Source of the DNA: Blautia sp.
GTDB lineage: Bacteria > Bacillota > Clostridia > Lachnospirales > Lachnospiraceae
Length of the DNA: 64,000 bases
Assembly (NCBI GenBank): GCA_022764275.1
Contig: JALERH010000028.1
Coordinates: 1 to 64,000 of the forward strand
Direction: 5' to 3'
Under the pieces are notes generated by a model. That model was not told the origin of the DNA. It searched no databases and saw nothing but the letters and a program-made list of their open reading frames with translations. Numbering within the stretch: the first letter of the stretch is position 1; each line of letters begins with the position of its first letter. Shown here in pieces: positions 1-64,000 of this stretch. Made by a program: the position numbers and the translations under genes.

Positions 1-699
1 GGATATCTGCCGGAGGAACGGGGACTTTACCCTAAAAAGACGGTGAGTGAGCAGCTGATCTATCTGGGAATGCTGCGGGGATTGAGCGCCGGAAATGCAA
101 AGAAAAATATGAAAAAATGGATTTCCCGGATGGGGGTAGAGCAGTACGAAAACAGAAAGCTGGAGACACTTTCCAAGGGAAACCAGCAGAAGATTCAGCT
201 TGCACAGACCCTGATCTGTGATCCGGAAATCATCATTCTGGATGAGCCATTTTCCGGGCTGGATCCTGTGAATTCGCAAATATTAAAGGATGTGATCCAG
301 GAACAGATCCAGGCTGGAAAGCTGGTGATCTTTTCAAGTCATCAGATGAGTTATGTAGAGGAATTCTGTGAGGATATTGCAATATTAAACCACGGGGAGG
401 TGGTTCTTTCCGGTGACCTGCGTGAGATTAAAAGGGAATTCGGACATGACCGACTGGTGCTTTCCGCAATGGAAGAGACTCCGGAGGAACTGGCAGTATG
501 TCTGCAGGATGTATGTTCTGATCTTCTGGAGGTGGAAAAAATTCAGAAAGACAGAGTGATCATACGGAAAAAGAGGCCGGAAAACAAACCGCTTATTCTG
601 AAAAGATTACTGGAACAGGACGTGGATCTGGAGTTCTTTGGAATGTATGAGCCATCCCTGAATGATATTTTTATGGAGAAGGCAGGTGACGAAGCATGA
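1..699 (+). CDS. ABC transporter ATP-binding protein (NatA/YhaQ-like), 5' end outside window
   Basis: Frame stays open to base 1 (GYLPEERGLYPKKTVSEQL...); signature LSKGNQQKIQ and Walker B IIILDEPFSGLDP; H-loop SSHQM. Confidence 0.93.
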   Translation, partial: GYLPEERGLYPKKTVSEQLIYLGMLRGLSAGNAKKNMKKWISRMGVEQYENRKLETLSKGNQQKIQLAQTLICDPEIIILDEPFSGLDPVNSQILKDVIQEQIQAGKLVIFSSHQMSYVEEFCEDIAILNHGEVVLSGDLREIKREFGHDRLVLSAMEETPEELAVCLQDVCSDLLEVEKIQKDRVIIRKKRPENKPLILKRLLEQDVDLEFFGMYEPSLNDIFMEKAGDEA

Positions 700-1922
700 A
701 GCAGTTTCTGACTGTATTACGATTTGAACTCAATAATTATTTTAAGAATAAAAGCTTTGTGGTAACCACTGTGATCCTCGCACTGATCGTGGCAGGTGTG
801 ATTATCGTACCGACCATGATACCCGGACTTTTAGGAGATAAAAAAACAGAAGAATCAGAGGAAAGTCTGACAGAACTGGGTATCTGTGTCAACACAGATG
901 AGATGGAAAATGTGGAAAAACTTCTGGAAAAAATACCGGCAAAGTGGACAAAATACGAAGAGAAAGAGAGTCTGAAAAAAGACGTGGAAGACGGAATCAT
1001 AGAAAGCGGATTTGTCCTGAACAGCCTGTCCGATGCAACATACGTGGTCATGAATATGGGAGTCGGTGACGAGATTTTCAGTGAATTTGAGAACGCCTTT
1101 ACAGAATACCGGAAAGAACAGTATCTGGCGGAAAAGGGAATCACCCAGGAAGACCTTCTTGCTCTGGATGGCATCCAGTCCACGGTTACACCGGAAATAC
1201 TGGGGAAAAACAGCGCAAAAAACTATGCATATACGTATGTGCTGGTGTTCTGTGTTTATTTCCTGATTCTTTTCTATGGACAGATGATCGCGGTGTCTGT
1301 GACGACAGAAAAAAGCAATCGCGCCATTGAAATTCTGGTGACAAGTGTAAACCCAAACAGCCTTATCTTCGGAAAGGTTCTGGCAGGCGCGCTGTCTGGT
1401 ATTCTGCAGATGGTGATAATCCTGGGAAGCGCTTTTGCTGCATATGGAGCCTTTCGGGAGGCATGGGGAGAAATGCTGGATTTCCTGTTCCATATCCCTG
1501 CAAAGGTGCTCGTTTCCTTTGCATTTTTCGGAATCCTGAGCTATCTCCTGTACGCATTTATCTTTGGAATGCTGGGCGCTTTGGTCTCCAAAACAGAGGA
1601 CATCAGTAAGAGCGCGACGCCGGTAACCATCCTGTATGTAGCGTCTTTTATGATTGCCATATTCGGACTGTCAGACTGCGACAGCATGATGGTGAAGGTG
1701 GCATCCTTTATCCCATTTACTTCAGGAAATGCCATGTTCATCCGTATTTCCATGGGAAATGTGGCAGTGTGGGAAATCATTGTTTCTGCTGTGATCCTAT
1801 TGGCGGCCTGTGTGATAACAGGAATCCTGGGAGCAAAGCTTTTCCGGTTCGGGACACTTCATTATGGAAATCCTGTAAAGCTTACCAGGGCACTGAGAGC
1901 GTTAAAAGAGCAGAGTTCATAA
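696..1922 (+). CDS. ABC transporter permease (NatB/ABC-2 family)
   Basis: N-terminal TM, large extracytoplasmic domain, C-terminal TM cluster; overlaps the ATPase stop by 4 nt (ATGA). Confidence 0.9.
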   Translation: MKQFLTVLRFELNNYFKNKSFVVTTVILALIVAGVIIVPTMIPGLLGDKKTEESEESLTELGICVNTDEMENVEKLLEKIPAKWTKYEEKESLKKDVEDGIIESGFVLNSLSDATYVVMNMGVGDEIFSEFENAFTEYRKEQYLAEKGITQEDLLALDGIQSTVTPEILGKNSAKNYAYTYVLVFCVYFLILFYGQMIAVSVTTEKSNRAIEILVTSVNPNSLIFGKVLAGALSGILQMVIILGSAFAAYGAFREAWGEMLDFLFHIPAKVLVSFAFFGILSYLLYAFIFGMLGALVSKTEDISKSATPVTILYVASFMIAIFGLSDCDSMMVKVASFIPFTSGNAMFIRISMGNVAVWEIIVSAVILLAACVITGILGAKLFRFGTLHYGNPVKLTRALRALKEQSS

Positions 1923-1981
1923 GAAGTAAAAATATCCCCGCATATTTTTTTATGAGAAAGTATATGCTATTAGAAAAGGAG

Positions 1982-2010
1982 AGAGGTGTTGCAAGGGCAG
2001 CGCCTCTTTT
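1982..2010 (+). terminator. Intrinsic terminator after the ABC exporter
   Basis: AGGTGTTGC-aagg-GCAGCGCCT followed by CTTTT. Confidence 0.7.
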
Positions 2011-2039
2011 CGCAATAAGCAGATAACGGAGGGAAAAAT

Positions 2040-2474
2040 ATGTGGGGTATTCTGGTTGCACTGATTTCAGGCGCGCTGATGAGCATTCAGGGAGTATTTA
2101 ACACAGAGGTGACGAAGCAGACGAGTCTGTGGGTGTCTACCGGCTGGGTGCAATTTTCTGCATTTCTGGTCTGTGTCCTGGCATGGATTTTTACGGGAAG
2201 GGACAGTGTGGGAGCCCTGTGGCAGGTGGACAATAAGTACACTCTTTTAGGTGGTGTAATCGGGGCATTTATTACAGTGACCGTGATTCAGAGTATGGGG
2301 GCGCTTGGACCGGCAAAGGCTGCCATGCTTATTGTGGTTTCACAGCTTGCTGTGGCGTATCTGATCGAGCTTCTTGGCCTCTTTGGAGTGGATAAACAGC
2401 CCTTTGAATGGAGAAAAATCATCGGGATGCTTATTTCTATTGCAGGAATTATTATATTTAAATGGCAAAAGTGA
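2040..2474 (+). CDS. DMT-superfamily YdcZ-like small membrane transporter
   Basis: 144 aa, multiple TMs; MWGILVALISGALMSIQGVFNTEVTKQTS pattern of the DUF606/YdcZ family. Confidence 0.8.
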   Translation: MWGILVALISGALMSIQGVFNTEVTKQTSLWVSTGWVQFSAFLVCVLAWIFTGRDSVGALWQVDNKYTLLGGVIGAFITVTVIQSMGALGPAKAAMLIVVSQLAVAYLIELLGLFGVDKQPFEWRKIIGMLISIAGIIIFKWQK

Positions 2475-2603
2475 GAATTAGTATTGTAAAAATGAGAAAT
2501 GGTATTGTAAAATTGTAAAACTTTCGTTAAAATAGGAAATGGCAGAGTATGAGTGACGGGGAACTTGCCGTATATTTTCGGCAAAGGAGTGAACCGGCAT
2601 ACC

Positions 2604-3377
2604 ATGAGGAAAGATAGAAAAAAGTCATTGAGGTGCTGCGGGTGGCTGCTGGCATCTCTGCTTTTCGGGATGGCAGGACTGACAGGCTGCAAAGACCGTG
2701 AGGCGGAGTTTTTAAAGGCAGAAGTGCAGGAGACAGAAGCACAGGAAGAATATGGGCAGGAAGCTGCTGCGCAGGAAGCAGAAGCCCGGAAAACAGAAGT
2801 GCAGGACGCAGCACAGGAAATGAATACGGAAGCAGGCGAAGAAGATTCTTCAGAAAAAGAGCCTGCCAGGATTTTTGTAGATGTGTGCGGGGCGGTTGCA
2901 AACCCCGGCGTATATGAACTGGAAGAAGGAAGCAGGATTTTTCAGGCAGTGGAAGCAGCGGGTGGTTATCTGCCGGAGGCGGCTGAATACTATCTGAACC
3001 GGGCAAAGAGCCTTTCGGACGGACAGCAGATTTATGTTCCGACGAAGACAGAGCTGGAGGAAGCCAAAGAAAACGGGGGGAATCCGGTTTTTGCCGCAGC
3101 GCCGGAAGCAGAAGCGGAGGAAGCCGGAAACAGCCAGGGAGCAGACAGTGCTTCGGGGAACTTTTCCGGGGAAGGAACGTCAAACCGGGTAAACTTAAAT
3201 ACTGCAGACGAATCTCAGCTTACCACGCTGACCGGTATCGGAAATTCAAAGGCGAAAGCCATTATTGCTTACCGGGAAGCGAATGGAGGATTTTCTTCTA
3301 TAGAAGAGATTATGAATGTAGAGGGGATTAAGGAAGGCACTTTCGCCAGGATAAAAGACGAGATAGAAGTAGGATAA
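2604..3377 (+). CDS. comEA: ComEA-like helix-hairpin-helix DNA-binding lipoprotein with SLBB domain
   Basis: Lipobox LTGC; SLBB (IFVDVCGAVANPGVYELEEGSRIFQAVEAAGG); HhH (VNLNTADESQLTTLTGIGNSKAKAIIAYREANGGF). ATG 2604 preferred over ORF-track start 2553. Confidence 0.9.
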   Translation: MRKDRKKSLRCCGWLLASLLFGMAGLTGCKDREAEFLKAEVQETEAQEEYGQEAAAQEAEARKTEVQDAAQEMNTEAGEEDSSEKEPARIFVDVCGAVANPGVYELEEGSRIFQAVEAAGGYLPEAAEYYLNRAKSLSDGQQIYVPTKTELEEAKENGGNPVFAAAPEAEAEEAGNSQGADSASGNFSGEGTSNRVNLNTADESQLTTLTGIGNSKAKAIIAYREANGGFSSIEEIMNVEGIKEGTFARIKDEIEVG

Positions 3378-3388
3378 GGAGAATATAA

Positions 3389-4078
3389 ATGAGCAGGAAA
3401 GTATTGGTAGTAGACGATGAGAAGCTGATTGTAAAAGGAATCCGTTTCAGTCTGGAGCAGGAAGGAATGGAAGTGGACTGTGCCTATGACGGCGAGGAGG
3501 CCGTGGAGAAGGCGAAGGAAAAGAAATATGACATTATTCTTCTGGATCTGATGCTTCCGAAGATGGACGGTCTGGAAGTCTGCCAGCAGATACGTGAATT
3601 TTCCAACGTCCCGATCATTATGCTTACTGCAAAAGGCGAAGACATGGATAAGATTCTGGGTCTGGAATACGGCGCGGATGATTATATCACAAAGCCATTC
3701 AACATCCTGGAGGTGAAGGCACGCATCAAGGCTATTATGCGCCGTGCCGGAAGCGGTCAGGAGGAAAAAGAAAAGGCAAAAACCATCGAGATTGGTGATC
3801 TTCGCATGGACTGTGAGGGACGCCGTGTCTTTATTGCAGGTAAGGAAATCAACCTGACCGCAAAGGAATTTGATGTACTTGAGCTTCTTGTTTTTAATCC
3901 GAACAAAGTCTACAGCCGTGAAAACCTGCTGAATATCGTGTGGGGCTACGAGTATCCGGGCGATGTAAGAACCGTGGATGTACATATCCGCCGTCTGCGT
4001 GAAAAAATTGAGGCAAATCCCAGTGAGCCGAAATACGTACACACCAAGTGGGGTGTGGGTTATTACTTCCAGGCGTAA
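3389..4078 (+). CDS. OmpR-family response regulator (WalR/PhoP-like)
   Basis: Receiver domain (VVDDEKLI, DLMLPKMDG, MLTAKGED) and winged-helix output domain (RTVDVHIRRLREK). Confidence 0.95.
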   Translation: MSRKVLVVDDEKLIVKGIRFSLEQEGMEVDCAYDGEEAVEKAKEKKYDIILLDLMLPKMDGLEVCQQIREFSNVPIIMLTAKGEDMDKILGLEYGADDYITKPFNILEVKARIKAIMRRAGSGQEEKEKAKTIEIGDLRMDCEGRRVFIAGKEINLTAKEFDVLELLVFNPNKVYSRENLLNIVWGYEYPGDVRTVDVHIRRLREKIEANPSEPKYVHTKWGVGYYFQA

Positions 4079-4081
4079 GTC

Positions 4082-5509
4082 ATGACACAGAAAAAGAAAG
4101 CAAGTTATTTTAAAAGTCTTCGTTTTCGTATCCTGATTATCTTGGTGATTCTGGGAATTGTGCCAAGTGTCATTGTAACACGGATCGTGATCAGCACATA
4201 TGAGGATAAAGCGATTGCTATCCGGGAAGCCAGTGTAAAAAATCAGTGTGACATTTTGTGCAACCTGTTAATTAAAGAAAACTATATGAATGACTCCAGC
4301 TCGCAGGTGGTAAACAGCAAGCTGGAGTTGTTGTCTAATGCTTTCGGCGGCAGGATTCTGATCGTTGACAGGGATTTTAAGATTGTAAAGGATACTTACG
4401 GAGCCGATGAAGGGAAAACCCTGCTTTCCTCCATGATCATCAAATGTTTCCGTGGAGAAGAGGCAGTGCGCTATATCAGCAAAAGCCAGAAAATTGAGAT
4501 GGCAGTACCGGTGAAAAGCCCGGAGGTAAAACAGCTCCAGGGAGCTATGCTGATTACTTTTTCCACCAGTGAGATCGCAGCGACCATAGACGGGCTGGAG
4601 CAGAAGGGGATTCTGATCGTGGGAATCATCGTGGCTCTTTCCATTTTGCTGGGATATATTCTGTCAACGGTGCTGGTGAAGCCCTTTGCAAGGGTTACAA
4701 AGTCTATCGAGGATCTGACGGACGGCTACCAGAATGAGGAAATTTCAGTGCCGGACTATACAGAAACTGCTCTGATCACGGATGCGTTTAACAAAATGCT
4801 TTCAAGGATGAAGGTTCTGGACGAGTCACGTGATGAGTTCGTATCAAACGTGTCTCACGAGCTGAAAACACCCCTTACCTCTATGAAGGTGCTGGCGGAT
4901 TCCCTGGTGGGGCAGCAGGGAATCCCGGAGGAACTCTATCAGGAATTCATGGGTGACATTACGGCGGAAATCGACCGCGAGAATAAAATTATTACAGACC
5001 TGCTTTCTCTGGTAAAAATGGATAAGAAGGCTGCAAATCTGAATATTGAACATCTGAATATCAACCAGCTTCTGGAGGATATCCTAAGGAGACTGCGGCC
5101 CATTGCGGACAAGCGTAATATTGATCTGATCCTGGACAGCTTCCGGCCGGTGGAGGCGGATGTGGACGAGGTGAAATTTACCCTTGCCATCAGCAATCTG
5201 GTGGAAAACGGTATCAAATATAATGTGGATGACGGATGGGTGCGTGTGACTCTGGATGCGGATCATAAGGATTTTTATGTGAAGGTGGCGGATTCCGGCA
5301 TGGGAATTCCGCAGGATTCCATTGACAGGATTTTTGAGCGTTTCTACCGGGTAGACAAGTCCCATTCCAGAGAAATCGGCGGGACAGGACTGGGCCTTGC
5401 CATCACACGGAGTGCTGTGACAAAGCATCATGGTACGATTCAGGTGTCCAGTAAGGAAGGGGAAGGTACTACCTTTACCGTTCGTATTCCATTGTCATAT
5501 ATTCCGTAG
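4082..5509 (+). CDS. Sensor histidine kinase with HAMP domain (WalK/PhoR-like)
   Basis: H-box FVSNVSHELKTPLTS; N/G boxes NLVENGIKYN, DSGMGIP, GGTGLGLAI; adjacent to the response regulator. Confidence 0.95.
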   Translation: MTQKKKASYFKSLRFRILIILVILGIVPSVIVTRIVISTYEDKAIAIREASVKNQCDILCNLLIKENYMNDSSSQVVNSKLELLSNAFGGRILIVDRDFKIVKDTYGADEGKTLLSSMIIKCFRGEEAVRYISKSQKIEMAVPVKSPEVKQLQGAMLITFSTSEIAATIDGLEQKGILIVGIIVALSILLGYILSTVLVKPFARVTKSIEDLTDGYQNEEISVPDYTETALITDAFNKMLSRMKVLDESRDEFVSNVSHELKTPLTSMKVLADSLVGQQGIPEELYQEFMGDITAEIDRENKIITDLLSLVKMDKKAANLNIEHLNINQLLEDILRRLRPIADKRNIDLILDSFRPVEADVDEVKFTLAISNLVENGIKYNVDDGWVRVTLDADHKDFYVKVADSGMGIPQDSIDRIFERFYRVDKSHSREIGGTGLGLAITRSAVTKHHGTIQVSSKEGEGTTFTVRIPLSYIP

Positions 5510-5519
5510 GAGGTGCCAG

Positions 5520-6467
5520 GTGAGGAAAATATTTTGTATCCTTCTTTCTGTACTTGTGGCCGGCACTCTTTTGACCGGATGTACCGTGGAAGTGCAGGAA
5601 GAAAAAAGTGACAGCGTAAGCTTACAGTATTATCAGTATTATGTAAATAAAGAGGAGACGAAACTGGAGCAGGAGGACTATGTACCCGAGCAGGAGACGG
5701 CGGAGTTTATGCTTCAGGATATGACCACTGCATTGAATGAAAAGAAACCGAGTGGAGAAAATCTTGCTCTTCTGCCAAAAGAGGTGGAACTTAAGTCCTA
5801 CAATCTGAATGGTTCTACTTTGGAACTTCAATTTAACAACCAGTACAGCAAAACCAGCAGGGCAAGAGAAATCCTTATGAGAAGCGGCGTGGTCAGGACT
5901 TTTCTGCAGATTCCGGGAGTGACCGGGGTAAAATTCTTTGTAGGTGGAAATGAACTTCTGGATTCCAGGGGACAGCCGGTGGGAGTAATGAACAGTGAAA
6001 CCTTTGTGGAGTTGTGGGGAACCGATAAAGATGCTTACCGGTATGATACTTTTACCCTGTATTTTACGGATAAAACAGGAAAAAAGCTGGTGGAGGAGAA
6101 GCGAAATGTTTACTATAAACGCAGCCTTCCCAGGGAACGGGTGATTCTGGAACAGCTTATTAAGGGACCAATGGTAAAAGGCAATTATCCCACCATTCCG
6201 GAAACGGCGGAAGTGCTGTCAGTATCCACGGCGGATGGCGTCTGCTATGTGGACTTTAATTCTGCTTTCCGCGATTCGATGCTGGATCTTCCGGTAGATA
6301 CCGTAATCTATTCCGTGGTAAATTCTCTGCTGGATGAAGAAAAAGCAGACAAAGTGCAGATTTCTATTGAGGGAAAGGATGATGCTGCTTTGGGGGATGG
6401 AACATCGTTGTATAATTTCTATGGATGGAATGAGGAACTGATTTCCGCACTGGAAATGCAAAATTAA
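5520..6467 (+). CDS. GerMN-domain lipoprotein
   Basis: GTG at 5520 with upstream GGAGGTG; lipobox LLTGC; two GerMN-like segments (FTLYFTDKTGKKLVEEKR, VCYVDFNSAFRD). Confidence 0.85.
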   Translation: MRKIFCILLSVLVAGTLLTGCTVEVQEEKSDSVSLQYYQYYVNKEETKLEQEDYVPEQETAEFMLQDMTTALNEKKPSGENLALLPKEVELKSYNLNGSTLELQFNNQYSKTSRAREILMRSGVVRTFLQIPGVTGVKFFVGGNELLDSRGQPVGVMNSETFVELWGTDKDAYRYDTFTLYFTDKTGKKLVEEKRNVYYKRSLPRERVILEQLIKGPMVKGNYPTIPETAEVLSVSTADGVCYVDFNSAFRDSMLDLPVDTVIYSVVNSLLDEEKADKVQISIEGKDDAALGDGTSLYNFYGWNEELISALEMQN

Positions 6468-6497
6468 AATAAAAGCAATATAGGAGGAAGGCTTTTC

Positions 6498-8804
6498 GTG
6501 ACGAGACGTCCATTATGTCTTGTGTGCCTGCTTCTGATGCTTGGCATGTGTCTTGCGGACCTTCTGGGATTTCCCCTGATACGGGGGAATCCCCTGCCGC
6601 AGGAGGTACAGTCATGGGTAGAAAAGCATCCGGAGGCCACCGTCTGCGGGGAGGTGGAAAAGTGCACGGCAGGAGAGTTTTCCGTATCTGTCTGGCTGAA
6701 AGAGTCATATCTAATTTACAATTCAGAAAAAGTTTCCATTGAAAATGTGAAAGTATTTTTAAAAGAAAATGAGCTGGTTCCGGCAGGAACCATTGTTTTG
6801 CTGTCCGGAAAACTGGAGAGGGTGCCTGGCCCTCGGAATCCCGGAGAATTTGACAGCAGGCAGTATTACGCTTGCGAACATATCTATTATTTCCTGAAGG
6901 ATGCACAGATTGAAAAGAAATCCGAAAGTTATTCCGCATATCGGCAGTTTCTGCTGAATATTCGGGAAAGCTTTTCAAAGGTTTTTACAGAAACTGCGGG
7001 GGAAGCGGCAGCTATGTTTCAGGCCATTGTACTTGGAGATAAAAGCAGTCTGGAGGATGAGACAAAGCTGCGTTACCAGATGGGAGGAATTGTGCATATC
7101 ATGGCCATTTCCGGACTGCATATCAGCGTACTGGGGGTGGGGCTTTATCAGCTGCTGATGCAGACAGGCATGGGAATCTGGCCGTCTGGACTGATCGCCC
7201 TTATTGTGATGCTGCAGTATGGGATGATGACTGGCGGAACAGTGTCGGCCATGCGTGCTGTGTGTATGTTCCTCATTTCCGTCGGGGCAAAGATGTCAGG
7301 AAGAATTTACGATATGATGACGGCCCTGGCGGCGGCAGCAATCCTGATTCTTATGGAGTCGCCGGCATACCTGTACAGTAGTGGATTTCTTCTTTCCTTC
7401 GGGGCAGTTCTCGGGATTGGAGTTGTGTCTCCGGCTGTGATGCGTCTTGCAGGAGCAAGGACAAAAATAGGAAAAAGCCTGCTGGCATCCCTGTCTGTTC
7501 AGCTGACCACACTGCCGGTGATGCTGTATTCTTATGGAGAGGCATCTCTTGCGGGGGTTTTTCTCAATCTGGTCGTTCTGCCTACTGTGAGCGTTGTGCT
7601 GGGAAGCGGTGTGGCGGCTGCGCTGCTGGGACAGATTTTTCTGCAGGCCGGAGCTGTGGCAGCAGTACCGGGGAGAATTCTGTTGTGGGGATATGAGAAG
7701 CTATGTGTCCTGACAGGAAAAATCCCGTTTCTTACATGGACAGGAGGGCAGCCGAAAATCTGGCAGATTGCGCTGTATTATGGGTTTCTTGGCATCGTGC
7801 TTTGGATGGATTACAGAAATTATGAAGGAAAGAGGATGACCGGAAGTTCTGAAATCAGGATGCCGCAGATCATGAGACGTTGGAATAGAACGGCATCTGA
7901 AAAGATATTACAGAGAATGCTCTGCACTCTGTGCATCGCCGCAGGAATTGCGCTCCTTGGATATCATCCCTGTCCGGAGCTTAAGATCACCTGTCTGGAT
8001 GTGGGGCAGGGAGACGGAATTGTGGTGGAAACGCCGGAAAAATACCGATTTTTGATTGATGGAGGAAGCAGCAGCAAATCGAAGGTGGGGCAATATCAGA
8101 TTCTTCCTTTTCTGAAAAGCCAGGGGATTTCACGGTTGGATGGCATCCTCGTTTCCCATACGGATGGTGATCATATCAGCGGTGTGCAGGAACTTCTGGA
8201 CTTTATGGGAAAAGGGCTGATTTCTCTTCGGGTTGACTGTCTGTATCTGCCCAGGCTGTCGTGCCCATCAGAAGAATGGAAGGAGCTTGTAAAAGCCGCA
8301 GAAAAAGCAGACGTTCAGGTGCACATGGTAAGCCGGGGTGACACGATGAAGGCGGGAGAACTGAAACTTGCCGTTTTATCTCCAAAGCAGGGAGCCAGCG
8401 GGGAAAATGTGAATGAGGATGCTATGGTTTTTCGCCTGGAATACAAAGACTTCAGCGGCCTTTTTACAGGTGATATCGGCGCAGAGACCGAAGAAAAACT
8501 GATGGTGGAAAATATGCTGGCAGATGTGGATTTCCTTAAGGTGGGGCATCATGGATCCCGGCATTCTACCTGTCAGCCGTTTCTGGATACTATCAGGCCG
8601 CAGTCCGCCGTGATTTCCTGCTCGGAGACCAATACCTACGGACATCCCTCGCCGGAGACAATTGAGCGCCTGGAATCGTCTGGGTGCCAGGTGGAGTATA
8701 CCATGAAAAATGGAGCCATTACTCTGGAAACGGATGGGGAAGAAATGCAAATCCGAAGATTCCTGTCTGTATCCGGTAGAGGCAGCAGCCTTCGGTTGTC
8801 ATGA
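6498..8804 (+). CDS. comEC: ComEC/Rec2 DNA internalization channel with metallo-beta-lactamase domain
   Basis: Competence TM domain (MAISGLHISVLGVGLY) and C-terminal MBL fold (LDVGQGDGIVVETPEKYRFLIDGG, SHTDGDHISG). GTG start. Confidence 0.93.
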   Translation: MTRRPLCLVCLLLMLGMCLADLLGFPLIRGNPLPQEVQSWVEKHPEATVCGEVEKCTAGEFSVSVWLKESYLIYNSEKVSIENVKVFLKENELVPAGTIVLLSGKLERVPGPRNPGEFDSRQYYACEHIYYFLKDAQIEKKSESYSAYRQFLLNIRESFSKVFTETAGEAAAMFQAIVLGDKSSLEDETKLRYQMGGIVHIMAISGLHISVLGVGLYQLLMQTGMGIWPSGLIALIVMLQYGMMTGGTVSAMRAVCMFLISVGAKMSGRIYDMMTALAAAAILILMESPAYLYSSGFLLSFGAVLGIGVVSPAVMRLAGARTKIGKSLLASLSVQLTTLPVMLYSYGEASLAGVFLNLVVLPTVSVVLGSGVAAALLGQIFLQAGAVAAVPGRILLWGYEKLCVLTGKIPFLTWTGGQPKIWQIALYYGFLGIVLWMDYRNYEGKRMTGSSEIRMPQIMRRWNRTASEKILQRMLCTLCIAAGIALLGYHPCPELKITCLDVGQGDGIVVETPEKYRFLIDGGSSSKSKVGQYQILPFLKSQGISRLDGILVSHTDGDHISGVQELLDFMGKGLISLRVDCLYLPRLSCPSEEWKELVKAAEKADVQVHMVSRGDTMKAGELKLAVLSPKQGASGENVNEDAMVFRLEYKDFSGLFTGDIGAETEEKLMVENMLADVDFLKVGHHGSRHSTCQPFLDTIRPQSAVISCSETNTYGHPSPETIERLESSGCQVEYTMKNGAITLETDGEEMQIRRFLSVSGRGSSLRLS

Positions 8805-8877
8805 AAAAAGCTTCCATAAATGATATTTTTGTGATATGTTTTAAAGAGCATAAAGAGTTTTTGACAGGAGTGAAAAT

Positions 8878-9864
8878 TTGAAGAATATTCAGGAAGACAT
8901 CAAAACAGGAAATTTTAAACAGGCCTACCTTTTGTATGGGGAGGAAGCCTATCTGAAACAGCAGTACAAGCATAATCTCATAAAGGCGCTGAATCCGGAT
9001 GGGGATACGATGAATTTCAGCCATTATGAGGGAAAAGGGACAGACGTAAAGCAGCTGATCGATCTGTGCGAAACCATGCCCTTTTTTGCGGAGCGCAGAG
9101 TGATTCTGCTGGAGGATACCGGATTTTTTAAGAATAAATGCGATGAACTGGCAGATTATATGAAAGCCCTGCCGGATTATCTGTGTATGGTTTTTGCAGA
9201 ATCCGAGGTGGACAAGAGAAGCCGTATGTATAAGGCGGTGAAGAACTGCGGGCGTATTGCGGAGTTTGTGAGACAGGATGAAAAGACCCTGATGAGATGG
9301 GCTGCGGGACTTCTGGGAAAAGAAGGAAAAAAGATCACACAGAAGGATATGGAGCTTCTGCTGACCAAAACGGGCGTGGATATGGGAAATCTTAGGATGG
9401 AACTGGAAAAACTGATCACCTATACCGGAGAGCGGGATGTGGTGACAGGAGCGGATATTGAAGCAGTCTGTACGACGCAGACCCAGAACAAGATTTTTGA
9501 CATGGTCCGTGCTGTTACGGAAAAAAATCAGAAACGCGCTCTGGACCTTTACTATGATCTGCTGACACTGAAAGAACCGCCGATGAGAATATTGTTTTTG
9601 CTTGCCAAACAGTTCCGACAGCTTCTGCTGACGAAAAAATATATGCGGGAAGAACTGCCGCAGACGGAAATTGCCTCCAGATTGGGGATCCCTTCTTTTG
9701 TGGTGCGAAATATCGCCAGCTGTGCCAGATCTTATACGGAGCAGGAGCTGGAGCAGGCTGTAGAGGATTTCGTGGATGCGGAGGAAGCGGTAAAAACGGG
9801 TCGTCTGCAGGATGTGATGAGCGTAGAGCTTCTGATCATCAGGTACAGTTCTGCAAGAGGATAA
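8878..9864 (+). CDS. holA: DNA polymerase III subunit delta
   Basis: HolA-like (AYLLYGEEAYL, C-terminal ILFLLAKQFRQLLLTK); conserved position between comEC and rpsT. TTG start. Confidence 0.93.
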   Translation: MKNIQEDIKTGNFKQAYLLYGEEAYLKQQYKHNLIKALNPDGDTMNFSHYEGKGTDVKQLIDLCETMPFFAERRVILLEDTGFFKNKCDELADYMKALPDYLCMVFAESEVDKRSRMYKAVKNCGRIAEFVRQDEKTLMRWAAGLLGKEGKKITQKDMELLLTKTGVDMGNLRMELEKLITYTGERDVVTGADIEAVCTTQTQNKIFDMVRAVTEKNQKRALDLYYDLLTLKEPPMRILFLLAKQFRQLLLTKKYMREELPQTEIASRLGIPSFVVRNIASCARSYTEQELEQAVEDFVDAEEAVKTGRLQDVMSVELLIIRYSSARG

Positions 9865-9877
9865 AAAGAATAGAAAA

Positions 9878-9906
9878 AAGGCAGCCTATGACGGTTCGGC
9901 TGCCTT
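9878..9906. terminator. Terminator serving convergent holA and rpsT
   Basis: AAGGCAGCC-tatgacggttc-GGCTGCCTT, with a T-run in the rpsT direction. Confidence 0.8.
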
Positions 9907-9948
9907 AATTTTCACTTATAAGCTTATAATTAAAAACTAATTTCTCTA

Positions 9949-10212
9949 TTAGTCAATGCTGTTAACAGCTTTGGATAAACGGGAAACTTTTCTTGCGCAG
10001 TTGTTTTTGTGATAAACACCCTTGGAAGTTGCTTTACTGATTGTAGAAACAGCGTCCTTTAATGCAACCTCTGCAGCTGCTTTATCTTTATTTGCTACTG
10101 CAGCCTCAACCTTCTTAATGGAAGTCTTAACAGCAGATTTGATAGCTTTGTTTCTTGCAGCTTTGGTTCTGTTAACTAAAATTCTTTTTTTAGCAGATTT
10201 GATATTAGCCAA
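9949..10212 (-). CDS. rpsT: 30S ribosomal protein S20
   Basis: (M)[22 protein letters not shown]...; TTG start at 10212 with GGAGGTG upstream; the ORF-track extension to 10326 is probably not translated. Confidence 0.95.
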
Positions 10213-10448
10213 TTCGTACACCTCCAATTCCTGAGTGATAGTGAAAATATTTTCTTCGCAGGAACAGACACGGGCGCTCCTGTGAACATGCTTATATATC
10301 TTATTATAACTGTCGGTGAATGTCAATACATATTTTGAAAAAAAGTGTCAGGCACTACATATTTCCTTAAGAAAAGCGGAAACTAAAGAAAAAGAGACAG
10401 CAGGAGAATTTTTGCTGACTGACAAAACATGAGGAAGGAGAAAGCAGC

Positions 10449-11357
10449 ATGTTGGGAAGCTACAGGATCAGAACAGATCTGGCGGTGGAGGCAAGAGAAC
10501 ATTTTAAAGAGGAAAATGTGGAAGTCCGGGGCGTAGAGGTAAATGAAAGCTATGACGAGGAGAAAGATATCCGCACGACGGTAGTAAAAATCACCACGGA
10601 GAATGGAGCGAAAGCCATGGGGCGTCCCCAGGGCAGCTATATCACCATTGAAGCGCCCAATCTTTCCGTGCCGGATGAGGATTATCACAGAGAAGTATCC
10701 CGGGAAATTGCCAGGCATCTTCGGCAGCTCATCGATCTGGAGACGGAAAAATCCATTCTGGTGGTGGGACTTGGCAATCAGGCGATCACGGCGGATTCTC
10801 TGGGACCTCATGTGGTGGAAAATCTGCACATGACCCGGCATATCATTCGGGAATATGGGCTGAAAGGGATGGGAGAGGAGAAAATGCATCGTACCAGTGG
10901 AATCGTACCAGGTGTGATGGCACAGACCGGGATGGAAACGTCGGAGATCGTGGAAGGAGTCGTTTCCGTGACAAAACCGGATGTGGTAATCGCAATTGAT
11001 GCGCTGGCAGCACGAAGCACCAGAAGGCTGAACAGGACCATCCAGATTACGGATACGGGGATTAATCCGGGTTCCGGTGTGGGAAATCACAGAATCGGGC
11101 TTACGCAGGATAATCTCCAGGTGAAAGTGATCGGAATCGGGGTACCTACGGTGGTGGATGCAGCGACCATTGTCCATGATTCCATGGCGCATCTTCTGGA
11201 TGCGCTGGATGAGGGGGAACAGAAGGAATTTCTGGAGGAAATGATCTCGCCCCATCTGCACAGTATGTTCGTGACGCCAAAAGATGTAGATGAAACCGTA
11301 AAATATCTGAGCTTCACCATTTCAGAGGGATTGAATATGGCTTTTGCACAGGTATAA
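10449..11357 (+). CDS. gpr: Germination protease GPR
   Basis: YRIRTDLAVEAREHF, VVGLGNQAITADSLGP, HRTSGIVPGVMAQTGMET; next to spoIIP as in other spore-formers. Confidence 0.95.
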   Translation: MLGSYRIRTDLAVEAREHFKEENVEVRGVEVNESYDEEKDIRTTVVKITTENGAKAMGRPQGSYITIEAPNLSVPDEDYHREVSREIARHLRQLIDLETEKSILVVGLGNQAITADSLGPHVVENLHMTRHIIREYGLKGMGEEKMHRTSGIVPGVMAQTGMETSEIVEGVVSVTKPDVVIAIDALAARSTRRLNRTIQITDTGINPGSGVGNHRIGLTQDNLQVKVIGIGVPTVVDAATIVHDSMAHLLDALDEGEQKEFLEEMISPHLHSMFVTPKDVDETVKYLSFTISEGLNMAFAQV

Positions 11358-11425
11358 CGCAAAAGACAGGATTGTAGTATATTCCGGCGTAGTCTGTCAT
11401 AGGATAACCATAAAGAGGTGATTGT

Positions 11426-12619
11426 GTGACGAGATTCCAGAGAGCGGTATGCGTGATTCTGTGCCTGTGCTTTTTGGGGGTTCTGGCAGTGATGCCGGAG
11501 CCTTTTTCCCTGTGGAGAAGCTTGGAAAATGCGTACAGGCAGCTTCCGCTGTATTGTTTTCTGGAAAAAAAGGCGCAGAATGCAGGCACCAGGGGGGATG
11601 AGGAAACCAATGAGCTGATCGTCGCAAAAAACGGAGAGTACCTGGCCAATATGGTCAGTGAAGAAAATCATTCAGTGCCCACAGGTACTGTGGCACCTGC
11701 ATCCGCGGAAGCATCGACTCCAAAGGCAACGCCGACGCTGCTGCCTGAGACAACACCTTCTCTCTCTGACTCTGCAGACATAAGTCCGCAGCCGGAACAG
11801 GAAAGTACATCTGCGGCATCGGATATGGTGCTTCCTCATCCGGAAATTGATCTGTCAGCGGAAAAACTGGCAGATTTTGATTACCTTCTGAATCATTTTT
11901 ATATTGTAGATGAAGGAACCGCCACCAATGCGGATCAGCTTGATGCAGGGCGTTTCCTGAGTACGGATCTGACCATGAAACAGGATGCCTCCCTCCCGCA
12001 GATCCTGATCTATCACAGTCATTCACAGGAAACATTTTCGGATTCCAGGGAAGGCGAACAGGCAGATACAGTAGTGGGAGTGGGGGACTATCTCACCAGT
12101 CTCTTAACGGAAACCTATGGATATAATGTCATACACGTGACGGAAGCTTTTGATGTGATCAATGGAGAAGAGGACAGGAACAGGGCCTATGATTATGCCA
12201 GAGAATACCTGGAACAGGTTCTGGAAGAAAATCCGTCTGTAGAGGTTGTCATCGATCTGCATCGCGACGGTGTTTCGGAGGAACGCCGGCTGGTAACGGA
12301 TATAAACGGCAAACCCACAGCACAGATCATGTTCTACAATGGATTAAGCTATACGGTGAATCATGGTCCTGTGGAATATCTGCCAAATCCATACATAGAA
12401 GAAAACCTTGCCTTTTCCTTCCAGCTGGAATATGAGGCTGCGCAGTATTATCCGGATTTTTACAGAGGAATTTACCTGGCGGGACTTCGCTATAATCTGC
12501 ATCTGCGTCCGAAAGCACTGCTTCTGGAGGCAGGCGCCCAGACCAATACTGTTCAGGAAGTAAAAAACGCCATGGAACCCTTTGCGGACATTTTGAACAG
12601 AGTACTGAAGGGAACGTAA
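11426..12619 (+). CDS. spoIIP: Stage II sporulation protein P
   Basis: ILIYHSHSQETF, VVIDLHRDGV, LEAGAQTNT motifs. Confidence 0.92.
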   Translation: MTRFQRAVCVILCLCFLGVLAVMPEPFSLWRSLENAYRQLPLYCFLEKKAQNAGTRGDEETNELIVAKNGEYLANMVSEENHSVPTGTVAPASAEASTPKATPTLLPETTPSLSDSADISPQPEQESTSAASDMVLPHPEIDLSAEKLADFDYLLNHFYIVDEGTATNADQLDAGRFLSTDLTMKQDASLPQILIYHSHSQETFSDSREGEQADTVVGVGDYLTSLLTETYGYNVIHVTEAFDVINGEEDRNRAYDYAREYLEQVLEENPSVEVVIDLHRDGVSEERRLVTDINGKPTAQIMFYNGLSYTVNHGPVEYLPNPYIEENLAFSFQLEYEAAQYYPDFYRGIYLAGLRYNLHLRPKALLLEAGAQTNTVQEVKNAMEPFADILNRVLKGT

Positions 12620-12674
12620 GGTGCACCTTGCGGAGTGTGAAAAGAAACGGCGCTCCGAATCGTTCAAAAATCAA

Positions 12675-12704
12675 GTGACAAACGGGCAGAGTGTATGCTA
12701 TAAT
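12675..12704 (+). promoter_or_regulatory. Putative vegetative promoter upstream of lepA
   Basis: GTGACA (12675-12680), 18 bp spacer, TATAAT (12699-12704). Confidence 0.55.
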
Positions 12705-12754
12705 ACACTATTAGCAAAAAGACAGCATACGAGGAAAGAGGAGGAACTCCTGGA

Positions 12755-14563
12755 ATGATAGACCAGAGTAAAATTCGTAATTTCTGTATTATCGCACACA
12801 TCGACCATGGAAAATCCACACTGGCGGACCGAATCATTGAAATGACCGGGCTTCTGACGGAGCGTGAAATGCAGTCCCAGGTACTGGATAACATGGAACT
12901 GGAGCGTGAGCGCGGCATTACGATCAAATCACAGGCCGTGCGTATCATATATAAGGCAAAGGACGGGGAGGAGTACATTTTCAATCTGATCGATACTCCG
13001 GGCCACGTGGACTTTAACTATGAGGTTTCGAGAAGCCTGGCAGCCTGTGACGGTGCCGTTCTTGTGGTAGATGCTGCACAGGGAATTGAGGCACAGACAC
13101 TGGCAAATGTTTATCTGGCACTGGATCATGACCTGGAAGTGATCCCGGTTATCAATAAGATCGATCTTCCCAGTGCACAGCCGGAGCGTGTCATCAACGA
13201 GATTGAAGATGTCATTGGTCTGGAAGCCCAGGATGCACCATTGATTTCTGCCAAAAGCGGTATCAACATCGATCAGGTTCTGGAGCGTGTCGTGGAAAAA
13301 ATCCCGGCTCCCCAGGGAGATGTGGATGCACCGTTAAAGGCACTGATTTTTGACTCTGTATACGACTCCTACAAAGGTGCGATTGTTTTCTGCCGCCTGA
13401 TGGACGGGCGTGTGAAAAAAGGAACCCGTATCCGCATGATGGCTACCGGCTTTACAGCGGAAGTGGTGGAAGTCGGTTATTTTGGAGCGGGACAGTTTAT
13501 CCCCTGTGACGAACTGACAGCCGGAATGGTAGGCTATATTACCGCCAGCATCAAAAACGTGCGCGACACCCGCGTGGGTGATACAGTGACAGACGATGCC
13601 AGACCGTGTGCTGAGGCACTGCCGGGATATAAAAAGGTAAACCCCATGGTTTACTGCGGCATGTATCCGGCGGATGGTGCCAAATACGGAGACCTGCGGG
13701 ACGCACTGGAAAAACTGCAGTTAAATGATGCTTCCCTTTTCTATGAACCGGAGACCTCGGTGGCATTGGGATTCGGATTCCGATGCGGATTTCTGGGACT
13801 GCTTCATCTGGAAATCATTCAGGAACGTCTGGAGAGGGAGTATGACCTGGATCTGGTTACAACCGCACCCAGCGTTATCTATAAGGTGCATAAGACAAAC
13901 GGGGAAGTCATTGATCTGACCAATCCTACAAACCTTCCGGATCCTTCTGAAATCGACTATATGGAGGAGCCCCTGGTGAATGCGGAGATTATGGTGACCA
14001 CCGAGTTTATCGGCGCCATCATGGATCTGTGTCAGGAGCGCCGCGGCCAGTACCTCGGCATGGAATATATGGAGGAGACAAGAGCTCTTCTGAAGTACAA
14101 GCTGCCGCTGAATGAGATCATTTATGACTTTTTTGACGCATTAAAATCCCGCTCCAGAGGTTATGCATCTCTGGATTACGAGCTTTGCGGATATGAGAGA
14201 AGTGAGCTTGTGAAACTGGACATTCTGGTAAATAAGGAAGAAGTAGATGCTCTGTCCTTTATCGTACATGCAGACACAGCTTATGAGCGCGGAAGAAAAA
14301 TGTGTGAGAAATTGAAAGAAGAAATTCCGCGCCAGCTTTTTGAAATTCCGATTCAGGCAGCAGTGGGAAGCAAGATCATTGCACGTGAGACTGTGAAGGC
14401 GATGCGTAAGGATGTGCTTGCCAAGTGCTATGGCGGCGACATCACCCGTAAGAAAAAACTTCTGGAAAAACAGAAGGAGGGAAAGAAACGTATGCGCCAG
14501 GTAGGAAATGTGGAAATTCCTCAGAAAGCATTTATGAGTGTGCTGAAGCTGGATGACAAGTGA
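12755..14563 (+). CDS. lepA: Elongation factor 4 (LepA)
   Basis: GTPase motifs [26 protein letters not shown]; LepA C-terminal domain ([26 protein letters not shown]). Confidence 0.98.
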
Positions 14564-14573
14564 GAGGAACAAG

Positions 14574-14909
14574 ATGAAAGCGAAGATAAAAATTCTTATC
14601 AGGAGGATAAGAAGAAGTATCAGAAAAGACCGGAATAAATGGATAAAGGGTGCCATTCTGGCAGTGGTCCTCATTGTGATCGCAGTTCTCCTGGGAAACT
14701 GCGCCTGTGGAAAAAAGACCGTAAAAGTACCGGATGAGGCATCGCAGGGAGTGATGAAGATCTCTCCCGCGCCTACGCCAACACCTACGGAGGCACCACG
14801 GAAGGTGAGCAAAGATGCCGTTGCCGCCAGCGGGAATGTGACCATGGTAAATGAATACCTGGTGCAGAAGGAACAGAGCGGCGCAGCGGATGGAGAAAAA
14901 ACAGACTGA
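14574..14909 (+). CDS. Small membrane-anchored hypothetical protein
   Basis: Basic N-terminus, one TM segment, then a Pro/Thr-rich tail; stop overlaps hemW start (TGATG). Confidence 0.65.
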   Translation: MKAKIKILIRRIRRSIRKDRNKWIKGAILAVVLIVIAVLLGNCACGKKTVKVPDEASQGVMKISPAPTPTPTEAPRKVSKDAVAASGNVTMVNEYLVQKEQSGAADGEKTD

Positions 14910-16021
14910 TGGAGTTATATATTCATATTCCTTTTTGCGTAAAAAAATGTGATTACTGCGATTTCCTGTCGGCTCCGGGAACAGGAGAAGCACAGACGGC
15001 ATATGTCCGTGCCCTGTTTCGGGAGATGGAAGCAGTAAAAGAAGAATGCCATCAGCCGATTACCTCTGTTTTTATCGGCGGCGGAACCCCGTCCATTCTC
15101 GATGAAATGCTGATGGGAGAGCTTCTGGAAAAAATGAACGCCTGTTTTCCAATTCAGCCGGATGCGGAAATCACCATAGAAGCAAATCCCGGTACTCTGT
15201 CGGCGGAAAAACTGGAGGTTTACCGAAAAGGCGGCGTCAATCGTCTCAGTATTGGTCTGCAGTCGCCAAAGGATGAAGAGCTGAAAAGCCTTGGAAGAAT
15301 CCACACGTACCGGGAATTCCTGGAAAGCTATGACCTGGCAAGAAAAACGGGATTTTCCAATATCAATGTGGATCTGATGTTTGCCATCCCTGACCAGACC
15401 TGCGAGGGATGGACGGAAAATCTGAAAACGGTGGCAGAGCTTGAACCGGAACACATTTCCGCCTACAGTCTCATCGTGGAAGAAGGGACTCCTTTTGCGC
15501 GGAGGAAGCTGAATCTTCCGGACGAGGATGCGGAATACAGGATGTATGAGGATACGGCAGCCATTCTGGAACAGTTCGGATACAGGCAGTACGAAATCTC
15601 CAATTATGCAAGAGAGGGTTTTGCGTGTCAGCATAATACAGGCTACTGGAGGCGCGATCATTACCTGGGACTGGGTCTTGGGGCGTCTTCTTTTTGCGGT
15701 CGCACGCGTTTTTCCAATACGGAAAATATGGAAAAATATCTGGAGAAAAGCGGAAACCCGGAGCAGATTCGCGAAAATGCAGAAGAACTCAGCCGGGAAG
15801 ATGCCATGGCAGAGTTTATGTTTCTGGGACTTCGGATGACCGACGGAATATCCGGAGAGGAATTTGAGAAATGCTTTGGAGTTCCAATGGATAGCGTTTA
15901 CGGAAAGATCCTGGAAAAATACAAGCGGCTTTCTCTGCTGCAGGAGAAGGATGACAGAATTTTTTTTACGAGAAAGGGAATTCATGTCAGCAATGTGGTG
16001 ATGGCGGACTTTTTGCTGTGA
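14909..16021 (+). CDS. hemW: Radical SAM family heme chaperone HemW
   Basis: CxxxCxxC motif CVKKCDYCDF, FIGGGTPS, RLSIGLQS; follows lepA as in other Firmicutes. Confidence 0.95.
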   Translation: MELYIHIPFCVKKCDYCDFLSAPGTGEAQTAYVRALFREMEAVKEECHQPITSVFIGGGTPSILDEMLMGELLEKMNACFPIQPDAEITIEANPGTLSAEKLEVYRKGGVNRLSIGLQSPKDEELKSLGRIHTYREFLESYDLARKTGFSNINVDLMFAIPDQTCEGWTENLKTVAELEPEHISAYSLIVEEGTPFARRKLNLPDEDAEYRMYEDTAAILEQFGYRQYEISNYAREGFACQHNTGYWRRDHYLGLGLGASSFCGRTRFSNTENMEKYLEKSGNPEQIRENAEELSREDAMAEFMFLGLRMTDGISGEEFEKCFGVPMDSVYGKILEKYKRLSLLQEKDDRIFFTRKGIHVSNVVMADFLL

Positions 16022-16111
16022 CAGGCGCTGCTGGCAGCAACACTTAAGAAAAAAGGGCAGAACAGACCGGGAAGTCTGGATGCCCGGTCGTACAGGGAAA
16101 GAGGAGAAAAA

Positions 16112-16453
16112 ATGTTACAGTTTTTATGCCTTTTTGGACCGGCATGTGTGTCCATGCTTGTGTTTCTGAAAGGGGACGATCAGAAAAGATCTTTGTTTCA
16201 GCTGACAATGCTTTACGGGGCATTTGCAATGGTGGATACGGCGTTTGGCCTGACCATTACGGCGCTGTTTGGAAAAGCAGACTATACCTGCCTGCAGGGG
16301 AACCTGAATGATACGTATATTTCGCTTAAATCCATGCTTGTATTTATTGTAGTGGCAGCAATTGCGGGATTTGCGGGAAAAGCTCTGGATGCATATGTGG
16401 AATTTGGTTTTAAGGTAAAGAGGGAAAAGTCAGAAGATGAAAAAGAAAATTAA
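16112..16453 (+). CDS. Small membrane protein of unknown function
   Basis: Three predicted TM segments; overlaps the next ORF start. Confidence 0.65.
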   Translation: MLQFLCLFGPACVSMLVFLKGDDQKRSLFQLTMLYGAFAMVDTAFGLTITALFGKADYTCLQGNLNDTYISLKSMLVFIVVAAIAGFAGKALDAYVEFGFKVKREKSEDEKEN

Positions 16454-18023
16454 AAGTACTTTAGGGTATGCAGTCGTTTTTCTTCTGGTGTTTTCCGGAG
16501 CGCTGCTCGCATTTGCGGCAAGGTGGGCAGTGAATTCTTTTGGTGATATATCTGTGGATGAGATTATCTTTCATCTGCGCGTGCCGCTGGAGGGAACAGA
16601 AGGGGACGTTCTGAAAGAATTTGCCGTGCAGGCGCTGCTTCCGACCATTGTAATTACCATTTTCTTTCTTTTTCTTCGGGCATTTTCAAAAAAGAGAGAA
16701 AAAGTTCTTACATATTGGAGAAAACATAGCCGAAAAGAGCTTTGGCTTGAAACCGGAAATAAGAGAAAAGGAAAAAAAACGGAACACCTTTTGATTCCTA
16801 CGGTGCTGTCCGCAAAAAGTGTTGCCGTTCTTTCGGCCCTTTTTCTTGTGGCGGGCATTCTGTACGGGGCTTCCAGGGTTCCAATCCTCGATTATATAAA
16901 AAAAGAACTGCACGAATCCTCGCTGATTGAAGACAATTATGTGGATCCTGGTGAGGCTGTCATTACATTCCCTGAGAAAAAACGTAATCTGGTCTATATT
17001 TTCCTGGAATCCATGGAAACTACTTTTATGGACGAAGAACATGGGGGAGTTATGGAGGTCAGCCTGATTCCGGAGCTTACAAAGCTGGCAGAAGAAAATC
17101 TGAGCTTTTCTTCCCGTTCGGAGGGGCAGTTTGGCGGAGCACAGATGGTACCGGGAACAACCTGGACCATTGCAGGAATGTTTTCTCAGACATGCGGCCT
17201 GCCTCTCAGGCTTCATGTGAACAGCAATGACATGTCAAAATACGATTCCTTTTTCCCGGGCGTGACTTCTCTGGGAGAAATCCTGGAGCAGGAAGGATAC
17301 GTAAACTGGCTGGTCTGCGGATCAGATGTGAAATTCGGCGGCCGTGAAAACTATTTTTCCCAGCATGGAAATTATCAGTTCCTGGACTGGGTAAGGGCGC
17401 AGGAACTGGGCCTGATTCCTCAGGGGTACAAAGAAACCTGGGGCTTCGAGGATCAGAAGCTGTTCCAGTTTGCCAGAGACAAGGTTACGGAGCTGGCGGC
17501 ATCGGATAAGCCTTTCAATCTCACGGTGCTTACAGTGGACACCCATAAACCAAAAGGGTATCAGTGCCCTCTGTGTCAGAACCAGTTTGAGACACAGTAT
17601 GAAAATGTACTGGCATGCTCCAGCCGCCAGGTATACGATTTTGTAACATGGCTTCAGGGACAGGATTTTTATGAAAACACAACGGTCATCCTCTGCGGAG
17701 ATCATACCACCATGGCGAAATGGTTTATTGATTCCAAAATTCCACAGGACTATATGCGCAGCACATACCAGGTGATCCTGAATGCTGCAGCAACGCCCGT
17801 CCAGACAGAAAACCGACAGTTTACCAATATGGACATGTTTCCAACGACACTGGCAGCACTGGGCTGCGAGATCGAGGGAGAGCGGCTGGGAATTGGTACG
17901 AACCTGTTTTCTTCACAGCCGACGTTGCTGGAAGAAGTGGGATATGACCGTATGAACGAAGAACTGGAATATGGTTCAAAATATTATGACGAGCGTTTTA
18001 TGTATGGAGAAATAGACAGATAA
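16437..18023 (+). CDS. LtaS/OpgB-family membrane sulfatase (probable phosphoglycerol transferase)
   Basis: N-terminal TMs; NLVYIFLESMETTF, PGTTWTIAGMFSQTCGLPL (OpgB-like nucleophile region), VILCGDHTTM. Confidence 0.88.
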   Translation: MKKKIKSTLGYAVVFLLVFSGALLAFAARWAVNSFGDISVDEIIFHLRVPLEGTEGDVLKEFAVQALLPTIVITIFFLFLRAFSKKREKVLTYWRKHSRKELWLETGNKRKGKKTEHLLIPTVLSAKSVAVLSALFLVAGILYGASRVPILDYIKKELHESSLIEDNYVDPGEAVITFPEKKRNLVYIFLESMETTFMDEEHGGVMEVSLIPELTKLAEENLSFSSRSEGQFGGAQMVPGTTWTIAGMFSQTCGLPLRLHVNSNDMSKYDSFFPGVTSLGEILEQEGYVNWLVCGSDVKFGGRENYFSQHGNYQFLDWVRAQELGLIPQGYKETWGFEDQKLFQFARDKVTELAASDKPFNLTVLTVDTHKPKGYQCPLCQNQFETQYENVLACSSRQVYDFVTWLQGQDFYENTTVILCGDHTTMAKWFIDSKIPQDYMRSTYQVILNAAATPVQTENRQFTNMDMFPTTLAALGCEIEGERLGIGTNLFSSQPTLLEEVGYDRMNEELEYGSKYYDERFMYGEIDR

Positions 18024-18039
18024 CATTGGAATAAATGCC

Positions 18040-18068
18040 TTGACGAACAAACGTTCACGTGCTATTCT
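18040..18068 (+). promoter_or_regulatory. Predicted uvrA promoter with overlapping LexA box
   Basis: TTGACG (18040-18045), 17 bp spacer, TATTCT (18063-18068); CGAACAAACGTTC (18044-18056) fits GAAC-N4-GTTC. Confidence 0.75.
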
Positions 18069-18097
18069 GATATAGCACGAGCAGAACGTTATGAATG

Positions 18098-18128
18098 AGA
18101 ATCCTGCCTGGCAGGATTCTTTTTGTTT
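18098..18128 (+). terminator. Intrinsic terminator/attenuator between the uvrA promoter and start codon
   Basis: AGAATCCTG-CCTGG-CAGGATTCT followed by TTTTGTTT. Confidence 0.7.
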
Positions 18129-18143
18129 AGATTGGAGGAACGC

Positions 18144-20984
18144 ATGTCAGAATCAAATAAAAAACAGTTCATCAGAATCCGGGGTGCCAATGAAAATAAT
18201 CTCAGGAATCTCAGTGTCGATATTCCCCGGGACAAATTCGTAGTTCTGACCGGTCTGAGCGGTTCGGGAAAATCATCACTTGCATTTGACACGATCTATG
18301 CGGAAGGACAGAGGCGCTATATGGAGTCCCTGTCATCTTATGCCAGACAGTTTTTGGGACAGATGGAGAAGCCGGATGTGGAAAGCATCGAGGGTCTTCC
18401 GCCAGCCATTTCCATTGATCAGAAGTCTACCAACCGGAATCCGCGTTCGACTGTGGGAACGGTGACAGAGATTTACGATTATTTCCGTCTTTTATATGCA
18501 CGAGTGGGGATTCCCCACTGTCCGAAATGCGGCAGAGAGATTAAAAAACAGACTGTTGACCAGATGGTAGATCAGATTATGACATTGCCTGAGCGCACGA
18601 AAATACAGCTTCTTGCACCAGTGGTGAGGGGACGTAAGGGTACACATGCCAAGCTTCTGGAACAGGCGAAAAAAAGCGGTTATGTCCGTGTAGAGATTGA
18701 TGGGAATGTTTACCAGCTTTCCGAGGAAATCAGTCTGGATAAAAATATCAAGCACAATATTGCAATTATTGTTGACCGTCTTGTGGTGAAGCCGGGGATT
18801 GAGAAACGTCTTGCAGATTCTCTGGAATCGGTACTGAATCTGGCTGACGGGCTGGCAGTGGTGGATACCATGGATGGAAATTACCTGAATTTCAGCCAGA
18901 GCTTTTCCTGCCCGGACTGCGGCATCAGCATCGATGAGATTGAGCCGAGGAGCTTTTCCTTCAATAATCCTTTCGGCGCCTGCCCGGAGTGCCTGGGCCT
19001 GGGCTATAAGATGGAATTTGATATTGATCTGATGGTTCCGGATAAATCTCTGAGTATTTCCCAGGGAGCCATTGCGGTTACAGGCTGGCAGTCCTGCAGG
19101 GATAAGGGAAGCTTTACCTATGCAATCCTGTCTGCGCTGGCAAAAGAATACAATTTCAGTCTGGACACACCGTTTGAGGATTATCCAAAGGAAATTCAGG
19201 ATATCCTGATTTATGGAACGAACGGCCATTCTGTCAAAGTATTTTACAAAGGGCAGAGAGGTGAGGGCGTTTATGATGTGGCATTCCCCGGCCTGATTAA
19301 AAATGTGGAGCAGAGGTACCGGGAAACCGGCTCTGACACCATGAAACAGGAATATGAGTCTTTCATGCGCATTACTCCCTGTAAGGCATGTAAAGGACAG
19401 AGACTGAAAAAGGAATCTCTGGCCGTTACGGTTGCAGATAAAAATATTTACGAGGTTACAAATTTATCCATTGACAAACTGAAAGTATTTCTGGAAGAAA
19501 TGAAGCTGTCAGACCAGCAGCTGCTGATCGGAAAGCAGATACTGAAGGAAATAAAGGCGCGTGTCGGATTCCTGGCGGATGTGGGTCTGGATTATCTTTC
19601 TCTTTCCCGTGCCACCGGAACGCTGTCCGGCGGAGAGGCACAGAGAATCCGTCTCGCCACACAGATCGGCTCCGGTCTGGTGGGGGTCGCCTATATTCTG
19701 GATGAGCCAAGCATCGGGCTTCACCAACGGGACAATGACAAGCTTCTGAAGGCACTGATGCATCTGCGTGATCTGGGAAACAGCCTGATCGTGGTAGAGC
19801 ATGACGAGGACACCATGCGTGCGGCAGACTGCGTGGTGGATATCGGACCAGGCGCAGGGGAGCATGGAGGACAGCTTGTTGCGATCGGGACTGCAGAGGA
19901 TCTGATGAAGAATCCGGATTCCATTACCGGTGCATATCTGAGCGGAAAAAAGAAAATTCCGGTGCCGGAGAGCAGAAGGAAACCCACAGGATTTCTCACA
20001 ATCAAAGGTGCTGCGGAGAATAATCTGAAGCATATCGATGTGGACATTCCACTGGGAGTCATGACCTGTATCACAGGAGTATCCGGATCAGGAAAGAGTT
20101 CACTGATCAATGAGATTCTTTACAAAACCCTGGCCAGGGATCTGAACCATGCCCGCACCATACCCGGAAAACACGATGCCATTCTCGGAATCGACCAGCT
20201 TGACAAGGTGATCGATATTGATCAGTCACCCATCGGACGTACGCCCAGGTCAAATCCGGCGACTTATACGGGGGTGTTTGACCAGATTCGGGATCTGTTT
20301 GCCTCTACAGCAGATGCCAAGGCGAAAGGCTATAAGAAAGGACGATTCAGTTTTAATGTAAAAGGCGGAAGATGTGAGGCATGCAGCGGTGATGGGATTA
20401 TCAAGATCGAGATGCATTTCCTTCCGGATGTATATGTGCCCTGCGAAGTCTGCAAGGGAAAACGATACAACCGGGAAACTCTGGAAGTGAAATATAAGGA
20501 TAAGAGTATCTACGATGTGCTGAATATGACGGTGGAGGAGGCACTGCCCTTCTTTGAGAATATTCCGTCCATCCGCAGAAAGATTGAGACCTTATATGAT
20601 GTGGGTCTTTCCTACATCCGTCTGGGACAGCCGTCCACCACACTGTCAGGCGGCGAAGCACAGCGCATTAAGCTGGCTGCGGAGCTGAGCAAACGCAGCA
20701 CCGGAAAAACCATTTATATTCTGGACGAACCTACTACCGGCCTTCATTTTGAAGATGTAAGCAAGCTGATCGAGATTCTGAAACGTCTGTCAGAAGGCGG
20801 CAACACGGTTGTCGTGATCGAGCATAATCTGGATGTGATCAAGACAGCTGACTACATCATTGATATAGGCCCGGAGGGTGGTGACCGGGGCGGAACGGTA
20901 GTAGCACACGGGACTCCGGAGGAAGTGGCTGCAAACCCGGAATCCTACACGGGGCAGTATGTTGCGAAATATTTAAAGAACTAG
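18144..20984 (+). CDS. uvrA: Excinuclease ABC subunit A
   Basis: Two ABC ATPase cassettes, zinc-finger CxxC pairs, LSGGEAQRI repeated. ATG 18144 has GGAGGAA upstream. Confidence 0.98.
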
Positions 20985-21085
20985 GGCTTTCCATTTGCAG
21001 GATTTTTGTATATAATGAAAAAGTATTGGCGGACAACTGTATAAAAGTCCGCTTTACCTGAAAGAGATACAGAAAGGGGATTTCC

Positions 21086-22075
21086 ATGCCTGCAAGTGAT
21101 ATTGGGATTGACCTTGGCACCAGAAACAGTCTGGTGTATTCCACCGGAAAGGGACTGGTTCTCAGTGAGCCTTCCGTGGTGGTTTATGATAAAGATTCGG
21201 AAAAGATAAAAGCAATTGGTGAGGAGGCACGCCAGATGGCAGGCCATGTATCCTCCAATTTGGAAGTGATCTGGCCAATCCGCCAGGGCATCATTGTGGA
21301 TTATATCGTTCTGGAGAAAATGCTGAAATATTTTGTCTCCAAAGCGATGGGGCGGAGAGCGTTCCGTAAGCCGCGCATCAGTATCTGCATACCCAGCGGA
21401 ACCACAGAAATTGAAAAAAAGGCTGTGGAAGAAGCCACCTATCAGGCAGGAGCCCGGGAGGTCTTTCTGGTGGAGGAGCCGATCGCTGCGGCAATCGGTG
21501 CCGGTGTGGATGTGACGAAGCCTTTTGGAAACCTGATCGTGGATATTGGAGCGGGGACTACGGACGTGGCAGTGATCTCCATGGCCGGAGTGGTGGTCTC
21601 CACATCTGTGAAGGTAGCGGGAGATAATTTTAACCAGGCGATTATGAGCTATGTGAGAAAGAACCATAACCTGTTTATTGGAGAAGATGCCGCAGAAAAG
21701 ATTAAGATTAAGATTGGAACTGCCTGTGAGGAGACCTCTCCCAGAACGATGGAAGTAAAAGGGAGAAATGTGATCACGGGTCTTCCCAAAGTGGTCACTC
21801 TGACTTCCGAGGAGATTCGTTCTGCACTGAAAGATGCCACCGGACAGATCGTAGAGGCGATACACGGTGTTCTGGAGAAGACGCCGCCGGAGCTGGCGGC
21901 AGACATTGTAGACCGGGGAATTGTCCTGACAGGCGGAGGTGCCATGCTCCACGGGATGGATACTCTGGTGGAACAGAAGACAGGGGTGAGCACCCTGACG
22001 GTTCAGGATGCCATGGTAGTGGTGGCTGTTGGAACCGGAAAATATGCGGAGACGATTGCAAGAATGGATGAATAG
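21086..22075 (+). CDS. MreB/Mbl family rod shape-determining actin
   Basis: DIGIDLGTRNSLVY, VVDIGAGTTDVAVIS (as VDIGAGTTD), GIVLTGGGAML. Confidence 0.95.
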   Translation: MPASDIGIDLGTRNSLVYSTGKGLVLSEPSVVVYDKDSEKIKAIGEEARQMAGHVSSNLEVIWPIRQGIIVDYIVLEKMLKYFVSKAMGRRAFRKPRISICIPSGTTEIEKKAVEEATYQAGAREVFLVEEPIAAAIGAGVDVTKPFGNLIVDIGAGTTDVAVISMAGVVVSTSVKVAGDNFNQAIMSYVRKNHNLFIGEDAAEKIKIKIGTACEETSPRTMEVKGRNVITGLPKVVTLTSEEIRSALKDATGQIVEAIHGVLEKTPPELAADIVDRGIVLTGGGAMLHGMDTLVEQKTGVSTLTVQDAMVVVAVGTGKYAETIARMDE

Positions 22076-22080
22076 CAGGG

Positions 22081-22107
22081 GGTGCTGCATTTTGCAGCGC
22101 CTCTTTT
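22081..22107 (+). terminator. Intrinsic terminator after the mreB-family gene
   Basis: GGTGCTGCA-ttt-TGCAGCGCC followed by TCTTTT. Confidence 0.75.
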
Positions 22108-22137
22108 GGCTATATAAATACGCGAGGAGATGAGCAG

Positions 22138-24366
22138 ATGAGCGAAACCGTTACCGGATACATAGATCATATCATATTTCGCAATGAAGAGAACGGATAT
22201 ACGGTCATGGTAATGAAAAATACCGGTGTGGAGGAGGAACTGACATGTGTTGGAACCTTTCCGGACATCAGTCAGGGTGTTACCATTGAGGCAGCAGGAA
22301 GCTTTACACATCATCCGGTCTATGGAAAACAGTTTCAGATTACATCCTTTGTGGAAAAAATGCCGGAAGACACCGAAGCGATGGAACGCTATCTGGGATC
22401 AGGAGCCATAAAGGGAATCGGAGCGGCTCTTGCGGCGCGGATCGTGCGCCGATTCGGAGAAGATACGCTGCGGATCGTGGACGAAGAACCGGAACGTCTG
22501 GCGGAAGTAAAAGGAATCAGTGAGAAAAAGGCAAGGGAGATCGCGGCACAGATAACGGAAAAAGCGGATATGCGGCGTGCCATGATCTTTCTGCAGAAAT
22601 ATGGGATTTCCCTGAATCTGGGAGCAAAGATATACCAGAAATACGGACAGTCTGTATATTCGGTTTTGCAGGAAAACCCTTACCGTCTGGCAGAGGACAT
22701 CTCCGGGGTTGGCTTTAAGATCGCGGATGAGATTGCTTCGAGAATCGGTATTCATGCAGATTCAGATTACAGGATCCAGAGCGGCATGGTGTATACTCTC
22801 TTGCAGGCTTCGGGGGAGGGTCATATCTATCTGCCGAAAGAGGAGCTTTTTATCCGCAGTGCAAGGCTGCTGGATGTGGACCCATCCTATATGGAGAAGC
22901 ACCTGATGGACATGGCTATTGACCGCAAAGTGATCATGAAGGAACGGGAAGGGGAAACACTTGTATATCCGAGCAGGTATTACCAGCTTGAGCTGAATAC
23001 AGCGCGCATGCTCTGCGAACTGAATATCCGCTGTCCACAGGATAGGGAATTCATGGAACAGAGGATTTCCGGAATTGAGAAAGAAACAGGAACCGTATTG
23101 GATGCTATGCAGAAGAAGGCAGTCATGGAGGCTGCCGAAAATGGCCTTTTTATTCTGACCGGAGGTCCGGGAACCGGAAAGACCACCACCATCAATGCCA
23201 TTATCCGTTTCTTTGAAGGAGAAGGTGCTGTCCTGCGGCTGGCTGCTCCTACCGGGCGCGCTGCAAAACGTATGACAGAGACCACAGGGTATGAAGCACA
23301 GACGATCCACAGGCTTCTGGAACTGAACGGAATTCCGGAGGAGGAACGGGAAAATCAGGGCATCCATTTTGACCGGAATGCCCAGAACCCGTTGGAGGCG
23401 GATGTGATCATCATTGATGAGATGTCTATGGTGGATATTTTTCTTATGCATTCCCTGCTTCAGGCGGTGACAGCCGGAACAAGGCTGGTACTGGTGGGAG
23501 ATGAAAATCAGCTGCCCAGTGTAGGACCGGGAAATGTGCTGCGGGATATCATTCACAGTAAAGCTTTCCCAGTGGTGGAACTGACGAAGATTTTCCGTCA
23601 GGCTTCCCAGAGCGATATCGTGGTAAATGCGCATAAGATCAATAAAGGGGAGCAGGTATCCATTGACAATAAGAGCCGGGATTTCTTTTTCCTGAAACGA
23701 TATGACGCGGACATCATCATTCGTGTGGTGATTGCCCTGATCCAGGAAAAACTGCCCCGATATGTGAATGCCAGACCTTTTGAAATCCAGGTGCTTACCC
23801 CCATGAGAAAAGGACTTCTTGGAGTGGAACGGTTAAATCAGATTCTGCAGAGATATCTGAATCCGCCGGATGCCGGGAAAAAAGAAAAAGAGCTTGGAGA
23901 CCGGCTTTTCCGGGAAGGGGATAAGGTCATGCAGGTGAAAAACAATTATCAGCTGGAGTGGGAAGTGCGTGGAAAATACGGGATTCCTGTGGAAAAAGGC
24001 ATCGGTGTGTTTAACGGTGATACCGGGATACTCAAAGAGATCAACGAATTTTCCGAGACGGCTTCCGTAGAATTTGAAGATGGCCGTTATGCGGAATATT
24101 CCTTTAAACAGCTGGAAGAACTGGAGCTCGCCTATGCGATTACGATTCATAAATCCCAGGGATCCGAGTATCCGGCTGTGATTTTGCCCATCCTTTCCGG
24201 TCCCAGAATGCTTCTGAACCGTAATCTGCTTTATACTGCAGTTACGAGAGCGAGAAAATGTGTGACTGTGGTGGGAAGTGAGGTAACCTTCGGGGAGATG
24301 ATCAAAAATGAAAAACAGCAGAAACGTTACAGCTCGCTGGATGAGAGGATTCAGGAACTTTCCTGA
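22138..24366 (+). CDS. recD2: RecD2-like SF1B DNA helicase
   Basis: N-terminal RecD2 domain with HhH repeats; Walker A LTGGPGTGKTTTINAI; GDENQLPSVGPG; YAITIHKSQGSEYPAV. Confidence 0.95.
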   Translation: MSETVTGYIDHIIFRNEENGYTVMVMKNTGVEEELTCVGTFPDISQGVTIEAAGSFTHHPVYGKQFQITSFVEKMPEDTEAMERYLGSGAIKGIGAALAARIVRRFGEDTLRIVDEEPERLAEVKGISEKKAREIAAQITEKADMRRAMIFLQKYGISLNLGAKIYQKYGQSVYSVLQENPYRLAEDISGVGFKIADEIASRIGIHADSDYRIQSGMVYTLLQASGEGHIYLPKEELFIRSARLLDVDPSYMEKHLMDMAIDRKVIMKEREGETLVYPSRYYQLELNTARMLCELNIRCPQDREFMEQRISGIEKETGTVLDAMQKKAVMEAAENGLFILTGGPGTGKTTTINAIIRFFEGEGAVLRLAAPTGRAAKRMTETTGYEAQTIHRLLELNGIPEEERENQGIHFDRNAQNPLEADVIIIDEMSMVDIFLMHSLLQAVTAGTRLVLVGDENQLPSVGPGNVLRDIIHSKAFPVVELTKIFRQASQSDIVVNAHKINKGEQVSIDNKSRDFFFLKRYDADIIIRVVIALIQEKLPRYVNARPFEIQVLTPMRKGLLGVERLNQILQRYLNPPDAGKKEKELGDRLFREGDKVMQVKNNYQLEWEVRGKYGIPVEKGIGVFNGDTGILKEINEFSETASVEFEDGRYAEYSFKQLEELELAYAITIHKSQGSEYPAVILPILSGPRMLLNRNLLYTAVTRARKCVTVVGSEVTFGEMIKNEKQQKRYSSLDERIQELS

Positions 24367-25048
24367 CATTCTGTATCCCAGATGCTGTCCTTTGTGCCAC
24401 AGGGTTCTGAAAGATCCTTCCAGACTTGTGTGTCCGCAGTGTGCCAGGGAAATACGGCCTGTTTCCGGCCCAAGGTGTTTCAAATGCGGAAAACCTGTGA
24501 GGGAAGAGGAGGAACTCTGTCCGGACTGCAGAAAAGTCCCCAGAGCCTTTGAGCAGGGGCGGGGCATTTTTCTTTATGACGACAGGATGAAGGACTCCCT
24601 GATGAAGTACAAATATTTTGGACGGCGGGAGTACGGAAGATTTTATGCAAAAGCCATGTGCCTGTATGCCGGAAAAGAACTGGAGCGCTGGAAACCGGAT
24701 ATCATTGTACCTGTGCCGCTGCACTGGAAAAAGCAGCGGATGCGGGGCTTTAATCAGGCCGCATTTCTGGCAGAACAGATTTCAAAGCAGACAGGGATTC
24801 CGGCAGACTGTACTCTCGTAAAGAAAACCAAAAAAACAAAATCACAGAAAAAACTGGATGCAGCCCAGAGAAGAAATAATCTGAAAGAAGCTTTTCAGGT
24901 GAGAGAAGAAGTAAACGGGAAAAAAATTCTGGTGGTGGATGACGTTTATACGACGGGAAGTACCATGGATGCTATGGCATCCTGCCTGCGGGATAAAGGG
25001 GCCGATAAGGTATGGTTCCTTACCCTGTGTATCGGGCGAAATCAGTGA
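24308..25048 (+). CDS. comF: ComF family phosphoribosyltransferase-like protein
   Basis: Zinc-finger cysteines (CCPLCHRVL..CPQC..CFKCGKP..CPDC) and PRPP loop ILVVDDVYTTGSTM; starts inside the recD2 3' end; ATG 24341 is an alternative start. Confidence 0.9.
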   Translation: MKNSRNVTARWMRGFRNFPDILYPRCCPLCHRVLKDPSRLVCPQCAREIRPVSGPRCFKCGKPVREEEELCPDCRKVPRAFEQGRGIFLYDDRMKDSLMKYKYFGRREYGRFYAKAMCLYAGKELERWKPDIIVPVPLHWKKQRMRGFNQAAFLAEQISKQTGIPADCTLVKKTKKTKSQKKLDAAQRRNNLKEAFQVREEVNGKKILVVDDVYTTGSTMDAMASCLRDKGADKVWFLTLCIGRNQ

Positions 25049-25159
25049 ACAAACTGTCAAAAACGATTCCAAAAAACACTTTTCATGAATGGGGATATAT
25101 GATACAATCAATCTGTATGAGTATTGGTATTTTCCAAATAGAAGCGTAAGGAGTCATTT

Positions 25160-25594
25160 ATGATAAACGAAGAAAAAGTAAAAATAATGAACCAGCTTGC
25201 CATGTATGAAACGAAAGAAGGAAGAAAATACCTTCCGGTCAGCAGGTATTACAGAAGCGATTATATTGGTCTGGCACTGATTAAAAATTTCTTTCTGGTT
25301 ACAATTGGATATGTTCTGATACTGGCAGCCATTGGTGCATATAATGCAGAATATCTGCTGAATAATGTTCACAAGATGAATCTGGTCAGTCTGGGAGCTG
25401 TGGTAGTGGCAGGATATGTGGTCGTACTGGCAGTGTATTCCATCCTGACGTATATTCAGTATACTGTGAAATACCACCGTGCGAAAAAGAGTGTGAAAAA
25501 TTATTACAGTATGCTGACCAGACTTGAGAAGATATACAGCCGTGAGGAAAAAAAGTCTACAGGACGGGAAATGGCAGGAGGATATAAGAAATGA
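25160..25594 (+). CDS. Hypothetical membrane protein
   Basis: 144 aa, two TM segments; overlaps the next ORF by 4 nt. Confidence 0.7.
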   Translation: MINEEKVKIMNQLAMYETKEGRKYLPVSRYYRSDYIGLALIKNFFLVTIGYVLILAAIGAYNAEYLLNNVHKMNLVSLGAVVVAGYVVVLAVYSILTYIQYTVKYHRAKKSVKNYYSMLTRLEKIYSREEKKSTGREMAGGYKK

Positions 25595-26700
25595 CAGCAT
25601 TACTTGAATTAAAACAGAAAATCAAGGGCGTATACGGGCAGTATGAGATGTATATTCTGCCGATATTGAAATTTATTCTTGCACTGGTTTATTTCGTATG
25701 GATCAATTCCAATATGGGTTATATGAGCCAGCTGAACAATCTTTTCCTCGTATTGATTCTGGCGCTGATCTGTTCGATTCTGCCCTCTGCGGCCATGGTG
25801 TATATTGGCTTTGCCATGATACTTCTTCACAGCTATGCCCTTGGCATTGAAGTGGCTGGCGTAATGCTGGTACTGATTCTTCTGATGATGATCTTTTTCC
25901 TCAGATTCAGTTCCGGACAGAATATTGTGATGGTGTATACACCTTTATCATTTGCATTTAATATCCCGGCGCTTCTTCCTATTGGAAGCGGCCTTCTTGG
26001 AAGTGCTTTGTCTGCAATCCCTGCAGGCTGCGGTGTGATAATGTATTATTTCATCCGGTTTCTTCGTGCACAGTCCGGTATTCTTTCGAATGCGGATACA
26101 GAGATTACGGATAAGCTCCAGATCATGGCAGACGGATTGGTACAGAACTGGGGAATGTGGATTACAGTGGTTGCCTTTGTTGCGGTAATCCTTCTGGTGC
26201 ATCTGATCCGCACACGTTCCTTTGACTACGCGTGGAGAATTGCGATCATTGCAGGCGGAGTTGTCTATGTACTTGTCATGCTGGGCGGAAGTTTCTGCCT
26301 GAATGCAACGGTTTCCATGGTTCCGCTTCTGGTCTGCACGGTTGTTGCGGTTCTGGCGGGAATCGTTCTGGAATTTTTTGTTTTCGGTGGAGATTACAGC
26401 CGTACCGAGCGGCTTGAGTACGAAGATGATGAGTATATTTACTATGTAAAAGCCGTACCGAAGGCGTCTGTGTCCACTTCTGAGAGAAGTATCAAGAAGA
26501 TCAACGCAGAGCCGATACGGGAGGAAAAGAAAACAGACGAAAATACAGTGACTTATGCAAATCCTGTTTTTCAGGGAGACGAGAAACCCAGAAGAAAAAA
26601 GGCATCTCCACATTCCGGTTCAGCACGTCCGGTACAGAAGCCGGCTGTGAATGATGTGGATTTTGAGAAAAAACTGGAGGAGTCCCTCAGGGATCTGTAA
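25591..26700 (+). CDS. Polytopic membrane protein of unknown function
   Basis: About 8 TM segments plus a charged C-terminal tail; same apparent operon as cdaA. Confidence 0.75.
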   Translation: MTALLELKQKIKGVYGQYEMYILPILKFILALVYFVWINSNMGYMSQLNNLFLVLILALICSILPSAAMVYIGFAMILLHSYALGIEVAGVMLVLILLMMIFFLRFSSGQNIVMVYTPLSFAFNIPALLPIGSGLLGSALSAIPAGCGVIMYYFIRFLRAQSGILSNADTEITDKLQIMADGLVQNWGMWITVVAFVAVILLVHLIRTRSFDYAWRIAIIAGGVVYVLVMLGGSFCLNATVSMVPLLVCTVVAVLAGIVLEFFVFGGDYSRTERLEYEDDEYIYYVKAVPKASVSTSERSIKKINAEPIREEKKTDENTVTYANPVFQGDEKPRRKKASPHSGSARPVQKPAVNDVDFEKKLEESLRDL

Positions 26701-26787
26701 GGTTTTTGTGTCCGCCCCTGCTGCCGCTATGTATACGGAGCGGTTCACAATACGGAAATTTTGAAATATGGAGGGAAGGAGAACACT

Positions 26788-27678
26788 ATGCAGGATATAT
26801 CAGTTATAGTATCACAGTATCTGTCAAAGCTGTCTTTGCCGGGTATGGGAATTACAGATGTGATAGAGATTGCCCTGATTTCATTTTTTATCTATCAGTT
26901 TATGGTCTGGATAAAATTTACACGGGCGTATACATTGCTAAAGGGTATCCTGACCGTAGTGGCATTTATTCTGATCGCCTATATTTTCAAGATGAATACG
27001 ATCCTCTGGATCGTGAAAAATCTTGCGAGCGTTCTGCTGCTTAGTGTGGTTGTTATCTTCCAGCCGGAACTCCGAAAGGTCCTGGAGCAGCTGGGACAGA
27101 AAAAAATCATGGCAGCTATCATTCCTTTTGATACAGGAAAGGAAGTACAGGAACGCTTTACTGATAAAACAGTAAACGAACTTGTAAAAGCATGCTTTGA
27201 TATGGGTGAGGTGAAAACAGGAGCCCTGATCGTCATCGAACAGGAAAACCGGCTCAGTGAGTATGAGCGTACCGGTATCAATGTGGATGCAGTGATCACC
27301 AGTCAGCTCCTGATCAATATCTTTGAGCATAATACACCGCTTCATGACGGAGCGGTACTTATACGGGAAAACCGTATTGTTGCAGCAACCTGTTATCTTC
27401 CTCTGTCTGATAATATGGAACTGAGCAAACAGCTGGGCACACGCCACAGAGCTGGTGTTGGCATCAGTGAGGTCAGCGATTCCATTACGATTATTGTTTC
27501 TGAGGAAACGGGACAGGTATCCATTGCTCAGAACGGACGACTCACAAGAGGTGTTACAAGTGCAGAGCTTCGTGCAGCTCTTGTAAAGGCTCAGAATAAA
27601 AAGGTTGTCAATAACAGCAAACTTCGTCATCTGCTGAAAGGGAGAGTGAAACATGAAGAAGAGAAAGCTGACAGATAA
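26788..27678 (+). CDS. cdaA: Diadenylate cyclase CdaA
   Basis: Three N-terminal TMs; DAC motifs DGAVLIRENRIVAATCYLPLS and GTRHRAGVGISE. Confidence 0.96.
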   Translation: MQDISVIVSQYLSKLSLPGMGITDVIEIALISFFIYQFMVWIKFTRAYTLLKGILTVVAFILIAYIFKMNTILWIVKNLASVLLLSVVVIFQPELRKVLEQLGQKKIMAAIIPFDTGKEVQERFTDKTVNELVKACFDMGEVKTGALIVIEQENRLSEYERTGINVDAVITSQLLINIFEHNTPLHDGAVLIRENRIVAATCYLPLSDNMELSKQLGTRHRAGVGISEVSDSITIIVSEETGQVSIAQNGRLTRGVTSAELRAALVKAQNKKVVNNSKLRHLLKGRVKHEEEKADR

Positions 27679-28948
27679 CATCCCTTTAAAGATTATGTCG
27701 ATACTTGTGGGAATCCTGATATGGGTTCTGGTTGTCAATGTGGATAATCCCATTGACCAGAAAAACATTACCATCCAGGGTGACAACGTGGAATTGCTGA
27801 ATAAGGCATATGTAGACAGTGCCAATATGATGTGCATGCAGGATGATGATCCGGATCCTGTCCGTGTGACGATTACGGCAGAAAGAAAGACTCTGAGCCG
27901 TATCACCGCATCGGATATCACGGTTACGGCAGACCTGCAGCAGGCTGTCAGCCTGGATACAGATCCGGTCATGGTACCGATCACAGCATCCTGTCCGGGA
28001 ATCGCTCCGGGAAATATTAAGGTAACCCCTCAGTATTTAAGTGTTCATCTGGAAGAAAAAGCCACACAGGAATTTCTGGTGAATGTAAATTATGGTGACA
28101 GCAAGCCGGGAAAAGGCTATGAGGTTGGAACACAGACTGCCAGCCCGGAGAAAGTAAAGATTACAGGACCCAAGTCTCTGATTAATAAAATAGATAAAGT
28201 ATATGCTACGGTGAGCGTGGAAGGTAAGACAAAAGATTTCACGGAGGAGGTCAACCTTACCATAACGGACAAGAATCAGGATGCCCTGAGCGGAAGAATG
28301 GCTTATCTGACCATAGACAATTCCAAGGTTCTGGTCACCACCAAATTCTGGAAAATTCAGACAGAGGTGAAGATAAGCGGTGAGTACGTAGGTGAGCCGG
28401 CAGCCGGATATCGGGTTGACAGTGTAACGACTGTACCGGATACCATCAGTCTGGCAGGAACGGAGCAGGCACTGGAAACACTGAGGCAAAATGACAATAC
28501 ACTCTGGATCGGCGGAGAGAGTATTGATATCTCCGGTGAAAAGAGCGACATTGAAAAGAAGCTGAGTTTAAAGGATGTGCTTCCGGAGGGAACGAAGCTG
28601 ACCAGCGGAACCAGCGAGGATGTCTGGGTGAAGGTTACGATTTTGCCGGAGGGAAGCCATTCCTATGGACTTCCGTCCAATGAGGTTAAGGTTGAAAATC
28701 TGCCGGAAGATCTTCAGCTGGCATTTGGAACAGATAAGATTGAAATCAGGATAAAAGCCGCAGACGGTGAAATCGAGGATTTCAATGTGAACGATGTAAA
28801 AGCCACTGTTGACCTGGAAGGTATGACAGTAGGAAGTTTCCAGATTCCGGTGAAAGTAGAGCTCCCGGAAGGATATGAGCTTTTGGATGATGTTTCAGCG
28901 GACGTGACACTGTCTGAAATATCAAATGCAGAAGAAAATAATGGATAG
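27653..28948 (+). CDS. cdaR: YbbR-domain protein CdaR
   Basis: Single N-terminal TM and repeated YbbR-like domains; overlaps the cdaA 3' end. Confidence 0.93.
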   Translation: MKKRKLTDNIPLKIMSILVGILIWVLVVNVDNPIDQKNITIQGDNVELLNKAYVDSANMMCMQDDDPDPVRVTITAERKTLSRITASDITVTADLQQAVSLDTDPVMVPITASCPGIAPGNIKVTPQYLSVHLEEKATQEFLVNVNYGDSKPGKGYEVGTQTASPEKVKITGPKSLINKIDKVYATVSVEGKTKDFTEEVNLTITDKNQDALSGRMAYLTIDNSKVLVTTKFWKIQTEVKISGEYVGEPAAGYRVDSVTTVPDTISLAGTEQALETLRQNDNTLWIGGESIDISGEKSDIEKKLSLKDVLPEGTKLTSGTSEDVWVKVTILPEGSHSYGLPSNEVKVENLPEDLQLAFGTDKIEIRIKAADGEIEDFNVNDVKATVDLEGMTVGSFQIPVKVELPEGYELLDDVSADVTLSEISNAEENNG

Positions 28949-28960
28949 GGGTGTGATATT

Positions 28961-29224
28961 ATGGTAAGTCAGAAGGTAACCGTGAAAAACCCGTCAGGTC
29001 TTCATCTGCGGCCTGCCGGAATCCTGTGCAAGGAGGCCATGAAATACAAATCTCTGATCACCTTTAATTACAGTGACGGAACAGCAAATGCAAAGAGCGT
29101 TCTGAGTGTACTGGGAGCATGTGTGAAGTGCGGGGATGAGATTGAGATTTTTTGTGAAGGTACAGATGAAAAAGAAGCATTGGAAGGTTTGATCACGTCC
29201 ATTGAGAGCGGATTGGGCGAGTAA
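28961..29224 (+). CDS. HPr-family phosphocarrier protein
   Basis: VKNPSGLHLRPAGILCKEA active-site His region; 87 aa. Confidence 0.92.
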   Translation: MVSQKVTVKNPSGLHLRPAGILCKEAMKYKSLITFNYSDGTANAKSVLSVLGACVKCGDEIEIFCEGTDEKEALEGLITSIESGLGE

Positions 29225-29254
29225 AAATCAGGAATCTGTTTAGGAGGAAGAAAA

Positions 29255-31288
29255 TTGAAAAAGAAATTGGTTGCAGTATTGCTGGGAATGTCTCTGATGT
29301 TGTCATCTGCCCCGGGAGTCGGAGCAGAAGCAATGGATGGAGGCTTTGCAGCAGAGTTTGATTCGGAAACAGAAGCAACGTCGGAAGCAGTGACCGAGGC
29401 ACCGGAAGAGACAGCTCAGGAGGAGTCTGCATTTGAAGATGGATTTACTTCCGGTGAGGAAAATGATCATGAAGAAACCAATATCCCGGATATATTTGGC
29501 GAAGGGGAAAGCGTGACAGATGGTGCCTCTGAAGCTGCAGACGGGACAGAAGAACAGGAAAAGAAAAACTGCTGGCAATGGGATCGATTGGCAGGCGCTT
29601 TCCAATATTATGGAGAAAACGGTGAACCGATGACCATGGAAGAAGTGGAAGCACTGTGGAAGGCTCAGGGCAAATATACGGGCTATTACGAAATTGACAA
29701 CGAATATTATTGCCTGGACGAAAATGGAATTCCCAGAACGGGCGAAATTACGCTGACGGTAAACGGCATTTCTGCTGCCTACTATTTTGATCCGGCAGTG
29801 GATTCCCTGGGGATTTTCGGAAAAATGTTCCGAAATGGATGGCGTTGTTTCAATGACGAAAAGGGCGAGAGATGGGTCTGCTACGACACAGGAGAACAGA
29901 ATCCTGCGGATATGGGAAAACTCTATGTCCACGGCACAATTGCCACAGAACTGGATAATCTCAAGGGTGGCGACACCTATCTGATTGATAAAAATGGCTA
30001 CCTGCTTAAGGGAAAAACCATGACAAAGGCAGCAGATGGCTGCTATTATGCTACAGATGCCGCAGGCCGTGTATATAAGGATAAGATTATCACCTATAAG
30101 AATAATAAGTATTATTTCGGCTCAGATGGCAAAAAGGTAATCTGGCAGAACAGCTGGCACCGTTGCCCGGGAGCTGGAAACCGTCTTTATTATTTTGGAA
30201 AAAAGCCCGGCAGAATCGAAAAGAAGACAGGCTGGCAGAAGATTCCGAGAAGTAACGGAAAGTTCTACGGATGGTTTTACTTTAACAAAAATGGCGATCA
30301 CTATGTCGATAAGCTTACCTCGAGCGGTTATTATTTTAAACCGGACGGCAGACTTGCCAGTGGTCTTACCGTGATTGGCGGAAAGAGCTATTTCTTTGAG
30401 ATTTCCACTTCTGAGACACGGAAAGGAAAGATGATAAAGGGTAAGATGTTTACCTACAAGAAGAAGACCTACTATGCATCTGCAAGTGGTGTGCTCCGTG
30501 GAAGCGGTTGGCAGAAGATTGACGGCGATTATTACTATTTTAAAGATATGGTTGCCGTAAAAGATACTTTCATCAAAAAAGGTAATACATACGGATATCT
30601 TGACAACACTGGAAAATTTACAACGGGATGGGTTGTTGTGGATGATTCCAGAAATCTTGTTCGGTACCTGAATCCGGATAAAAAAGGATTTGTGCAGAAT
30701 ACTTCCAAGTGGATTGACGGAAAACTCTATTATTTTGATAAAGATGGATATCGTATCAACGATCTGACATCCAGATATACAAGCGGATACAGTCTGGAAG
30801 TTGACCGTGTCAATGGAGTCATGACCGTGTACGCAGAGGGTGGAACAGTACCGGTAAAATCTATTCGTGTTTCTGTCGGCTTGTCCGGAACACCGACGCC
30901 GACCGGAACATATCGCCTTTCAAGAGGAGGAAGATGGCAGAGCCTGATGGGACCATCCTGGGGTCAGTATGCCAGTCATGTGGATGGAGCCGGACAGGGT
31001 GGAATCTTTGTTCACTCCATAGCATGCAGCCTGCCTAACAGCTATAACCTGCCTGTAAGTGCATATAATATGCTGGGTAATCCGGCATCACACGGATGCA
31101 TCCGTACCTGCGTTGCTGATGCAAAATGGGTTTATGAGCACTGCATTGGATCCCAGATCAGAATCTTCGATGGTGCCTATAAGGCACAGGAATCCTTCAA
31201 AGGACCACTGGGCCGCAGAGCACTGGAGCCATTAAGAGCACCGAAGAACGGCGGATACTATGACCCTACGGATCCGGCTGTAGTATAA
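29255..31288 (+). CDS. Secreted L,D-transpeptidase (YkuD) with wall-binding repeats
   Basis: Signal peptide, acidic linker, repeats of the W-x-YF-x-G type, YkuD motif VHSI...SHGCIRT. Confidence 0.9.
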   Translation: MKKKLVAVLLGMSLMLSSAPGVGAEAMDGGFAAEFDSETEATSEAVTEAPEETAQEESAFEDGFTSGEENDHEETNIPDIFGEGESVTDGASEAADGTEEQEKKNCWQWDRLAGAFQYYGENGEPMTMEEVEALWKAQGKYTGYYEIDNEYYCLDENGIPRTGEITLTVNGISAAYYFDPAVDSLGIFGKMFRNGWRCFNDEKGERWVCYDTGEQNPADMGKLYVHGTIATELDNLKGGDTYLIDKNGYLLKGKTMTKAADGCYYATDAAGRVYKDKIITYKNNKYYFGSDGKKVIWQNSWHRCPGAGNRLYYFGKKPGRIEKKTGWQKIPRSNGKFYGWFYFNKNGDHYVDKLTSSGYYFKPDGRLASGLTVIGGKSYFFEISTSETRKGKMIKGKMFTYKKKTYYASASGVLRGSGWQKIDGDYYYFKDMVAVKDTFIKKGNTYGYLDNTGKFTTGWVVVDDSRNLVRYLNPDKKGFVQNTSKWIDGKLYYFDKDGYRINDLTSRYTSGYSLEVDRVNGVMTVYAEGGTVPVKSIRVSVGLSGTPTPTGTYRLSRGGRWQSLMGPSWGQYASHVDGAGQGGIFVHSIACSLPNSYNLPVSAYNMLGNPASHGCIRTCVADAKWVYEHCIGSQIRIFDGAYKAQESFKGPLGRRALEPLRAPKNGGYYDPTDPAVV

Positions 31289-31303
31289 GATGAGAGGGAA
31301 TAT

Positions 31304-32662
31304 ATGAAAAAATGGAGAAACTGGTTGTCAGCGATTTTGCTGACAGCCATTTTTGCAGCAGGGTTTACAGCAGGGCAGTCGACAGTGAAAGCAGAGCCCA
31401 TGCCATATGACAGAAGCGATAATGTGTCACCGGAGGAACTGGTGCCACGTGTCGGTGCATCCCGCACGACGACGGTCAGCCCCAATGCATGGAAAAAGAT
31501 AAATGGAATCTGCTACAACGGAAGCGGTAAGGTTATTCCGGGAGCAATTACCAGAGGAATCGATGTCTCTGAGTGGCAGGGAAAGATTGACTGGCAGAAG
31601 GTAAAGAATTCCGATGTGGATTTTGCATTTGTACGAATTTCTTACGGAAGCGGTTATCTGGATAAAACTTATGATTACAATATGCAGGAAGCAGAACTGG
31701 CAGGCGTTCCGGTAGGAACGTACGTATATAGTCTGGCTACGAGCACTACGATGGCTCTGAAGGAAGCTCAGCTTGCCATTGAGAAGATGAAAGGGAAAAA
31801 AGTATCTTATCCGGTGGTGTTTGACCTGGAAGATGCAGGTACCATGGGGAAACTATCAAAATCCATGGTTTCCAAGATTGCGCTCACTTTCTGTGACGAG
31901 ATCCGAAAAGCCGGGTACACTCCCATGCTTTATATGAATCTGAACTGGTACAACAATCATGTAGACTGGAGCCTTCTGGAAGGATCCGGCCTGGACGTGT
32001 GGGTTGCCTCGTTCGGAGACACGATCAATGCTCCGGATAACAGCAAATACACATATACTATCTGGCAGAGCACGGCAGGTGACACGATTCCCGGCATGAA
32101 TACGACGAAGAAGCTGATTGACGGAATCCCACCCGAAAATAATGTGGATGTAAACTTTGGATTCGTGGATTATACAACGAAAATTGCGCCGCGCTGGGAG
32201 CCGAAGGCGGGCTATATTCCATCCACCCAGCCATTATATCCGGATGAAACCGTAAAAAACGGGCTTATTACGGAGAACGGCAAAACCTACTATTATGTGA
32301 ATGGAACGATGTACACCGGTTGGAGAAAAATCAGCGGGAAATATTATTTTTTCAGTAAAATAGCCGGATATATGCTGAAAAGCAAGCTGGTGAAGGTGGA
32401 TGGAGGTATTTACTATGTAGATAAGAATGGTGCACGTGTTTCCAATAAGTTTCTTACCAAAAGCAATAAGACCTATTATTTCGGCTCAAACGGGAAGGCA
32501 TACAAAGGATGGCATACCATTAACGGAAAAAAATACTATTTCTATAAAGGAGAGGGCCCAAATGCCGGTGTCCGCGCGGAAAATATTACGCTGACAAGCT
32601 CCACAGGCGTTGTCTCTGTATTTAATAAAAATGGCGTATGTACAAAGCAGTACAGGAAGTAA
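31304..32662 (+). CDS. GH25 lysozyme with C-terminal wall-binding repeats
   Basis: GIDVSEWQGKIDW, VFDLEDAG, YTIWQ; signal peptide; C-terminal repeats. Confidence 0.92.
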   Translation: MKKWRNWLSAILLTAIFAAGFTAGQSTVKAEPMPYDRSDNVSPEELVPRVGASRTTTVSPNAWKKINGICYNGSGKVIPGAITRGIDVSEWQGKIDWQKVKNSDVDFAFVRISYGSGYLDKTYDYNMQEAELAGVPVGTYVYSLATSTTMALKEAQLAIEKMKGKKVSYPVVFDLEDAGTMGKLSKSMVSKIALTFCDEIRKAGYTPMLYMNLNWYNNHVDWSLLEGSGLDVWVASFGDTINAPDNSKYTYTIWQSTAGDTIPGMNTTKKLIDGIPPENNVDVNFGFVDYTTKIAPRWEPKAGYIPSTQPLYPDETVKNGLITENGKTYYYVNGTMYTGWRKISGKYYFFSKIAGYMLKSKLVKVDGGIYYVDKNGARVSNKFLTKSNKTYYFGSNGKAYKGWHTINGKKYYFYKGEGPNAGVRAENITLTSSTGVVSVFNKNGVCTKQYRK

Positions 32663-32670
32663 TGGTATTT

Positions 32671-33042
32671 ATGGAAAAAACGAGTAAAAGAAGCAGGCGC
32701 CTGAAAGACTACATATATCTGCATTTATCAATCCTTTTGTTTTCGTTCACTTCCGTTTTTACGAAGCTGGCATCCACAGAGTATAATAAAAACGGAATTT
32801 ATGGATGGAAGCTTTATCTCTTTCTGTTTTTGATGCTTTTGAACTGTTTTGTATATGCTCTGATATGGCAGAAGATTATCAGTCATTTTGAACTGAGTGT
32901 GGCCTATGCCAACAAGAGCGTATACCTTATCTGGACACAGGTCTGGGCAGTACTGATCTTCCATGAGGTACTGACAATACAGAATATCATTGGCTTAATG
33001 ATTGTCCTGGCAGGAGTACTGGTGGTGCAAAAATATGAATAA
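32671..33042 (+). CDS. Small EamA/SMR-type transporter subunit (ArnE/F-like half)
   Basis: About 4 TMs; AYANKSVYLIWTQVWAVLIFHE; overlaps its partner by 8 nt. Confidence 0.78.
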   Translation: MEKTSKRSRRLKDYIYLHLSILLFSFTSVFTKLASTEYNKNGIYGWKLYLFLFLMLLNCFVYALIWQKIISHFELSVAYANKSVYLIWTQVWAVLIFHEVLTIQNIIGLMIVLAGVLVVQKYE

Positions 33043-33373
33043 ATATATGCTGTTAATGTTTTTGGGAACATTTTTTACTGCATTTTCCCAGCTGCTCCTG
33101 AAGCAAAGTGCAGGAAAGACCTATCGACATCCTATTTTTGAATATCTGAACTGGCGTGTGATCACGGCATATGGAATCTTTGTCGGTGTGCTGCTTTTGA
33201 ACACTTACGCTTATACACATGTGGATATGAAATATGGCGCTGTCATTGATACGTTCAGTTATGTGTTTGTCATGCTGCTGTCTTATTTCATTCTGAAAGA
33301 GAAGTTTACAAAGGGAAAGCTCGCGGGAAATCTTCTGATCATGACAGGGATTTTCATATACACCCTGGGTTAA
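33035..33373 (+). CDS. Small EamA/SMR-type transporter subunit (partner)
   Basis: About 4 TMs; MKYGAVIDTFSYVFVMLLSYFILKEKF; ATG 33035 inside the preceding ORF end. Confidence 0.78.
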   Translation: MNKYMLLMFLGTFFTAFSQLLLKQSAGKTYRHPIFEYLNWRVITAYGIFVGVLLLNTYAYTHVDMKYGAVIDTFSYVFVMLLSYFILKEKFTKGKLAGNLLIMTGIFIYTLG

Positions 33374-33385
33374 AACAAAAGAAAG

Positions 33386-33430
33386 CGCCATGAAATAGTC
33401 CTTAGTGTGGGACTGCTTCATGGCGTTTTT
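33386..33430. terminator. Bidirectional terminator between convergent operons
   Basis: CGCCATGAA..AGTCC - ttagtgt - GGACT..TTCATGGCG followed by TTTTTT. Confidence 0.85.
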
Positions 33431-33445
33431 TACGTTATCGGAATC

Positions 33446-34702
33446 TTACTCCGGATATTCTGGGATTTTGTTTTGATATAAAATATTTTCTCCTGCAGGG
33501 GAAAGAACTTTTATCTGCTCAAAAATTTCCTGTGTCAGCCGGTCGGCTTCCCTGCGGTCTTTACAGGTAATGTAGTAGCGGGTGACATAGGGATTTTTTC
33601 CATGTGAGACAATTTGTTCCCCTTTTTTGTAAAAAGACCAGTATTCCTTTACACCGGGCAGGGCAGAAAGTGCATCTGCTTTTGTCTGATCCTCTACGAG
33701 CATGCCATTTTTTCCGTGAAAATACAGAACCGCACAGCAGTTGGAAAAACGGGGAGAATGCTCAAGCAGTCTCTTTGGAATATTGGATTCGTCGTATACG
33801 TAGTCCAGGAGGAGATCCTCCATTGCCAGTCCGCTGCAGTATTCCACAAGCTCATGTTCATAGCCGAAAAAACGTCCTGCGATTTCACAAACCGACACCG
33901 GACAGCCTGGTTTCCAGAAAAACTGCATGGAAAGTGCACCTGAGTTTTGGTTTGTATAATTGACCACTTTCTGAAGCACTTCCCTCGCTTCGTCTATAAC
34001 CGAGTCCAGAAGGCGGGATGGATATACATTTCTGGTACTGACCGGAATATCGTGAGTTCCTGTCGGCGTCTTTTCCCGATCCGCAAGACTTAACACCTGT
34101 ACCTGACCGTCCACAACCCAGGTCATCATGTTAAATTCGTAACCGTCATGATATTCTTCCACCAGAAGTTTCTTGATTTCGGAGGTTTCACACACATAGG
34201 AAAACTGTTCCCGGATCTGCTCAGGGGAATCCAGCACCAGTACTCCACGGGATCCGTATTTATCCAAAGGTTTTACCACCACAGGAAAAGAAAAGTCTTT
34301 TAACGCACTGTCCGGGAAATCCGGGGAAATCATGGTAAAGCGCGGGGTAGCAATCCCAAGTTCAAGGAGCATTTCCTTCATTTTATACTTATTTCGGTAA
34401 AGCTCCAGCTTTTCCGGAGAAAAATAGCATTTCAGCCCTGCTTCTGCAGCAATTTTTACCATGCATTCAAAAAGATAATCGGAAAAAGAGGTAATGATAC
34501 CATCCACCTGTTCTCTGCGGCAAAGCCCGGCAATTTCGGAAATATTCCCGGGCGGAATGTCATAGGATTTGTCAGCATGGGCTTTTCCTTCGCTGTCACG
34601 GTAGCCATCCACCACAATGGTATAATATCCCCGGGCTTTGGCTGTCTCGATCAGTTGCACGAACTCTCTCAGAGAACCCAGAATCAAAAGTCTTTTTTTC
34701 AT
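33446..34702 (-). CDS. ATP-grasp domain protein (carboxylate-amine ligase-like)
   Basis: N-terminal pre-ATP-grasp fold (KKRLLILGS), FPVVVKPLDKYGSRGV, LLVEEYHDGYEFNM; start overlaps the upstream stop by 4 nt. Confidence 0.85.
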   Translation of the reverse strand: MKKRLLILGSLREFVQLIETAKARGYYTIVVDGYRDSEGKAHADKSYDIPPGNISEIAGLCRREQVDGIITSFSDYLFECMVKIAAEAGLKCYFSPEKLELYRNKYKMKEMLLELGIATPRFTMISPDFPDSALKDFSFPVVVKPLDKYGSRGVLVLDSPEQIREQFSYVCETSEIKKLLVEEYHDGYEFNMMTWVVDGQVQVLSLADREKTPTGTHDIPVSTRNVYPSRLLDSVIDEAREVLQKVVNYTNQNSGALSMQFFWKPGCPVSVCEIAGRFFGYEHELVEYCSGLAMEDLLLDYVYDESNIPKRLLEHSPRFSNCCAVLYFHGKNGMLVEDQTKADALSALPGVKEYWSFYKKGEQIVSHGKNPYVTRYYITCKDRREADRLTQEIFEQIKVLSPAGENILYQNKIPEYPE

Positions 34703-35676
34703 AAAACGTCTCCTGTTTCCTGTAAATGCTGCAAAAGAATGTGAGCCATATATTCCATATCCTCCGGCTGATACCTCTGGTCCACAGGAAGAGGCATGAT
34801 ATGGGAGGCAAGATCCCACTCCGTACAATCCGAAGGACACTGAGAAATCACATTATTCCAGTAAGTGGGAACAAATATTTTCTCAGCAGACAGCTTTTTC
34901 TTCAGCACAGCAGCCTGTTTTGTATAAAAAGGATATACAAACGGCACCTGAGGCATGGAAAAAGTCATTCCGTTCTGTGCGGACAGCAGGCTGTCCAGGA
35001 CTTTATAATTGGTTACACGGCGTCTGGCTGCAGTTTCATAGTCAATCCCTCGCAGGAGATTCTCCGTCAGGGCAGACATTCTTTTGACAGGTTCCTTGTA
35101 AAAATCATGGGCTGTATCCAGCATGTCCTGGTAATGATCAGATGCACTGTGCTCATAACGCCCCAGAATATGGGACATACGTGACGAAGAACTGTCCTTG
35201 GGCAGACTCTCATAGCTGTCCGGTATTTGCGGAAGATACAGATAAGAACCGTCCGGAAGACCGAAAAATTTGCGGCAGGAGTAAAGCGTCGGAATCCCTT
35301 CCACAGGTCTCTGGAAAAAGTCATGCGTGTGATCCACGAGAATGTTTCCATATTTTTTCTTCAGAGAGATTATTTTTTCTTCTGTCAGCTGGCCGTAATA
35401 ATTGATCAGATATACGTAAGAACCAGGCTGGGGTACAAACGAATCGGATGGCAGAAAATCCCGGGCAACCGGGTACCATTTCACAGTACCATCCCAGGAT
35501 TCACAGACCGAAGTCACAGAGTCGCAGATGAAACGGGGAAGATATAAAACCTTTACCGAAAGCTCCTCCAGCGCATACAAAAGAGCCGTGCGTCCCAGGT
35601 TCAGCCGGAGCAGGCTCTTGTGATATTCTTTTCCGTTTAAAGTTTCCATTTGGAAATAACCGCCGATTTCTTTCAT
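34699..35676 (-). CDS. Divergent DegT/DnrJ-fold aminotransferase-like protein
   Basis: LNLGRTALLYAL, VLYLPRFICDSV, ILVDHTHDF (in place of EDAAQ), SCRKFFGLPDGSYL (candidate PLP lysine). Confidence 0.65.
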   Translation of the reverse strand: MKEIGGYFQMETLNGKEYHKSLLRLNLGRTALLYALEELSVKVLYLPRFICDSVTSVCESWDGTVKWYPVARDFLPSDSFVPQPGSYVYLINYYGQLTEEKIISLKKKYGNILVDHTHDFFQRPVEGIPTLYSCRKFFGLPDGSYLYLPQIPDSYESLPKDSSSSRMSHILGRYEHSASDHYQDMLDTAHDFYKEPVKRMSALTENLLRGIDYETAARRRVTNYKVLDSLLSAQNGMTFSMPQVPFVYPFYTKQAAVLKKKLSAEKIFVPTYWNNVISQCPSDCTEWDLASHIMPLPVDQRYQPEDMEYMAHILLQHLQETGDVL

Positions 35677-36635
35677 TGATTTGTATCCCTCTCTTCGAAA
35701 GAGTCCTCCACTTCTGCCCTGCGGACTACATAATGAGGCATTTTCTTTGCCTCATCCAGTACATGCATCAGGTATTGGCCGAGGATACCAATGCCCAGCA
35801 GGATAAGTCCGTTATAGGCCAGAATCAGCAGCACAATGGTGGTAAAGCCCTCCACTGAGACGCCAAGGAAAAAATACCGGAACAGATAATAAAGTCCCAG
35901 GCAGATGCTGATGACAAAACTTATAATTCCAATATCGCGAACCACGATCAGAGGGAGAGAGGAATTCGTGGTAATGTCGTAAATCAGATCTTTTACAAGA
36001 CGACGGAAGGTGTAGCCGCTGCGGCCGAATTTCCGGGAATCATGCTGAACTTCTACATTAATAATACGATTGGAAGTCTGTACCAGAAGATTCCCAATCT
36101 GTGGAAGATGAATGGTGCTGCTCATGATGGAATCCATAATAAAACGCCGCATCAGCCGGAAGCTGGTGATTTCCAGATTGGGATCCTTATGCAGCATTTT
36201 GGATGTGGCATATACGGAAAGGCGGGTCCCCAGTTTCCGGATAAGATTGTGGTGGCGGTTGGCATATTTCGCAATGATCACATCCACATCATCCCGTTCG
36301 TTCATCACCTGAATCAGTTTTGGGATTTCTTCCGGCGGATGCTGCAGATCGTCATCCATAGTGATGACAAAATCTCCCTTTACATAAGAAAAGCCGCAGA
36401 GAAGTGCGGGGTGCTGTCCGAAGTTTTTGGCAAGCTGTATGGCTTTTACACGGGAATCCCGGTTATGTAAACGCTCCATAACGGAAAAGGAATTGTCCCG
36501 GGAGCTGTCGTCTACCAGAATCAATTCAAAGTCCTCGTGGACAGTTTCTTCAAAAACTGTTTTCAGGCGGGTATATAATTCTTCCAGCGTATGCTCGGAG
36601 TTGTACACAGGAACCACGATGGAATATAAACTCAT
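35673..36635 (-). CDS. ArnC/DPM1-like GT2 polyprenyl-phosphate glycosyltransferase
   Basis: SIVVPVYNSEHTLEEL, DDDLQHPPEEI, two C-terminal TMs. Confidence 0.9.
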   Translation of the reverse strand: MSLYSIVVPVYNSEHTLEELYTRLKTVFEETVHEDFELILVDDSSRDNSFSVMERLHNRDSRVKAIQLAKNFGQHPALLCGFSYVKGDFVITMDDDLQHPPEEIPKLIQVMNERDDVDVIIAKYANRHHNLIRKLGTRLSVYATSKMLHKDPNLEITSFRLMRRFIMDSIMSSTIHLPQIGNLLVQTSNRIINVEVQHDSRKFGRSGYTFRRLVKDLIYDITTNSSLPLIVVRDIGIISFVISICLGLYYLFRYFFLGVSVEGFTTIVLLILAYNGLILLGIGILGQYLMHVLDEAKKMPHYVVRRAEVEDSFEERDTNQ

Positions 36636-36792
36636 CCTTTGTTTCCTCCTTATTAAAAACTGGTGTTATTATATCATCCGGAAGTGTATGTGTAAATAGA
36701 TGGCGGGAAAATCGAATTCACAAGATTTCATTGACGGCATATTGTATATATGATACTATAAAATTCAACTCTTTGCACTGCATATAAATCTA

Positions 36793-36890
36793 CAGTACAA
36801 ACTGAGCAGACCAATGGCATTCTGCCATGGAGTCGGGCCATAATAGCGGCAGTGGTTTCTTCATCCACGGGACAGTAGTTACTAATACTG
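36793..36890 (+). ncRNA. NiCo (czcD) riboswitch aptamer
   Basis: AACTGAGCAG-AC-CAATGGC-attct-GCCATGGAGTCGGGCCATAATAGCGGCAGTGG...CCACGGGACAGT matches the remembered conserved core (ACUGAGCAG..CAUGcAGcCGGGC..AGCGGCA..GGGACAGU) and lies before a CDF gene. Confidence 0.9.
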
Positions 36891-36904
36891 ATCCGTGGTT
36901 TTTT
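36865..36904 (+). terminator. Expression-platform terminator of the NiCo riboswitch
   Basis: CCACGG-ga-CAGTA-gttactaa-TACTG-at-CCGTGG followed by TTTTTTAT; overlaps the aptamer 3' strand. Confidence 0.85.
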
Positions 36905-36992
36905 ATACTCATTTTTATGTTTCTTATAACAATTCACGGATCCGTTAGTGCCATCGAGTTATCTTAATATTTTAATTTGGGGGGTAACTGAT

Positions 36993-37910
36993 ATGAAAGA
37001 AAACCGAAACATGGCAGAAAAAAATCAAGTAACAGACAATCAATTTCAAAAGATTGTAAACAAAGTATCTTTGATCACAATTATTCTGAATGCACTGCTC
37101 TCCGTTTTTAAGCTCTTTGCAGGAATTTTCGCTCATTCGACTGCAATGATCAGCGATGCAGTCCACTCCGCTTCTGATGTGTTCAGTACAATAATCGTCA
37201 TAATAGGCGTAGGAATTTCCACCCGGGATGCGGACAGGGAGCATCCATACGGTCATGAGCGAATGGAGTGCGTTGCCGCCATTCTTTTGTCCACGGTGTT
37301 GTTTTTCACAGGCTTGGGAATCGGGATTCAGGCACTTGGCGACATCATGCAGGGAAATTATGAAAGCCTGGAAATGCCTGGAATATTGGCACTTATCGCG
37401 GCTGTGGTATCAATTGTCACAAAAGAAGGAATGTACTGGTATACGCGGTATTATGCAAAAAAAATCGATTCATCCGCGTTGATGGCGGATGCATGGCATC
37501 ACCGTTCGGATGCTTTTTCTTCTATTGGCGCACTGATTGGCATCGCAGGTTCAAGATTGGGTTTCCCTGTCATGGATGCGGCAGCCAGCCTGGTCATTTT
37601 TGTGTTTATTGTAAAAGCTGCTTTTGATATCTTTAAGGATGCCCTGAATAAAATGGTAGACCATTCCGGAGATGAAAAAACGGAAAAAGAAATCTATAAC
37701 TGCGTTATGAGGCATGAGGATGTGCGGGGAATCGATTTGCTCCGGAGCCGTATTTTTGGCAACAAGATTTATGTGGATCTGGAAATTGAAGTGAATGCAT
37801 CATACACTTTGGAGAGAGCGCATGAGATTGCGGAAGAAGTACATGAAGAAATTGAGAGAAACTTTCCGAAAGTAAAACATGTGATGATACATGTGAATCC
37901 TGCAAAGTAA
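36993..37910 (+). CDS. Cation diffusion facilitator family transporter
   Basis: CDF fold: HSTAMISDAVHSASDVFSTIIV, DADREHPYGHERME, ADAWHHRSDAFSS. Confidence 0.95.
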   Translation: MKENRNMAEKNQVTDNQFQKIVNKVSLITIILNALLSVFKLFAGIFAHSTAMISDAVHSASDVFSTIIVIIGVGISTRDADREHPYGHERMECVAAILLSTVLFFTGLGIGIQALGDIMQGNYESLEMPGILALIAAVVSIVTKEGMYWYTRYYAKKIDSSALMADAWHHRSDAFSSIGALIGIAGSRLGFPVMDAAASLVIFVFIVKAAFDIFKDALNKMVDHSGDEKTEKEIYNCVMRHEDVRGIDLLRSRIFGNKIYVDLEIEVNASYTLERAHEIAEEVHEEIERNFPKVKHVMIHVNPAK

Positions 37911-37921
37911 AGGAGAAGAAT

Positions 37922-38349
37922 ATGAGAAACATTATATTTCTGGGATTGATCAGCTTTTTTATGGACATCAGCTCCGAAATGGTATATCCGATCATTCCCT
38001 TGCCTTTGCTGCGAAGGCGGTGTCTTTTGCCATGATTTTCATTTTATATGGAATTTTTACAGCTATGACAGCCGGTGTGGAACGTGCTCTGATCGCAGAA
38101 ATTGCACCTGGCAGGCTAAAAGGTACCATGCTGGGGCTGCATTCTACGATTGCCGGAATCGCGTTACTGCCAGCCAGTGTCATCTGCGGCTTTTTATGGG
38201 AGTCCTTTGGAAGCGCCGTTCCGTTTATTATCGGCGCTTCCATGTCTGCTGTTGCTGCAATTTTACTAATCCTTTTTTTCACACACCAGATAGATAAGAT
38301 CTGCTCATTTGCGGGCGAAAATAAATTAAGGATTGAATTTACCACATAA
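37922..38349 (+). pseudogene. MFS transporter remnant with large internal deletion and frameshift
   Basis: N-terminal MRNIIFLGLISFFMDISSEMVYPIIPL (from 37922) runs directly into a C-terminal MFS half in another frame (AKAVSFAMIFILYGIFTAMTAGVERALIAEIAPGRLKGTMLGL...). Confidence 0.88.
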
Positions 38350-38436
38350 TTGTGAGAGAATGAAAGAATGTAAAATGATAGTATAACAGAAGGTTATTTT
38401 TGCGGTTTGGGAAAAGGAAATGTCATTGGGAGATTT

Positions 38437-38699
38437 TTCCTGCCGGGGTCTATACAAATTTTTTTCTTTCTGAGAGCCCATTTTACACATAAATCCAGAA
38501 AAAATGACAACTATAATGTTCAAATTTTCTCTGTACAGAAAAATTTTCTCCTGAGACCCCGCTTTTTAAGATTTTCGGGGTCTGGGCAAACATTTTTTCC
38601 GTATAGATACCTTTGGCTTGTAAAATTCTTGATTTTCACCTAAATTTCCTGGAAAAGTGGCTCTGAGCACGGAATTTTTCTGTATGGACCCCGCAAGAA
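38437..38699. repeat. Two 116-bp units in inverted orientation, bounded by GGGGTC/GACCCC
   Basis: Unit 1 38445-38560, unit 2 38577-38692, equal length; unit 1 resembles the reverse complement of unit 2 at both ends; 8-bp perfect hairpin AGACCCCG/CGGGGTCT at the junction. Confidence 0.75.
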
Positions 38700-38824
38700 G
38701 GATAATTCCAGATTCGGTTTACCGATTTGCCCAAAGTTCAGAAAAAACCTGGCGGGATTGTGGCTGCTTCTTATAGCAAAACAATCTGTAAAACATTTTT
38801 GATGCCAAAAACAGAATTATAGAT

Positions 38825-39994
38825 ATGGAGTTTAACAGGAAAACGATGTCAGATGAAATGAGACCTCGCATTCCGTTTAATAAGCCCGCCTTTGTGGGGA
38901 CGGAATTACAATATATCAAAGACGCAGTGGACAGGGGAATGCTTTGTGGAGATGGAGAGTATACGAAAAAATGCTCGTCCTGGATGCAGAAGCATTTTGA
39001 TGTGAGTCAGGTGTTTCTCACCACATCCTGCACACATGCGTTGGAAATGGCGGCTTATCTTTCGGATATAAAGCCGGGAGATGAAGTGATCATGCCATCC
39101 TTTACCTTTGTGTCCACAGCGGATGCCTTTGTGCTATGGGGAGCGAAAATTGTTTTTGTGGATATTCGCCCGGATACCATGAATATAGATGAAAATTTGA
39201 TTGAGGACGCCATCACCCCCAGGACAAAGGCCATAGTCCCGGTCCATTATGCGGGAGTGGGCTGTGAGATGGATACCATTATGGAAATCGCCCGCAGGCA
39301 CGGACTGAAAGTGGTGGAGGATGCTGCCCAGGGTGTCAATGCCTTTTACAAAGGCAGGGCACTGGGAACGATCGGGGACTTCGGGTGCTACAGCTTTCAC
39401 GAGACAAAGAATTATACCATGGGAGAAGGCGGTGCACTGGTATTCCAGGATGATGCTTATCAGGAAAGGGCGGAGATTCTTCGGGAAAAAGGAACAGACC
39501 GCAGTAAGTTTTTCCGCGGGCAGGTAGACAAATACCGCTGGATTGACTATGGCTCCTCGTATCTCCCCAGTGAGATGAACGCGGCCTATCTTTACGCCCA
39601 GCTTGAAAAGAGTGAGGAAATCAACCGTAAACGCCGGAAGATATACGATTTTTACCATGAGAATCTGAAGCCTCTGGAAGAGAAGGGATACATCAAACGT
39701 CCATTCGTGCCAGAGGAGGCGGAGCATAATGCACATATGTATTATCTGAAGGTAAAAGATCTGGAGACCAGGACACGGCTGATTTCTTATTTAAGGGAAC
39801 ATAAAATTTACAGTGCATTCCACTATATCCCGCTGCACAGTTCTCCGGCAGGACAGAAATTCGGTCGTTTTCACGGAGAGGACAGGTACACCACGAAGGA
39901 AAGTGAGCGGCTGCTCAGACTTCCCATGTTTTACAACCTTTCCATGGAGGATGTGGAATACATTACGGATACAATACTTGCGTTTGATTTTTAA
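38825..39994 (+). CDS. rffA: dTDP-4-amino-4,6-dideoxygalactose transaminase (WecE/RffA-like)
   Basis: IPFNKPAFVGTELQYIKDAV, VEDAAQGVNAFYKGRALGTIGDFGCYSFHETKNYTMGEGGAL. Confidence 0.92.
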   Translation: MEFNRKTMSDEMRPRIPFNKPAFVGTELQYIKDAVDRGMLCGDGEYTKKCSSWMQKHFDVSQVFLTTSCTHALEMAAYLSDIKPGDEVIMPSFTFVSTADAFVLWGAKIVFVDIRPDTMNIDENLIEDAITPRTKAIVPVHYAGVGCEMDTIMEIARRHGLKVVEDAAQGVNAFYKGRALGTIGDFGCYSFHETKNYTMGEGGALVFQDDAYQERAEILREKGTDRSKFFRGQVDKYRWIDYGSSYLPSEMNAAYLYAQLEKSEEINRKRRKIYDFYHENLKPLEEKGYIKRPFVPEEAEHNAHMYYLKVKDLETRTRLISYLREHKIYSAFHYIPLHSSPAGQKFGRFHGEDRYTTKESERLLRLPMFYNLSMEDVEYITDTILAFDF

Positions 39995-40029
39995 ATCAGT
40001 TCATCCGAACATACAGGAGGAAGGAAGCA

Positions 40030-41190
40030 TTGATAATAAAAAGAAAATATGTGAGCCCCATTATGACGGTTATCCTGTCCGTGCTGCTGGTGGGAAATAT
40101 GTCTGTTCAGGCAGCTGGGGTGGTGAGTAACGGAACCATGGGGCAGGTTACCTCAGATGCGTCTCTGCCGGCGCCTCCGGATACTTTTTCGGAGACAGCT
40201 GTTCTGATGGATGCGGATACCGGAAAGGTCCTTTATGGAAAAGGGGAAAATGACATTCGTTATCCGGCCAGTATCACAAAGCTGATGACGCTGCTTCTGG
40301 CAGTGGAAAATGCTTCACTGGAGGATCAGGTGACCTTTACTGAGACCGGTGTGAGGGAAGTGACCCCGGACAGCGGAAACATCGGCATGCAGGTGGGCGA
40401 GGTGATGTCCATGGAATCCTGCCTTTACGCCGCCATTATTCAGTCCGCAAATGAGGTTTCCACTCAGATTGCAGAGTATGTGGGCGGAACGGAGGAGCAT
40501 TTCATCGAGATGATGAACCAGAAGGCGCAGGAACTGGGATGCAAAAATACTCATTTTGTAAATGCCAACGGAATGCCGGATGAGAACCACTATTCCACTG
40601 CATATGACATGGCTCTGATCATGCAGGCTGGTCTGAAAAATGAAACCTTCCGGGAAATCATCCGTACACCGAGTTATACGATCCCGGCTACCAATATGAG
40701 CAAGAAGCGCAAGCTTCACACACATCTGCCTCTGCTGGCGGAGGAATCGGCCTTTTATTACGAAGGCTGCCTTGGAGGAAAGACAGGACTTACCACTGCG
40801 GCACAAAATACCATGGTGGTGGCAGCTCAGAGGGACGGCAGCACATATATTGTGGTGACCATGCGGGACGCCGAACTCAGCAAAAACTGTACGGACAGCA
40901 TCAACCTTCTGGATTATGCGTTCAATAATGTGCAGAAGGCTCCCGAACCTAGCCCGACCCCTGAGCCAACGTCTGCACCGGGTCCTGAGCCGGAAAAGTT
41001 TCAGGAGACAGAACCGGCATCTGCGATTACAGAATCGCCTGCAGAGATGGAGCAGCCCCAGTCACAGAAAACAGGTTCTCTTGCCGAATACAGAGACATT
41101 TTGCTGATCATCATGGCAGGAATGGTTGTGATCCTGCTCATTCTATGCATCGCACTTGCAGGAAAGAAGCGCAGAAAGCGCAGAAGATAA
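40030..41190 (+). CDS. D-alanyl-D-alanine carboxypeptidase (DacF-like)
   Basis: SITK, SAN and KTG motifs; signal peptide; C-terminal TM. Confidence 0.92.
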   Translation: MIIKRKYVSPIMTVILSVLLVGNMSVQAAGVVSNGTMGQVTSDASLPAPPDTFSETAVLMDADTGKVLYGKGENDIRYPASITKLMTLLLAVENASLEDQVTFTETGVREVTPDSGNIGMQVGEVMSMESCLYAAIIQSANEVSTQIAEYVGGTEEHFIEMMNQKAQELGCKNTHFVNANGMPDENHYSTAYDMALIMQAGLKNETFREIIRTPSYTIPATNMSKKRKLHTHLPLLAEESAFYYEGCLGGKTGLTTAAQNTMVVAAQRDGSTYIVVTMRDAELSKNCTDSINLLDYAFNNVQKAPEPSPTPEPTSAPGPEPEKFQETEPASAITESPAEMEQPQSQKTGSLAEYRDILLIIMAGMVVILLILCIALAGKKRRKRRR

Positions 41191-41206
41191 AAAAAGGAGA
41201 AGAAAA

Positions 41207-41761
41207 ATGGGAAAAATTAAAGTAACAAACTGTGGAGACATTGAAGGATTAAAGGTGATTGAGCCGACTGTTTTCGGGGATTCCAGAGGATATTTTATGG
41301 AAACCTATAATTACAATGATTTTAAGGAAGCGGGAATTGACGTGGAATTTGTCCAGGACAACCAGTCCTGTTCCAGGTACGGTGTTCTGAGAGGCCTTCA
41401 TTTTCAGATCAATTACCCGCAGGACAAGCTTGTCCGTGTGGTAAACGGCGAGGTGTTTGACGTTGCTGTGGATTTGAGAGAAGGCTCCAAAACCTACGGA
41501 AAATGGTTTGGCGTGCTTCTTTCTGCAGAAAATAAAAAACAGTTCTTTATTCCAAAGGGATTTGCACACGGCTTTCTGGTACTGTCCGAGACCGCGGAGT
41601 TTACCTATAAATGTTCTGACTTCTATCATCCAAACGACGAGGGCGGCCTGATCTGGAATGATCCGGATATCGGGGTGGAGTGGCCGATTCCGGAAGGAAT
41701 GGAGCTGATCTTCTCTGACAAGGATCAGAAATGGGGAAGCTTTAAGGAATTCCGAAGATAG
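41207..41761 (+). CDS. rfbC: dTDP-4-dehydrorhamnose 3,5-epimerase
   Basis: GVLRGLHFQ, DVAVDLREGSKTYGKW, FIPKGFAHGFLVLS. Confidence 0.95.
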   Translation: MGKIKVTNCGDIEGLKVIEPTVFGDSRGYFMETYNYNDFKEAGIDVEFVQDNQSCSRYGVLRGLHFQINYPQDKLVRVVNGEVFDVAVDLREGSKTYGKWFGVLLSAENKKQFFIPKGFAHGFLVLSETAEFTYKCSDFYHPNDEGGLIWNDPDIGVEWPIPEGMELIFSDKDQKWGSFKEFRR

Positions 41762-41770
41762 GAGAATGCT

Positions 41771-42586
41771 ATGCTGAAAACGATTCTGGCTCTTCCGGCG
41801 GATGTTTACAAAAACCGCCGGATGGTCATGAAACTGGCCAAAAATGATTTTAAGACCCGATATGCCGGTTCCTATTTCGGAACCTTCTGGGCTTTTGTTC
41901 AGCCGATTGTTACCATTCTGGTGTACTGGTTTGTATTTTCCGTGGGCTTTCGTTCCAATACGGACAGCGTGGGAGTGCCTTTTGTGCTCTATCTGGTTGC
42001 GGGAATCGTTCCGTGGTTCTTCTTTCAGGATTCCCTGATCGGAGGGACGAATTCCCTTATTGAATATAATTATCTCGTAAAGAAAGTCGTCTTTAATATC
42101 AGTGTTCTTCCGGTTGTGAAGATAATTTCTGCCATATTTGTACACGGCTTTTTTGTGTTGTTTACGATTATTCTGTATATGTGTTACGGAAGATTTCCGG
42201 ATCTCTATTATCTGCAGCTCATTTATTACAGTTTTTGCGTATTTGTGCTGGTACTGGGAGTCTGTTATGCTACCTGCTCCATTGTGATCTTTTTCCGGGA
42301 TCTGACCCAGATGATCAACATTGGCCTTCAGGTGGGAGTATGGCTCACTCCAATTATGTGGGTGGCAGAGGATGCCCTGAAAGGACATGCTCTTCTGCAG
42401 AAGATTCTGCAGTTAAATCCCATGTATTATATTGTGTCCGGATATCGGGATTCCCTGATCATGAAACGCTGGTTTTTTGAACGTCCTTTGTGGACCCTTT
42501 ATTTCTGGCTGTTTGCCATTGGCTGTTTCCTTCTTGGAAACTGGATATTCCGGCGTCTTCGTGTTCATTTTGCCGATGTACTGTAA
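41771..42586 (+). CDS. Polysaccharide ABC exporter permease (Wzm/TagG-like)
   Basis: ABC-2 TM topology; DFKTRYAGSYFGTFWAFVQPI. Confidence 0.93.
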   Translation: MLKTILALPADVYKNRRMVMKLAKNDFKTRYAGSYFGTFWAFVQPIVTILVYWFVFSVGFRSNTDSVGVPFVLYLVAGIVPWFFFQDSLIGGTNSLIEYNYLVKKVVFNISVLPVVKIISAIFVHGFFVLFTIILYMCYGRFPDLYYLQLIYYSFCVFVLVLGVCYATCSIVIFFRDLTQMINIGLQVGVWLTPIMWVAEDALKGHALLQKILQLNPMYYIVSGYRDSLIMKRWFFERPLWTLYFWLFAIGCFLLGNWIFRRLRVHFADVL

Positions 42587-42606
42587 GAGGAGAGAAAGGA
42601 AACAAC

Positions 42607-43863
42607 GTGGAAAGTAAAAATGCCATTGAAGTAAAACATTTATCAAAAATGTATAAGCTCTACGACAAGCCCTCTGACCGACTGAAAGAGTCTCTGGGCC
42701 TGACCCGTAAAAAGCGTTATCGGGAGCATTATGCACTGCGGGATATCAACTTTAATATTCACGAGGGAGAATGCGTGGGAATCATCGGAACCAATGGATC
42801 TGGAAAATCCACCATTCTGAAAATCATAACCGGAGTTCTGGCACCTACAGAAGGGGAGGTAAAAGTTAACGGACGTATTTCCGCTCTGCTGGAGCTGGGT
42901 GCAGGATTTAATATGGAATATTCCGGACTGGAAAACGTGTATCTGAACGGTACCATGATCGGTTTTTCAGAAGAGGAGATCGACGCAAGACTGGATGATA
43001 TCCTTGCCTTTGCGGACATCGGTGACTATATCCATCAGCCGGTTAAAATGTATTCCAGCGGTATGTTTGTCCGGCTTGCCTTTGCGGTTGCCATTAACAT
43101 TGACCCGGAAATCCTGATCGTGGATGAGGCGTTGTCCGTGGGAGACGTCTTTTTTCAGGCAAAATGCTATCACAAATTTGAAGAATTTAAACAGCAGGGA
43201 AAGACAATCCTGTTCGTAAGCCATGATCTGGGAAGCGTGTCCAAATACTGTGACCGGGTGATTCTGCTGAATCAGGGTGTCATGCTGGATGAAGGCACAC
43301 CCAAGGCCATGGTGGATATGTACAAGCAGCTTCTGGTTCACCAGGATCCTGTGAAACAGGCTGAAGGAGAGGACAAAAAGCCGGAGGAAAACTGGAGGGA
43401 AGGCTTCCAGGTGAACCCCAATACTCTGGAATACGGGGAAAAACAGGCGGAAATCAAGGATTTTGTCGTGCTGGATGACAAAGGACGTCAGACCAATACC
43501 ATTGAAAAGGGAAGCACTTTCCGAATCAAGATGAAGATACACTTTAACGAAGATATCCAGCAGCCCATTATGGCATACACCTTTAAAAATATACAGGGAA
43601 CGGAGATTACCGGAACCAATACCATGTACGAAGGTGTCACTGTGGAGCATCCGGATGCTGGCAGAGAGTGTGTGGTGACCTTTGAACAGAGGATGGATCT
43701 TCAGGGTGGGGAATATCTTCTGTCCTTTGGATGTACCGGATACAAAGACGGAGATTTTGCTGTATTTCACCGCCTTTATGACGCATGTAACATTACAGTT
43801 GTCTCTTCCAAAAATACGGTGGGCTTTTACGATATGAATTCCAGCGTATCCGTGGAAGAATAA
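42607..43863 (+). CDS. Polysaccharide ABC exporter ATPase with C-terminal Wzt-type domain
   Basis: Walker A GTNGSGKSTI, MYSSGMFVRLAF, IVDEALSVGD; about 140-aa C-terminal beta-sandwich. GTG 42607. Confidence 0.94.
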   Translation: MESKNAIEVKHLSKMYKLYDKPSDRLKESLGLTRKKRYREHYALRDINFNIHEGECVGIIGTNGSGKSTILKIITGVLAPTEGEVKVNGRISALLELGAGFNMEYSGLENVYLNGTMIGFSEEEIDARLDDILAFADIGDYIHQPVKMYSSGMFVRLAFAVAINIDPEILIVDEALSVGDVFFQAKCYHKFEEFKQQGKTILFVSHDLGSVSKYCDRVILLNQGVMLDEGTPKAMVDMYKQLLVHQDPVKQAEGEDKKPEENWREGFQVNPNTLEYGEKQAEIKDFVVLDDKGRQTNTIEKGSTFRIKMKIHFNEDIQQPIMAYTFKNIQGTEITGTNTMYEGVTVEHPDAGRECVVTFEQRMDLQGGEYLLSFGCTGYKDGDFAVFHRLYDACNITVVSSKNTVGFYDMNSSVSVEE

Positions 43864-43875
43864 AAGGAGATTTCC

Positions 43876-44802
43876 ATGCAGGAAAAAATAGGAAATGTTG
43901 TTTTGGATTATGAATATTATCCCGGAGAAGATCTGTACAGCGACGGACCGGTGGAGGAGGAGCTTCTTGAGATTGCGAAAAGTCATAAGGAAGAGGAACT
44001 GAACCAGGTAATTGCGCAGAAGAACAGCTGGCCGGTGCTTTACCATTTTTCCCATATCCGCCAGAACATTCTGGAATGGATCCCCATGACAAAAAAAGAT
44101 AAGGTTCTGGAAATAGGGTCAGGCTGCGGTGCCATCACCGGTGCACTTGCCAGAAAAGCAGGCAGCGTGACCTGTATCGAGCTGTCAAAAATGCGCAGTA
44201 CCATCAATGCATACCGCAACCGGGATTACGAAAATGTAAAGATCATGGTAGGAAATTTCCAGGATATTGAAAAAAATCTGGAAGAGAAATTTGATTATAT
44301 CACCCTGATCGGGGTGTTTGAATATTCGGAGGGGTATATTGGTACTCGCGAGCCCTATGTAGAAATGTTGAAAAGAATCTCCGCACATCTGGCACCCGGT
44401 GGAAAACTGGTGATTGCCATTGAAAACCGCCTGGGCCTGAAATACTGGGCAGGATGTACAGAGGACCATGTGGGGAAATTCTTTGAAGGACTGGAAGGGT
44501 ATCCCGGGACGAAAGGCGTCAAAACCTTTTCCAGGAAAGAACTGCAGAACCTGATTGACCAGGCAGGAAAGTTTCATACTGCCTTTTATTATCCCTATCC
44601 GGATTATAAATTCCCAATGACGATTTATTCAGATAAGAGACTGCCGAAAAAAGGTGAACTGAGGGATAACTTCTGCAACTTTGACCGTGCCAGAATGCAG
44701 CTTTTTGATGAGCCAAAGGTGTATGATTCCCTGGTGGATGCAGGACTGTTTCCTGAATTTTCCAATTCTTTTCTGGTTCTGGTAGAAAAGGAGGAAGTGT
44801 GA
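43876..44802 (+). CDS. Class I SAM-dependent methyltransferase
   Basis: VLEIGSGCGAITGALA (motif I), GGKLVIAIENRLGLKYW. Confidence 0.9.
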   Translation: MQEKIGNVVLDYEYYPGEDLYSDGPVEEELLEIAKSHKEEELNQVIAQKNSWPVLYHFSHIRQNILEWIPMTKKDKVLEIGSGCGAITGALARKAGSVTCIELSKMRSTINAYRNRDYENVKIMVGNFQDIEKNLEEKFDYITLIGVFEYSEGYIGTREPYVEMLKRISAHLAPGGKLVIAIENRLGLKYWAGCTEDHVGKFFEGLEGYPGTKGVKTFSRKELQNLIDQAGKFHTAFYYPYPDYKFPMTIYSDKRLPKKGELRDNFCNFDRARMQLFDEPKVYDSLVDAGLFPEFSNSFLVLVEKEEV

Positions 44803-46052
44803 TGGACGAAATCCTTTACAGCAAATATTCTAATGAGAGAAGCCGAAGCTTTGCCATCCGCACTGACATTCTGGAGGGAAAAGCCGGGTATTATGTAGAG
44901 AAAAAAGCCCTTTATCCGGAAGGAAAGGCTCATGTAGACGAAATTTACCGCTGGTATGAAAAGCTGACCGGGATTTATCAGGAGATTGGCTTTGCCTGCA
45001 ACCGTTGTGAAAAGACAGAAGATGGCGTCCGTCTGGAATACCTGGAAGGACAGACGCTGGAAGAATTTCTGGATGGACTTTTGGAAAAGGGCTGCGTGGA
45101 AGAGGCAAAAGAACGGCTGATGTCATATCTGGAACAGGTCCGCACGCTGTATGACAAAGAGCTGTTTCAGGTAACGGAACATTTTGAAAAGGTTTTTGGC
45201 AGGGAAAAGGCTCCAGAAGGAATGACCTGCGCAGAAATCACCAATATTGATATGGTGTGTGAAAATGTGGTGCTGACTGCGCCGCCAACTGTCCTGGACT
45301 ACGAATGGACCTTTGATTTTCCGGTACCCTGTCAGTTCGTGCTGTACCGGATCATTCACTATTATATCGCCACCCACAGCGCCCGTGAAATTCTAAGCGA
45401 AGAAGCGTTTTGTGAGGCATTTTGCATCACCCGGGAGATGAGGGAATATTTTGACCGGATGGAGAGCCATTTTCAGGAATACCTTACACAGGGGCACATC
45501 CCCATGAGAGAAATGTTTGCATCCATGACACCTGGCGTGGGAAACGAGCAGATGGTGACAGGAGAGCAGCTTCAGATATTCTTTATGACAGACGGAGGAT
45601 ATCAGCCGGAGAATTCGGTAAGTTATCCCATTATGGACAATCATGTTTCCTGTACCGTGAAGCTGCCGGAGGGATGCCCCATGCTGCGCATCGACCCGGG
45701 CAATCATCCCTGTGCGGTTTATCTGGAAAAGGTTCTTTTTGACGGGCAGAAGGCTTCTCTTAAGGATGCTGTGGTTCCGGAAGGTGTGATTACCGGAAAA
45801 TGGGCATACCTTGCCAAAAGTGACCCGAATATCGTAAATCTTCCTGTTCCGGAAGGGGCAAAGGAGTTTCAGGTCTCTCTCCGGGTTTATCCGGGGACAA
45901 AGGAGCTGGTTGCTGCAGCCTGTGATACCGGAAAGGAAAATAAGGTGCTCCGCGCACGAATTTCCAAGGTGCCCAAAGCAGTCTGGAACATGAGAAACAC
46001 AAAGGTCTGGAAGCTGTATAAAAAGTGCCGCAGCAAGGCGGAGAGGAAATAA
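44802..46052 (+). CDS. Kinase-fold (APH/WbdD-kinase-like) protein with C-terminal beta domain
   Basis: YYVEKKAL (beta3 Lys), VRLEYLEGQTLEEFL (hinge), NIDMVCENVV (catalytic loop), VLDYEWTF (metal Asp); TGATG overlap with the methyltransferase. Confidence 0.65.
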   Translation: MDEILYSKYSNERSRSFAIRTDILEGKAGYYVEKKALYPEGKAHVDEIYRWYEKLTGIYQEIGFACNRCEKTEDGVRLEYLEGQTLEEFLDGLLEKGCVEEAKERLMSYLEQVRTLYDKELFQVTEHFEKVFGREKAPEGMTCAEITNIDMVCENVVLTAPPTVLDYEWTFDFPVPCQFVLYRIIHYYIATHSAREILSEEAFCEAFCITREMREYFDRMESHFQEYLTQGHIPMREMFASMTPGVGNEQMVTGEQLQIFFMTDGGYQPENSVSYPIMDNHVSCTVKLPEGCPMLRIDPGNHPCAVYLEKVLFDGQKASLKDAVVPEGVITGKWAYLAKSDPNIVNLPVPEGAKEFQVSLRVYPGTKELVAAACDTGKENKVLRARISKVPKAVWNMRNTKVWKLYKKCRSKAERK

Positions 46053-46055
46053 GAA

Positions 46056-48560
46056 ATGGATGACCATGTTGTGATTTTGGATAGCTGCCATTACAGCGTG
46101 AAGGATAACGGAACCTGCATCCTGACGGGGTGGATGTTTACAGAGGAGGAAGAGCCCTTTGTACAGGTGAGGGCGGACCATATCCCTTTGGAATGCCGGA
46201 TGAAGCGTGTCCCCAGACCGGATGTCCTTGCTGCAAGGAAAGATTTGGATTTTCCCGATGAGAATGCAGGATTTGAGGTGCGGATTCCCAATATGGAGCA
46301 GATTTTTTCCCTGGCAAAAACCTTCCGGGCACGTATTATCTGCGGCAGAGAGAGCTATCCCCTGATTCAGAAGGCGATGGCACAGGTACGGGAGGAATAT
46401 TATGCCGATACTCTGAGACTCTTCATGGAATGTGTGGAAAAAAGAAGGGACAAGGTATATCTCCAGGGGTGCTGTATCAATACGGCCGGAGAACTTCAGA
46501 TACAGGTTCTGGACGGGGAGGGAAGACAGCAGGACGGTGTTTTGGTCACTCCCATACGGAGAGCGGATCTTCCGGAGGCGTTTGGTGTGGAACTGTCCCA
46601 GTGCCATGGTTTTGCCATTGAGATTCCCCGGGAAAAGATTAAAAGCAGATCCATACATCTGGTGCTGTCCAACTGCGTCACAGAAAAAAGGGAAGCCGTC
46701 CTCATGGGAAAATTTGACCGGGAGAATACCCGCCTTGGACGGATGATAAAGGCTATGGGACCGGAAAATAAAGAGAAAAACCGTGCCATGGTGAAAAAAA
46801 TGGGCATTCGCGGATTCGTAGATTATCTGCGGGAAGAAACCGGCTCTTTCACAGATACCTACAGCTATTATGAGAAAAAACACAGAGCAGCCCCAAAAGA
46901 ACTGAGACGTCAGGCAAAAGAAAGTTTTCCGGGCGGACCGAAGTTTTCCATTGTGGTGCCTCTTTACCACACTCCCCAGGACTACCTGAAGCAGCTGATC
47001 GACTCTGTCATTGCACAGAGCTACGGAAACTGGCAGCTCTGCCTGGCAGACGGAAGTGCAGATACTTCCCTGGAGAAATTCATCAACGATCATTATAAAG
47101 GGGAGAATCGGATTTCCTGCCATCATCTGGAGAAAAATCTGGGAATCTCGGAAAATACAAACGCCGCCATTGCCATGGCAGAGGGAGATTATATCGCTTT
47201 TGCGGATCACGATGATCTGCTGACGCCGGATGCCCTGTATCATATAGCACGCACCTGTCAGGAATACCCGGATACAGAGCTGATTTATTCAGACGAAGAC
47301 CTGATCGATGAAAAGGGAAATCCTGTGTATCCTCATTTCAAACCGGATTTTAACCTGGATTATCTCCGGTGTATCAATTATATCTGCCACCTTACCGTGG
47401 TAAAAAAATCTCTGCTTGAGCGTACCGGACTTTTAAGAAAGGAATTTGACGGAGCACAGGATTACGATTTTATCCTGCGGTGTGTGGAACAGACGGAAAA
47501 AATACGCCATATTCCGAGAGTACTGTATCACTGGAGGAGCCATGAAGGCTCCACGGCCGGCAATCAGGAGGAAAAAACCTATGCCATAGAGGCTGGAAGG
47601 AAAGCACTGCAGGAGCATTATGAGCGGCTGGGAATAGAGGCGGAGACCGAATTCACAGGAATGTTCATTGTGTACCGTACGAAGTTCAAAGTGCAGGGGA
47701 ATCCCCTGGTTTCCATCCTGATCCCCAATAAGGATCACTGGAAGGACCTGGAGAAATGTATCACCTCGATACAGGAAAAAAGCACCTGGAAAAATGTGGA
47801 GATTGTGGTGATCGAGAATAACAGTGTGGAAGCAGAGACCTTTACATTTTATGAAAGCCTTAAGAAGCGGTATACCAATGTAAAAGTCGTGACTTATGAG
47901 GGAGAGTTTAATTATTCGGCCATCAATAATTTGGGGGCTTCTCATGCAAAGGGGGATTATTTTCTGCTTCTGAACAATGATACAGAAGTGATCTCTCCGG
48001 ACTGGCTGGAACGAATGCTGGGCTACTGCCAGAGAGAGGACGTGGCCATTACAGGTGCCAGACTGTATTATCCTGACAACACGGTGCAGCATGCCGGCGT
48101 GGTAGTGGGAATGGGTGGCTTTGCAGGACATATTCTGACTGGATTTGGAAAGGATCATTCCGGATATATGGGACGCCTGCGGGCAGCTCAGGACATCAGC
48201 GCTGTGACAGGTGCCTGCCTGATGGTAAAGCGCAGTGTTTTTGAAGAGCTGAACGGACTGGACGAAAAGTTTGCGGTGGCTTTAAATGACGTGGATTTCT
48301 GCCTGCGGGCCAGAGCCCTTGGAAAACTTGTGGTGTATGTGCCGGAAGCAGAGCTTTACCATTATGAATCGAAATCAAGGGGGCTGGAGCAGACGCCGGA
48401 AAAAAAGGAGCGCTTCCAGCGTGAAATCGATCTTTTCCGGGAACGCTATGAAAAGCTTTTGAAAGCAGGAGACCCTTATTATAATCCCAATCTCAGCCTG
48501 GTTCAGGGAGACTGTTCCCTGCGTCTGGCTTATGAGACTGTGAAAGGAAATGAAAAATGA
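46056..48560 (+). CDS. Tandem-domain GT2 glycosyltransferase with N-terminal accessory domain
   Basis: Two GT-A domains: FSIVVPLYHTPQDYL..ADHDDLLTPDALY and VSILIPNKDHWKDL..LLNNDTEVISPDWLERML. Confidence 0.92.
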   Translation: MDDHVVILDSCHYSVKDNGTCILTGWMFTEEEEPFVQVRADHIPLECRMKRVPRPDVLAARKDLDFPDENAGFEVRIPNMEQIFSLAKTFRARIICGRESYPLIQKAMAQVREEYYADTLRLFMECVEKRRDKVYLQGCCINTAGELQIQVLDGEGRQQDGVLVTPIRRADLPEAFGVELSQCHGFAIEIPREKIKSRSIHLVLSNCVTEKREAVLMGKFDRENTRLGRMIKAMGPENKEKNRAMVKKMGIRGFVDYLREETGSFTDTYSYYEKKHRAAPKELRRQAKESFPGGPKFSIVVPLYHTPQDYLKQLIDSVIAQSYGNWQLCLADGSADTSLEKFINDHYKGENRISCHHLEKNLGISENTNAAIAMAEGDYIAFADHDDLLTPDALYHIARTCQEYPDTELIYSDEDLIDEKGNPVYPHFKPDFNLDYLRCINYICHLTVVKKSLLERTGLLRKEFDGAQDYDFILRCVEQTEKIRHIPRVLYHWRSHEGSTAGNQEEKTYAIEAGRKALQEHYERLGIEAETEFTGMFIVYRTKFKVQGNPLVSILIPNKDHWKDLEKCITSIQEKSTWKNVEIVVIENNSVEAETFTFYESLKKRYTNVKVVTYEGEFNYSAINNLGASHAKGDYFLLLNNDTEVISPDWLERMLGYCQREDVAITGARLYYPDNTVQHAGVVVGMGGFAGHILTGFGKDHSGYMGRLRAAQDISAVTGACLMVKRSVFEELNGLDEKFAVALNDVDFCLRARALGKLVVYVPEAELYHYESKSRGLEQTPEKKERFQREIDLFRERYEKLLKAGDPYYNPNLSLVQGDCSLRLAYETVKGNEK

Positions 48561-51004
48561 ATCAGCAATTACTGATAGTAGAAAAAGAACGTTTTTTTCT
48601 GAATGACGGATGTAAATATCTGATCTGCGGAATCATTCCGGATAAATATACGGTGGAGGCGTATCTGGACGGACAGAAGGCTTTGGTTTCCATGGAACGG
48701 ATCATCGCAAAAACAGCGGTGGAGCGTTTTAAGGACGAGGAACTGATGGGCGGTATCCGGGTGGAAGTGCTGGTGACACTGCCTGAAAACCTGGAGAAAT
48801 ACAAAAATCTGGACGTCTTTGCTGTTTTGGAAGGAGACCGCCAGAAGTGGTTCCATGTGAAGGTGCATGATCTTCTTTGCCGTCGCGGAAAGCCGCAGTA
48901 TTTTCTGGAAGAAGAACGGGTGATCCGCAAAGAGAAAAAACTGGTTCTTCAGGGGTGGGCTGCCGCTGAGACTCCGGTGCAGATACGGCTTTTTGACGAG
49001 AAAAAACAGCCGCTTGATGTGCAGATCCGTCGGAACAGCCGCATGGATGTGACAGAAATGTTCCGGGAATGTCCTGTGGAAAAGAATTGTGGCTTTTACG
49101 CTGAGGTGGAGCCGGTGAAAGGGCGGTATCTGTATCTCGTAATGCGTGACAGAAATGGCGCAAAATCCGTTTATAAGGTTGGAATTGGCCCCGGGGAAGT
49201 CCTCCTGGGAAAGGCCTCCAGATACCGGAAAAAGGGAATGGACTATCTCAAAGCGCACGGTGCGAAAGCCCTGACTCAGAAGGTAATCCACAAGCTTACG
49301 GACGTTTCCATGAGACCGATGGAATATTCGGAATGGCTGCCAAAGCATCTGCCCACAAAGTCGGAGCTGGAGAAACAGAGAAAGACAAAATTTTTAAATG
49401 GTCCAAAATTCAGCATCGTGGTACCCCTTTATAAGACCGGCGAAGAGTATCTGAAGGCCCTGATCGAATCTGTGCAGGCCCAGACCTATACAAACTGGGA
49501 GCTTTGCCTGTCCGATGGAAGCGGAGAAAATTCTCCCATCCGGGAACTTCTGGAGAAATATGAACAGCAGGATGCGAGAATCCGGGTCGTCTATCATGAA
49601 GCACCTCTTCGCATTGCGGAAAATACCAACGAAGCCATCCGAATTGCGGCTGGAGATTTTATTGCATTTGCGGATCACGATGATGTGCTGACACCTAACG
49701 CTCTGTATGAGTGCGCAAAGGCGCTGGAGGAGCATCCACAGACAGAGGTCCTTTATACGGACGAAGATAAAATGTCCATCCATGGAAATAAATTTTTCCA
49801 GCCGAATTTCAAACCGGATTTTAACCTGGATCTACTCTGTACAGTGAATTATATCTGTCATCTGTTTGTGGCAAAGCGAGAACTGCTGGATAAAGTGGGA
49901 GTGCTGCGCGCAGAATTTGACGGTGCACAGGACTATGATCTGATCCTTCGCTGTGTGGAGGCTACGGAGAGAATTTATCATATCCCGAAGATTCTTTATC
50001 ACTGGAGAAGCCATGAGGACTCTACGGCAGAGAATCCGGAAAGCAAAATGTACGCTTTTGATGCAGGCGAGCGTGCCGTTCAGGCGCACTTTGACCGGAT
50101 CGGGGTAAAAGCAGAGGTTTATAAAGGAGAATTTCTGGGGCTGTACCGGACACGTTATATCCGGGATTACGATCCTCTGATTTCTATTATTATTCCAAAC
50201 AAGGATCATACGGATGACCTGGAGCGGTGCATAAAGTCCATCGAAGAAAAATCCACGTACCGAAATTTTGAATATATTATCGTGGAGAACAACAGTACAG
50301 AGGAAGCTACCTTTGCTTACTATAAAGAGCTGGAAGCGAAAAATCCAAAAGCACATGTGGTTTACTGGGACAGGGAATTCAATTACTCCGAGATCAATAA
50401 TTTCGGTGCATCCTTCGCAAAGGGTGAATATCTGCTGCTTCTCAACAACGACACGGAAGTGATCAATGAGGACTGGCTGGAGGAAATGCTGGGCTACTGC
50501 ATGCGTGAGGATGTGGGCATCGTAGGCGCCAGACTGTACTATGAGGATGATACCATTCAGCATGCGGGGGTTGTTCTTGGATTCGGCGGCATTGCAGGCC
50601 ATTGTTTTGTCCAGCAGCCGAGAGGAAATACAGGTTACCAGCACCGTATTATCTGCGCACAGGATTACAGTGCTGTGACCGCAGCCTGCCTGATGGTAAA
50701 AAAAGCAGTCTTTGACCAGGTGGGCGGTTTAAGTGCAGACCTTGCAGTGGCATTTAACGATATAGATTTCTGCCTGAAGGTGAGAAATGCCGGCTATCTG
50801 GTGGTGTACAATCCCTATGCTGAGCTTCACCACTATGAGTCAAAATCCAGAGGCCTGGAAAATACACCGGAGAAAAAGGAGCGCTTTAACAAAGAAGTGG
50901 CAACACTGGAGGCGCACTGGCCTGAAATATTCAGCAAACCGGATCCTTACTATAATCCGAACCTCACTCTGAAAAGCCAGGATTTTTCCCTGAAACGGAT
51001 TTAG
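48557..51004 (+). CDS. Tandem-domain GT2 glycosyltransferase (paralog)
   Basis: Same architecture: FSIVVPLYKTGEEYL..ADHDDVLTPNALYE and ISIIIPNKDHTDDL..LLNNDTEVINEDWLEEML. Confidence 0.92.
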   Translation: MNQQLLIVEKERFFLNDGCKYLICGIIPDKYTVEAYLDGQKALVSMERIIAKTAVERFKDEELMGGIRVEVLVTLPENLEKYKNLDVFAVLEGDRQKWFHVKVHDLLCRRGKPQYFLEEERVIRKEKKLVLQGWAAAETPVQIRLFDEKKQPLDVQIRRNSRMDVTEMFRECPVEKNCGFYAEVEPVKGRYLYLVMRDRNGAKSVYKVGIGPGEVLLGKASRYRKKGMDYLKAHGAKALTQKVIHKLTDVSMRPMEYSEWLPKHLPTKSELEKQRKTKFLNGPKFSIVVPLYKTGEEYLKALIESVQAQTYTNWELCLSDGSGENSPIRELLEKYEQQDARIRVVYHEAPLRIAENTNEAIRIAAGDFIAFADHDDVLTPNALYECAKALEEHPQTEVLYTDEDKMSIHGNKFFQPNFKPDFNLDLLCTVNYICHLFVAKRELLDKVGVLRAEFDGAQDYDLILRCVEATERIYHIPKILYHWRSHEDSTAENPESKMYAFDAGERAVQAHFDRIGVKAEVYKGEFLGLYRTRYIRDYDPLISIIIPNKDHTDDLERCIKSIEEKSTYRNFEYIIVENNSTEEATFAYYKELEAKNPKAHVVYWDREFNYSEINNFGASFAKGEYLLLLNNDTEVINEDWLEEMLGYCMREDVGIVGARLYYEDDTIQHAGVVLGFGGIAGHCFVQQPRGNTGYQHRIICAQDYSAVTAACLMVKKAVFDQVGGLSADLAVAFNDIDFCLKVRNAGYLVVYNPYAELHHYESKSRGLENTPEKKERFNKEVATLEAHWPEIFSKPDPYYNPNLTLKSQDFSLKRI

Positions 51005-51019
51005 AAAGAGAAACTGGAA

Positions 51020-52462
51020 ATGAAAAATTTTTTGAAAAATGAAAAATATCTTGGCGGGATACTGGTGGGGCTTGCTTTTCTGATCATGTTTATCTGGGCG
51101 ATGATCGGTACGATGCCCACCGGACCCGATGAAGGGATGCGCTACTCGGTGGCGCAGTACCTTTATAAAAATCCGGGAAAGCTTCCGCATGGGGATGATG
51201 AGGCGATACGAAATGCCAGATGGGGAATTTCGTATGGCTTCTCTCCAATTCTGTCTTATATGGTATCGGCAGTCTTTATGTGGATGGTGAGTATTATTAC
51301 CACAGAGAAGATGGCCCTGCTTCGGGCTGCAAGAATGGCTGATGTACTCTTTATCACAGCTGCCGCCTGGATGGTGCTTCAGATTGGAAAAAGACTTTTC
51401 TCAGATAAGGGACAGCGCTGGCTGTTCTGCGTACTGGTGATTTTTCTTCCTGAGTTTTTATTTATGGGAGCCTATGTGAACACGGATTCTCTGGCGTTGA
51501 TGGCAGGGGCGATGATCCTTCTGGCATGGGTGCGATATCTGGACGAAGGATGGACCTGGAAAAACTGTTTCCTTCTGGCAGCAGGCATGGGAATCTGCTT
51601 TTTATCTTACTATAATGCGTATGGATGGATTTTATGGAGCGCGTTTTTCTTTTGCATGACTGTGCTTTTCTGCTCCGATGCATCCTGGAAAGAACGATGG
51701 AAATTCCTTTTTGGCAGAGGAATCGCCATTGCCGGTGTTACCCTCGGGATTGCGGGCTGGTGGTTTATCCGAAACTTTGTGATTTACGATGGAGATATTC
51801 TGGGACGCCATGCCAGCGACCTCTGTGCGGAAAAATATGCGTGGCCGGATTTTAAGCCATCGGTACGCATGACACCGGAGAAACTGGGATGGTCCTGTAA
51901 AGATCTGTTTCTTTATCAGGATCCCGGCTGGCAGCACAACTGGCTGATTACCGTAATGTTCAGCTTCATCGGAACTTTCGGGTATTTCCACATTTTTATG
52001 AACGAAACGGTGAGTAAAATTTATGTGTTGTTTCTGACTGTGGGAATGTGTGGAGTTTTCTGGATGCTCCGGGAATTTTACTGGAGAAAATCCACAGTTT
52101 CCATTATCCGGGTGCCGGATGCTGCCAAGGGGAAGCCTGTAAAGATAAAAACGATCTCAGGATTCCGGGAATGGAACAAAAAAGGATTTTTTCACCTTTC
52201 CATGGCAGCTGCTATGGTAACGCCGGTGGTCCTGTTCATCAGCTATGCGTATCATAGCGACCTCCAGGCACAGGGAAGATATATCCTGCCGGCTGTATAC
52301 CCCATCATGTACTTTGTGGTATGCGGTTATGGAAAGCTGCTGAAAAAATTCGTGAAAAGAGAAGAAGTGCGAAAGTGGTTTTACCGGATTACGGCAGTGC
52401 TTTGGGTGCTTGGAGCAGTGATTACTTTTGTGTCCCTGATCTTACCGGAATATCTGGGATAA
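51020..52462 (+). CDS. Polytopic membrane protein (DUF2142/GT-C-like)
   Basis: About 10 TMs; PTGPDEGMRYSVAQYL; located among GT genes. Confidence 0.7.
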   Translation: MKNFLKNEKYLGGILVGLAFLIMFIWAMIGTMPTGPDEGMRYSVAQYLYKNPGKLPHGDDEAIRNARWGISYGFSPILSYMVSAVFMWMVSIITTEKMALLRAARMADVLFITAAAWMVLQIGKRLFSDKGQRWLFCVLVIFLPEFLFMGAYVNTDSLALMAGAMILLAWVRYLDEGWTWKNCFLLAAGMGICFLSYYNAYGWILWSAFFFCMTVLFCSDASWKERWKFLFGRGIAIAGVTLGIAGWWFIRNFVIYDGDILGRHASDLCAEKYAWPDFKPSVRMTPEKLGWSCKDLFLYQDPGWQHNWLITVMFSFIGTFGYFHIFMNETVSKIYVLFLTVGMCGVFWMLREFYWRKSTVSIIRVPDAAKGKPVKIKTISGFREWNKKGFFHLSMAAAMVTPVVLFISYAYHSDLQAQGRYILPAVYPIMYFVVCGYGKLLKKFVKREEVRKWFYRITAVLWVLGAVITFVSLILPEYLG

Positions 52463-52485
52463 AATCAGATTCATTTTATAAAAAG

Positions 52486-52512
52486 CGGCAGGCGAAAAGC
52501 CTGCCGTAATTT
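52486..52512. terminator. Bidirectional terminator between convergent genes
   Basis: CGGCAGGC-gaaaa-GCCTGCCG followed by TAATTTTTT. Confidence 0.85.
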
Positions 52513-52523
52513 TTTGTCCGGTA

Positions 52524-53780
52524 TCAGCTTTTGATGATCTTTGCCATTTTCCAGATCAGCAATCCCAGCAAAATAACGAACACTGCTGCGATGATATAGT
52601 AAGGAATGTAAGTATGAGAGTCGGAATAATCCTTTGCAGCCTGCATATTTTGTTCGCCCTGGAGGGCTGCTGTATCATCCTGCTCTTCTGTTATCTCCAG
52701 TTCTGCTGTACCGACAGGGGTTCCGCCAAAAAGATAAGTACGGTGAATCTGTCCGTCTGCCTGTTCATCCTGTGTGGTCAGTGCGTCGGAAGTGGTACCT
52801 GCGGGAACCACCACATTGCCGCCGGAAATCACACTGAAATCCTCATCTCCCAGAGAAAGCATCGTAAACTGTCCGAAACCGTAATCCAGAAGCGTGGCAG
52901 CCTCCGGAGTCGTCTGCCCGGAAGCACCCTTTAATACAACACAGATCAGGGTCATGCCGTTTCGCTCGGCTGCACAGACCAGTGTGCTGCCGGAAGCCTC
53001 GGTGTAACCTTCCTTGCCTCCGATGCAGCCCTGATAAAAATTGGGACTGGAGGACTCAGCCATGGTAAATTTGTTCGTCAGGTTCCGAACGCCGCCGGAT
53101 TTGTTGGTGGCAGGAATGGTATAAGCAGTGGCAGAAGCAATGGGGCGGAAAGTGTCATTATCAATCGCTGCCTTCATGATCAGTGCCATGTCGTGAGCAG
53201 TGGTATGCTGGTTCTCATCCGGCAGCCCGGTGGGATTGGTAAACACCGTATTGGTACACCCCAGCTCCTGGGCACGGGTATTCATCATCTGGACAAAGCC
53301 TTCTACCGAACCTCCGATATGTTCTGCCACCTGCAGGGCGATATCATTGGCAGAGGCTACCATTATGGCATATAAGCACTGCTCTATGGTGAATACCTCG
53401 TCAATCTGGGAAGAAATATTGGCTCCGCCGTCGGTTACGCCCGATACGCCGGTGGCGGTCATGGTCACTTCATCCGTCAGATTACTGTTTTCCAGGACCA
53501 GAAGGCAGGTCATGATTTTTACCGTGCTTCCTGGAAAAAGCACTTCGTCCATGTTTTTGGAATACAGCATGGTATTTGTCGTATCTTCCATCACAACAGC
53601 AGCTTCAGAGGTGATGTCCGTGCCCTGCGGCCATCCCGGAATTGTGTTGGTGGATATCGCTGTGACAGTTTCCTGAACCTGTACATCGGAAGCTTCTTCC
53701 GCAGAAACCGGTATCCCCAAAAGCAGAGAAGCCGAAAGGCCAAGTGCCAGCAGCCCTGAGATGATTCTTTTTCTTTTCAT
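52524..53780 (-). CDS. D-alanyl-D-alanine carboxypeptidase family protein
   Basis: STVK, SAN, and KEG in place of KTG (GGKEGYTE); signal peptide and C-terminal TM. Confidence 0.9.
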   Translation of the reverse strand: MKRKRIISGLLALGLSASLLLGIPVSAEEASDVQVQETVTAISTNTIPGWPQGTDITSEAAVVMEDTTNTMLYSKNMDEVLFPGSTVKIMTCLLVLENSNLTDEVTMTATGVSGVTDGGANISSQIDEVFTIEQCLYAIMVASANDIALQVAEHIGGSVEGFVQMMNTRAQELGCTNTVFTNPTGLPDENQHTTAHDMALIMKAAIDNDTFRPIASATAYTIPATNKSGGVRNLTNKFTMAESSSPNFYQGCIGGKEGYTEASGSTLVCAAERNGMTLICVVLKGASGQTTPEAATLLDYGFGQFTMLSLGDEDFSVISGGNVVVPAGTTSDALTTQDEQADGQIHRTYLFGGTPVGTAELEITEEQDDTAALQGEQNMQAAKDYSDSHTYIPYYIIAAVFVILLGLLIWKMAKIIKS

Positions 53781-54046
53781 AATTAATTTGTACTCCTGTT
53801 TGTTTATCCGTGTATTTTCTGGTATAAAAACAAGTATTGTCAGTATACCACATTTTATTTATTTTCTGTAAAATAAATACTTTTTGGAAATCTACATTCT
53901 TTCCCCATCATATCCCATTTTACTCTGCAATTCAACTGGAACTTTTTGAGTCCGCCTCTATTTCAACCTGCACCGCATGCGCGGCTTGCAAAAAGTACAG
54001 GATAATGGTAAAATAAACAATCATTATAAGTACAGAGGATCATTTG

Positions 54047-55906
54047 ATGAACAAAGACAAAGGATTCATTGGAAAAATACAGTGGAACAGGCTTTTCAAA
54101 AAGCTTTCCCCCTATACGATACAGAAAGGTTTCCGCTACCTGAAACACTACGGACCAAAGGAATTCTGGATTCGCCTCCATGAGCGGTTTGAGCCGGAGG
54201 AAGTGCCGTACGGTCCCTGGTATGAGGCCTACATTCCGGATGAGGAAGCCCTGGAAAAGCAGAGAAAACATAAATTTAAAGAGGAGCCTCTGATCAGTGT
54301 GGTGGTTCCGGCGTATCGGACGCCGAAACTCTTTTTATGTCAGATGATGGACTCTCTTCTGGCGCAGACGTATTCAAACTGGGAGCTTTGTATCGCAAAC
54401 GGAAGCCCTGAAGATGAGGACATGCAGAAGGCACTGAAGGAATATACCGGAAAGGATGCGCGCATCCGTTTTCTCAATCTGAAGGAGAATCTGGGGATTG
54501 CGGAAAATACCAACCAGGCTTTTCAAATGGCACAGGGAGAATTTATCGGGCTTTTGGATCATGATGATCTGCTGGCCCCAAATGCACTCTACGAAATCGT
54601 GTCCGCCATCAACAGGGAACCTCAGACCGATGCGGTGTACACAGATGAGGATAAAGTTACCACGAATCTGGATGAGCATTTTCAGCCTCATCTGAAACCG
54701 GATTTCAACCTGGATCTTCTGCGTTCCAATAATTATATCTGTCACTTCTTTGTGGTACGCTGCAGCATCGTGGAAAAGGTGGGCGGCTTTCGCAGGGAGT
54801 TTGACGGGGCACAGGATTATGACTTTATTTTCCGCTGCGTGGAGAAAGCCCGGAAAGTAACGCACGTTCCCGAAATCCTTTATCACTGGCGAACCCACAA
54901 GTCCTCCACAGCAGATAATCCTGCCAGCAAGATGTACGCTTTTGACGCAGGCAAACGGGCTATTGAAGCGCATCTTATGCGCACCGGGACAAAGGGCATC
55001 GTAAGTCATACTCCGGATCTGGGGTTTTACCGGGTACAGTATCCGGTACAGGAAAAACCGCTGGTATCCATTATCATCCCGAACAAGGATGAAAAGGAAA
55101 CTTTGCAGAAATGTCTGGAATCCATTCGCAAAAGTACGGATTACAAAAATTATGAGATCATTATCGTGGAAAACAACAGTACCACAGATGAGATTTTTGA
55201 CTATTACAAAGAACTTTCCAGAGAGCCGGATATCCGCCTGCTTCGCTGGAAAAAGGATTTTAATTACTCTGCCATCAACAATTTCGGTGCGAAGCACGCA
55301 AAAGGAGATTATCTCCTGTTTCTGAATAACGATATTACGGTTATCACTCCGGAATGGATGAGTGAGATGCTGGGCGTGTGCGAACGGCCGGAAGTAGGAG
55401 CAGTGGGCGTAAAGCTGCTCTATCCGGACAACACCATTCAGCATGCCGGGTGCGTGGTCGGTATGGGAGGAATTGCGGGTCATATGTTTGTGGATATGCC
55501 TGCACAGAGAACCGGATACCTTCATAAGGCGTCCATTCTTCAGGATATGAGCGCTGTGACAGCCGCCTGCATGATGGTAAAGAAAAGCGTATTTGAGATG
55601 GCAGGGGGCTTTACCGAGGAGCTTTCCGTAGCCTTCAACGATGTGGATCTCTGCCTGAAAATAGGAAAATGCGGATATCTGGTGGTTTATGATCCGTATG
55701 CAAAGCTTTACCATATGGAGTCCAAAACCAGGGGCGCAGAGGACAACAAGGCAAAAGTGCGCCGTTTCCAGACTGAGATTGAATATATGAGATGTCACTG
55801 GATCGATATCTTAAAAAACGGTGACCCAAATTACAACAAAAATCTTTCCCTGACCAAATGGAATTATTCCCTGAAGCCGCTTCCGGGAATGGGAAAGGAA
55901 AAATAA
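54047..55906 (+). CDS. Tandem-domain GT2 glycosyltransferase (third paralog)
   Basis: ISVVVPAYRTPKLFL..LDHDDLLAPNALYE and VSIIIPNKDEKETL..FLNNDITVITPEWMSEML. Confidence 0.92.
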   Translation: MNKDKGFIGKIQWNRLFKKLSPYTIQKGFRYLKHYGPKEFWIRLHERFEPEEVPYGPWYEAYIPDEEALEKQRKHKFKEEPLISVVVPAYRTPKLFLCQMMDSLLAQTYSNWELCIANGSPEDEDMQKALKEYTGKDARIRFLNLKENLGIAENTNQAFQMAQGEFIGLLDHDDLLAPNALYEIVSAINREPQTDAVYTDEDKVTTNLDEHFQPHLKPDFNLDLLRSNNYICHFFVVRCSIVEKVGGFRREFDGAQDYDFIFRCVEKARKVTHVPEILYHWRTHKSSTADNPASKMYAFDAGKRAIEAHLMRTGTKGIVSHTPDLGFYRVQYPVQEKPLVSIIIPNKDEKETLQKCLESIRKSTDYKNYEIIIVENNSTTDEIFDYYKELSREPDIRLLRWKKDFNYSAINNFGAKHAKGDYLLFLNNDITVITPEWMSEMLGVCERPEVGAVGVKLLYPDNTIQHAGCVVGMGGIAGHMFVDMPAQRTGYLHKASILQDMSAVTAACMMVKKSVFEMAGGFTEELSVAFNDVDLCLKIGKCGYLVVYDPYAKLYHMESKTRGAEDNKAKVRRFQTEIEYMRCHWIDILKNGDPNYNKNLSLTKWNYSLKPLPGMGKEK

Positions 55907-55915
55907 GGAGAAATT

Positions 55916-56872
55916 ATGCAGGAAGTATCAGTCGTCATTCCCAACTACAATGGAATTGCATATCTTGACGGAGTTCTTGCCAGCCTGGAGCACCAGACCA
56001 TAAAGGATTTTGAGGTCATTGTCGTGGACAATGGCTCCACAGACGGAAGTACCTCTTTTATAGCTGCAAACTATCCCTGGGTTCACGTGATCGGGCTTTC
56101 GGATAATTTTGGCTTCAGCAAAGCAGTCAATGAGGGGATTTACGCTTCACGGGCACCGTATGTACTGCTTTTAAATAATGATACGGAAGTGGAAACCGAT
56201 TTTGTGGAAGAGATGCTCTCAGCCATAAAACGCCACAAAAAAGCCTTTTCCTGCAGTGCCAGGATGATTCAGTTTTTTGACAGAGACAAACTGGATGATG
56301 CGGGCAATTATTACAATGCGCTGGGATGGGCCTTTGCCCGGGGAAAAGGCAGGGACATCCACACCTATGAAAAGGAAGAGAAGATTTTTGCTGCCTGTGC
56401 GGGCGCGGCAATCTACCGTAAAAAAATATTTGAAAAGATCGGGTATTTTGACGAGGAGCATTTTGCCTATCTGGAAGATACAGATGTAGGATACAGAGCA
56501 CGTATTTATGGCTATGAAAACTGGTATGCCCCAAAAGCGAAGGTCTACCATGTGGGAAGCGGCACGAGCGGATCCAGATACAATCAGTTCAAAACCAGGT
56601 ATTCTTCCAGAAACAATGTCTATCTGATCTATAAAAATATGCCCATCCTGCAGATCATTCTGAATCTGCCGCTTTTGGCTTGCGGATTTGCCATAAAGAT
56701 TCTGTTCTTTTTCATGAAAGGTATGGGCAGGGAATATCTGGCAGGAATCAAAAACGGGATACAGATCAGCAAAAGAGAGCGAAAGGTGCCTTTTTCAATG
56801 AAAAATCTGCCGAATTACGGGAAAATCCAGATAGAACTCTGGGTAAATATGATACGCAGACTTTTCGGATGA
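55916..56872 (+). CDS. GT2 glycosyltransferase (rhamnosyltransferase-like)
   Basis: VSVVIPNYNGIAYLDGVLASLE, VVDNGSTDGS, LLNNDTEV. Confidence 0.9.
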   Translation: MQEVSVVIPNYNGIAYLDGVLASLEHQTIKDFEVIVVDNGSTDGSTSFIAANYPWVHVIGLSDNFGFSKAVNEGIYASRAPYVLLLNNDTEVETDFVEEMLSAIKRHKKAFSCSARMIQFFDRDKLDDAGNYYNALGWAFARGKGRDIHTYEKEEKIFAACAGAAIYRKKIFEKIGYFDEEHFAYLEDTDVGYRARIYGYENWYAPKAKVYHVGSGTSGSRYNQFKTRYSSRNNVYLIYKNMPILQIILNLPLLACGFAIKILFFFMKGMGREYLAGIKNGIQISKRERKVPFSMKNLPNYGKIQIELWVNMIRRLFG

Positions 56873-56990
56873 ATTGCATAAAATTCCGCATTTCATAAAA
56901 TTTTTATAAATGCTCGTTGAATATTTTGTTGCATTTATGTTTCATCTATTATAAGATAAAGGCAATGAAAAGAAACAGGGGTGGCAGAGA

Positions 56991-58394
56991 TTGATTAAAG
57001 ACAATCAGAAGAATTTCAGTCGTCTCCATGTAGTAATAGATGCTTGCGTAATTACATTATCTTATATGTGTGCCTGGGCAATACGATTTGTCGGACCTTT
57101 TGCCGCGACTGCAGTCAGGGCTAGGTCTTTTGAACAATATATGTCTGCCCTGCTTTTTATTTTACCGGTTTATCTGCTTCTGTACCATGCGTTCACTCTG
57201 TATGAGCCCATGCGGATGCAGGGACGCCGGCTTGTGCTGTCCAATATTATCAAGGCAAATTCTCTTGGTATCCTCGTGACGACATTTATCCTGTATACGA
57301 TCGAAGAGGGAAATATTTCACGTTCGATGCTGTATATGTTCTACGGAATCTGTATTGCGGCGAGCTGGAGCATGCGGATGCTGGTCTTTTATACTCTGCG
57401 CAATATGCGCAAAAAAGGCCTCAATCAGAAACAGGTGCTCCTTGTGGGATACAGCCGTGCGGCGGAGGAGTACATCGACCGGATCCTGGAGAACCCCCAG
57501 TGGGGTTATGTGGTAAGGGGAATCCTGGATGACAATGTTCCTTCCGGCACTGTATATAAGGGAATTAAGGTGATCGGTAGGATTGCAAACCTGATGGTCA
57601 TCCTTCCTGCGAACCGACTTGATGAAATTGCAATTACGCTTGGGCTGAATGAGTATTACCGTTTGGAGGAGATTGTAGCTCTCTGTGAAAAATCAGGAGT
57701 ACACACAAAATTTATTCCGGATTATAATAAGATCATTCCGACGAAACCGTATACCGAAGATATTCTGGGACTTCCGGTGATCAATATACGATATGTCCCT
57801 TTGAGCAATACGTTTAATGCAATGGTAAAAAGGGTCATGGATATCATAGGTTCCGTTTTTGGGATTATTGTTGCATCCCCTCTTATGCTTGTGATGTGCG
57901 TTCTTATTAAAATTACTTCACCCGGGCCGCTGATTTATAAGCAGGAGAGAGTAGGGCTTCATAACAGGACTTTCCGGATGTATAAGTTCCGTTCCATGGA
58001 AGTACAGCCGGAGGCAGAAGAGAAGAAATCCTGGACGGTTAAAAATGATCCCAGGGTGACAGGAATCGGAAGATTCATGCGCCGGACAAGCATTGATGAG
58101 CTCCCTCAGCTTTTTAATATTTTAAAAGGCGACATGAGCCTTGTGGGCCCCAGACCGGAGCGTCCGTTTTTCGTGGAGAAGTTCCGTGAGGAAATCCCGA
58201 GATATATGGTGAAGCATCAGGTCAGACCTGGCTTGACCGGCTGGGCTCAGGTAAATGGTTATCGCGGCGACACGTCTATCCGTAAAAGAATCGAATATGA
58301 TCTGTATTATATCGAAAACTGGACGGTTGGATTTGATATCAAAATATTGTTTCTGACAATATTCAAGGGATTTATTAATAAGAATGCGTATTGA
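56991..58394 (+). CDS. Undecaprenyl-phosphate sugar phosphotransferase (WcaJ/CpsE-like)
   Basis: N-terminal TMs, CoA-binding-like domain, C-terminal transferase (YKQERVGLHNRTFRMYKFRSM, RRTSIDELPQLFNILKGDMSLVGPRPERP). TTG start. Confidence 0.95.
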   Translation: MIKDNQKNFSRLHVVIDACVITLSYMCAWAIRFVGPFAATAVRARSFEQYMSALLFILPVYLLLYHAFTLYEPMRMQGRRLVLSNIIKANSLGILVTTFILYTIEEGNISRSMLYMFYGICIAASWSMRMLVFYTLRNMRKKGLNQKQVLLVGYSRAAEEYIDRILENPQWGYVVRGILDDNVPSGTVYKGIKVIGRIANLMVILPANRLDEIAITLGLNEYYRLEEIVALCEKSGVHTKFIPDYNKIIPTKPYTEDILGLPVINIRYVPLSNTFNAMVKRVMDIIGSVFGIIVASPLMLVMCVLIKITSPGPLIYKQERVGLHNRTFRMYKFRSMEVQPEAEEKKSWTVKNDPRVTGIGRFMRRTSIDELPQLFNILKGDMSLVGPRPERPFFVEKFREEIPRYMVKHQVRPGLTGWAQVNGYRGDTSIRKRIEYDLYYIENWTVGFDIKILFLTIFKGFINKNAY

Positions 58395-58408
58395 GAAAGG
58401 AAAAGAAA

Positions 58409-59818
58409 ATGGCTAGACCAGGAAAAAAGAAAAAAACAGCTTTGTTTGTCATTGAGATCATCCTCCTTCTGCTTTTTATTGGCGGGCTGTATGTCTACGG
58501 GCAGATCAATTCCAGACTGGACAAGATTGAGACCCCGACATTCGATGAGAGCAAGGTGGTTACGAATGAGACAGCACCGCAGATGACAGGATACAGTACG
58601 TATGCGCTGTTCGGGATTGACCATCGTTCCAAAAACAAGGCGCTGGGATCCGACAACAGCGATACGATGATCATTGCCAGTGTAAACAATGATACAAAAG
58701 ACGTCAAGCTCGTATCGGTCTACAGAGATACGCTTCTGGATATTGGCGGCGATACCTATACCAAGGCGAATGCAGCTTATGCATATGGTGGTCCGGAGCA
58801 GGCTATTTCCATGCTGAATACCATGCTGGACCTGAATATTACGGATTATGCCACTGTGGATTTTAACGCCATGGTGACTGCGATTGATGCACTGGGAGGA
58901 CTGGATATTCCCATGTCCTATGCAGAGCTTGTCTTTATGAACGATTACTGTGTGGAGACTTCAGAGGAGACAGGAGTGGGATATACGCCTATCGAGCTCC
59001 CCGAGAGGCCAGAGGATATCGAGGCAATCATCGGCGAGTATCATCTGAACGGTGTGCAGGCAGTTTCCTACTGCCGTATCCGTTATACCGCAAGTCTGGA
59101 TATGGGACGTACCGAGAGACAGAGAAGAGTGATCCAGCTTATGGTGCAGAAGGCAAAAAAAGCCGGGCTGACTACGATTTTTGGCATCATGGATGAAGTA
59201 TTCCCTCTGGTAAAGACTTCTCTGAGCAAGACAGCTATTTTGAATATGATTCCTGCAGTGATCGGCTACAGCATTGATGATACGGTTGGATTTCCATCCA
59301 AATATAAGTTTGCAAATATCAAAGCAGGAAGCATCATTGTAGCGGATACTCTTATTGATAATGTCGTGGAGCTGCATAAATTCCTGTATGGAGATACAGA
59401 CTATACACCATCCCGGAATATTCAGGATGCGAGTGACAAAATTATGGAGATCGTGGGCGGCGCGGATACTCTGGTAGACGAGGCTCCTGTAAACGAGGAA
59501 ACGGATACTACCGCGGAAATCGTATGGCAGGGTGACGGAAGCGGAAACTATAATTATACGGACTACACAGATGGAGATTATTCCGGCGGAGACTATTCCG
59601 GCGGGGATAATTCCGGCGGGGGTAATTCCGGCGGAGATTATTCCGGAGGAGACGATTACGACGGCGACTATTCTGACGGGGATAATTCCGGAGGAGACTT
59701 CTCCGATGGCGATAATTCTGACGGCGATTATTCAGATGGAGATACTTCCGGAGGCGATGGCAGTTATGAGGATTCGTCTGACTGGGAAGACAGTTATTCC
59801 GATGGCACAGAAGAATAG
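58409..59818 (+). CDS. LytR-CpsA-Psr (LCP) family protein with Gly/Asp/Ser repeat tail
   Basis: ALFGIDHRSKNKALGSDNSDTMIIASV, VYRDTLLDI, YCRIRYTASLDMGRTERQRRV; tail rich in GDYSGGD. Confidence 0.93.
   Translation: MARPGKKKKTALFVIEIILLLLFIGGLYVYGQINSRLDKIETPTFDESKVVTNETAPQMTGYSTYALFGIDHRSKNKALGSDNSDTMIIASVNNDTKDVKLVSVYRDTLLDIGGDTYTKANAAYAYGGPEQAISMLNTMLDLNITDYATVDFNAMVTAIDALGGLDIPMSYAELVFMNDYCVETSEETGVGYTPIELPERPEDIEAIIGEYHLNGVQAVSYCRIRYTASLDMGRTERQRRVIQLMVQKAKKAGLTTIFGIMDEVFPLVKTSLSKTAILNMIPAVIGYSIDDTVGFPSKYKFANIKAGSIIVADTLIDNVVELHKFLYGDTDYTPSRNIQDASDKIMEIVGGADTLVDEAPVNEETDTTAEIVWQGDGSGNYNYTDYTDGDYSGGDYSGGDNSGGGNSGGDYSGGDDYDGDYSDGDNSGGDFSDGDNSDGDYSDGDTSGGDGSYEDSSDWEDSYSDGTEE
59573..59770 (+). 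repeat. Degenerate 15-bp tandem repeat encoding (G-D-x-S-G/D) units
   Basis: Repeated GA(T/C)(T/A)ATTCCGGCGGA units in the 3' end of the LCP gene. Confidence 0.85.
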
Positions 59819-59840
59819 GCACAAACAGAGCATACAACAG

Positions 59841-59870
59841 AGGACCATCCCACTCAGGATGGTCCTTTTC
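59841..59870 (+). terminator. Intrinsic terminator after the LCP gene
   Basis: GGACCATCC-cactca-GGATGGTCC followed by TTTTC. Confidence 0.75.
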
Positions 59871-59888
59871 TGAACGGAGGAAATAAAA

Positions 59889-60818
59889 ATGATAAAATCA
59901 GTGGATGTGATCATTCCTGCATATCATCCTGGAAAAGAATTTGGAAAGCTTATAAGCCGGCTGATGGAACAGAACTATCCCATTGAAACCATTTTTGTTA
60001 TGAATACCGAAGAAAAATACTGGGATAAAAGCTGGGAGGAGCAGTGCCCGAAACTGAAAGTTTTTCATTTGAAAAAAGAAGAATTTGATCATGGAGGAAC
60101 CAGAAAAAAGGCAGCTTCCCTGTCCAGGGCGGATATTATGGTCTTTATGACTCAGGATGCAATCCCTGCAAACAGTGATCTGATCGGAAATCTTGCTGCC
60201 CCTATCTGCGGCAACGAAAAGGTGGGGGCATGCTATGCCAGGCAGCTTGCGAAAGAGGATTGCCGTTTCCTGGAACGGTATACCAGATCCTTTAACTATC
60301 CCGCCCAATCATCCATAAAATGGGAAAAGGATACACCGGTATACGGGATCAAAACATACTTCTGCTCAAATGTGTGCGCAGCCTATGACAAAAAAATCTA
60401 CAAAGAAGTGGGCGGATTTGCAGACAGAGCTATTTTTAATGAAGATATGATTTATGCCGGGATGATGGCGAAAAAAGGGTATGGAATTGCATATGCGGCA
60501 GATGCCTGTGTTTTTCATTCGCATAATTACTCCTGTATCCAACAGCTGCACCGTAATTTTGATCTGGGTGTATCTCAGGCAGAACATCCGGAGATATTTA
60601 ACTCGGTTCCTTCCGAAGGAGAAGGACTCCGTCTGGTGAAAAAAAGCCTGGGATATCTTTTGAGGACAGGCCATTTCTGGCTGATACCGCAGCTTATGGT
60701 ACAGAGCGGATGCAAATATATGGGATATTTTCTTGGAAAACGATACCGGAAACTTCCCGGATGGCTCATTCAGTTTTGTACCATGAACCGGACCTACTGG
60801 GAAAAAAACGGCAGGTAG
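59889..60818 (+). CDS. GT2 glycosyltransferase (rhamnosyltransferase-like)
   Basis: VDVIIPAYHPGKEF, FDHGGTRKKAASLSRADIMVFMTQDAIP. Confidence 0.9.
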   Translation: MIKSVDVIIPAYHPGKEFGKLISRLMEQNYPIETIFVMNTEEKYWDKSWEEQCPKLKVFHLKKEEFDHGGTRKKAASLSRADIMVFMTQDAIPANSDLIGNLAAPICGNEKVGACYARQLAKEDCRFLERYTRSFNYPAQSSIKWEKDTPVYGIKTYFCSNVCAAYDKKIYKEVGGFADRAIFNEDMIYAGMMAKKGYGIAYAADACVFHSHNYSCIQQLHRNFDLGVSQAEHPEIFNSVPSEGEGLRLVKKSLGYLLRTGHFWLIPQLMVQSGCKYMGYFLGKRYRKLPGWLIQFCTMNRTYWEKNGR

Positions 60819-60927
60819 TCCCTGTCACGTATTTTTTAAACATCCATCACAATTTGAACACAATTCGTTGATAAACTGTTTAAAGAAAATAAGAATGCAA
60901 GAGAATACACAGGAAGGGAGCCAAAGC

Positions 60928-62583
60928 ATGAGTGATGAAATGAAATGGGGCGAGGAGCCGCAGGAACCGGGGAACACCTCTTCACAGCAGATTCAGAGCG
61001 AAGAGGTACAGGAATCCGCTGCACCAGCCCAGAAAGCTGCCCCCACAGAAAAAAGTACGGATGCGGAAAATAATAGCAGCGAAAGTGAGAACGTGACATA
61101 TCACTATAAATATACAAGAGGTACAGCCAGAACTACGTCAGATGGCTGTCCGGCGAGCCACCCTTATTCGGCCAGCCGTATGAACCAGAGCAGCCAGGAG
61201 AGTCAGACACCGCCCAGATACGCTCATTATCAGGTAAATCAGGAACAGAACCAGTATGGAAACGGCGGCGAGCCTCCTAAGAAGCAGCGACATACAAGCC
61301 ATGGCAGTGGCTATTTCAGCAAAAAAGTCGGACCTGTCATTGCGCTGGCAGTTGTATTTGGCCTTGTAGCCGGTGTGGTATTTCAGGGAGTAAATGTTTT
61401 ATCCCGGAAATATCTGGGAACAGGACAGTACACACCAATTGGTACGACAGAGACGGTTCCTGATGCAGCGCAGGAGGCAAATTCAGTCAGCGTGAGTGAT
61501 GCGGTGAATCAGGCAGGAACAGTGGCAGGTGTTGCCCAGGCGGCCATGCCGTCCGTAGTAGCCATTACCTCCATCAGCATGCAGGAGATTCAGAGCTTTT
61601 TCGGGTATGGGATGGAATACCCAAGCACCGGAAGCGGTTCCGGGATCATTGTGGGAGAGAACGATGATGAACTGCTGATTGCCACAAACAATCATGTAGT
61701 AGAAGGCGCTACCACGTTAAATGTCTGCTTTATCGGAAGTGATGTCGTGAATGTGGAACAGGAAACACAGAATTATGTAAATGGAGAAGGAGACCTGGAT
61801 ATTGAAGGTGCTGTCAGTGCCAAGGTGAAGGGAACCGATACGGATAATGATCTTGCTGTAATATCGGTAAAGAAAAGCGATATTCCGGAAGATACGATGA
61901 ATGAGATTAAGATTGCACAGCTGGGCAATTCAGACGATCTGATGGTAGGCGAGCAGGTGGTTGCAATCGGAAATGCCCTGGGATATGGCCAGACGGTAAC
62001 ATCCGGATGGGTCAGCGCCCTGAACAGAACGGTTACCACCAGTGATGGAACGAGTTCCGAGCTCATTCAGACAGATGCTGCGATTAATCCGGGCAACAGT
62101 GGAGGCGCACTTTTAAATATGCGGGGAGAGCTTATCGGTATCAACTGTGCGAAAATTGCGTCCAGCAGTGTAGAAGGAACCGGATATGCCATTCCGATTT
62201 CAAAAGCACAGCCGATTCTGGAAGAACTGATGAACCGCAAAACCCGTGATAAAGTGGAAGATGCGACTAAGGCTGCTTATCTGGGAGTAAAACCGGCAGA
62301 CCTGTCCACGGAAGCAATTCAGATGTACAATATGCCTTCCGGTGCTTTCGTTGTGGAGGTTATCAGCGGAGAAGCCGCAGATAAGGCCGGAATCCAGAAG
62401 AATGACATTATCACAAAACTGGACGGACAGAAAGTCAGCGGAAAGAAAGATCTCAATGATAAGCTCCAGTATTATACAGCAGGGGAAGAAATTGAGGTCG
62501 TGATTGCAAGAGCCGACAATGGCGAATACAAAGAGCATACTCTGACAGTAACACTGGGCGCGAGACCTGCCTCAGACAACTGA
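60928..62583 (+). CDS. HtrA/DegP-like S1C serine protease with PDZ domain
   Basis: Catalytic motifs ATNNHVVEGA, TDNDLAVISV, NPGNSGGAL; C-terminal PDZ; cytoplasmic N-terminus then TM. Confidence 0.95.
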   Translation: MSDEMKWGEEPQEPGNTSSQQIQSEEVQESAAPAQKAAPTEKSTDAENNSSESENVTYHYKYTRGTARTTSDGCPASHPYSASRMNQSSQESQTPPRYAHYQVNQEQNQYGNGGEPPKKQRHTSHGSGYFSKKVGPVIALAVVFGLVAGVVFQGVNVLSRKYLGTGQYTPIGTTETVPDAAQEANSVSVSDAVNQAGTVAGVAQAAMPSVVAITSISMQEIQSFFGYGMEYPSTGSGSGIIVGENDDELLIATNNHVVEGATTLNVCFIGSDVVNVEQETQNYVNGEGDLDIEGAVSAKVKGTDTDNDLAVISVKKSDIPEDTMNEIKIAQLGNSDDLMVGEQVVAIGNALGYGQTVTSGWVSALNRTVTTSDGTSSELIQTDAAINPGNSGGALLNMRGELIGINCAKIASSSVEGTGYAIPISKAQPILEELMNRKTRDKVEDATKAAYLGVKPADLSTEAIQMYNMPSGAFVVEVISGEAADKAGIQKNDIITKLDGQKVSGKKDLNDKLQYYTAGEEIEVVIARADNGEYKEHTLTVTLGARPASDN

Positions 62584-62609
62584 TGGAAAGATAAACGGAA
62601 AAAGAATAC

Positions 62610-62648
62610 GGAGCTGCTGCACAAAAAAATGGTGCGCAGCTCCTTTTT
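62610..62648 (+). terminator. Intrinsic terminator after htrA
   Basis: GGAGCTGCTGCAC-aaaaaaat-GGTGCGCAGCTCC followed by TTTTTA. Confidence 0.85.
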
Positions 62649-62725
62649 ATAAAAACTTTATTTCTATATTCAAAGAATCTGTGATATAATTTTTTTAAAT
62701 AAGGGAAAATAAGAAAGGAGTCAAT

Positions 62726-64000
62726 ATGACAGACCATTTTGACGATAAAGAAGAAATTATTGAAGATACGGACAGCAGGGACGATGATCAGGACCGGGAT
62801 GAATATGAAAAGTTCTGTTTCCTTTGCCACAGACCTGAGAGCCAGGCGGGCAAAATGATCGAGCTTCCCAATAATATACATATCTGCAGCGACTGCATGC
62901 AGAAGAGTTTTGATACTATGACCAGCCAGATGAACAATGGCAAGATCAATTATACAGATCTTTTTAATATGCCGAATATCAGTATGATCGATCTGAGCAG
63001 CCTGCAGGATGCGGTACCCAGACCGAAGAAAGTGAAGAAGAAAAAAGCTCAGGAGAAGCCGGTAATTGATCTGAAAAAAATACCGGCGCCCCATAAGATC
63101 AAGGCAACCCTGGATGAATATGTGATCGGCCAGGAAAAGGCCAAAAAGGTCATGTCTGTGGCTGTATATAATCATTATAAGCGTGTGGCAACGGATACTA
63201 TGGATGACATTGAAATTGAGAAGTCCAACATGCTGATGATCGGACCCACAGGATGCGGAAAAACATATCTGGTAAAGACTCTGGCAAAGCTTCTGGATGT
63301 GCCGCTTGCCATCGCGGATGCCACTTCTCTGACAGAAGCCGGTTATATAGGAGATGATATTGAGAGTGTGATCTCAAAGCTCCTCGCGGCAGCGGACAAT
63401 GATGTGGAAAAAGCAGAGCATGGCATTGTCTTCATTGATGAGATTGACAAGATTGCGAAAAAGAAAAACACAAACCAGCGTGACGTCAGCGGCGAGGCTG
63501 TTCAGCAGGGCCTTCTGAAGCTTCTGGAAGGCAGTGAAGTGGAAGTGCCGGTGGGGGCAAACAGCAAAAATGCTATGGTTCCTATGGTTACGGTTAATAC
63601 AAAGAATATTCTTTTCATCTGCGGCGGAGCTTTTCCTGATCTGGAAAATATTATTAAGGAGCGTCTGAACAAACAGGCTGCTATTGGATTTTATGCAGAT
63701 CTGAAGGATAAATATGATAACGATCCGCATCTTCTGGAAAAGGTGACCGTGGAAGATATTCGTAATTTCGGTATGATTCCGGAGTTTATCGGACGTCTGC
63801 CGGTGATTTTTACACTGGGCGGCCTGACTGAGGAGATGCTGGTAAAAATATTGAAGGAGCCAAAGAACGCCATCCTGAAACAGTACCAGAAGCTTCTGGC
63901 ACTGGACGAAGTAAAATTGGAATTCGAGGATGGAGCTTTGCATGCCATTGCTGCGAAAGCTCTGGAGAAAAATACAGGCGCCAGGGCTCTGCGGGCTATT
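62726..64000 (+). CDS. ClpX-family AAA+ unfoldase (divergent), truncated by window end
   Basis: Zinc-binding domain (CFLC..CSDC), GPTGCGKT, IVFIDEIDKIAKK, AAIGFYADLK. Absent from the ORF track because it has no stop in the window. Confidence 0.92.
   Translation, partial: MTDHFDDKEEIIEDTDSRDDDQDRDEYEKFCFLCHRPESQAGKMIELPNNIHICSDCMQKSFDTMTSQMNNGKINYTDLFNMPNISMIDLSSLQDAVPRPKKVKKKKAQEKPVIDLKKIPAPHKIKATLDEYVIGQEKAKKVMSVAVYNHYKRVATDTMDDIEIEKSNMLMIGPTGCGKTYLVKTLAKLLDVPLAIADATSLTEAGYIGDDIESVISKLLAAADNDVEKAEHGIVFIDEIDKIAKKKNTNQRDVSGEAVQQGLLKLLEGSEVEVPVGANSKNAMVPMVTVNTKNILFICGGAFPDLENIIKERLNKQAAIGFYADLKDKYDNDPHLLEKVTVEDIRNFGMIPEFIGRLPVIFTLGGLTEEMLVKILKEPKNAILKQYQKLLALDEVKLEFEDGALHAIAAKALEKNTGARALRAI

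Follow-up and report, generated by a model that had tools for sequence, protein, structure and literature searches.

The five-gene locus at 32671-36635 raises the question of whether a Gram-positive bacterium has a counterpart of Arn that makes a lipid-linked aminosugar, as put forward in the original prediction. According to the ArnC-type GT2, the paired SMR proteins and the co-occurrence of the genes, such a route is quite probable, and an Arn-like extracytoplasmic pathway decorating a wall polymer is, with somewhat better than even confidence, the best explanation overall. The analysis was based on computed gene families, folds, active-site conservation, an opposite topology signature, synteny and co-occurrence, in the window (the whole analysed stretch of DNA, 64,000 nucleotides) and in related genomes.

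Gene order and transcription signals

All five open reading frames were found where the original prediction had placed them. On the minus strand, the genes of the GT2 (35673-36635), a DegT-like protein (34699-35676) and an ATP-grasp protein (33446-34702) are joined by two 4-nt ATGA stop/start overlaps (35673-35676 and 34699-34702), both of which are real, as claimed. On the plus strand lie SMR half 1 (32671-33042), which has an alternative in-frame start at 32638, and SMR half 2 (33035-33373), which starts with the ATG at 33035 and overlaps half 1 by 8 nt. A hairpin with T-runs on either side (about 33380-33431) separates the converging transcripts, and its strong fold (segment 33374-33440, -31.7 kcal/mol, z=-7.5 vs shuffles) agrees with the single bidirectional intrinsic terminator proposed earlier. 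The GT2-DegT-ATP-grasp operon is preceded by a near-consensus sigma-70-type promoter (36696-36668, minus strand), which reads TTTACA-17-TATAAT (11/12 consensus) with a TG ahead of the second hexamer; downstream of it, a AAGGAGGA Shine-Dalgarno is located ahead of the GT2 start. No defence link was found for the locus by PADLOC.

Proteins of the cassette and the adjoining cluster

The GT2 matches PF00535 (Pfam, E=3e-32), and the best PDB match of its profile is ArnC (E=1.7e-54), ahead of the GtrB-type sll0501 (E=3e-46), which bears out its description as ArnC-type. It shares 32% identity over 309 aa with E. coli ArnC, while its NCBIfam ArnC score of 174 is far under the equivalog cut-off of 529; therefore, it is regarded as ArnC-like and not as ArnC. 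With its C-terminal TM helices, it is predicted to be a polyprenyl-phosphate loading enzyme. The nearest NCBIfam models also include PgfS, which, going by its name, we take to be part of protein glycosylation in streptococci. In a GT2 tree, the slot is divided between two deeply separated clades; the tree was used solely for this split because the ArnC and L015 branches are long.

SMR half 1 is EamA-like under the gathering score (Pfam, E=1.5e-5), and half 2 matches EamA with E=1.4e-10. The best NCBIfam model of half 1 is ArnE, under its cut-off, and E. coli ArnE is matched at E=8e-5 by BLASTP. The K/R bias is +4 to +13 in half 1 (predicted N-in) and -3 to -5 in half 2 (predicted N-out), in 10/10 homologs of each, and the two halves adjoin in 10/10 aligned neighbourhoods. 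Both lack an acidic residue in TM1 in 10/10 homologs, the EmrE glutamate being missing. Half 1 is predicted to be the ArnE-like half of a paired flippase and half 2 its partner, with the likeness to ArnE/ArnF lying in the two-subunit architecture and not in orthology; the paired flippase claimed from the overlapping genes is thus supported by the opposite bias and the weak ArnE similarity.

The ATP-grasp protein matches ATP-grasp_4 (Pfam, E=2e-8), and its profile matches PDB entries 4dim (E=1e-26) and 3vot, the L-amino acid ligase BL00235 (E=2e-17). The catalytic residues of an ATP-grasp enzyme are present, K105, K144, E182, E183, E273 and R277 being invariant. The protein rather likely acylates the 4-amino group of the sugar, with an amino acid as the most likely acyl group.

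The DegT-like protein has no significant match in Pfam or NCBIfam (the best, 0.21, is a chance match); PF01041 is not matched up to E=1, so that membership of DegT/DnrJ/EryC1/StrS is not recognized at the sequence level, and its profile finds nothing relevant among PDB sequences. Its AlphaFold model (AF2, pLDDT 95.8), searched against the PDB with Foldseek, resembles DegT-family sugar aminotransferases (E down to 4e-12, TM about 0.6). The PLP Lys K136, the loss of which had been raised as an objection, and Asp D115 are kept in 73/73 sequences of the family. According to the model, the product of 34699-35676 is a divergent DegT-fold, PLP fold-type I protein. It possibly tailors the acyl or amino acid group used by the ATP-grasp protein, a role that is given slightly below an even chance.

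The original prediction had assigned the ArnB step to this protein. However, a WecE-type dTDP-4-amino-4,6-dideoxyhexose transaminase is encoded at 38825-39994 (plus strand), which exceeds the curated NCBIfam cut-offs (PRK11706, 634 bits vs 375; TIGR02379, 624 vs 435) and whose best PDB profile match is E. coli WecE (4piw, E=4e-160), far ahead of ArnB; for the NCBIfam model of ArnB, the UDP-Ara4O transaminase, it scores 210 vs a cut-off of 631. Judged from these matches, the ArnB-role enzyme is this WecE orthologue, and the DegT-like protein was ruled out as an ArnB equivalent given the linkage of the SMR pair to a true WecE: the divergent DegT fold stood and the ArnB role fell. The WecE gene is 2.2 kb away from the cassette, outside 32671-36635.

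Further along the plus strand, RmlC of the dTDP-rhamnose pathway (41156-41761; TIGR01221, 262 bits vs cut-off 156) and a Wzm/Wzt-type ABC exporter (41771-43863; TagH-like ATPase with Wzt_C; Pfam ABC2_membrane, ABC_tran and Wzt_C) are encoded, and an RmlB homolog was found in the same genome. By homology, RmlC marks an adjoining rhamnose-type wall polysaccharide cluster, and the cassette sits beside this ABC-exported cluster.

A GT-C-fold membrane enzyme is encoded at 51020-52462 (plus strand), 15 kb off the other pathway genes in the window. All PDB matches of its AF2 model (pLDDT 82.6) with E<1e-3 in Foldseek (13/13) are GT-C enzymes or GT-C-containing complexes, including ArnT (5f15), and an invariant PDE motif is present downstream of TM1. 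There is no significant sequence match to ArnT, the GT-C fold being recognized by structure. The protein is predicted to take the ArnT role, transferring the sugar from the lipid donor to a polymer; a lipid A acceptor is not expected in a Gram-positive. Within the genus, all 12 genomes having the DegT-type cassette also have a GT-C homolog, compared with 12/52 of the remainder, and further GT-C genes may exist.

Distribution and exchange of the PLP enzyme

The genus sample comprised 64 genomes (genus probably Blautia), many of which are draft MAGs, and its co-occurrence counts and p-values are phylogeny-uncorrected. The conserved co-occurrence expected from the original prediction was observed in a neighbourhood search, with the syntenic five-gene set in 12/64 genus genomes, as well as in other Lachnospiraceae and Erysipelotrichaceae. 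Synteny of GT2-DegT-ATP-grasp with SMR1/SMR2 holds for the window and for the majority of the neighbourhoods fetched from the genus and from Lachnospiraceae, and the GT2-DegT-ATP-grasp triple is also present in Erysipelotrichaceae and UBA3689. Because this order recurs in many genomes, the grouping is not due to chance. The genus genomes encoding a DegT-type GT2 are precisely those 12 that have the type-A DegT protein (p=3e-13, phylogeny-uncorrected). Among the 64 genomes, 50 have both SMR1 and WecE, 11 have neither and three are discordant (50/2/1/11; p=1e-9, phylogeny-uncorrected), and the two genes are <=8 kb apart in 40/44 genomes having both on one contig. Loci from three other genera (L140, L141 and L143), recovered by GT2 alone in a family-wide draw, each carry the whole set (GT2, DegT, ATP-grasp, SMR1, SMR2, WecE and GT-C homolog) in no more than 20 kb. 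In genome G042, the SMR pair lies with WecE about 31 kb from the GT2-DegT-ATP-grasp genes, and locus L144 (53% GT2) has WecE, ATP-grasp and GT2 and no DegT.

Across phyla, an ATP-grasp, WbqC or FemAB gene directly adjoins the DegT-like family in 75/87 loci. In sister genomes, the same slot holds a fold-II, D-cysteine-desulfhydrase-like PLP enzyme instead, which adjoins the cassette ATP-grasp as a separate gene in six genomes, in 20 lies in a 600-760 aa frame, as expected of an ATP-grasp fusion (verified in three), and never occurs together with the DegT-type cassette in the genus genomes (p=9e-5, phylogeny-uncorrected). Both the neighbours and this exchange point to acyl ligation as the step in which the DegT-like protein takes part. 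Some genus genomes possess ATP-grasp-GT2-SMR-WecE with no PLP enzyme detected. Type-B loci have ATP-grasp/DegT/ATP-grasp in other polysaccharide clusters and possess neither an SMR pair nor an ArnC-type GT2; therefore, the pairing of DegT and ATP-grasp is not confined to lipid-phosphate donors. We tentatively suggest that a constant chassis (WecE, ArnC-type GT2 and SMR pair) is combined with interchangeable amino-acid tailoring units (ATP-grasp plus a fold-I DegT-like or a fold-II, often fused, PLP enzyme) in a serotype-like slot varying the Blautia-group wall polysaccharide, and that the DegT-like proteins might be an unrecognised cross-phylum PLP family tailoring the amino acid on 4-amino-4,6-dideoxy sugars with ATP-grasp, WbqC or FemAB.

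Proposed pathway, alternatives and related systems

As to the reactions, the sugar identity, the acyl group, the order of the second and third steps and the acceptor polymer, we infer the following route. RmlA and RmlB would produce dTDP-4-keto-6-deoxyglucose, common to rhamnose synthesis, which WecE would aminate to a dTDP-4-amino-4,6-dideoxyhexose (Fuc4N by homology). Then, acylation of the 4-amino group by the ATP-grasp ligase would most likely use an amino acid, which the DegT-like PLP protein would make or tailor before or after ligation. The ArnC-type GT2 would load the sugar onto undecaprenyl phosphate; the antiparallel SMR heterodimer would flip Und-P-sugar outward; finally, a GT-C enzyme (candidate 51020-52462) would transfer it to the rhamnose-type polysaccharide that leaves the cell through the adjacent Wzm/Wzt exporter.

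Within this lipid-linked route, the DegT-like protein might instead act on the sugar as another nucleotide-sugar aminotransferase, for example to give a diamino sugar, with the ATP-grasp protein acylating the second amine. Its fold resembles the sugar aminotransferases found by Foldseek, so a sugar substrate can be entertained, and its PLP-site Lys and Asp are invariant. This version is nonetheless unlikely: the 4-amino group is already supplied by WecE, the cassette has no recurrent extra dehydratase or dehydrogenase that would introduce another keto group, the PLP enzyme of sister cassettes is of an amino-acid type (from the D-cysteine desulfhydrase family) and not a sugar enzyme, and a DesI-type 4-aminotransferase is already present in the Proteus and Bacteroidetes loci. 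Very improbable is an SMR pair that is an ordinary EbrAB-like drug-efflux heterodimer and a mere neighbour of the polysaccharide locus. EmrE-type exporters require an acidic residue in TM1, which neither half has, and although the halves weakly match EbrA/EbrB and Qac models (NCBIfam), the top match of half 1 is ArnE and the pair adjoins and co-occurs with WecE and GT2 genus-wide. A match to unrelated efflux pairs had been named as an objection to the original prediction; the efflux role was rejected because of the missing acidic residue and the gene context.

Delivery of the lipid-linked aminosugar to protein, lipid or teichoic acid is likewise improbable, given that, in most of the genus genomes inspected, the WecE-RmlC-Wzm-Wzt cluster directly borders the cassette and that the GT-C homolog is in or beside polysaccharide clusters; on the other side, PgfS is among the nearest named GT2 models and sequence alone cannot reveal the acceptor. 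Hardly credible is a small diffusible aminoacyl-sugar metabolite made by the GT2, DegT-like and ATP-grasp proteins, with the SMR pair unrelated. Two converging transcripts are split by a terminator in the window, and ATP-grasp/PLP pairs occur in natural-product clusters, but an ArnC-type GT2 with TM helices works on lipid phosphate, and the SMR pair remains linked to GT2 whether the genes converge, diverge or share a strand.

The Arn-like decoration of a wall polysaccharide would share with Arn of Gram-negatives (Ara4N-lipid A; ArnB, ArnC, ArnE/ArnF, ArnT) an ArnC-type GT2, a paired SMR flippase, a GT-C transferase, and a DegT-family transaminase making a 4-amino sugar whose amine is modified ahead of export. 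It would differ in using a dTDP-6-deoxyhexose (WecE) instead of a UDP-pentose, in ATP-grasp acylation instead of ArnA formylation/ArnD deformylation (no ArnA dehydrogenase/formyltransferase or ArnD deformylase was found among the profiled window ORFs), and in its extra PLP protein and likely Gram-positive wall polysaccharide acceptor. In three-component extracytoplasmic glycosylation, such as GtrA/GtrB/Gtr, CsbB/GtcA/YfhO and the C. youngae O1 system (PMC11127046, PMC7389260), a polyprenyl-phosphate GT, a small flippase and a GT-C or other extracellular transferase likewise decorate a preformed polymer, and the window encodes GT2, flippase and GT-C together, as do stretches of <=20 kb from three other genera; the acylated 4-amino sugar donor with its own biosynthetic genes and the two-chain SMR flippase set the present system apart. 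Enterobacterial common antigen also has WecE making dTDP-Fuc4N, followed by WecD acetylation and a Und-PP trisaccharide route, in contrast to ATP-grasp ligation and Und-P here. WbqC clusters (e.g., Proteus mirabilis H63 locus L137) have a 4-aminotransferase, an acyl-transfer-type protein and the same DegT-like protein nearby, but with WbqC in place of ATP-grasp and no ArnC-type GT2 or SMR pair seen.

In the literature, neither a functional paper on WbqC nor, for Fuc4N/Qui4N combined with ATP-grasp, an account of this cassette was found, and a search for Blautia polysaccharide gave the Ruminococcus gnavus review alone; the CA_C2195 paper deals with another sugar locus, from Clostridium, which includes an ATP-grasp aminoacyl ligase. 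The glucorhamnan locus of R. gnavus, a related gut Lachnospiraceae species, also specifies a rhamnose wall polysaccharide, for which glucose side chains and no acylated aminosugar are reported in the parts of that source consulted (PMC12413058). If the proposed pathway is true, the Arn/three-component principle extends to acylated aminosugars on Gram-positive wall polysaccharides, the whole pathway has a named gene for each step, and an uncharacterised PLP-fold family, encoded beside acyl ligases by Firmicutes, Bacteroidetes, Proteobacteria and other groups, gains a role. In gut commensals, wall polysaccharide decorations that are charged and variable could influence how phages adsorb, how well antimicrobial peptides are tolerated and how the immune system recognizes the cells, as the immune effects of R. 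gnavus glucorhamnans, which differ among strains, suggest (PMC12413058).

Gene content of the cassette and its surroundings

The original prediction had placed three minus-strand genes, encoding an ArnC-type GT2 (35673-36635), a DegT-like protein (34699-35676) and an ATP-grasp enzyme (33446-34702), against two plus-strand SMR halves across a shared terminator (about 33380-33431), and all of these are present as stated. The start of the ATP-grasp gene at 34702 is backed by alignment with relatives, and the GT2 gene is preceded by a near-consensus promoter and a Shine-Dalgarno sequence. The SMR halves (32671-33042 and 33035-33373) do overlap, with the start of the second corrected to the ATG at 33035 and the overlap to 8 nt. 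The module had been drawn too narrowly, however, as two relevant genes lie outside it, a WecE orthologue (38825-39994, plus strand) and a GT-C-like gene (51020-52462).

The best profile match of the GT2 is ArnC (E = 1.7e-54; 32% identity to E. coli ArnC over 309 aa), followed by GtrB-type sll0501 and dolichol-phosphate mannose synthase. In profile searches the ATP-grasp enzyme hits amino acid ligases of solved structure, BL00235 among them, and it retains conserved lysines and acidic residues that an ATP-grasp enzyme should have. The DegT-like protein was not detected by Pfam or NCBIfam; its model (pLDDT 95.8) is nevertheless matched by sugar aminotransferases of the DegT family, and Lys136 and Asp115, placed in the PLP site by aligning motifs with those of classical DegT enzymes and not by superposing structures, are invariant in 73/73 relatives. 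An acidic residue in TM1 marks EmrE-type proton-coupled SMR drug exporters. TM1 of the SMR halves is without such a residue, and the positive-charge bias is opposite between the two halves in 10/10 homologs examined, a sequence pattern as would be expected of an obligate antiparallel pair, not of an EmrE-type exporter.

The WecE orthologue scores far above NCBIfam cut-offs, with E. coli WecE as the best solved structure (E = 4e-160). Downstream of it lie genes for a D-Ala-D-Ala carboxypeptidase-like protein, RmlC, a Wzm/Wzt-type ABC exporter that includes a Wzt_C domain, a methyltransferase and a number of large GT2 enzymes, and this gene set is a rhamnose-type wall polysaccharide cluster. The multi-TM protein at 51020-52462 has no significant Pfam match, and its model (pLDDT 82.6) matches GT-C glycosyltransferases; 13/13 PDB matches at E < 1e-3 are GT-C enzymes or GT-C-containing complexes, ArnT included, and 15/15 aligned relatives keep a PDE motif following TM helix 1. 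Between the cassette and WecE, a cation-efflux (CDF) gene (36948-37910) is immediately preceded by a NiCo riboswitch (RF02683; 36792-36877, plus strand; 64.5 bits, with the gathering score at 37).

A variable slot and co-occurrence in the family

In many of the genus genomes read, the cassette occupies one site with differing content, flanked on one side by a block of DAC-like protein, YbbR, HPr, YkuD and GH25 and on the other by WecE to Wzt. In the window, the conserved left flank includes genes for a YkuD L,D-transpeptidase and a GH25 lysozyme (29255-32662, plus strand), each of which carries choline/glucan-binding-type repeats. Alternative cassettes carry a GT2 from another clade and different ATP-grasp enzymes, and those of six genomes hold a separate fold-II PLP enzyme (D-cysteine desulfhydrase/ACC deaminase group). 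In another 20 genomes, a fold-II match near the first SMR half or on a contig fragment lies inside an open frame of 600-760 aa, which would fit a fusion with an ATP-grasp domain. Domain search confirmed such single-ORF ATP-grasp/fold-II (PALP, D-cysteine desulfhydrase-like) fusions in three cases (L107, 10466-12637; L111, 6635-8743; L112, 6758-8947), all in cassettes adjoining an SMR pair, an ArnC-like GT2 and WecE. At loci L108-L110, two ATP-grasp genes are present and a PLP enzyme was not detected.

The counts that follow are raw, with kinship ignored. Across the 64 genus genomes, a DegT-type GT2 (at least 64% identity) was found in exactly those 12 with a close relative of the window's DegT-like protein. 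Among the 52 genomes with an SMR pair, 26 are of the fold-II type and 12 of the DegT type, and none has both at the cassette (p = 9e-5). The first SMR half and WecE are both present in 50 genomes, both absent in 11 and discordant in three (two of them fragmented MAGs), and lie less than 8 kb apart in 40 of the 44 genomes having both on one contig. The GT-C gene occurs in 12/12 DegT-type genomes against 12/52 of the others. An independent draw of 299 family genomes, with the GT2 as sole query, recovered six additional genera. In three of these (L140, L141 and L143), the GT2, DegT-like protein, ATP-grasp enzyme, both SMR halves, WecE and a GT-C homolog all lie within 20 kb; L142 has GT2, DegT and ATP-grasp genes right before a contig end, in L139 the SMR pair and GT2 sit where the contig ends, and L144 has WecE, ATP-grasp and GT2 with the DegT protein absent.

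Proposed route and relation to known systems

The best-supported reading is a five-step route, in which WecE would produce a dTDP-4-amino-4,6-dideoxyhexose, the ATP-grasp ligase would acylate the sugar amine, probably with an amino acid, the GT2 would load the sugar onto undecaprenyl phosphate, the SMR heterodimer would flip the lipid-linked sugar, and a GT-C enzyme would attach it to the polysaccharide. The PLP protein may make or tailor the amino acid used by the ligase; the ATP-grasp/fold-II fusions hint most strongly at a PLP partner that acts in this step. From its position, and from the fact that the two cassette types exclude each other, we infer that the DegT-like protein has the same part as the fold-II partner.

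The mode of action would resemble that of the Arn pathway and of three-component glycosylation systems (PMC11127046, PMC7389260). However, the cassette is not the Arn pathway, because its transaminase is WecE, its GT2 falls far under the ArnC equivalog cut-off, and it incorporates an acylation step that comes with an additional PLP protein. Our literature search found no description of this cassette, which is weak evidence as most subscription journals were outside its scope.

The DegT-like family in other phyla

Among 87 DegT-like loci from many phyla, with neighbour families assigned by Pfam, the gene is directly adjoined on the same strand by an ATP-grasp, WbqC and/or FemAB-type gene in 75 (ATP-grasp 37, WbqC 31, FemAB-type 4, both ATP-grasp and WbqC 3), and in 7 further loci such a gene lies within 4 kb. 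These partners, of which WbqC is presumably an acyl (glycine) transferase, are nearly mutually exclusive. In Bacteroidetes and Proteus loci, the transaminases nearby score highest, below cut-off and thus indicatively only, against DesI, whose product is a 4-amino-4,6-dideoxyhexose. Given these neighbours, the family tracks 4-amino sugars together with a protein of the acyl- or aminoacyl-transfer type, and no particular export route.

Several loci (L014, L019, L024, L025, L029, L030, L035 and others) show an ATP-grasp/DegT-like/ATP-grasp row in other surface-polysaccharide clusters, without an ArnC-type GT2 or SMR pair. Six Planococcus/Planomicrobium loci (L020, L022, L023, L028, L034, L048) place the DegT-like protein in a Planococcaceae neighbourhood where no ATP-grasp or WbqC neighbour was detected and no clear sugar genes are close by; in four of them, the gene immediately follows one or two FemAB/GNAT proteins. 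In Proteus mirabilis H63 (L137), a DesI-like aminotransferase, a GT, WbqC and the DegT-like protein stand in a row in a polysaccharide-type cluster, on a record that carries a plasmid label despite its length of 4.08 Mb.

Follow-up and report, generated by a model that had tools for sequence, protein, structure and literature searches.

A SAM methyltransferase and a predicted kinase, encoded by overlapping genes behind an ABC glycan exporter in Blautia sp., very likely terminate the chains of a cell-wall glycan that is ABC-exported and probably contains rhamnose. They would add to it a phospho-methyl cap, to be read by the C-terminal domain (Wzt_C) of the exporter ATPase. The pair lies in a stretch of 64,000 nucleotides (assembly GCA_022764275.1, contig JALERH010000028.1, positions 1 to 64,000), hereafter the window. 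Gram-negative O antigens are known to be terminated by a kinase together with a methyltransferase. In the literature that we examined, we found no description of a methyltransferase-kinase pair or of a methyl-phosphate terminator in Gram-positives, though an earlier mention elsewhere is possible. The Gram-positive pair thus seems to be new, with uncertain priority.

Organization of the gene cluster

The terminator pair is part of a cluster of genes of glycan synthesis, export and attachment (Table 1). The two reading frames of the pair are real and translationally coupled: the stop codon of the methyltransferase gene and the start codon of the kinase gene overlap by one base, the common A in TGATG (44800-44804), and GGAGG lies upstream. 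The frames, the overlap and the motifs VEKKAL, LEYLEGQTLEEFL, NIDMVCENVV and VLDYEW, which the first-pass annotation had read from the letters, were all present in the translation. That annotation was likewise correct in placing the pair behind wzm and a wzt with a C-terminal domain and in calling the first protein a SAM methyltransferase, which is of class I.

Table 1. Genes of the glycan cluster in the window, with coordinates, strand and the evidence for each assignment
Feature	Coordinates	Strand	Evidence
rmlC, dTDP-4-dehydrorhamnose 3,5-epimerase	41156..41761	+	PF00908 E 1e-74
Wzm, ABC-2 permease of the glycan exporter	41771..42586	+	PF01061 E 5e-11
Wzt, ATPase with C-terminal Wzt_C (putative cap-reading) domain	42604..43863	+	PF14524 E 6e-45
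SAM methyltransferase of the terminator pair, 308 aa	43876..44802	+	Methyltransf_12 E 9e-12
Kinase of the terminator pair, 416 aa	44802..46052	+	AlphaFold2 mean pLDDT 94.6; APH(3')-Ia Z 14.4
Two-module GT2 glycosyltransferase, likely chain polymerase	46056..48560	+	PF00535, two stretches, E 9e-44
Second two-module GT2 glycosyltransferase	48557..51004	+	PF00535 E 5e-45
Membrane protein, place conserved in such clusters	51020..52462	+	Homologues in related clusters
Third two-module GT2 glycosyltransferase	54044..55906	+	PF00535 E 2e-49
Bac_transf initiating sugar-phosphate transferase	56991..58394	+	PF02397 E 2e-73
LytR-CpsA-Psr (LCP) ligase, likely attachment of glycan to peptidoglycan	58391..59818	+	PF03816 E 3e-33

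The window Wzt aligned over its full length to the Wzt of Aquifex (E 3e-83). The gene before wzm is rmlC in most of the related loci as well, and its presence suggests a supply of dTDP-rhamnose and rhamnose in the glycan. Because the cluster encodes both an initiating Bac_transf transferase and an LCP ligase, its product is likely a peptidoglycan-linked polymer. In several relatives the kinase is fused to the counterpart of the GT2 enzyme that follows it in the window. The conserved membrane protein had no significant Pfam match and could be assigned to no confident family.

Two D-Ala-D-Ala carboxypeptidase-like genes are also part of the stretch occupied by the cluster. One (Peptidase_S11, E 1e-50; 40030-41190) directly precedes rmlC, and the second, recognized by resemblance, lies on the opposite strand amid the cluster genes (52524-53780).

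Fold, active site and C-terminus of the kinase protein

The kinase protein had no significant match in Pfam, NCBIfam or PHROGs, nor in the PDB by sequence; the word kinase in the first-pass annotation was therefore a genuine reading and not a database label. By profile the protein falls outside the APH Pfam family, and its resemblance to APH enzymes is one of fold only. In the AlphaFold2 model, for which 67 homologues were in the input, residues 1-241 form a two-lobed kinase, and the C-terminal beta domain that had also been proposed appears as a beta-sandwich at residues 256-364. The best structural match of the kinase part was APH(3')-Ia, which superposed on 200 residues at 3.3 A with 10% identity, and LicA and KEOPS/Bud32 kinases were also among the matches.

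The catalytic residues K34, D150, N155 and D166 are all present. Further, D150, N155, D166, E168 and W169 were invariant or, in one alignment, almost invariant. K34 was almost invariant in the larger alignment. In APH enzymes the catalytic Asp is followed by Asn five residues on. Since this spacing is kept and the residues are conserved, we expect the domain to have kinase activity.

The 52-residue tail after the beta domain consists of a 32-residue helix (367-398) and a terminal helix (401-415), and it contained no scorable coiled-coil or heptad window. Among relatives that lack a fused glycosyltransferase, the tails range from 11 to 129 residues and some are clearly coil-like. Given the missing extended coiled coil, the control of chain length in the window system must be shorter-range or different.

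We compared the beta domain of the kinase protein with other domains. Homology to Wzt_C and homology to the N-terminal domain of the glycosyltransferase at 46056 were both rejected, as hhalign gave no match. At ten loci, Wzm is 453-471 aa long with an N-terminal extension in which a beta domain lies between two membrane helices. This beta domain resembles that of the kinase protein (hhalign probability 94.6%, E 6e-8), and hydropathy places it outside the membrane. Sharing of the beta domain by other proteins was first seen with a profile that had possibly drifted, and the Wzm case, the one put to a separate profile comparison, held. The same beta module may thus occur on the terminator inside the cell and on the permease outside.

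Homology to proteins of the Klebsiella O7 ORF6 type

In ORF6 of Klebsiella pneumoniae O7, a methyltransferase is followed by an AmiN-like kinase that lacks annotation, an Ig-like module, a coiled coil and two GT2 modules; in vitro the protein phosphorylates O3 of the terminal rhamnose and methylates that phosphate, and the D441A variant is dead (PMC11231755). Our comparison was made not with the ORF6 sequence itself but via a look-alike with matching residue numbers, a plasmid-encoded protein of Pseudomonas asturiensis (1457 aa) that adjoins a Wzm/Wzt ABC exporter and has the architecture published for ORF6-O7. This protein matched the window methyltransferase (tblastn E 1e-44) and a profile of the kinase and beta domains (E 1e-11). 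Its Y28, Y66, G91, G93, E112 and Y158 have the numbers published for ORF6-O7, and these six SAM-site residues map one to one to Y21, Y56, G81, G83, E102 and Y150 of the window methyltransferase. Further, its D443, the likely equivalent of the proven catalytic D441, corresponds to D150 of the window kinase. A plasmid-encoded methyltransferase of Citrobacter also scored 204 bits with the family profile.

The window pair and ORF6-O7 thus have in common the SAM-site residues, an APH/AmiN-like kinase with its catalytic Asp, a beta-sandwich behind the kinase, and a setting of ABC export of a glycan that contains rhamnose (probable in the window). They differ in that the window pair is two polypeptides whereas ORF6 is one, and in that the polymerizing GT2 modules are separate genes in the window. 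In addition, ORF6 serves an LPS O antigen, whereas the window encodes a Gram-positive cell-wall glycan system with an LCP ligase. Because the window kinase lacks the extended coiled coil of ORF6, the pair appears to be, and is filed here as, a homologous variant of the ORF6-O7 type and not a full member.

Distribution of the pair and the nature of the cap

Of 200 genomes from the bacterial family of the window, 103 had a kinase homologue by single-sequence search and 110 by profile, and the two enzymes co-occur with the exporter in about half of the sampled family genomes. Across the wider phylum few genomes had the kinase: it was matched, in some cases weakly, in 9 of 299, and three of these nine belong to the same family. 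When 40 loci were extracted and mapped, methyltransferase and kinase were found together, mostly right behind wzm-wzt. We also examined the best 80 methyltransferase loci in a named collection with one genome per species. The pairing there was near-obligate, with a kinase at 80/80 of these loci, and Wzt_C was encoded on the piece examined in 76/80.

At 45 of the 80 loci the methyltransferase and the kinase are one protein, in that order. Candidatus Blautia faecavium, a close relative with 84% identity to the window in the methyltransferase, has the fused form. A tree built from 117 methyltransferase rows gave 18 changes between the fused and split states by parsimony, at least 7 of them on well-supported branches. 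Given these frequencies and repeated interchanges, both states are common and the split in the window is incidental, so the weight that the first-pass annotation had given to two separate enzymes is not supported.

Fused methyltransferase-kinase proteins, mostly more distant ones, were also seen at four loci with no Wzt_C exporter within 13 kb, and their role may be different. In tblastn searches against plasmids, the kinase gave no match and the methyltransferase gave two. Three INPHARED entries labelled as faecal phages (MT836085.1, MT839147.1 and MT836982.1) contain methyltransferase relatives at 56-57% identity, which may be bacterial DNA and not phage genes.

Two capped glycans of Gram-positives bear on what the pair would add. 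WsaE of Geobacillus stearothermophilus is a chain terminator encoded beside Wzm/Wzt for a rhamnose glycan; unlike the window pair it adds methyl only and has no kinase, its methyltransferase being fused to two glycosyltransferases (PMC2943079). The S-layer glycan of C. difficile Ox247 is ABC-exported and ends in 2,3-cyclophospho-rhamnose (PMC6254364). As is proposed for the window, a Gram-positive cell here exports a rhamnose glycan through an ABC transporter, and the non-reducing end of the chain carries phosphate; but the phosphate is cyclic, and neither a capping enzyme nor a methyltransferase is named (PMC6254364). The Ox247 cap is the only Gram-positive phosphate cap that we found in the literature examined, and it counts against a methyl-phosphate.

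The pair could accordingly terminate chains with another cap. The product of the kinase would then be a cyclic phosphate or a phosphate monoester, while a sugar hydroxyl would be the target of the methyltransferase, acting independently or on another residue. Besides the Ox247 glycan, the O-methyl groups among known Gram-positive caps speak for such a scheme. We nevertheless consider it unlikely, because the methyltransferase groups with the phosphate-methylating ORF6-O7 type and was never found without the kinase at the 80 loci.

Linkage to one class of Wzt_C and an Arg/Trp switch

A search for Wzt_C in the 200 family genomes yielded a strong class (at least 130 bits, 100 loci), a weak class (below 110 bits, 33 loci) and four domains in between. 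A kinase was encoded within 12 kb at 96/100 loci of the strong class and at 0/33 of the weak class, which bears out the co-occurrence with Wzt C-domains that the first-pass annotation had named as a check. Counted by genome, the table was 99/2/5/94 (Fisher p 6e-48, a value that ignores the kinship of the genomes). From the side of the kinase, Wzt_C lay within 12 kb at 98 of 111 loci, so the pair is not commonly found apart from such an exporter. It was absent from that range at 13/111. Most of the exceptional kinase loci that we fetched keep both methyltransferase and kinase; one lies next to an exporter that lacks a C-domain, and for several no exporter was seen within 13 kb.

The transporter side provided an unplanned test. 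One Wzt_C position divides the classes, a correlation among partly related sequences: Arg was present in 115/115 kinase-linked members, and the relatedness of these genes indicates that the conserved Arg is in part shared ancestry. Among the 23 domains outside this set, one with Arg belongs to a locus with a methyltransferase-kinase fusion; the 22 kinase-less domains have Tyr, Phe, Trp or Ile in 21 cases and Arg in one. The residue of the window Wzt, Arg390, aligns with Trp362 of Aquifex Wzt, which recognizes a 3-O-methyl cap; Trp362 lids the methyl group, and its replacement by Leu essentially abolishes binding (PMC9445017).

The position is Trp in E. coli O8 (methyl cap, no kinase) and in O60 (a methyltransferase-like gene, no kinase found), and Arg in O9 (methyl-phosphate), in O99 (a WbdD-like protein) and also in Gram-negative relatives. 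The O9 kinase looks unrelated to that of the window (see below), yet O9 Wzt_C has Arg, which suggests that the Arg follows the cap more than the enzyme. We found no earlier report of the O9a Wzt_C Arg in the literature examined, though an earlier mention elsewhere is possible.

The genome of the window has a second, kinase-less exporter, and there the position is Trp. This exporter is encoded on contig C141 (1-4493), where a Wzm/Wzt of the other Wzt_C class is followed by a plain methyltransferase of 302 aa with a coil-like tail and by no kinase. This methyltransferase is probably a terminator of the methyl-only kind.

These data also bear on whether the pair terminates chains at all. Were it to decorate side groups of the glycan or the lipid carrier, its linkage to Wzt_C would reflect co-transfer of the cluster, and the 13 kinase loci without Wzt_C in range, like some more distant pairs in clusters without an exporter within 13 kb, would be accounted for. 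The linkage is, however, specific to one Wzt_C class, and that class has its Arg in common with the methyl-phosphate reader of O9. We therefore regard decoration as very unlikely.

Comparison with WbdD

The first-pass annotation had proposed a split capping system of the WbdD type. Capping by phosphate plus methyl is supported by the kinase fold, the methyltransferase and the tie to Wzt_C; descent from WbdD is not, and the homologue is of the Klebsiella O7 ORF6 type. The window system has in common with WbdD of E. coli O9/O9a (PMC3482155) the proposed reactions, the gene order and the Arg in Wzt_C. In E. coli HS (O9) the order is wzm-wzt-wbdD-wbdA, the same as wzm-wzt-terminator-polymerase in the window. 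However, WbdD is one protein and the window pair is two. An extended coiled coil is present in the published proteins of the O7 type and in WbdD, where it is a molecular ruler; in place of the WbdD ruler the window kinase has the beta-sandwich and a short tail. Because such a coiled coil sets chain length in known systems, its absence from the window kinase counts against the proposed termination.

The family profile did not recognize the kinase of E. coli O9 WbdD: the score was -0.9 bits (E 0.27), for a match that lay elsewhere in the protein. On the WbdD methyltransferase it gave 4 bits, against the score of the Citrobacter protein. WbdD (4azs/4ax8) was absent among the 50 matches listed for the kinase model, an absence that carries no weight, and in the structure search with a fused relative 4ax8 appeared at rank 41 (E 1.5e-7), spanning both domains at low TM. 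That the pair is a true WbdD descendant whose kinase diverged past sequence recognition, as the like domain and gene orders and the 4ax8 match would allow, is extremely improbable, given that the Pseudomonas protein was matched and WbdD was not, that the kinases of WbdD and of the O7 type are described as quite different in a published comparison (PMC11231755), and that the window protein has no coiled coil.

Proposed function and implications

For termination by a phospho-methyl cap, we propose the following scheme. The adjacent GT2 enzymes would build a lipid-linked polymer, and in the cytoplasm the APH-like kinase, perhaps holding the chain with its beta-sandwich, would phosphorylate the last sugar at the non-reducing end; the methyltransferase would then methylate this phosphate. 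The cap would end chain growth and be recognized by the C-terminal domain of Wzt through a contact of Arg390 with the phosphate. Only capped chains would be exported by Wzm/Wzt, and these would then be joined to peptidoglycan by the LCP ligase.

Taken over the family, it seems on balance probable that a whole class of Gram-positive gut wall glycans ends in methyl-phosphate, made by a terminator that often lacks a coiled-coil ruler, and that a single Wzt_C residue tells the kind of cap in both Gram-positives and Gram-negatives, Arg marking phosphate caps and an aromatic residue such as Trp marking kinase-less exporters. A methyl-phosphate terminator of Gram-positives seems to be widespread in dominant gut bacteria, and it would supply a testable rule for how a cell knows that a wall polymer is finished. 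Terminators without a coiled-coil ruler would reopen the question of how length is set. Further, if the cap code is true, the cap would be predictable from the sequence of the transporter.
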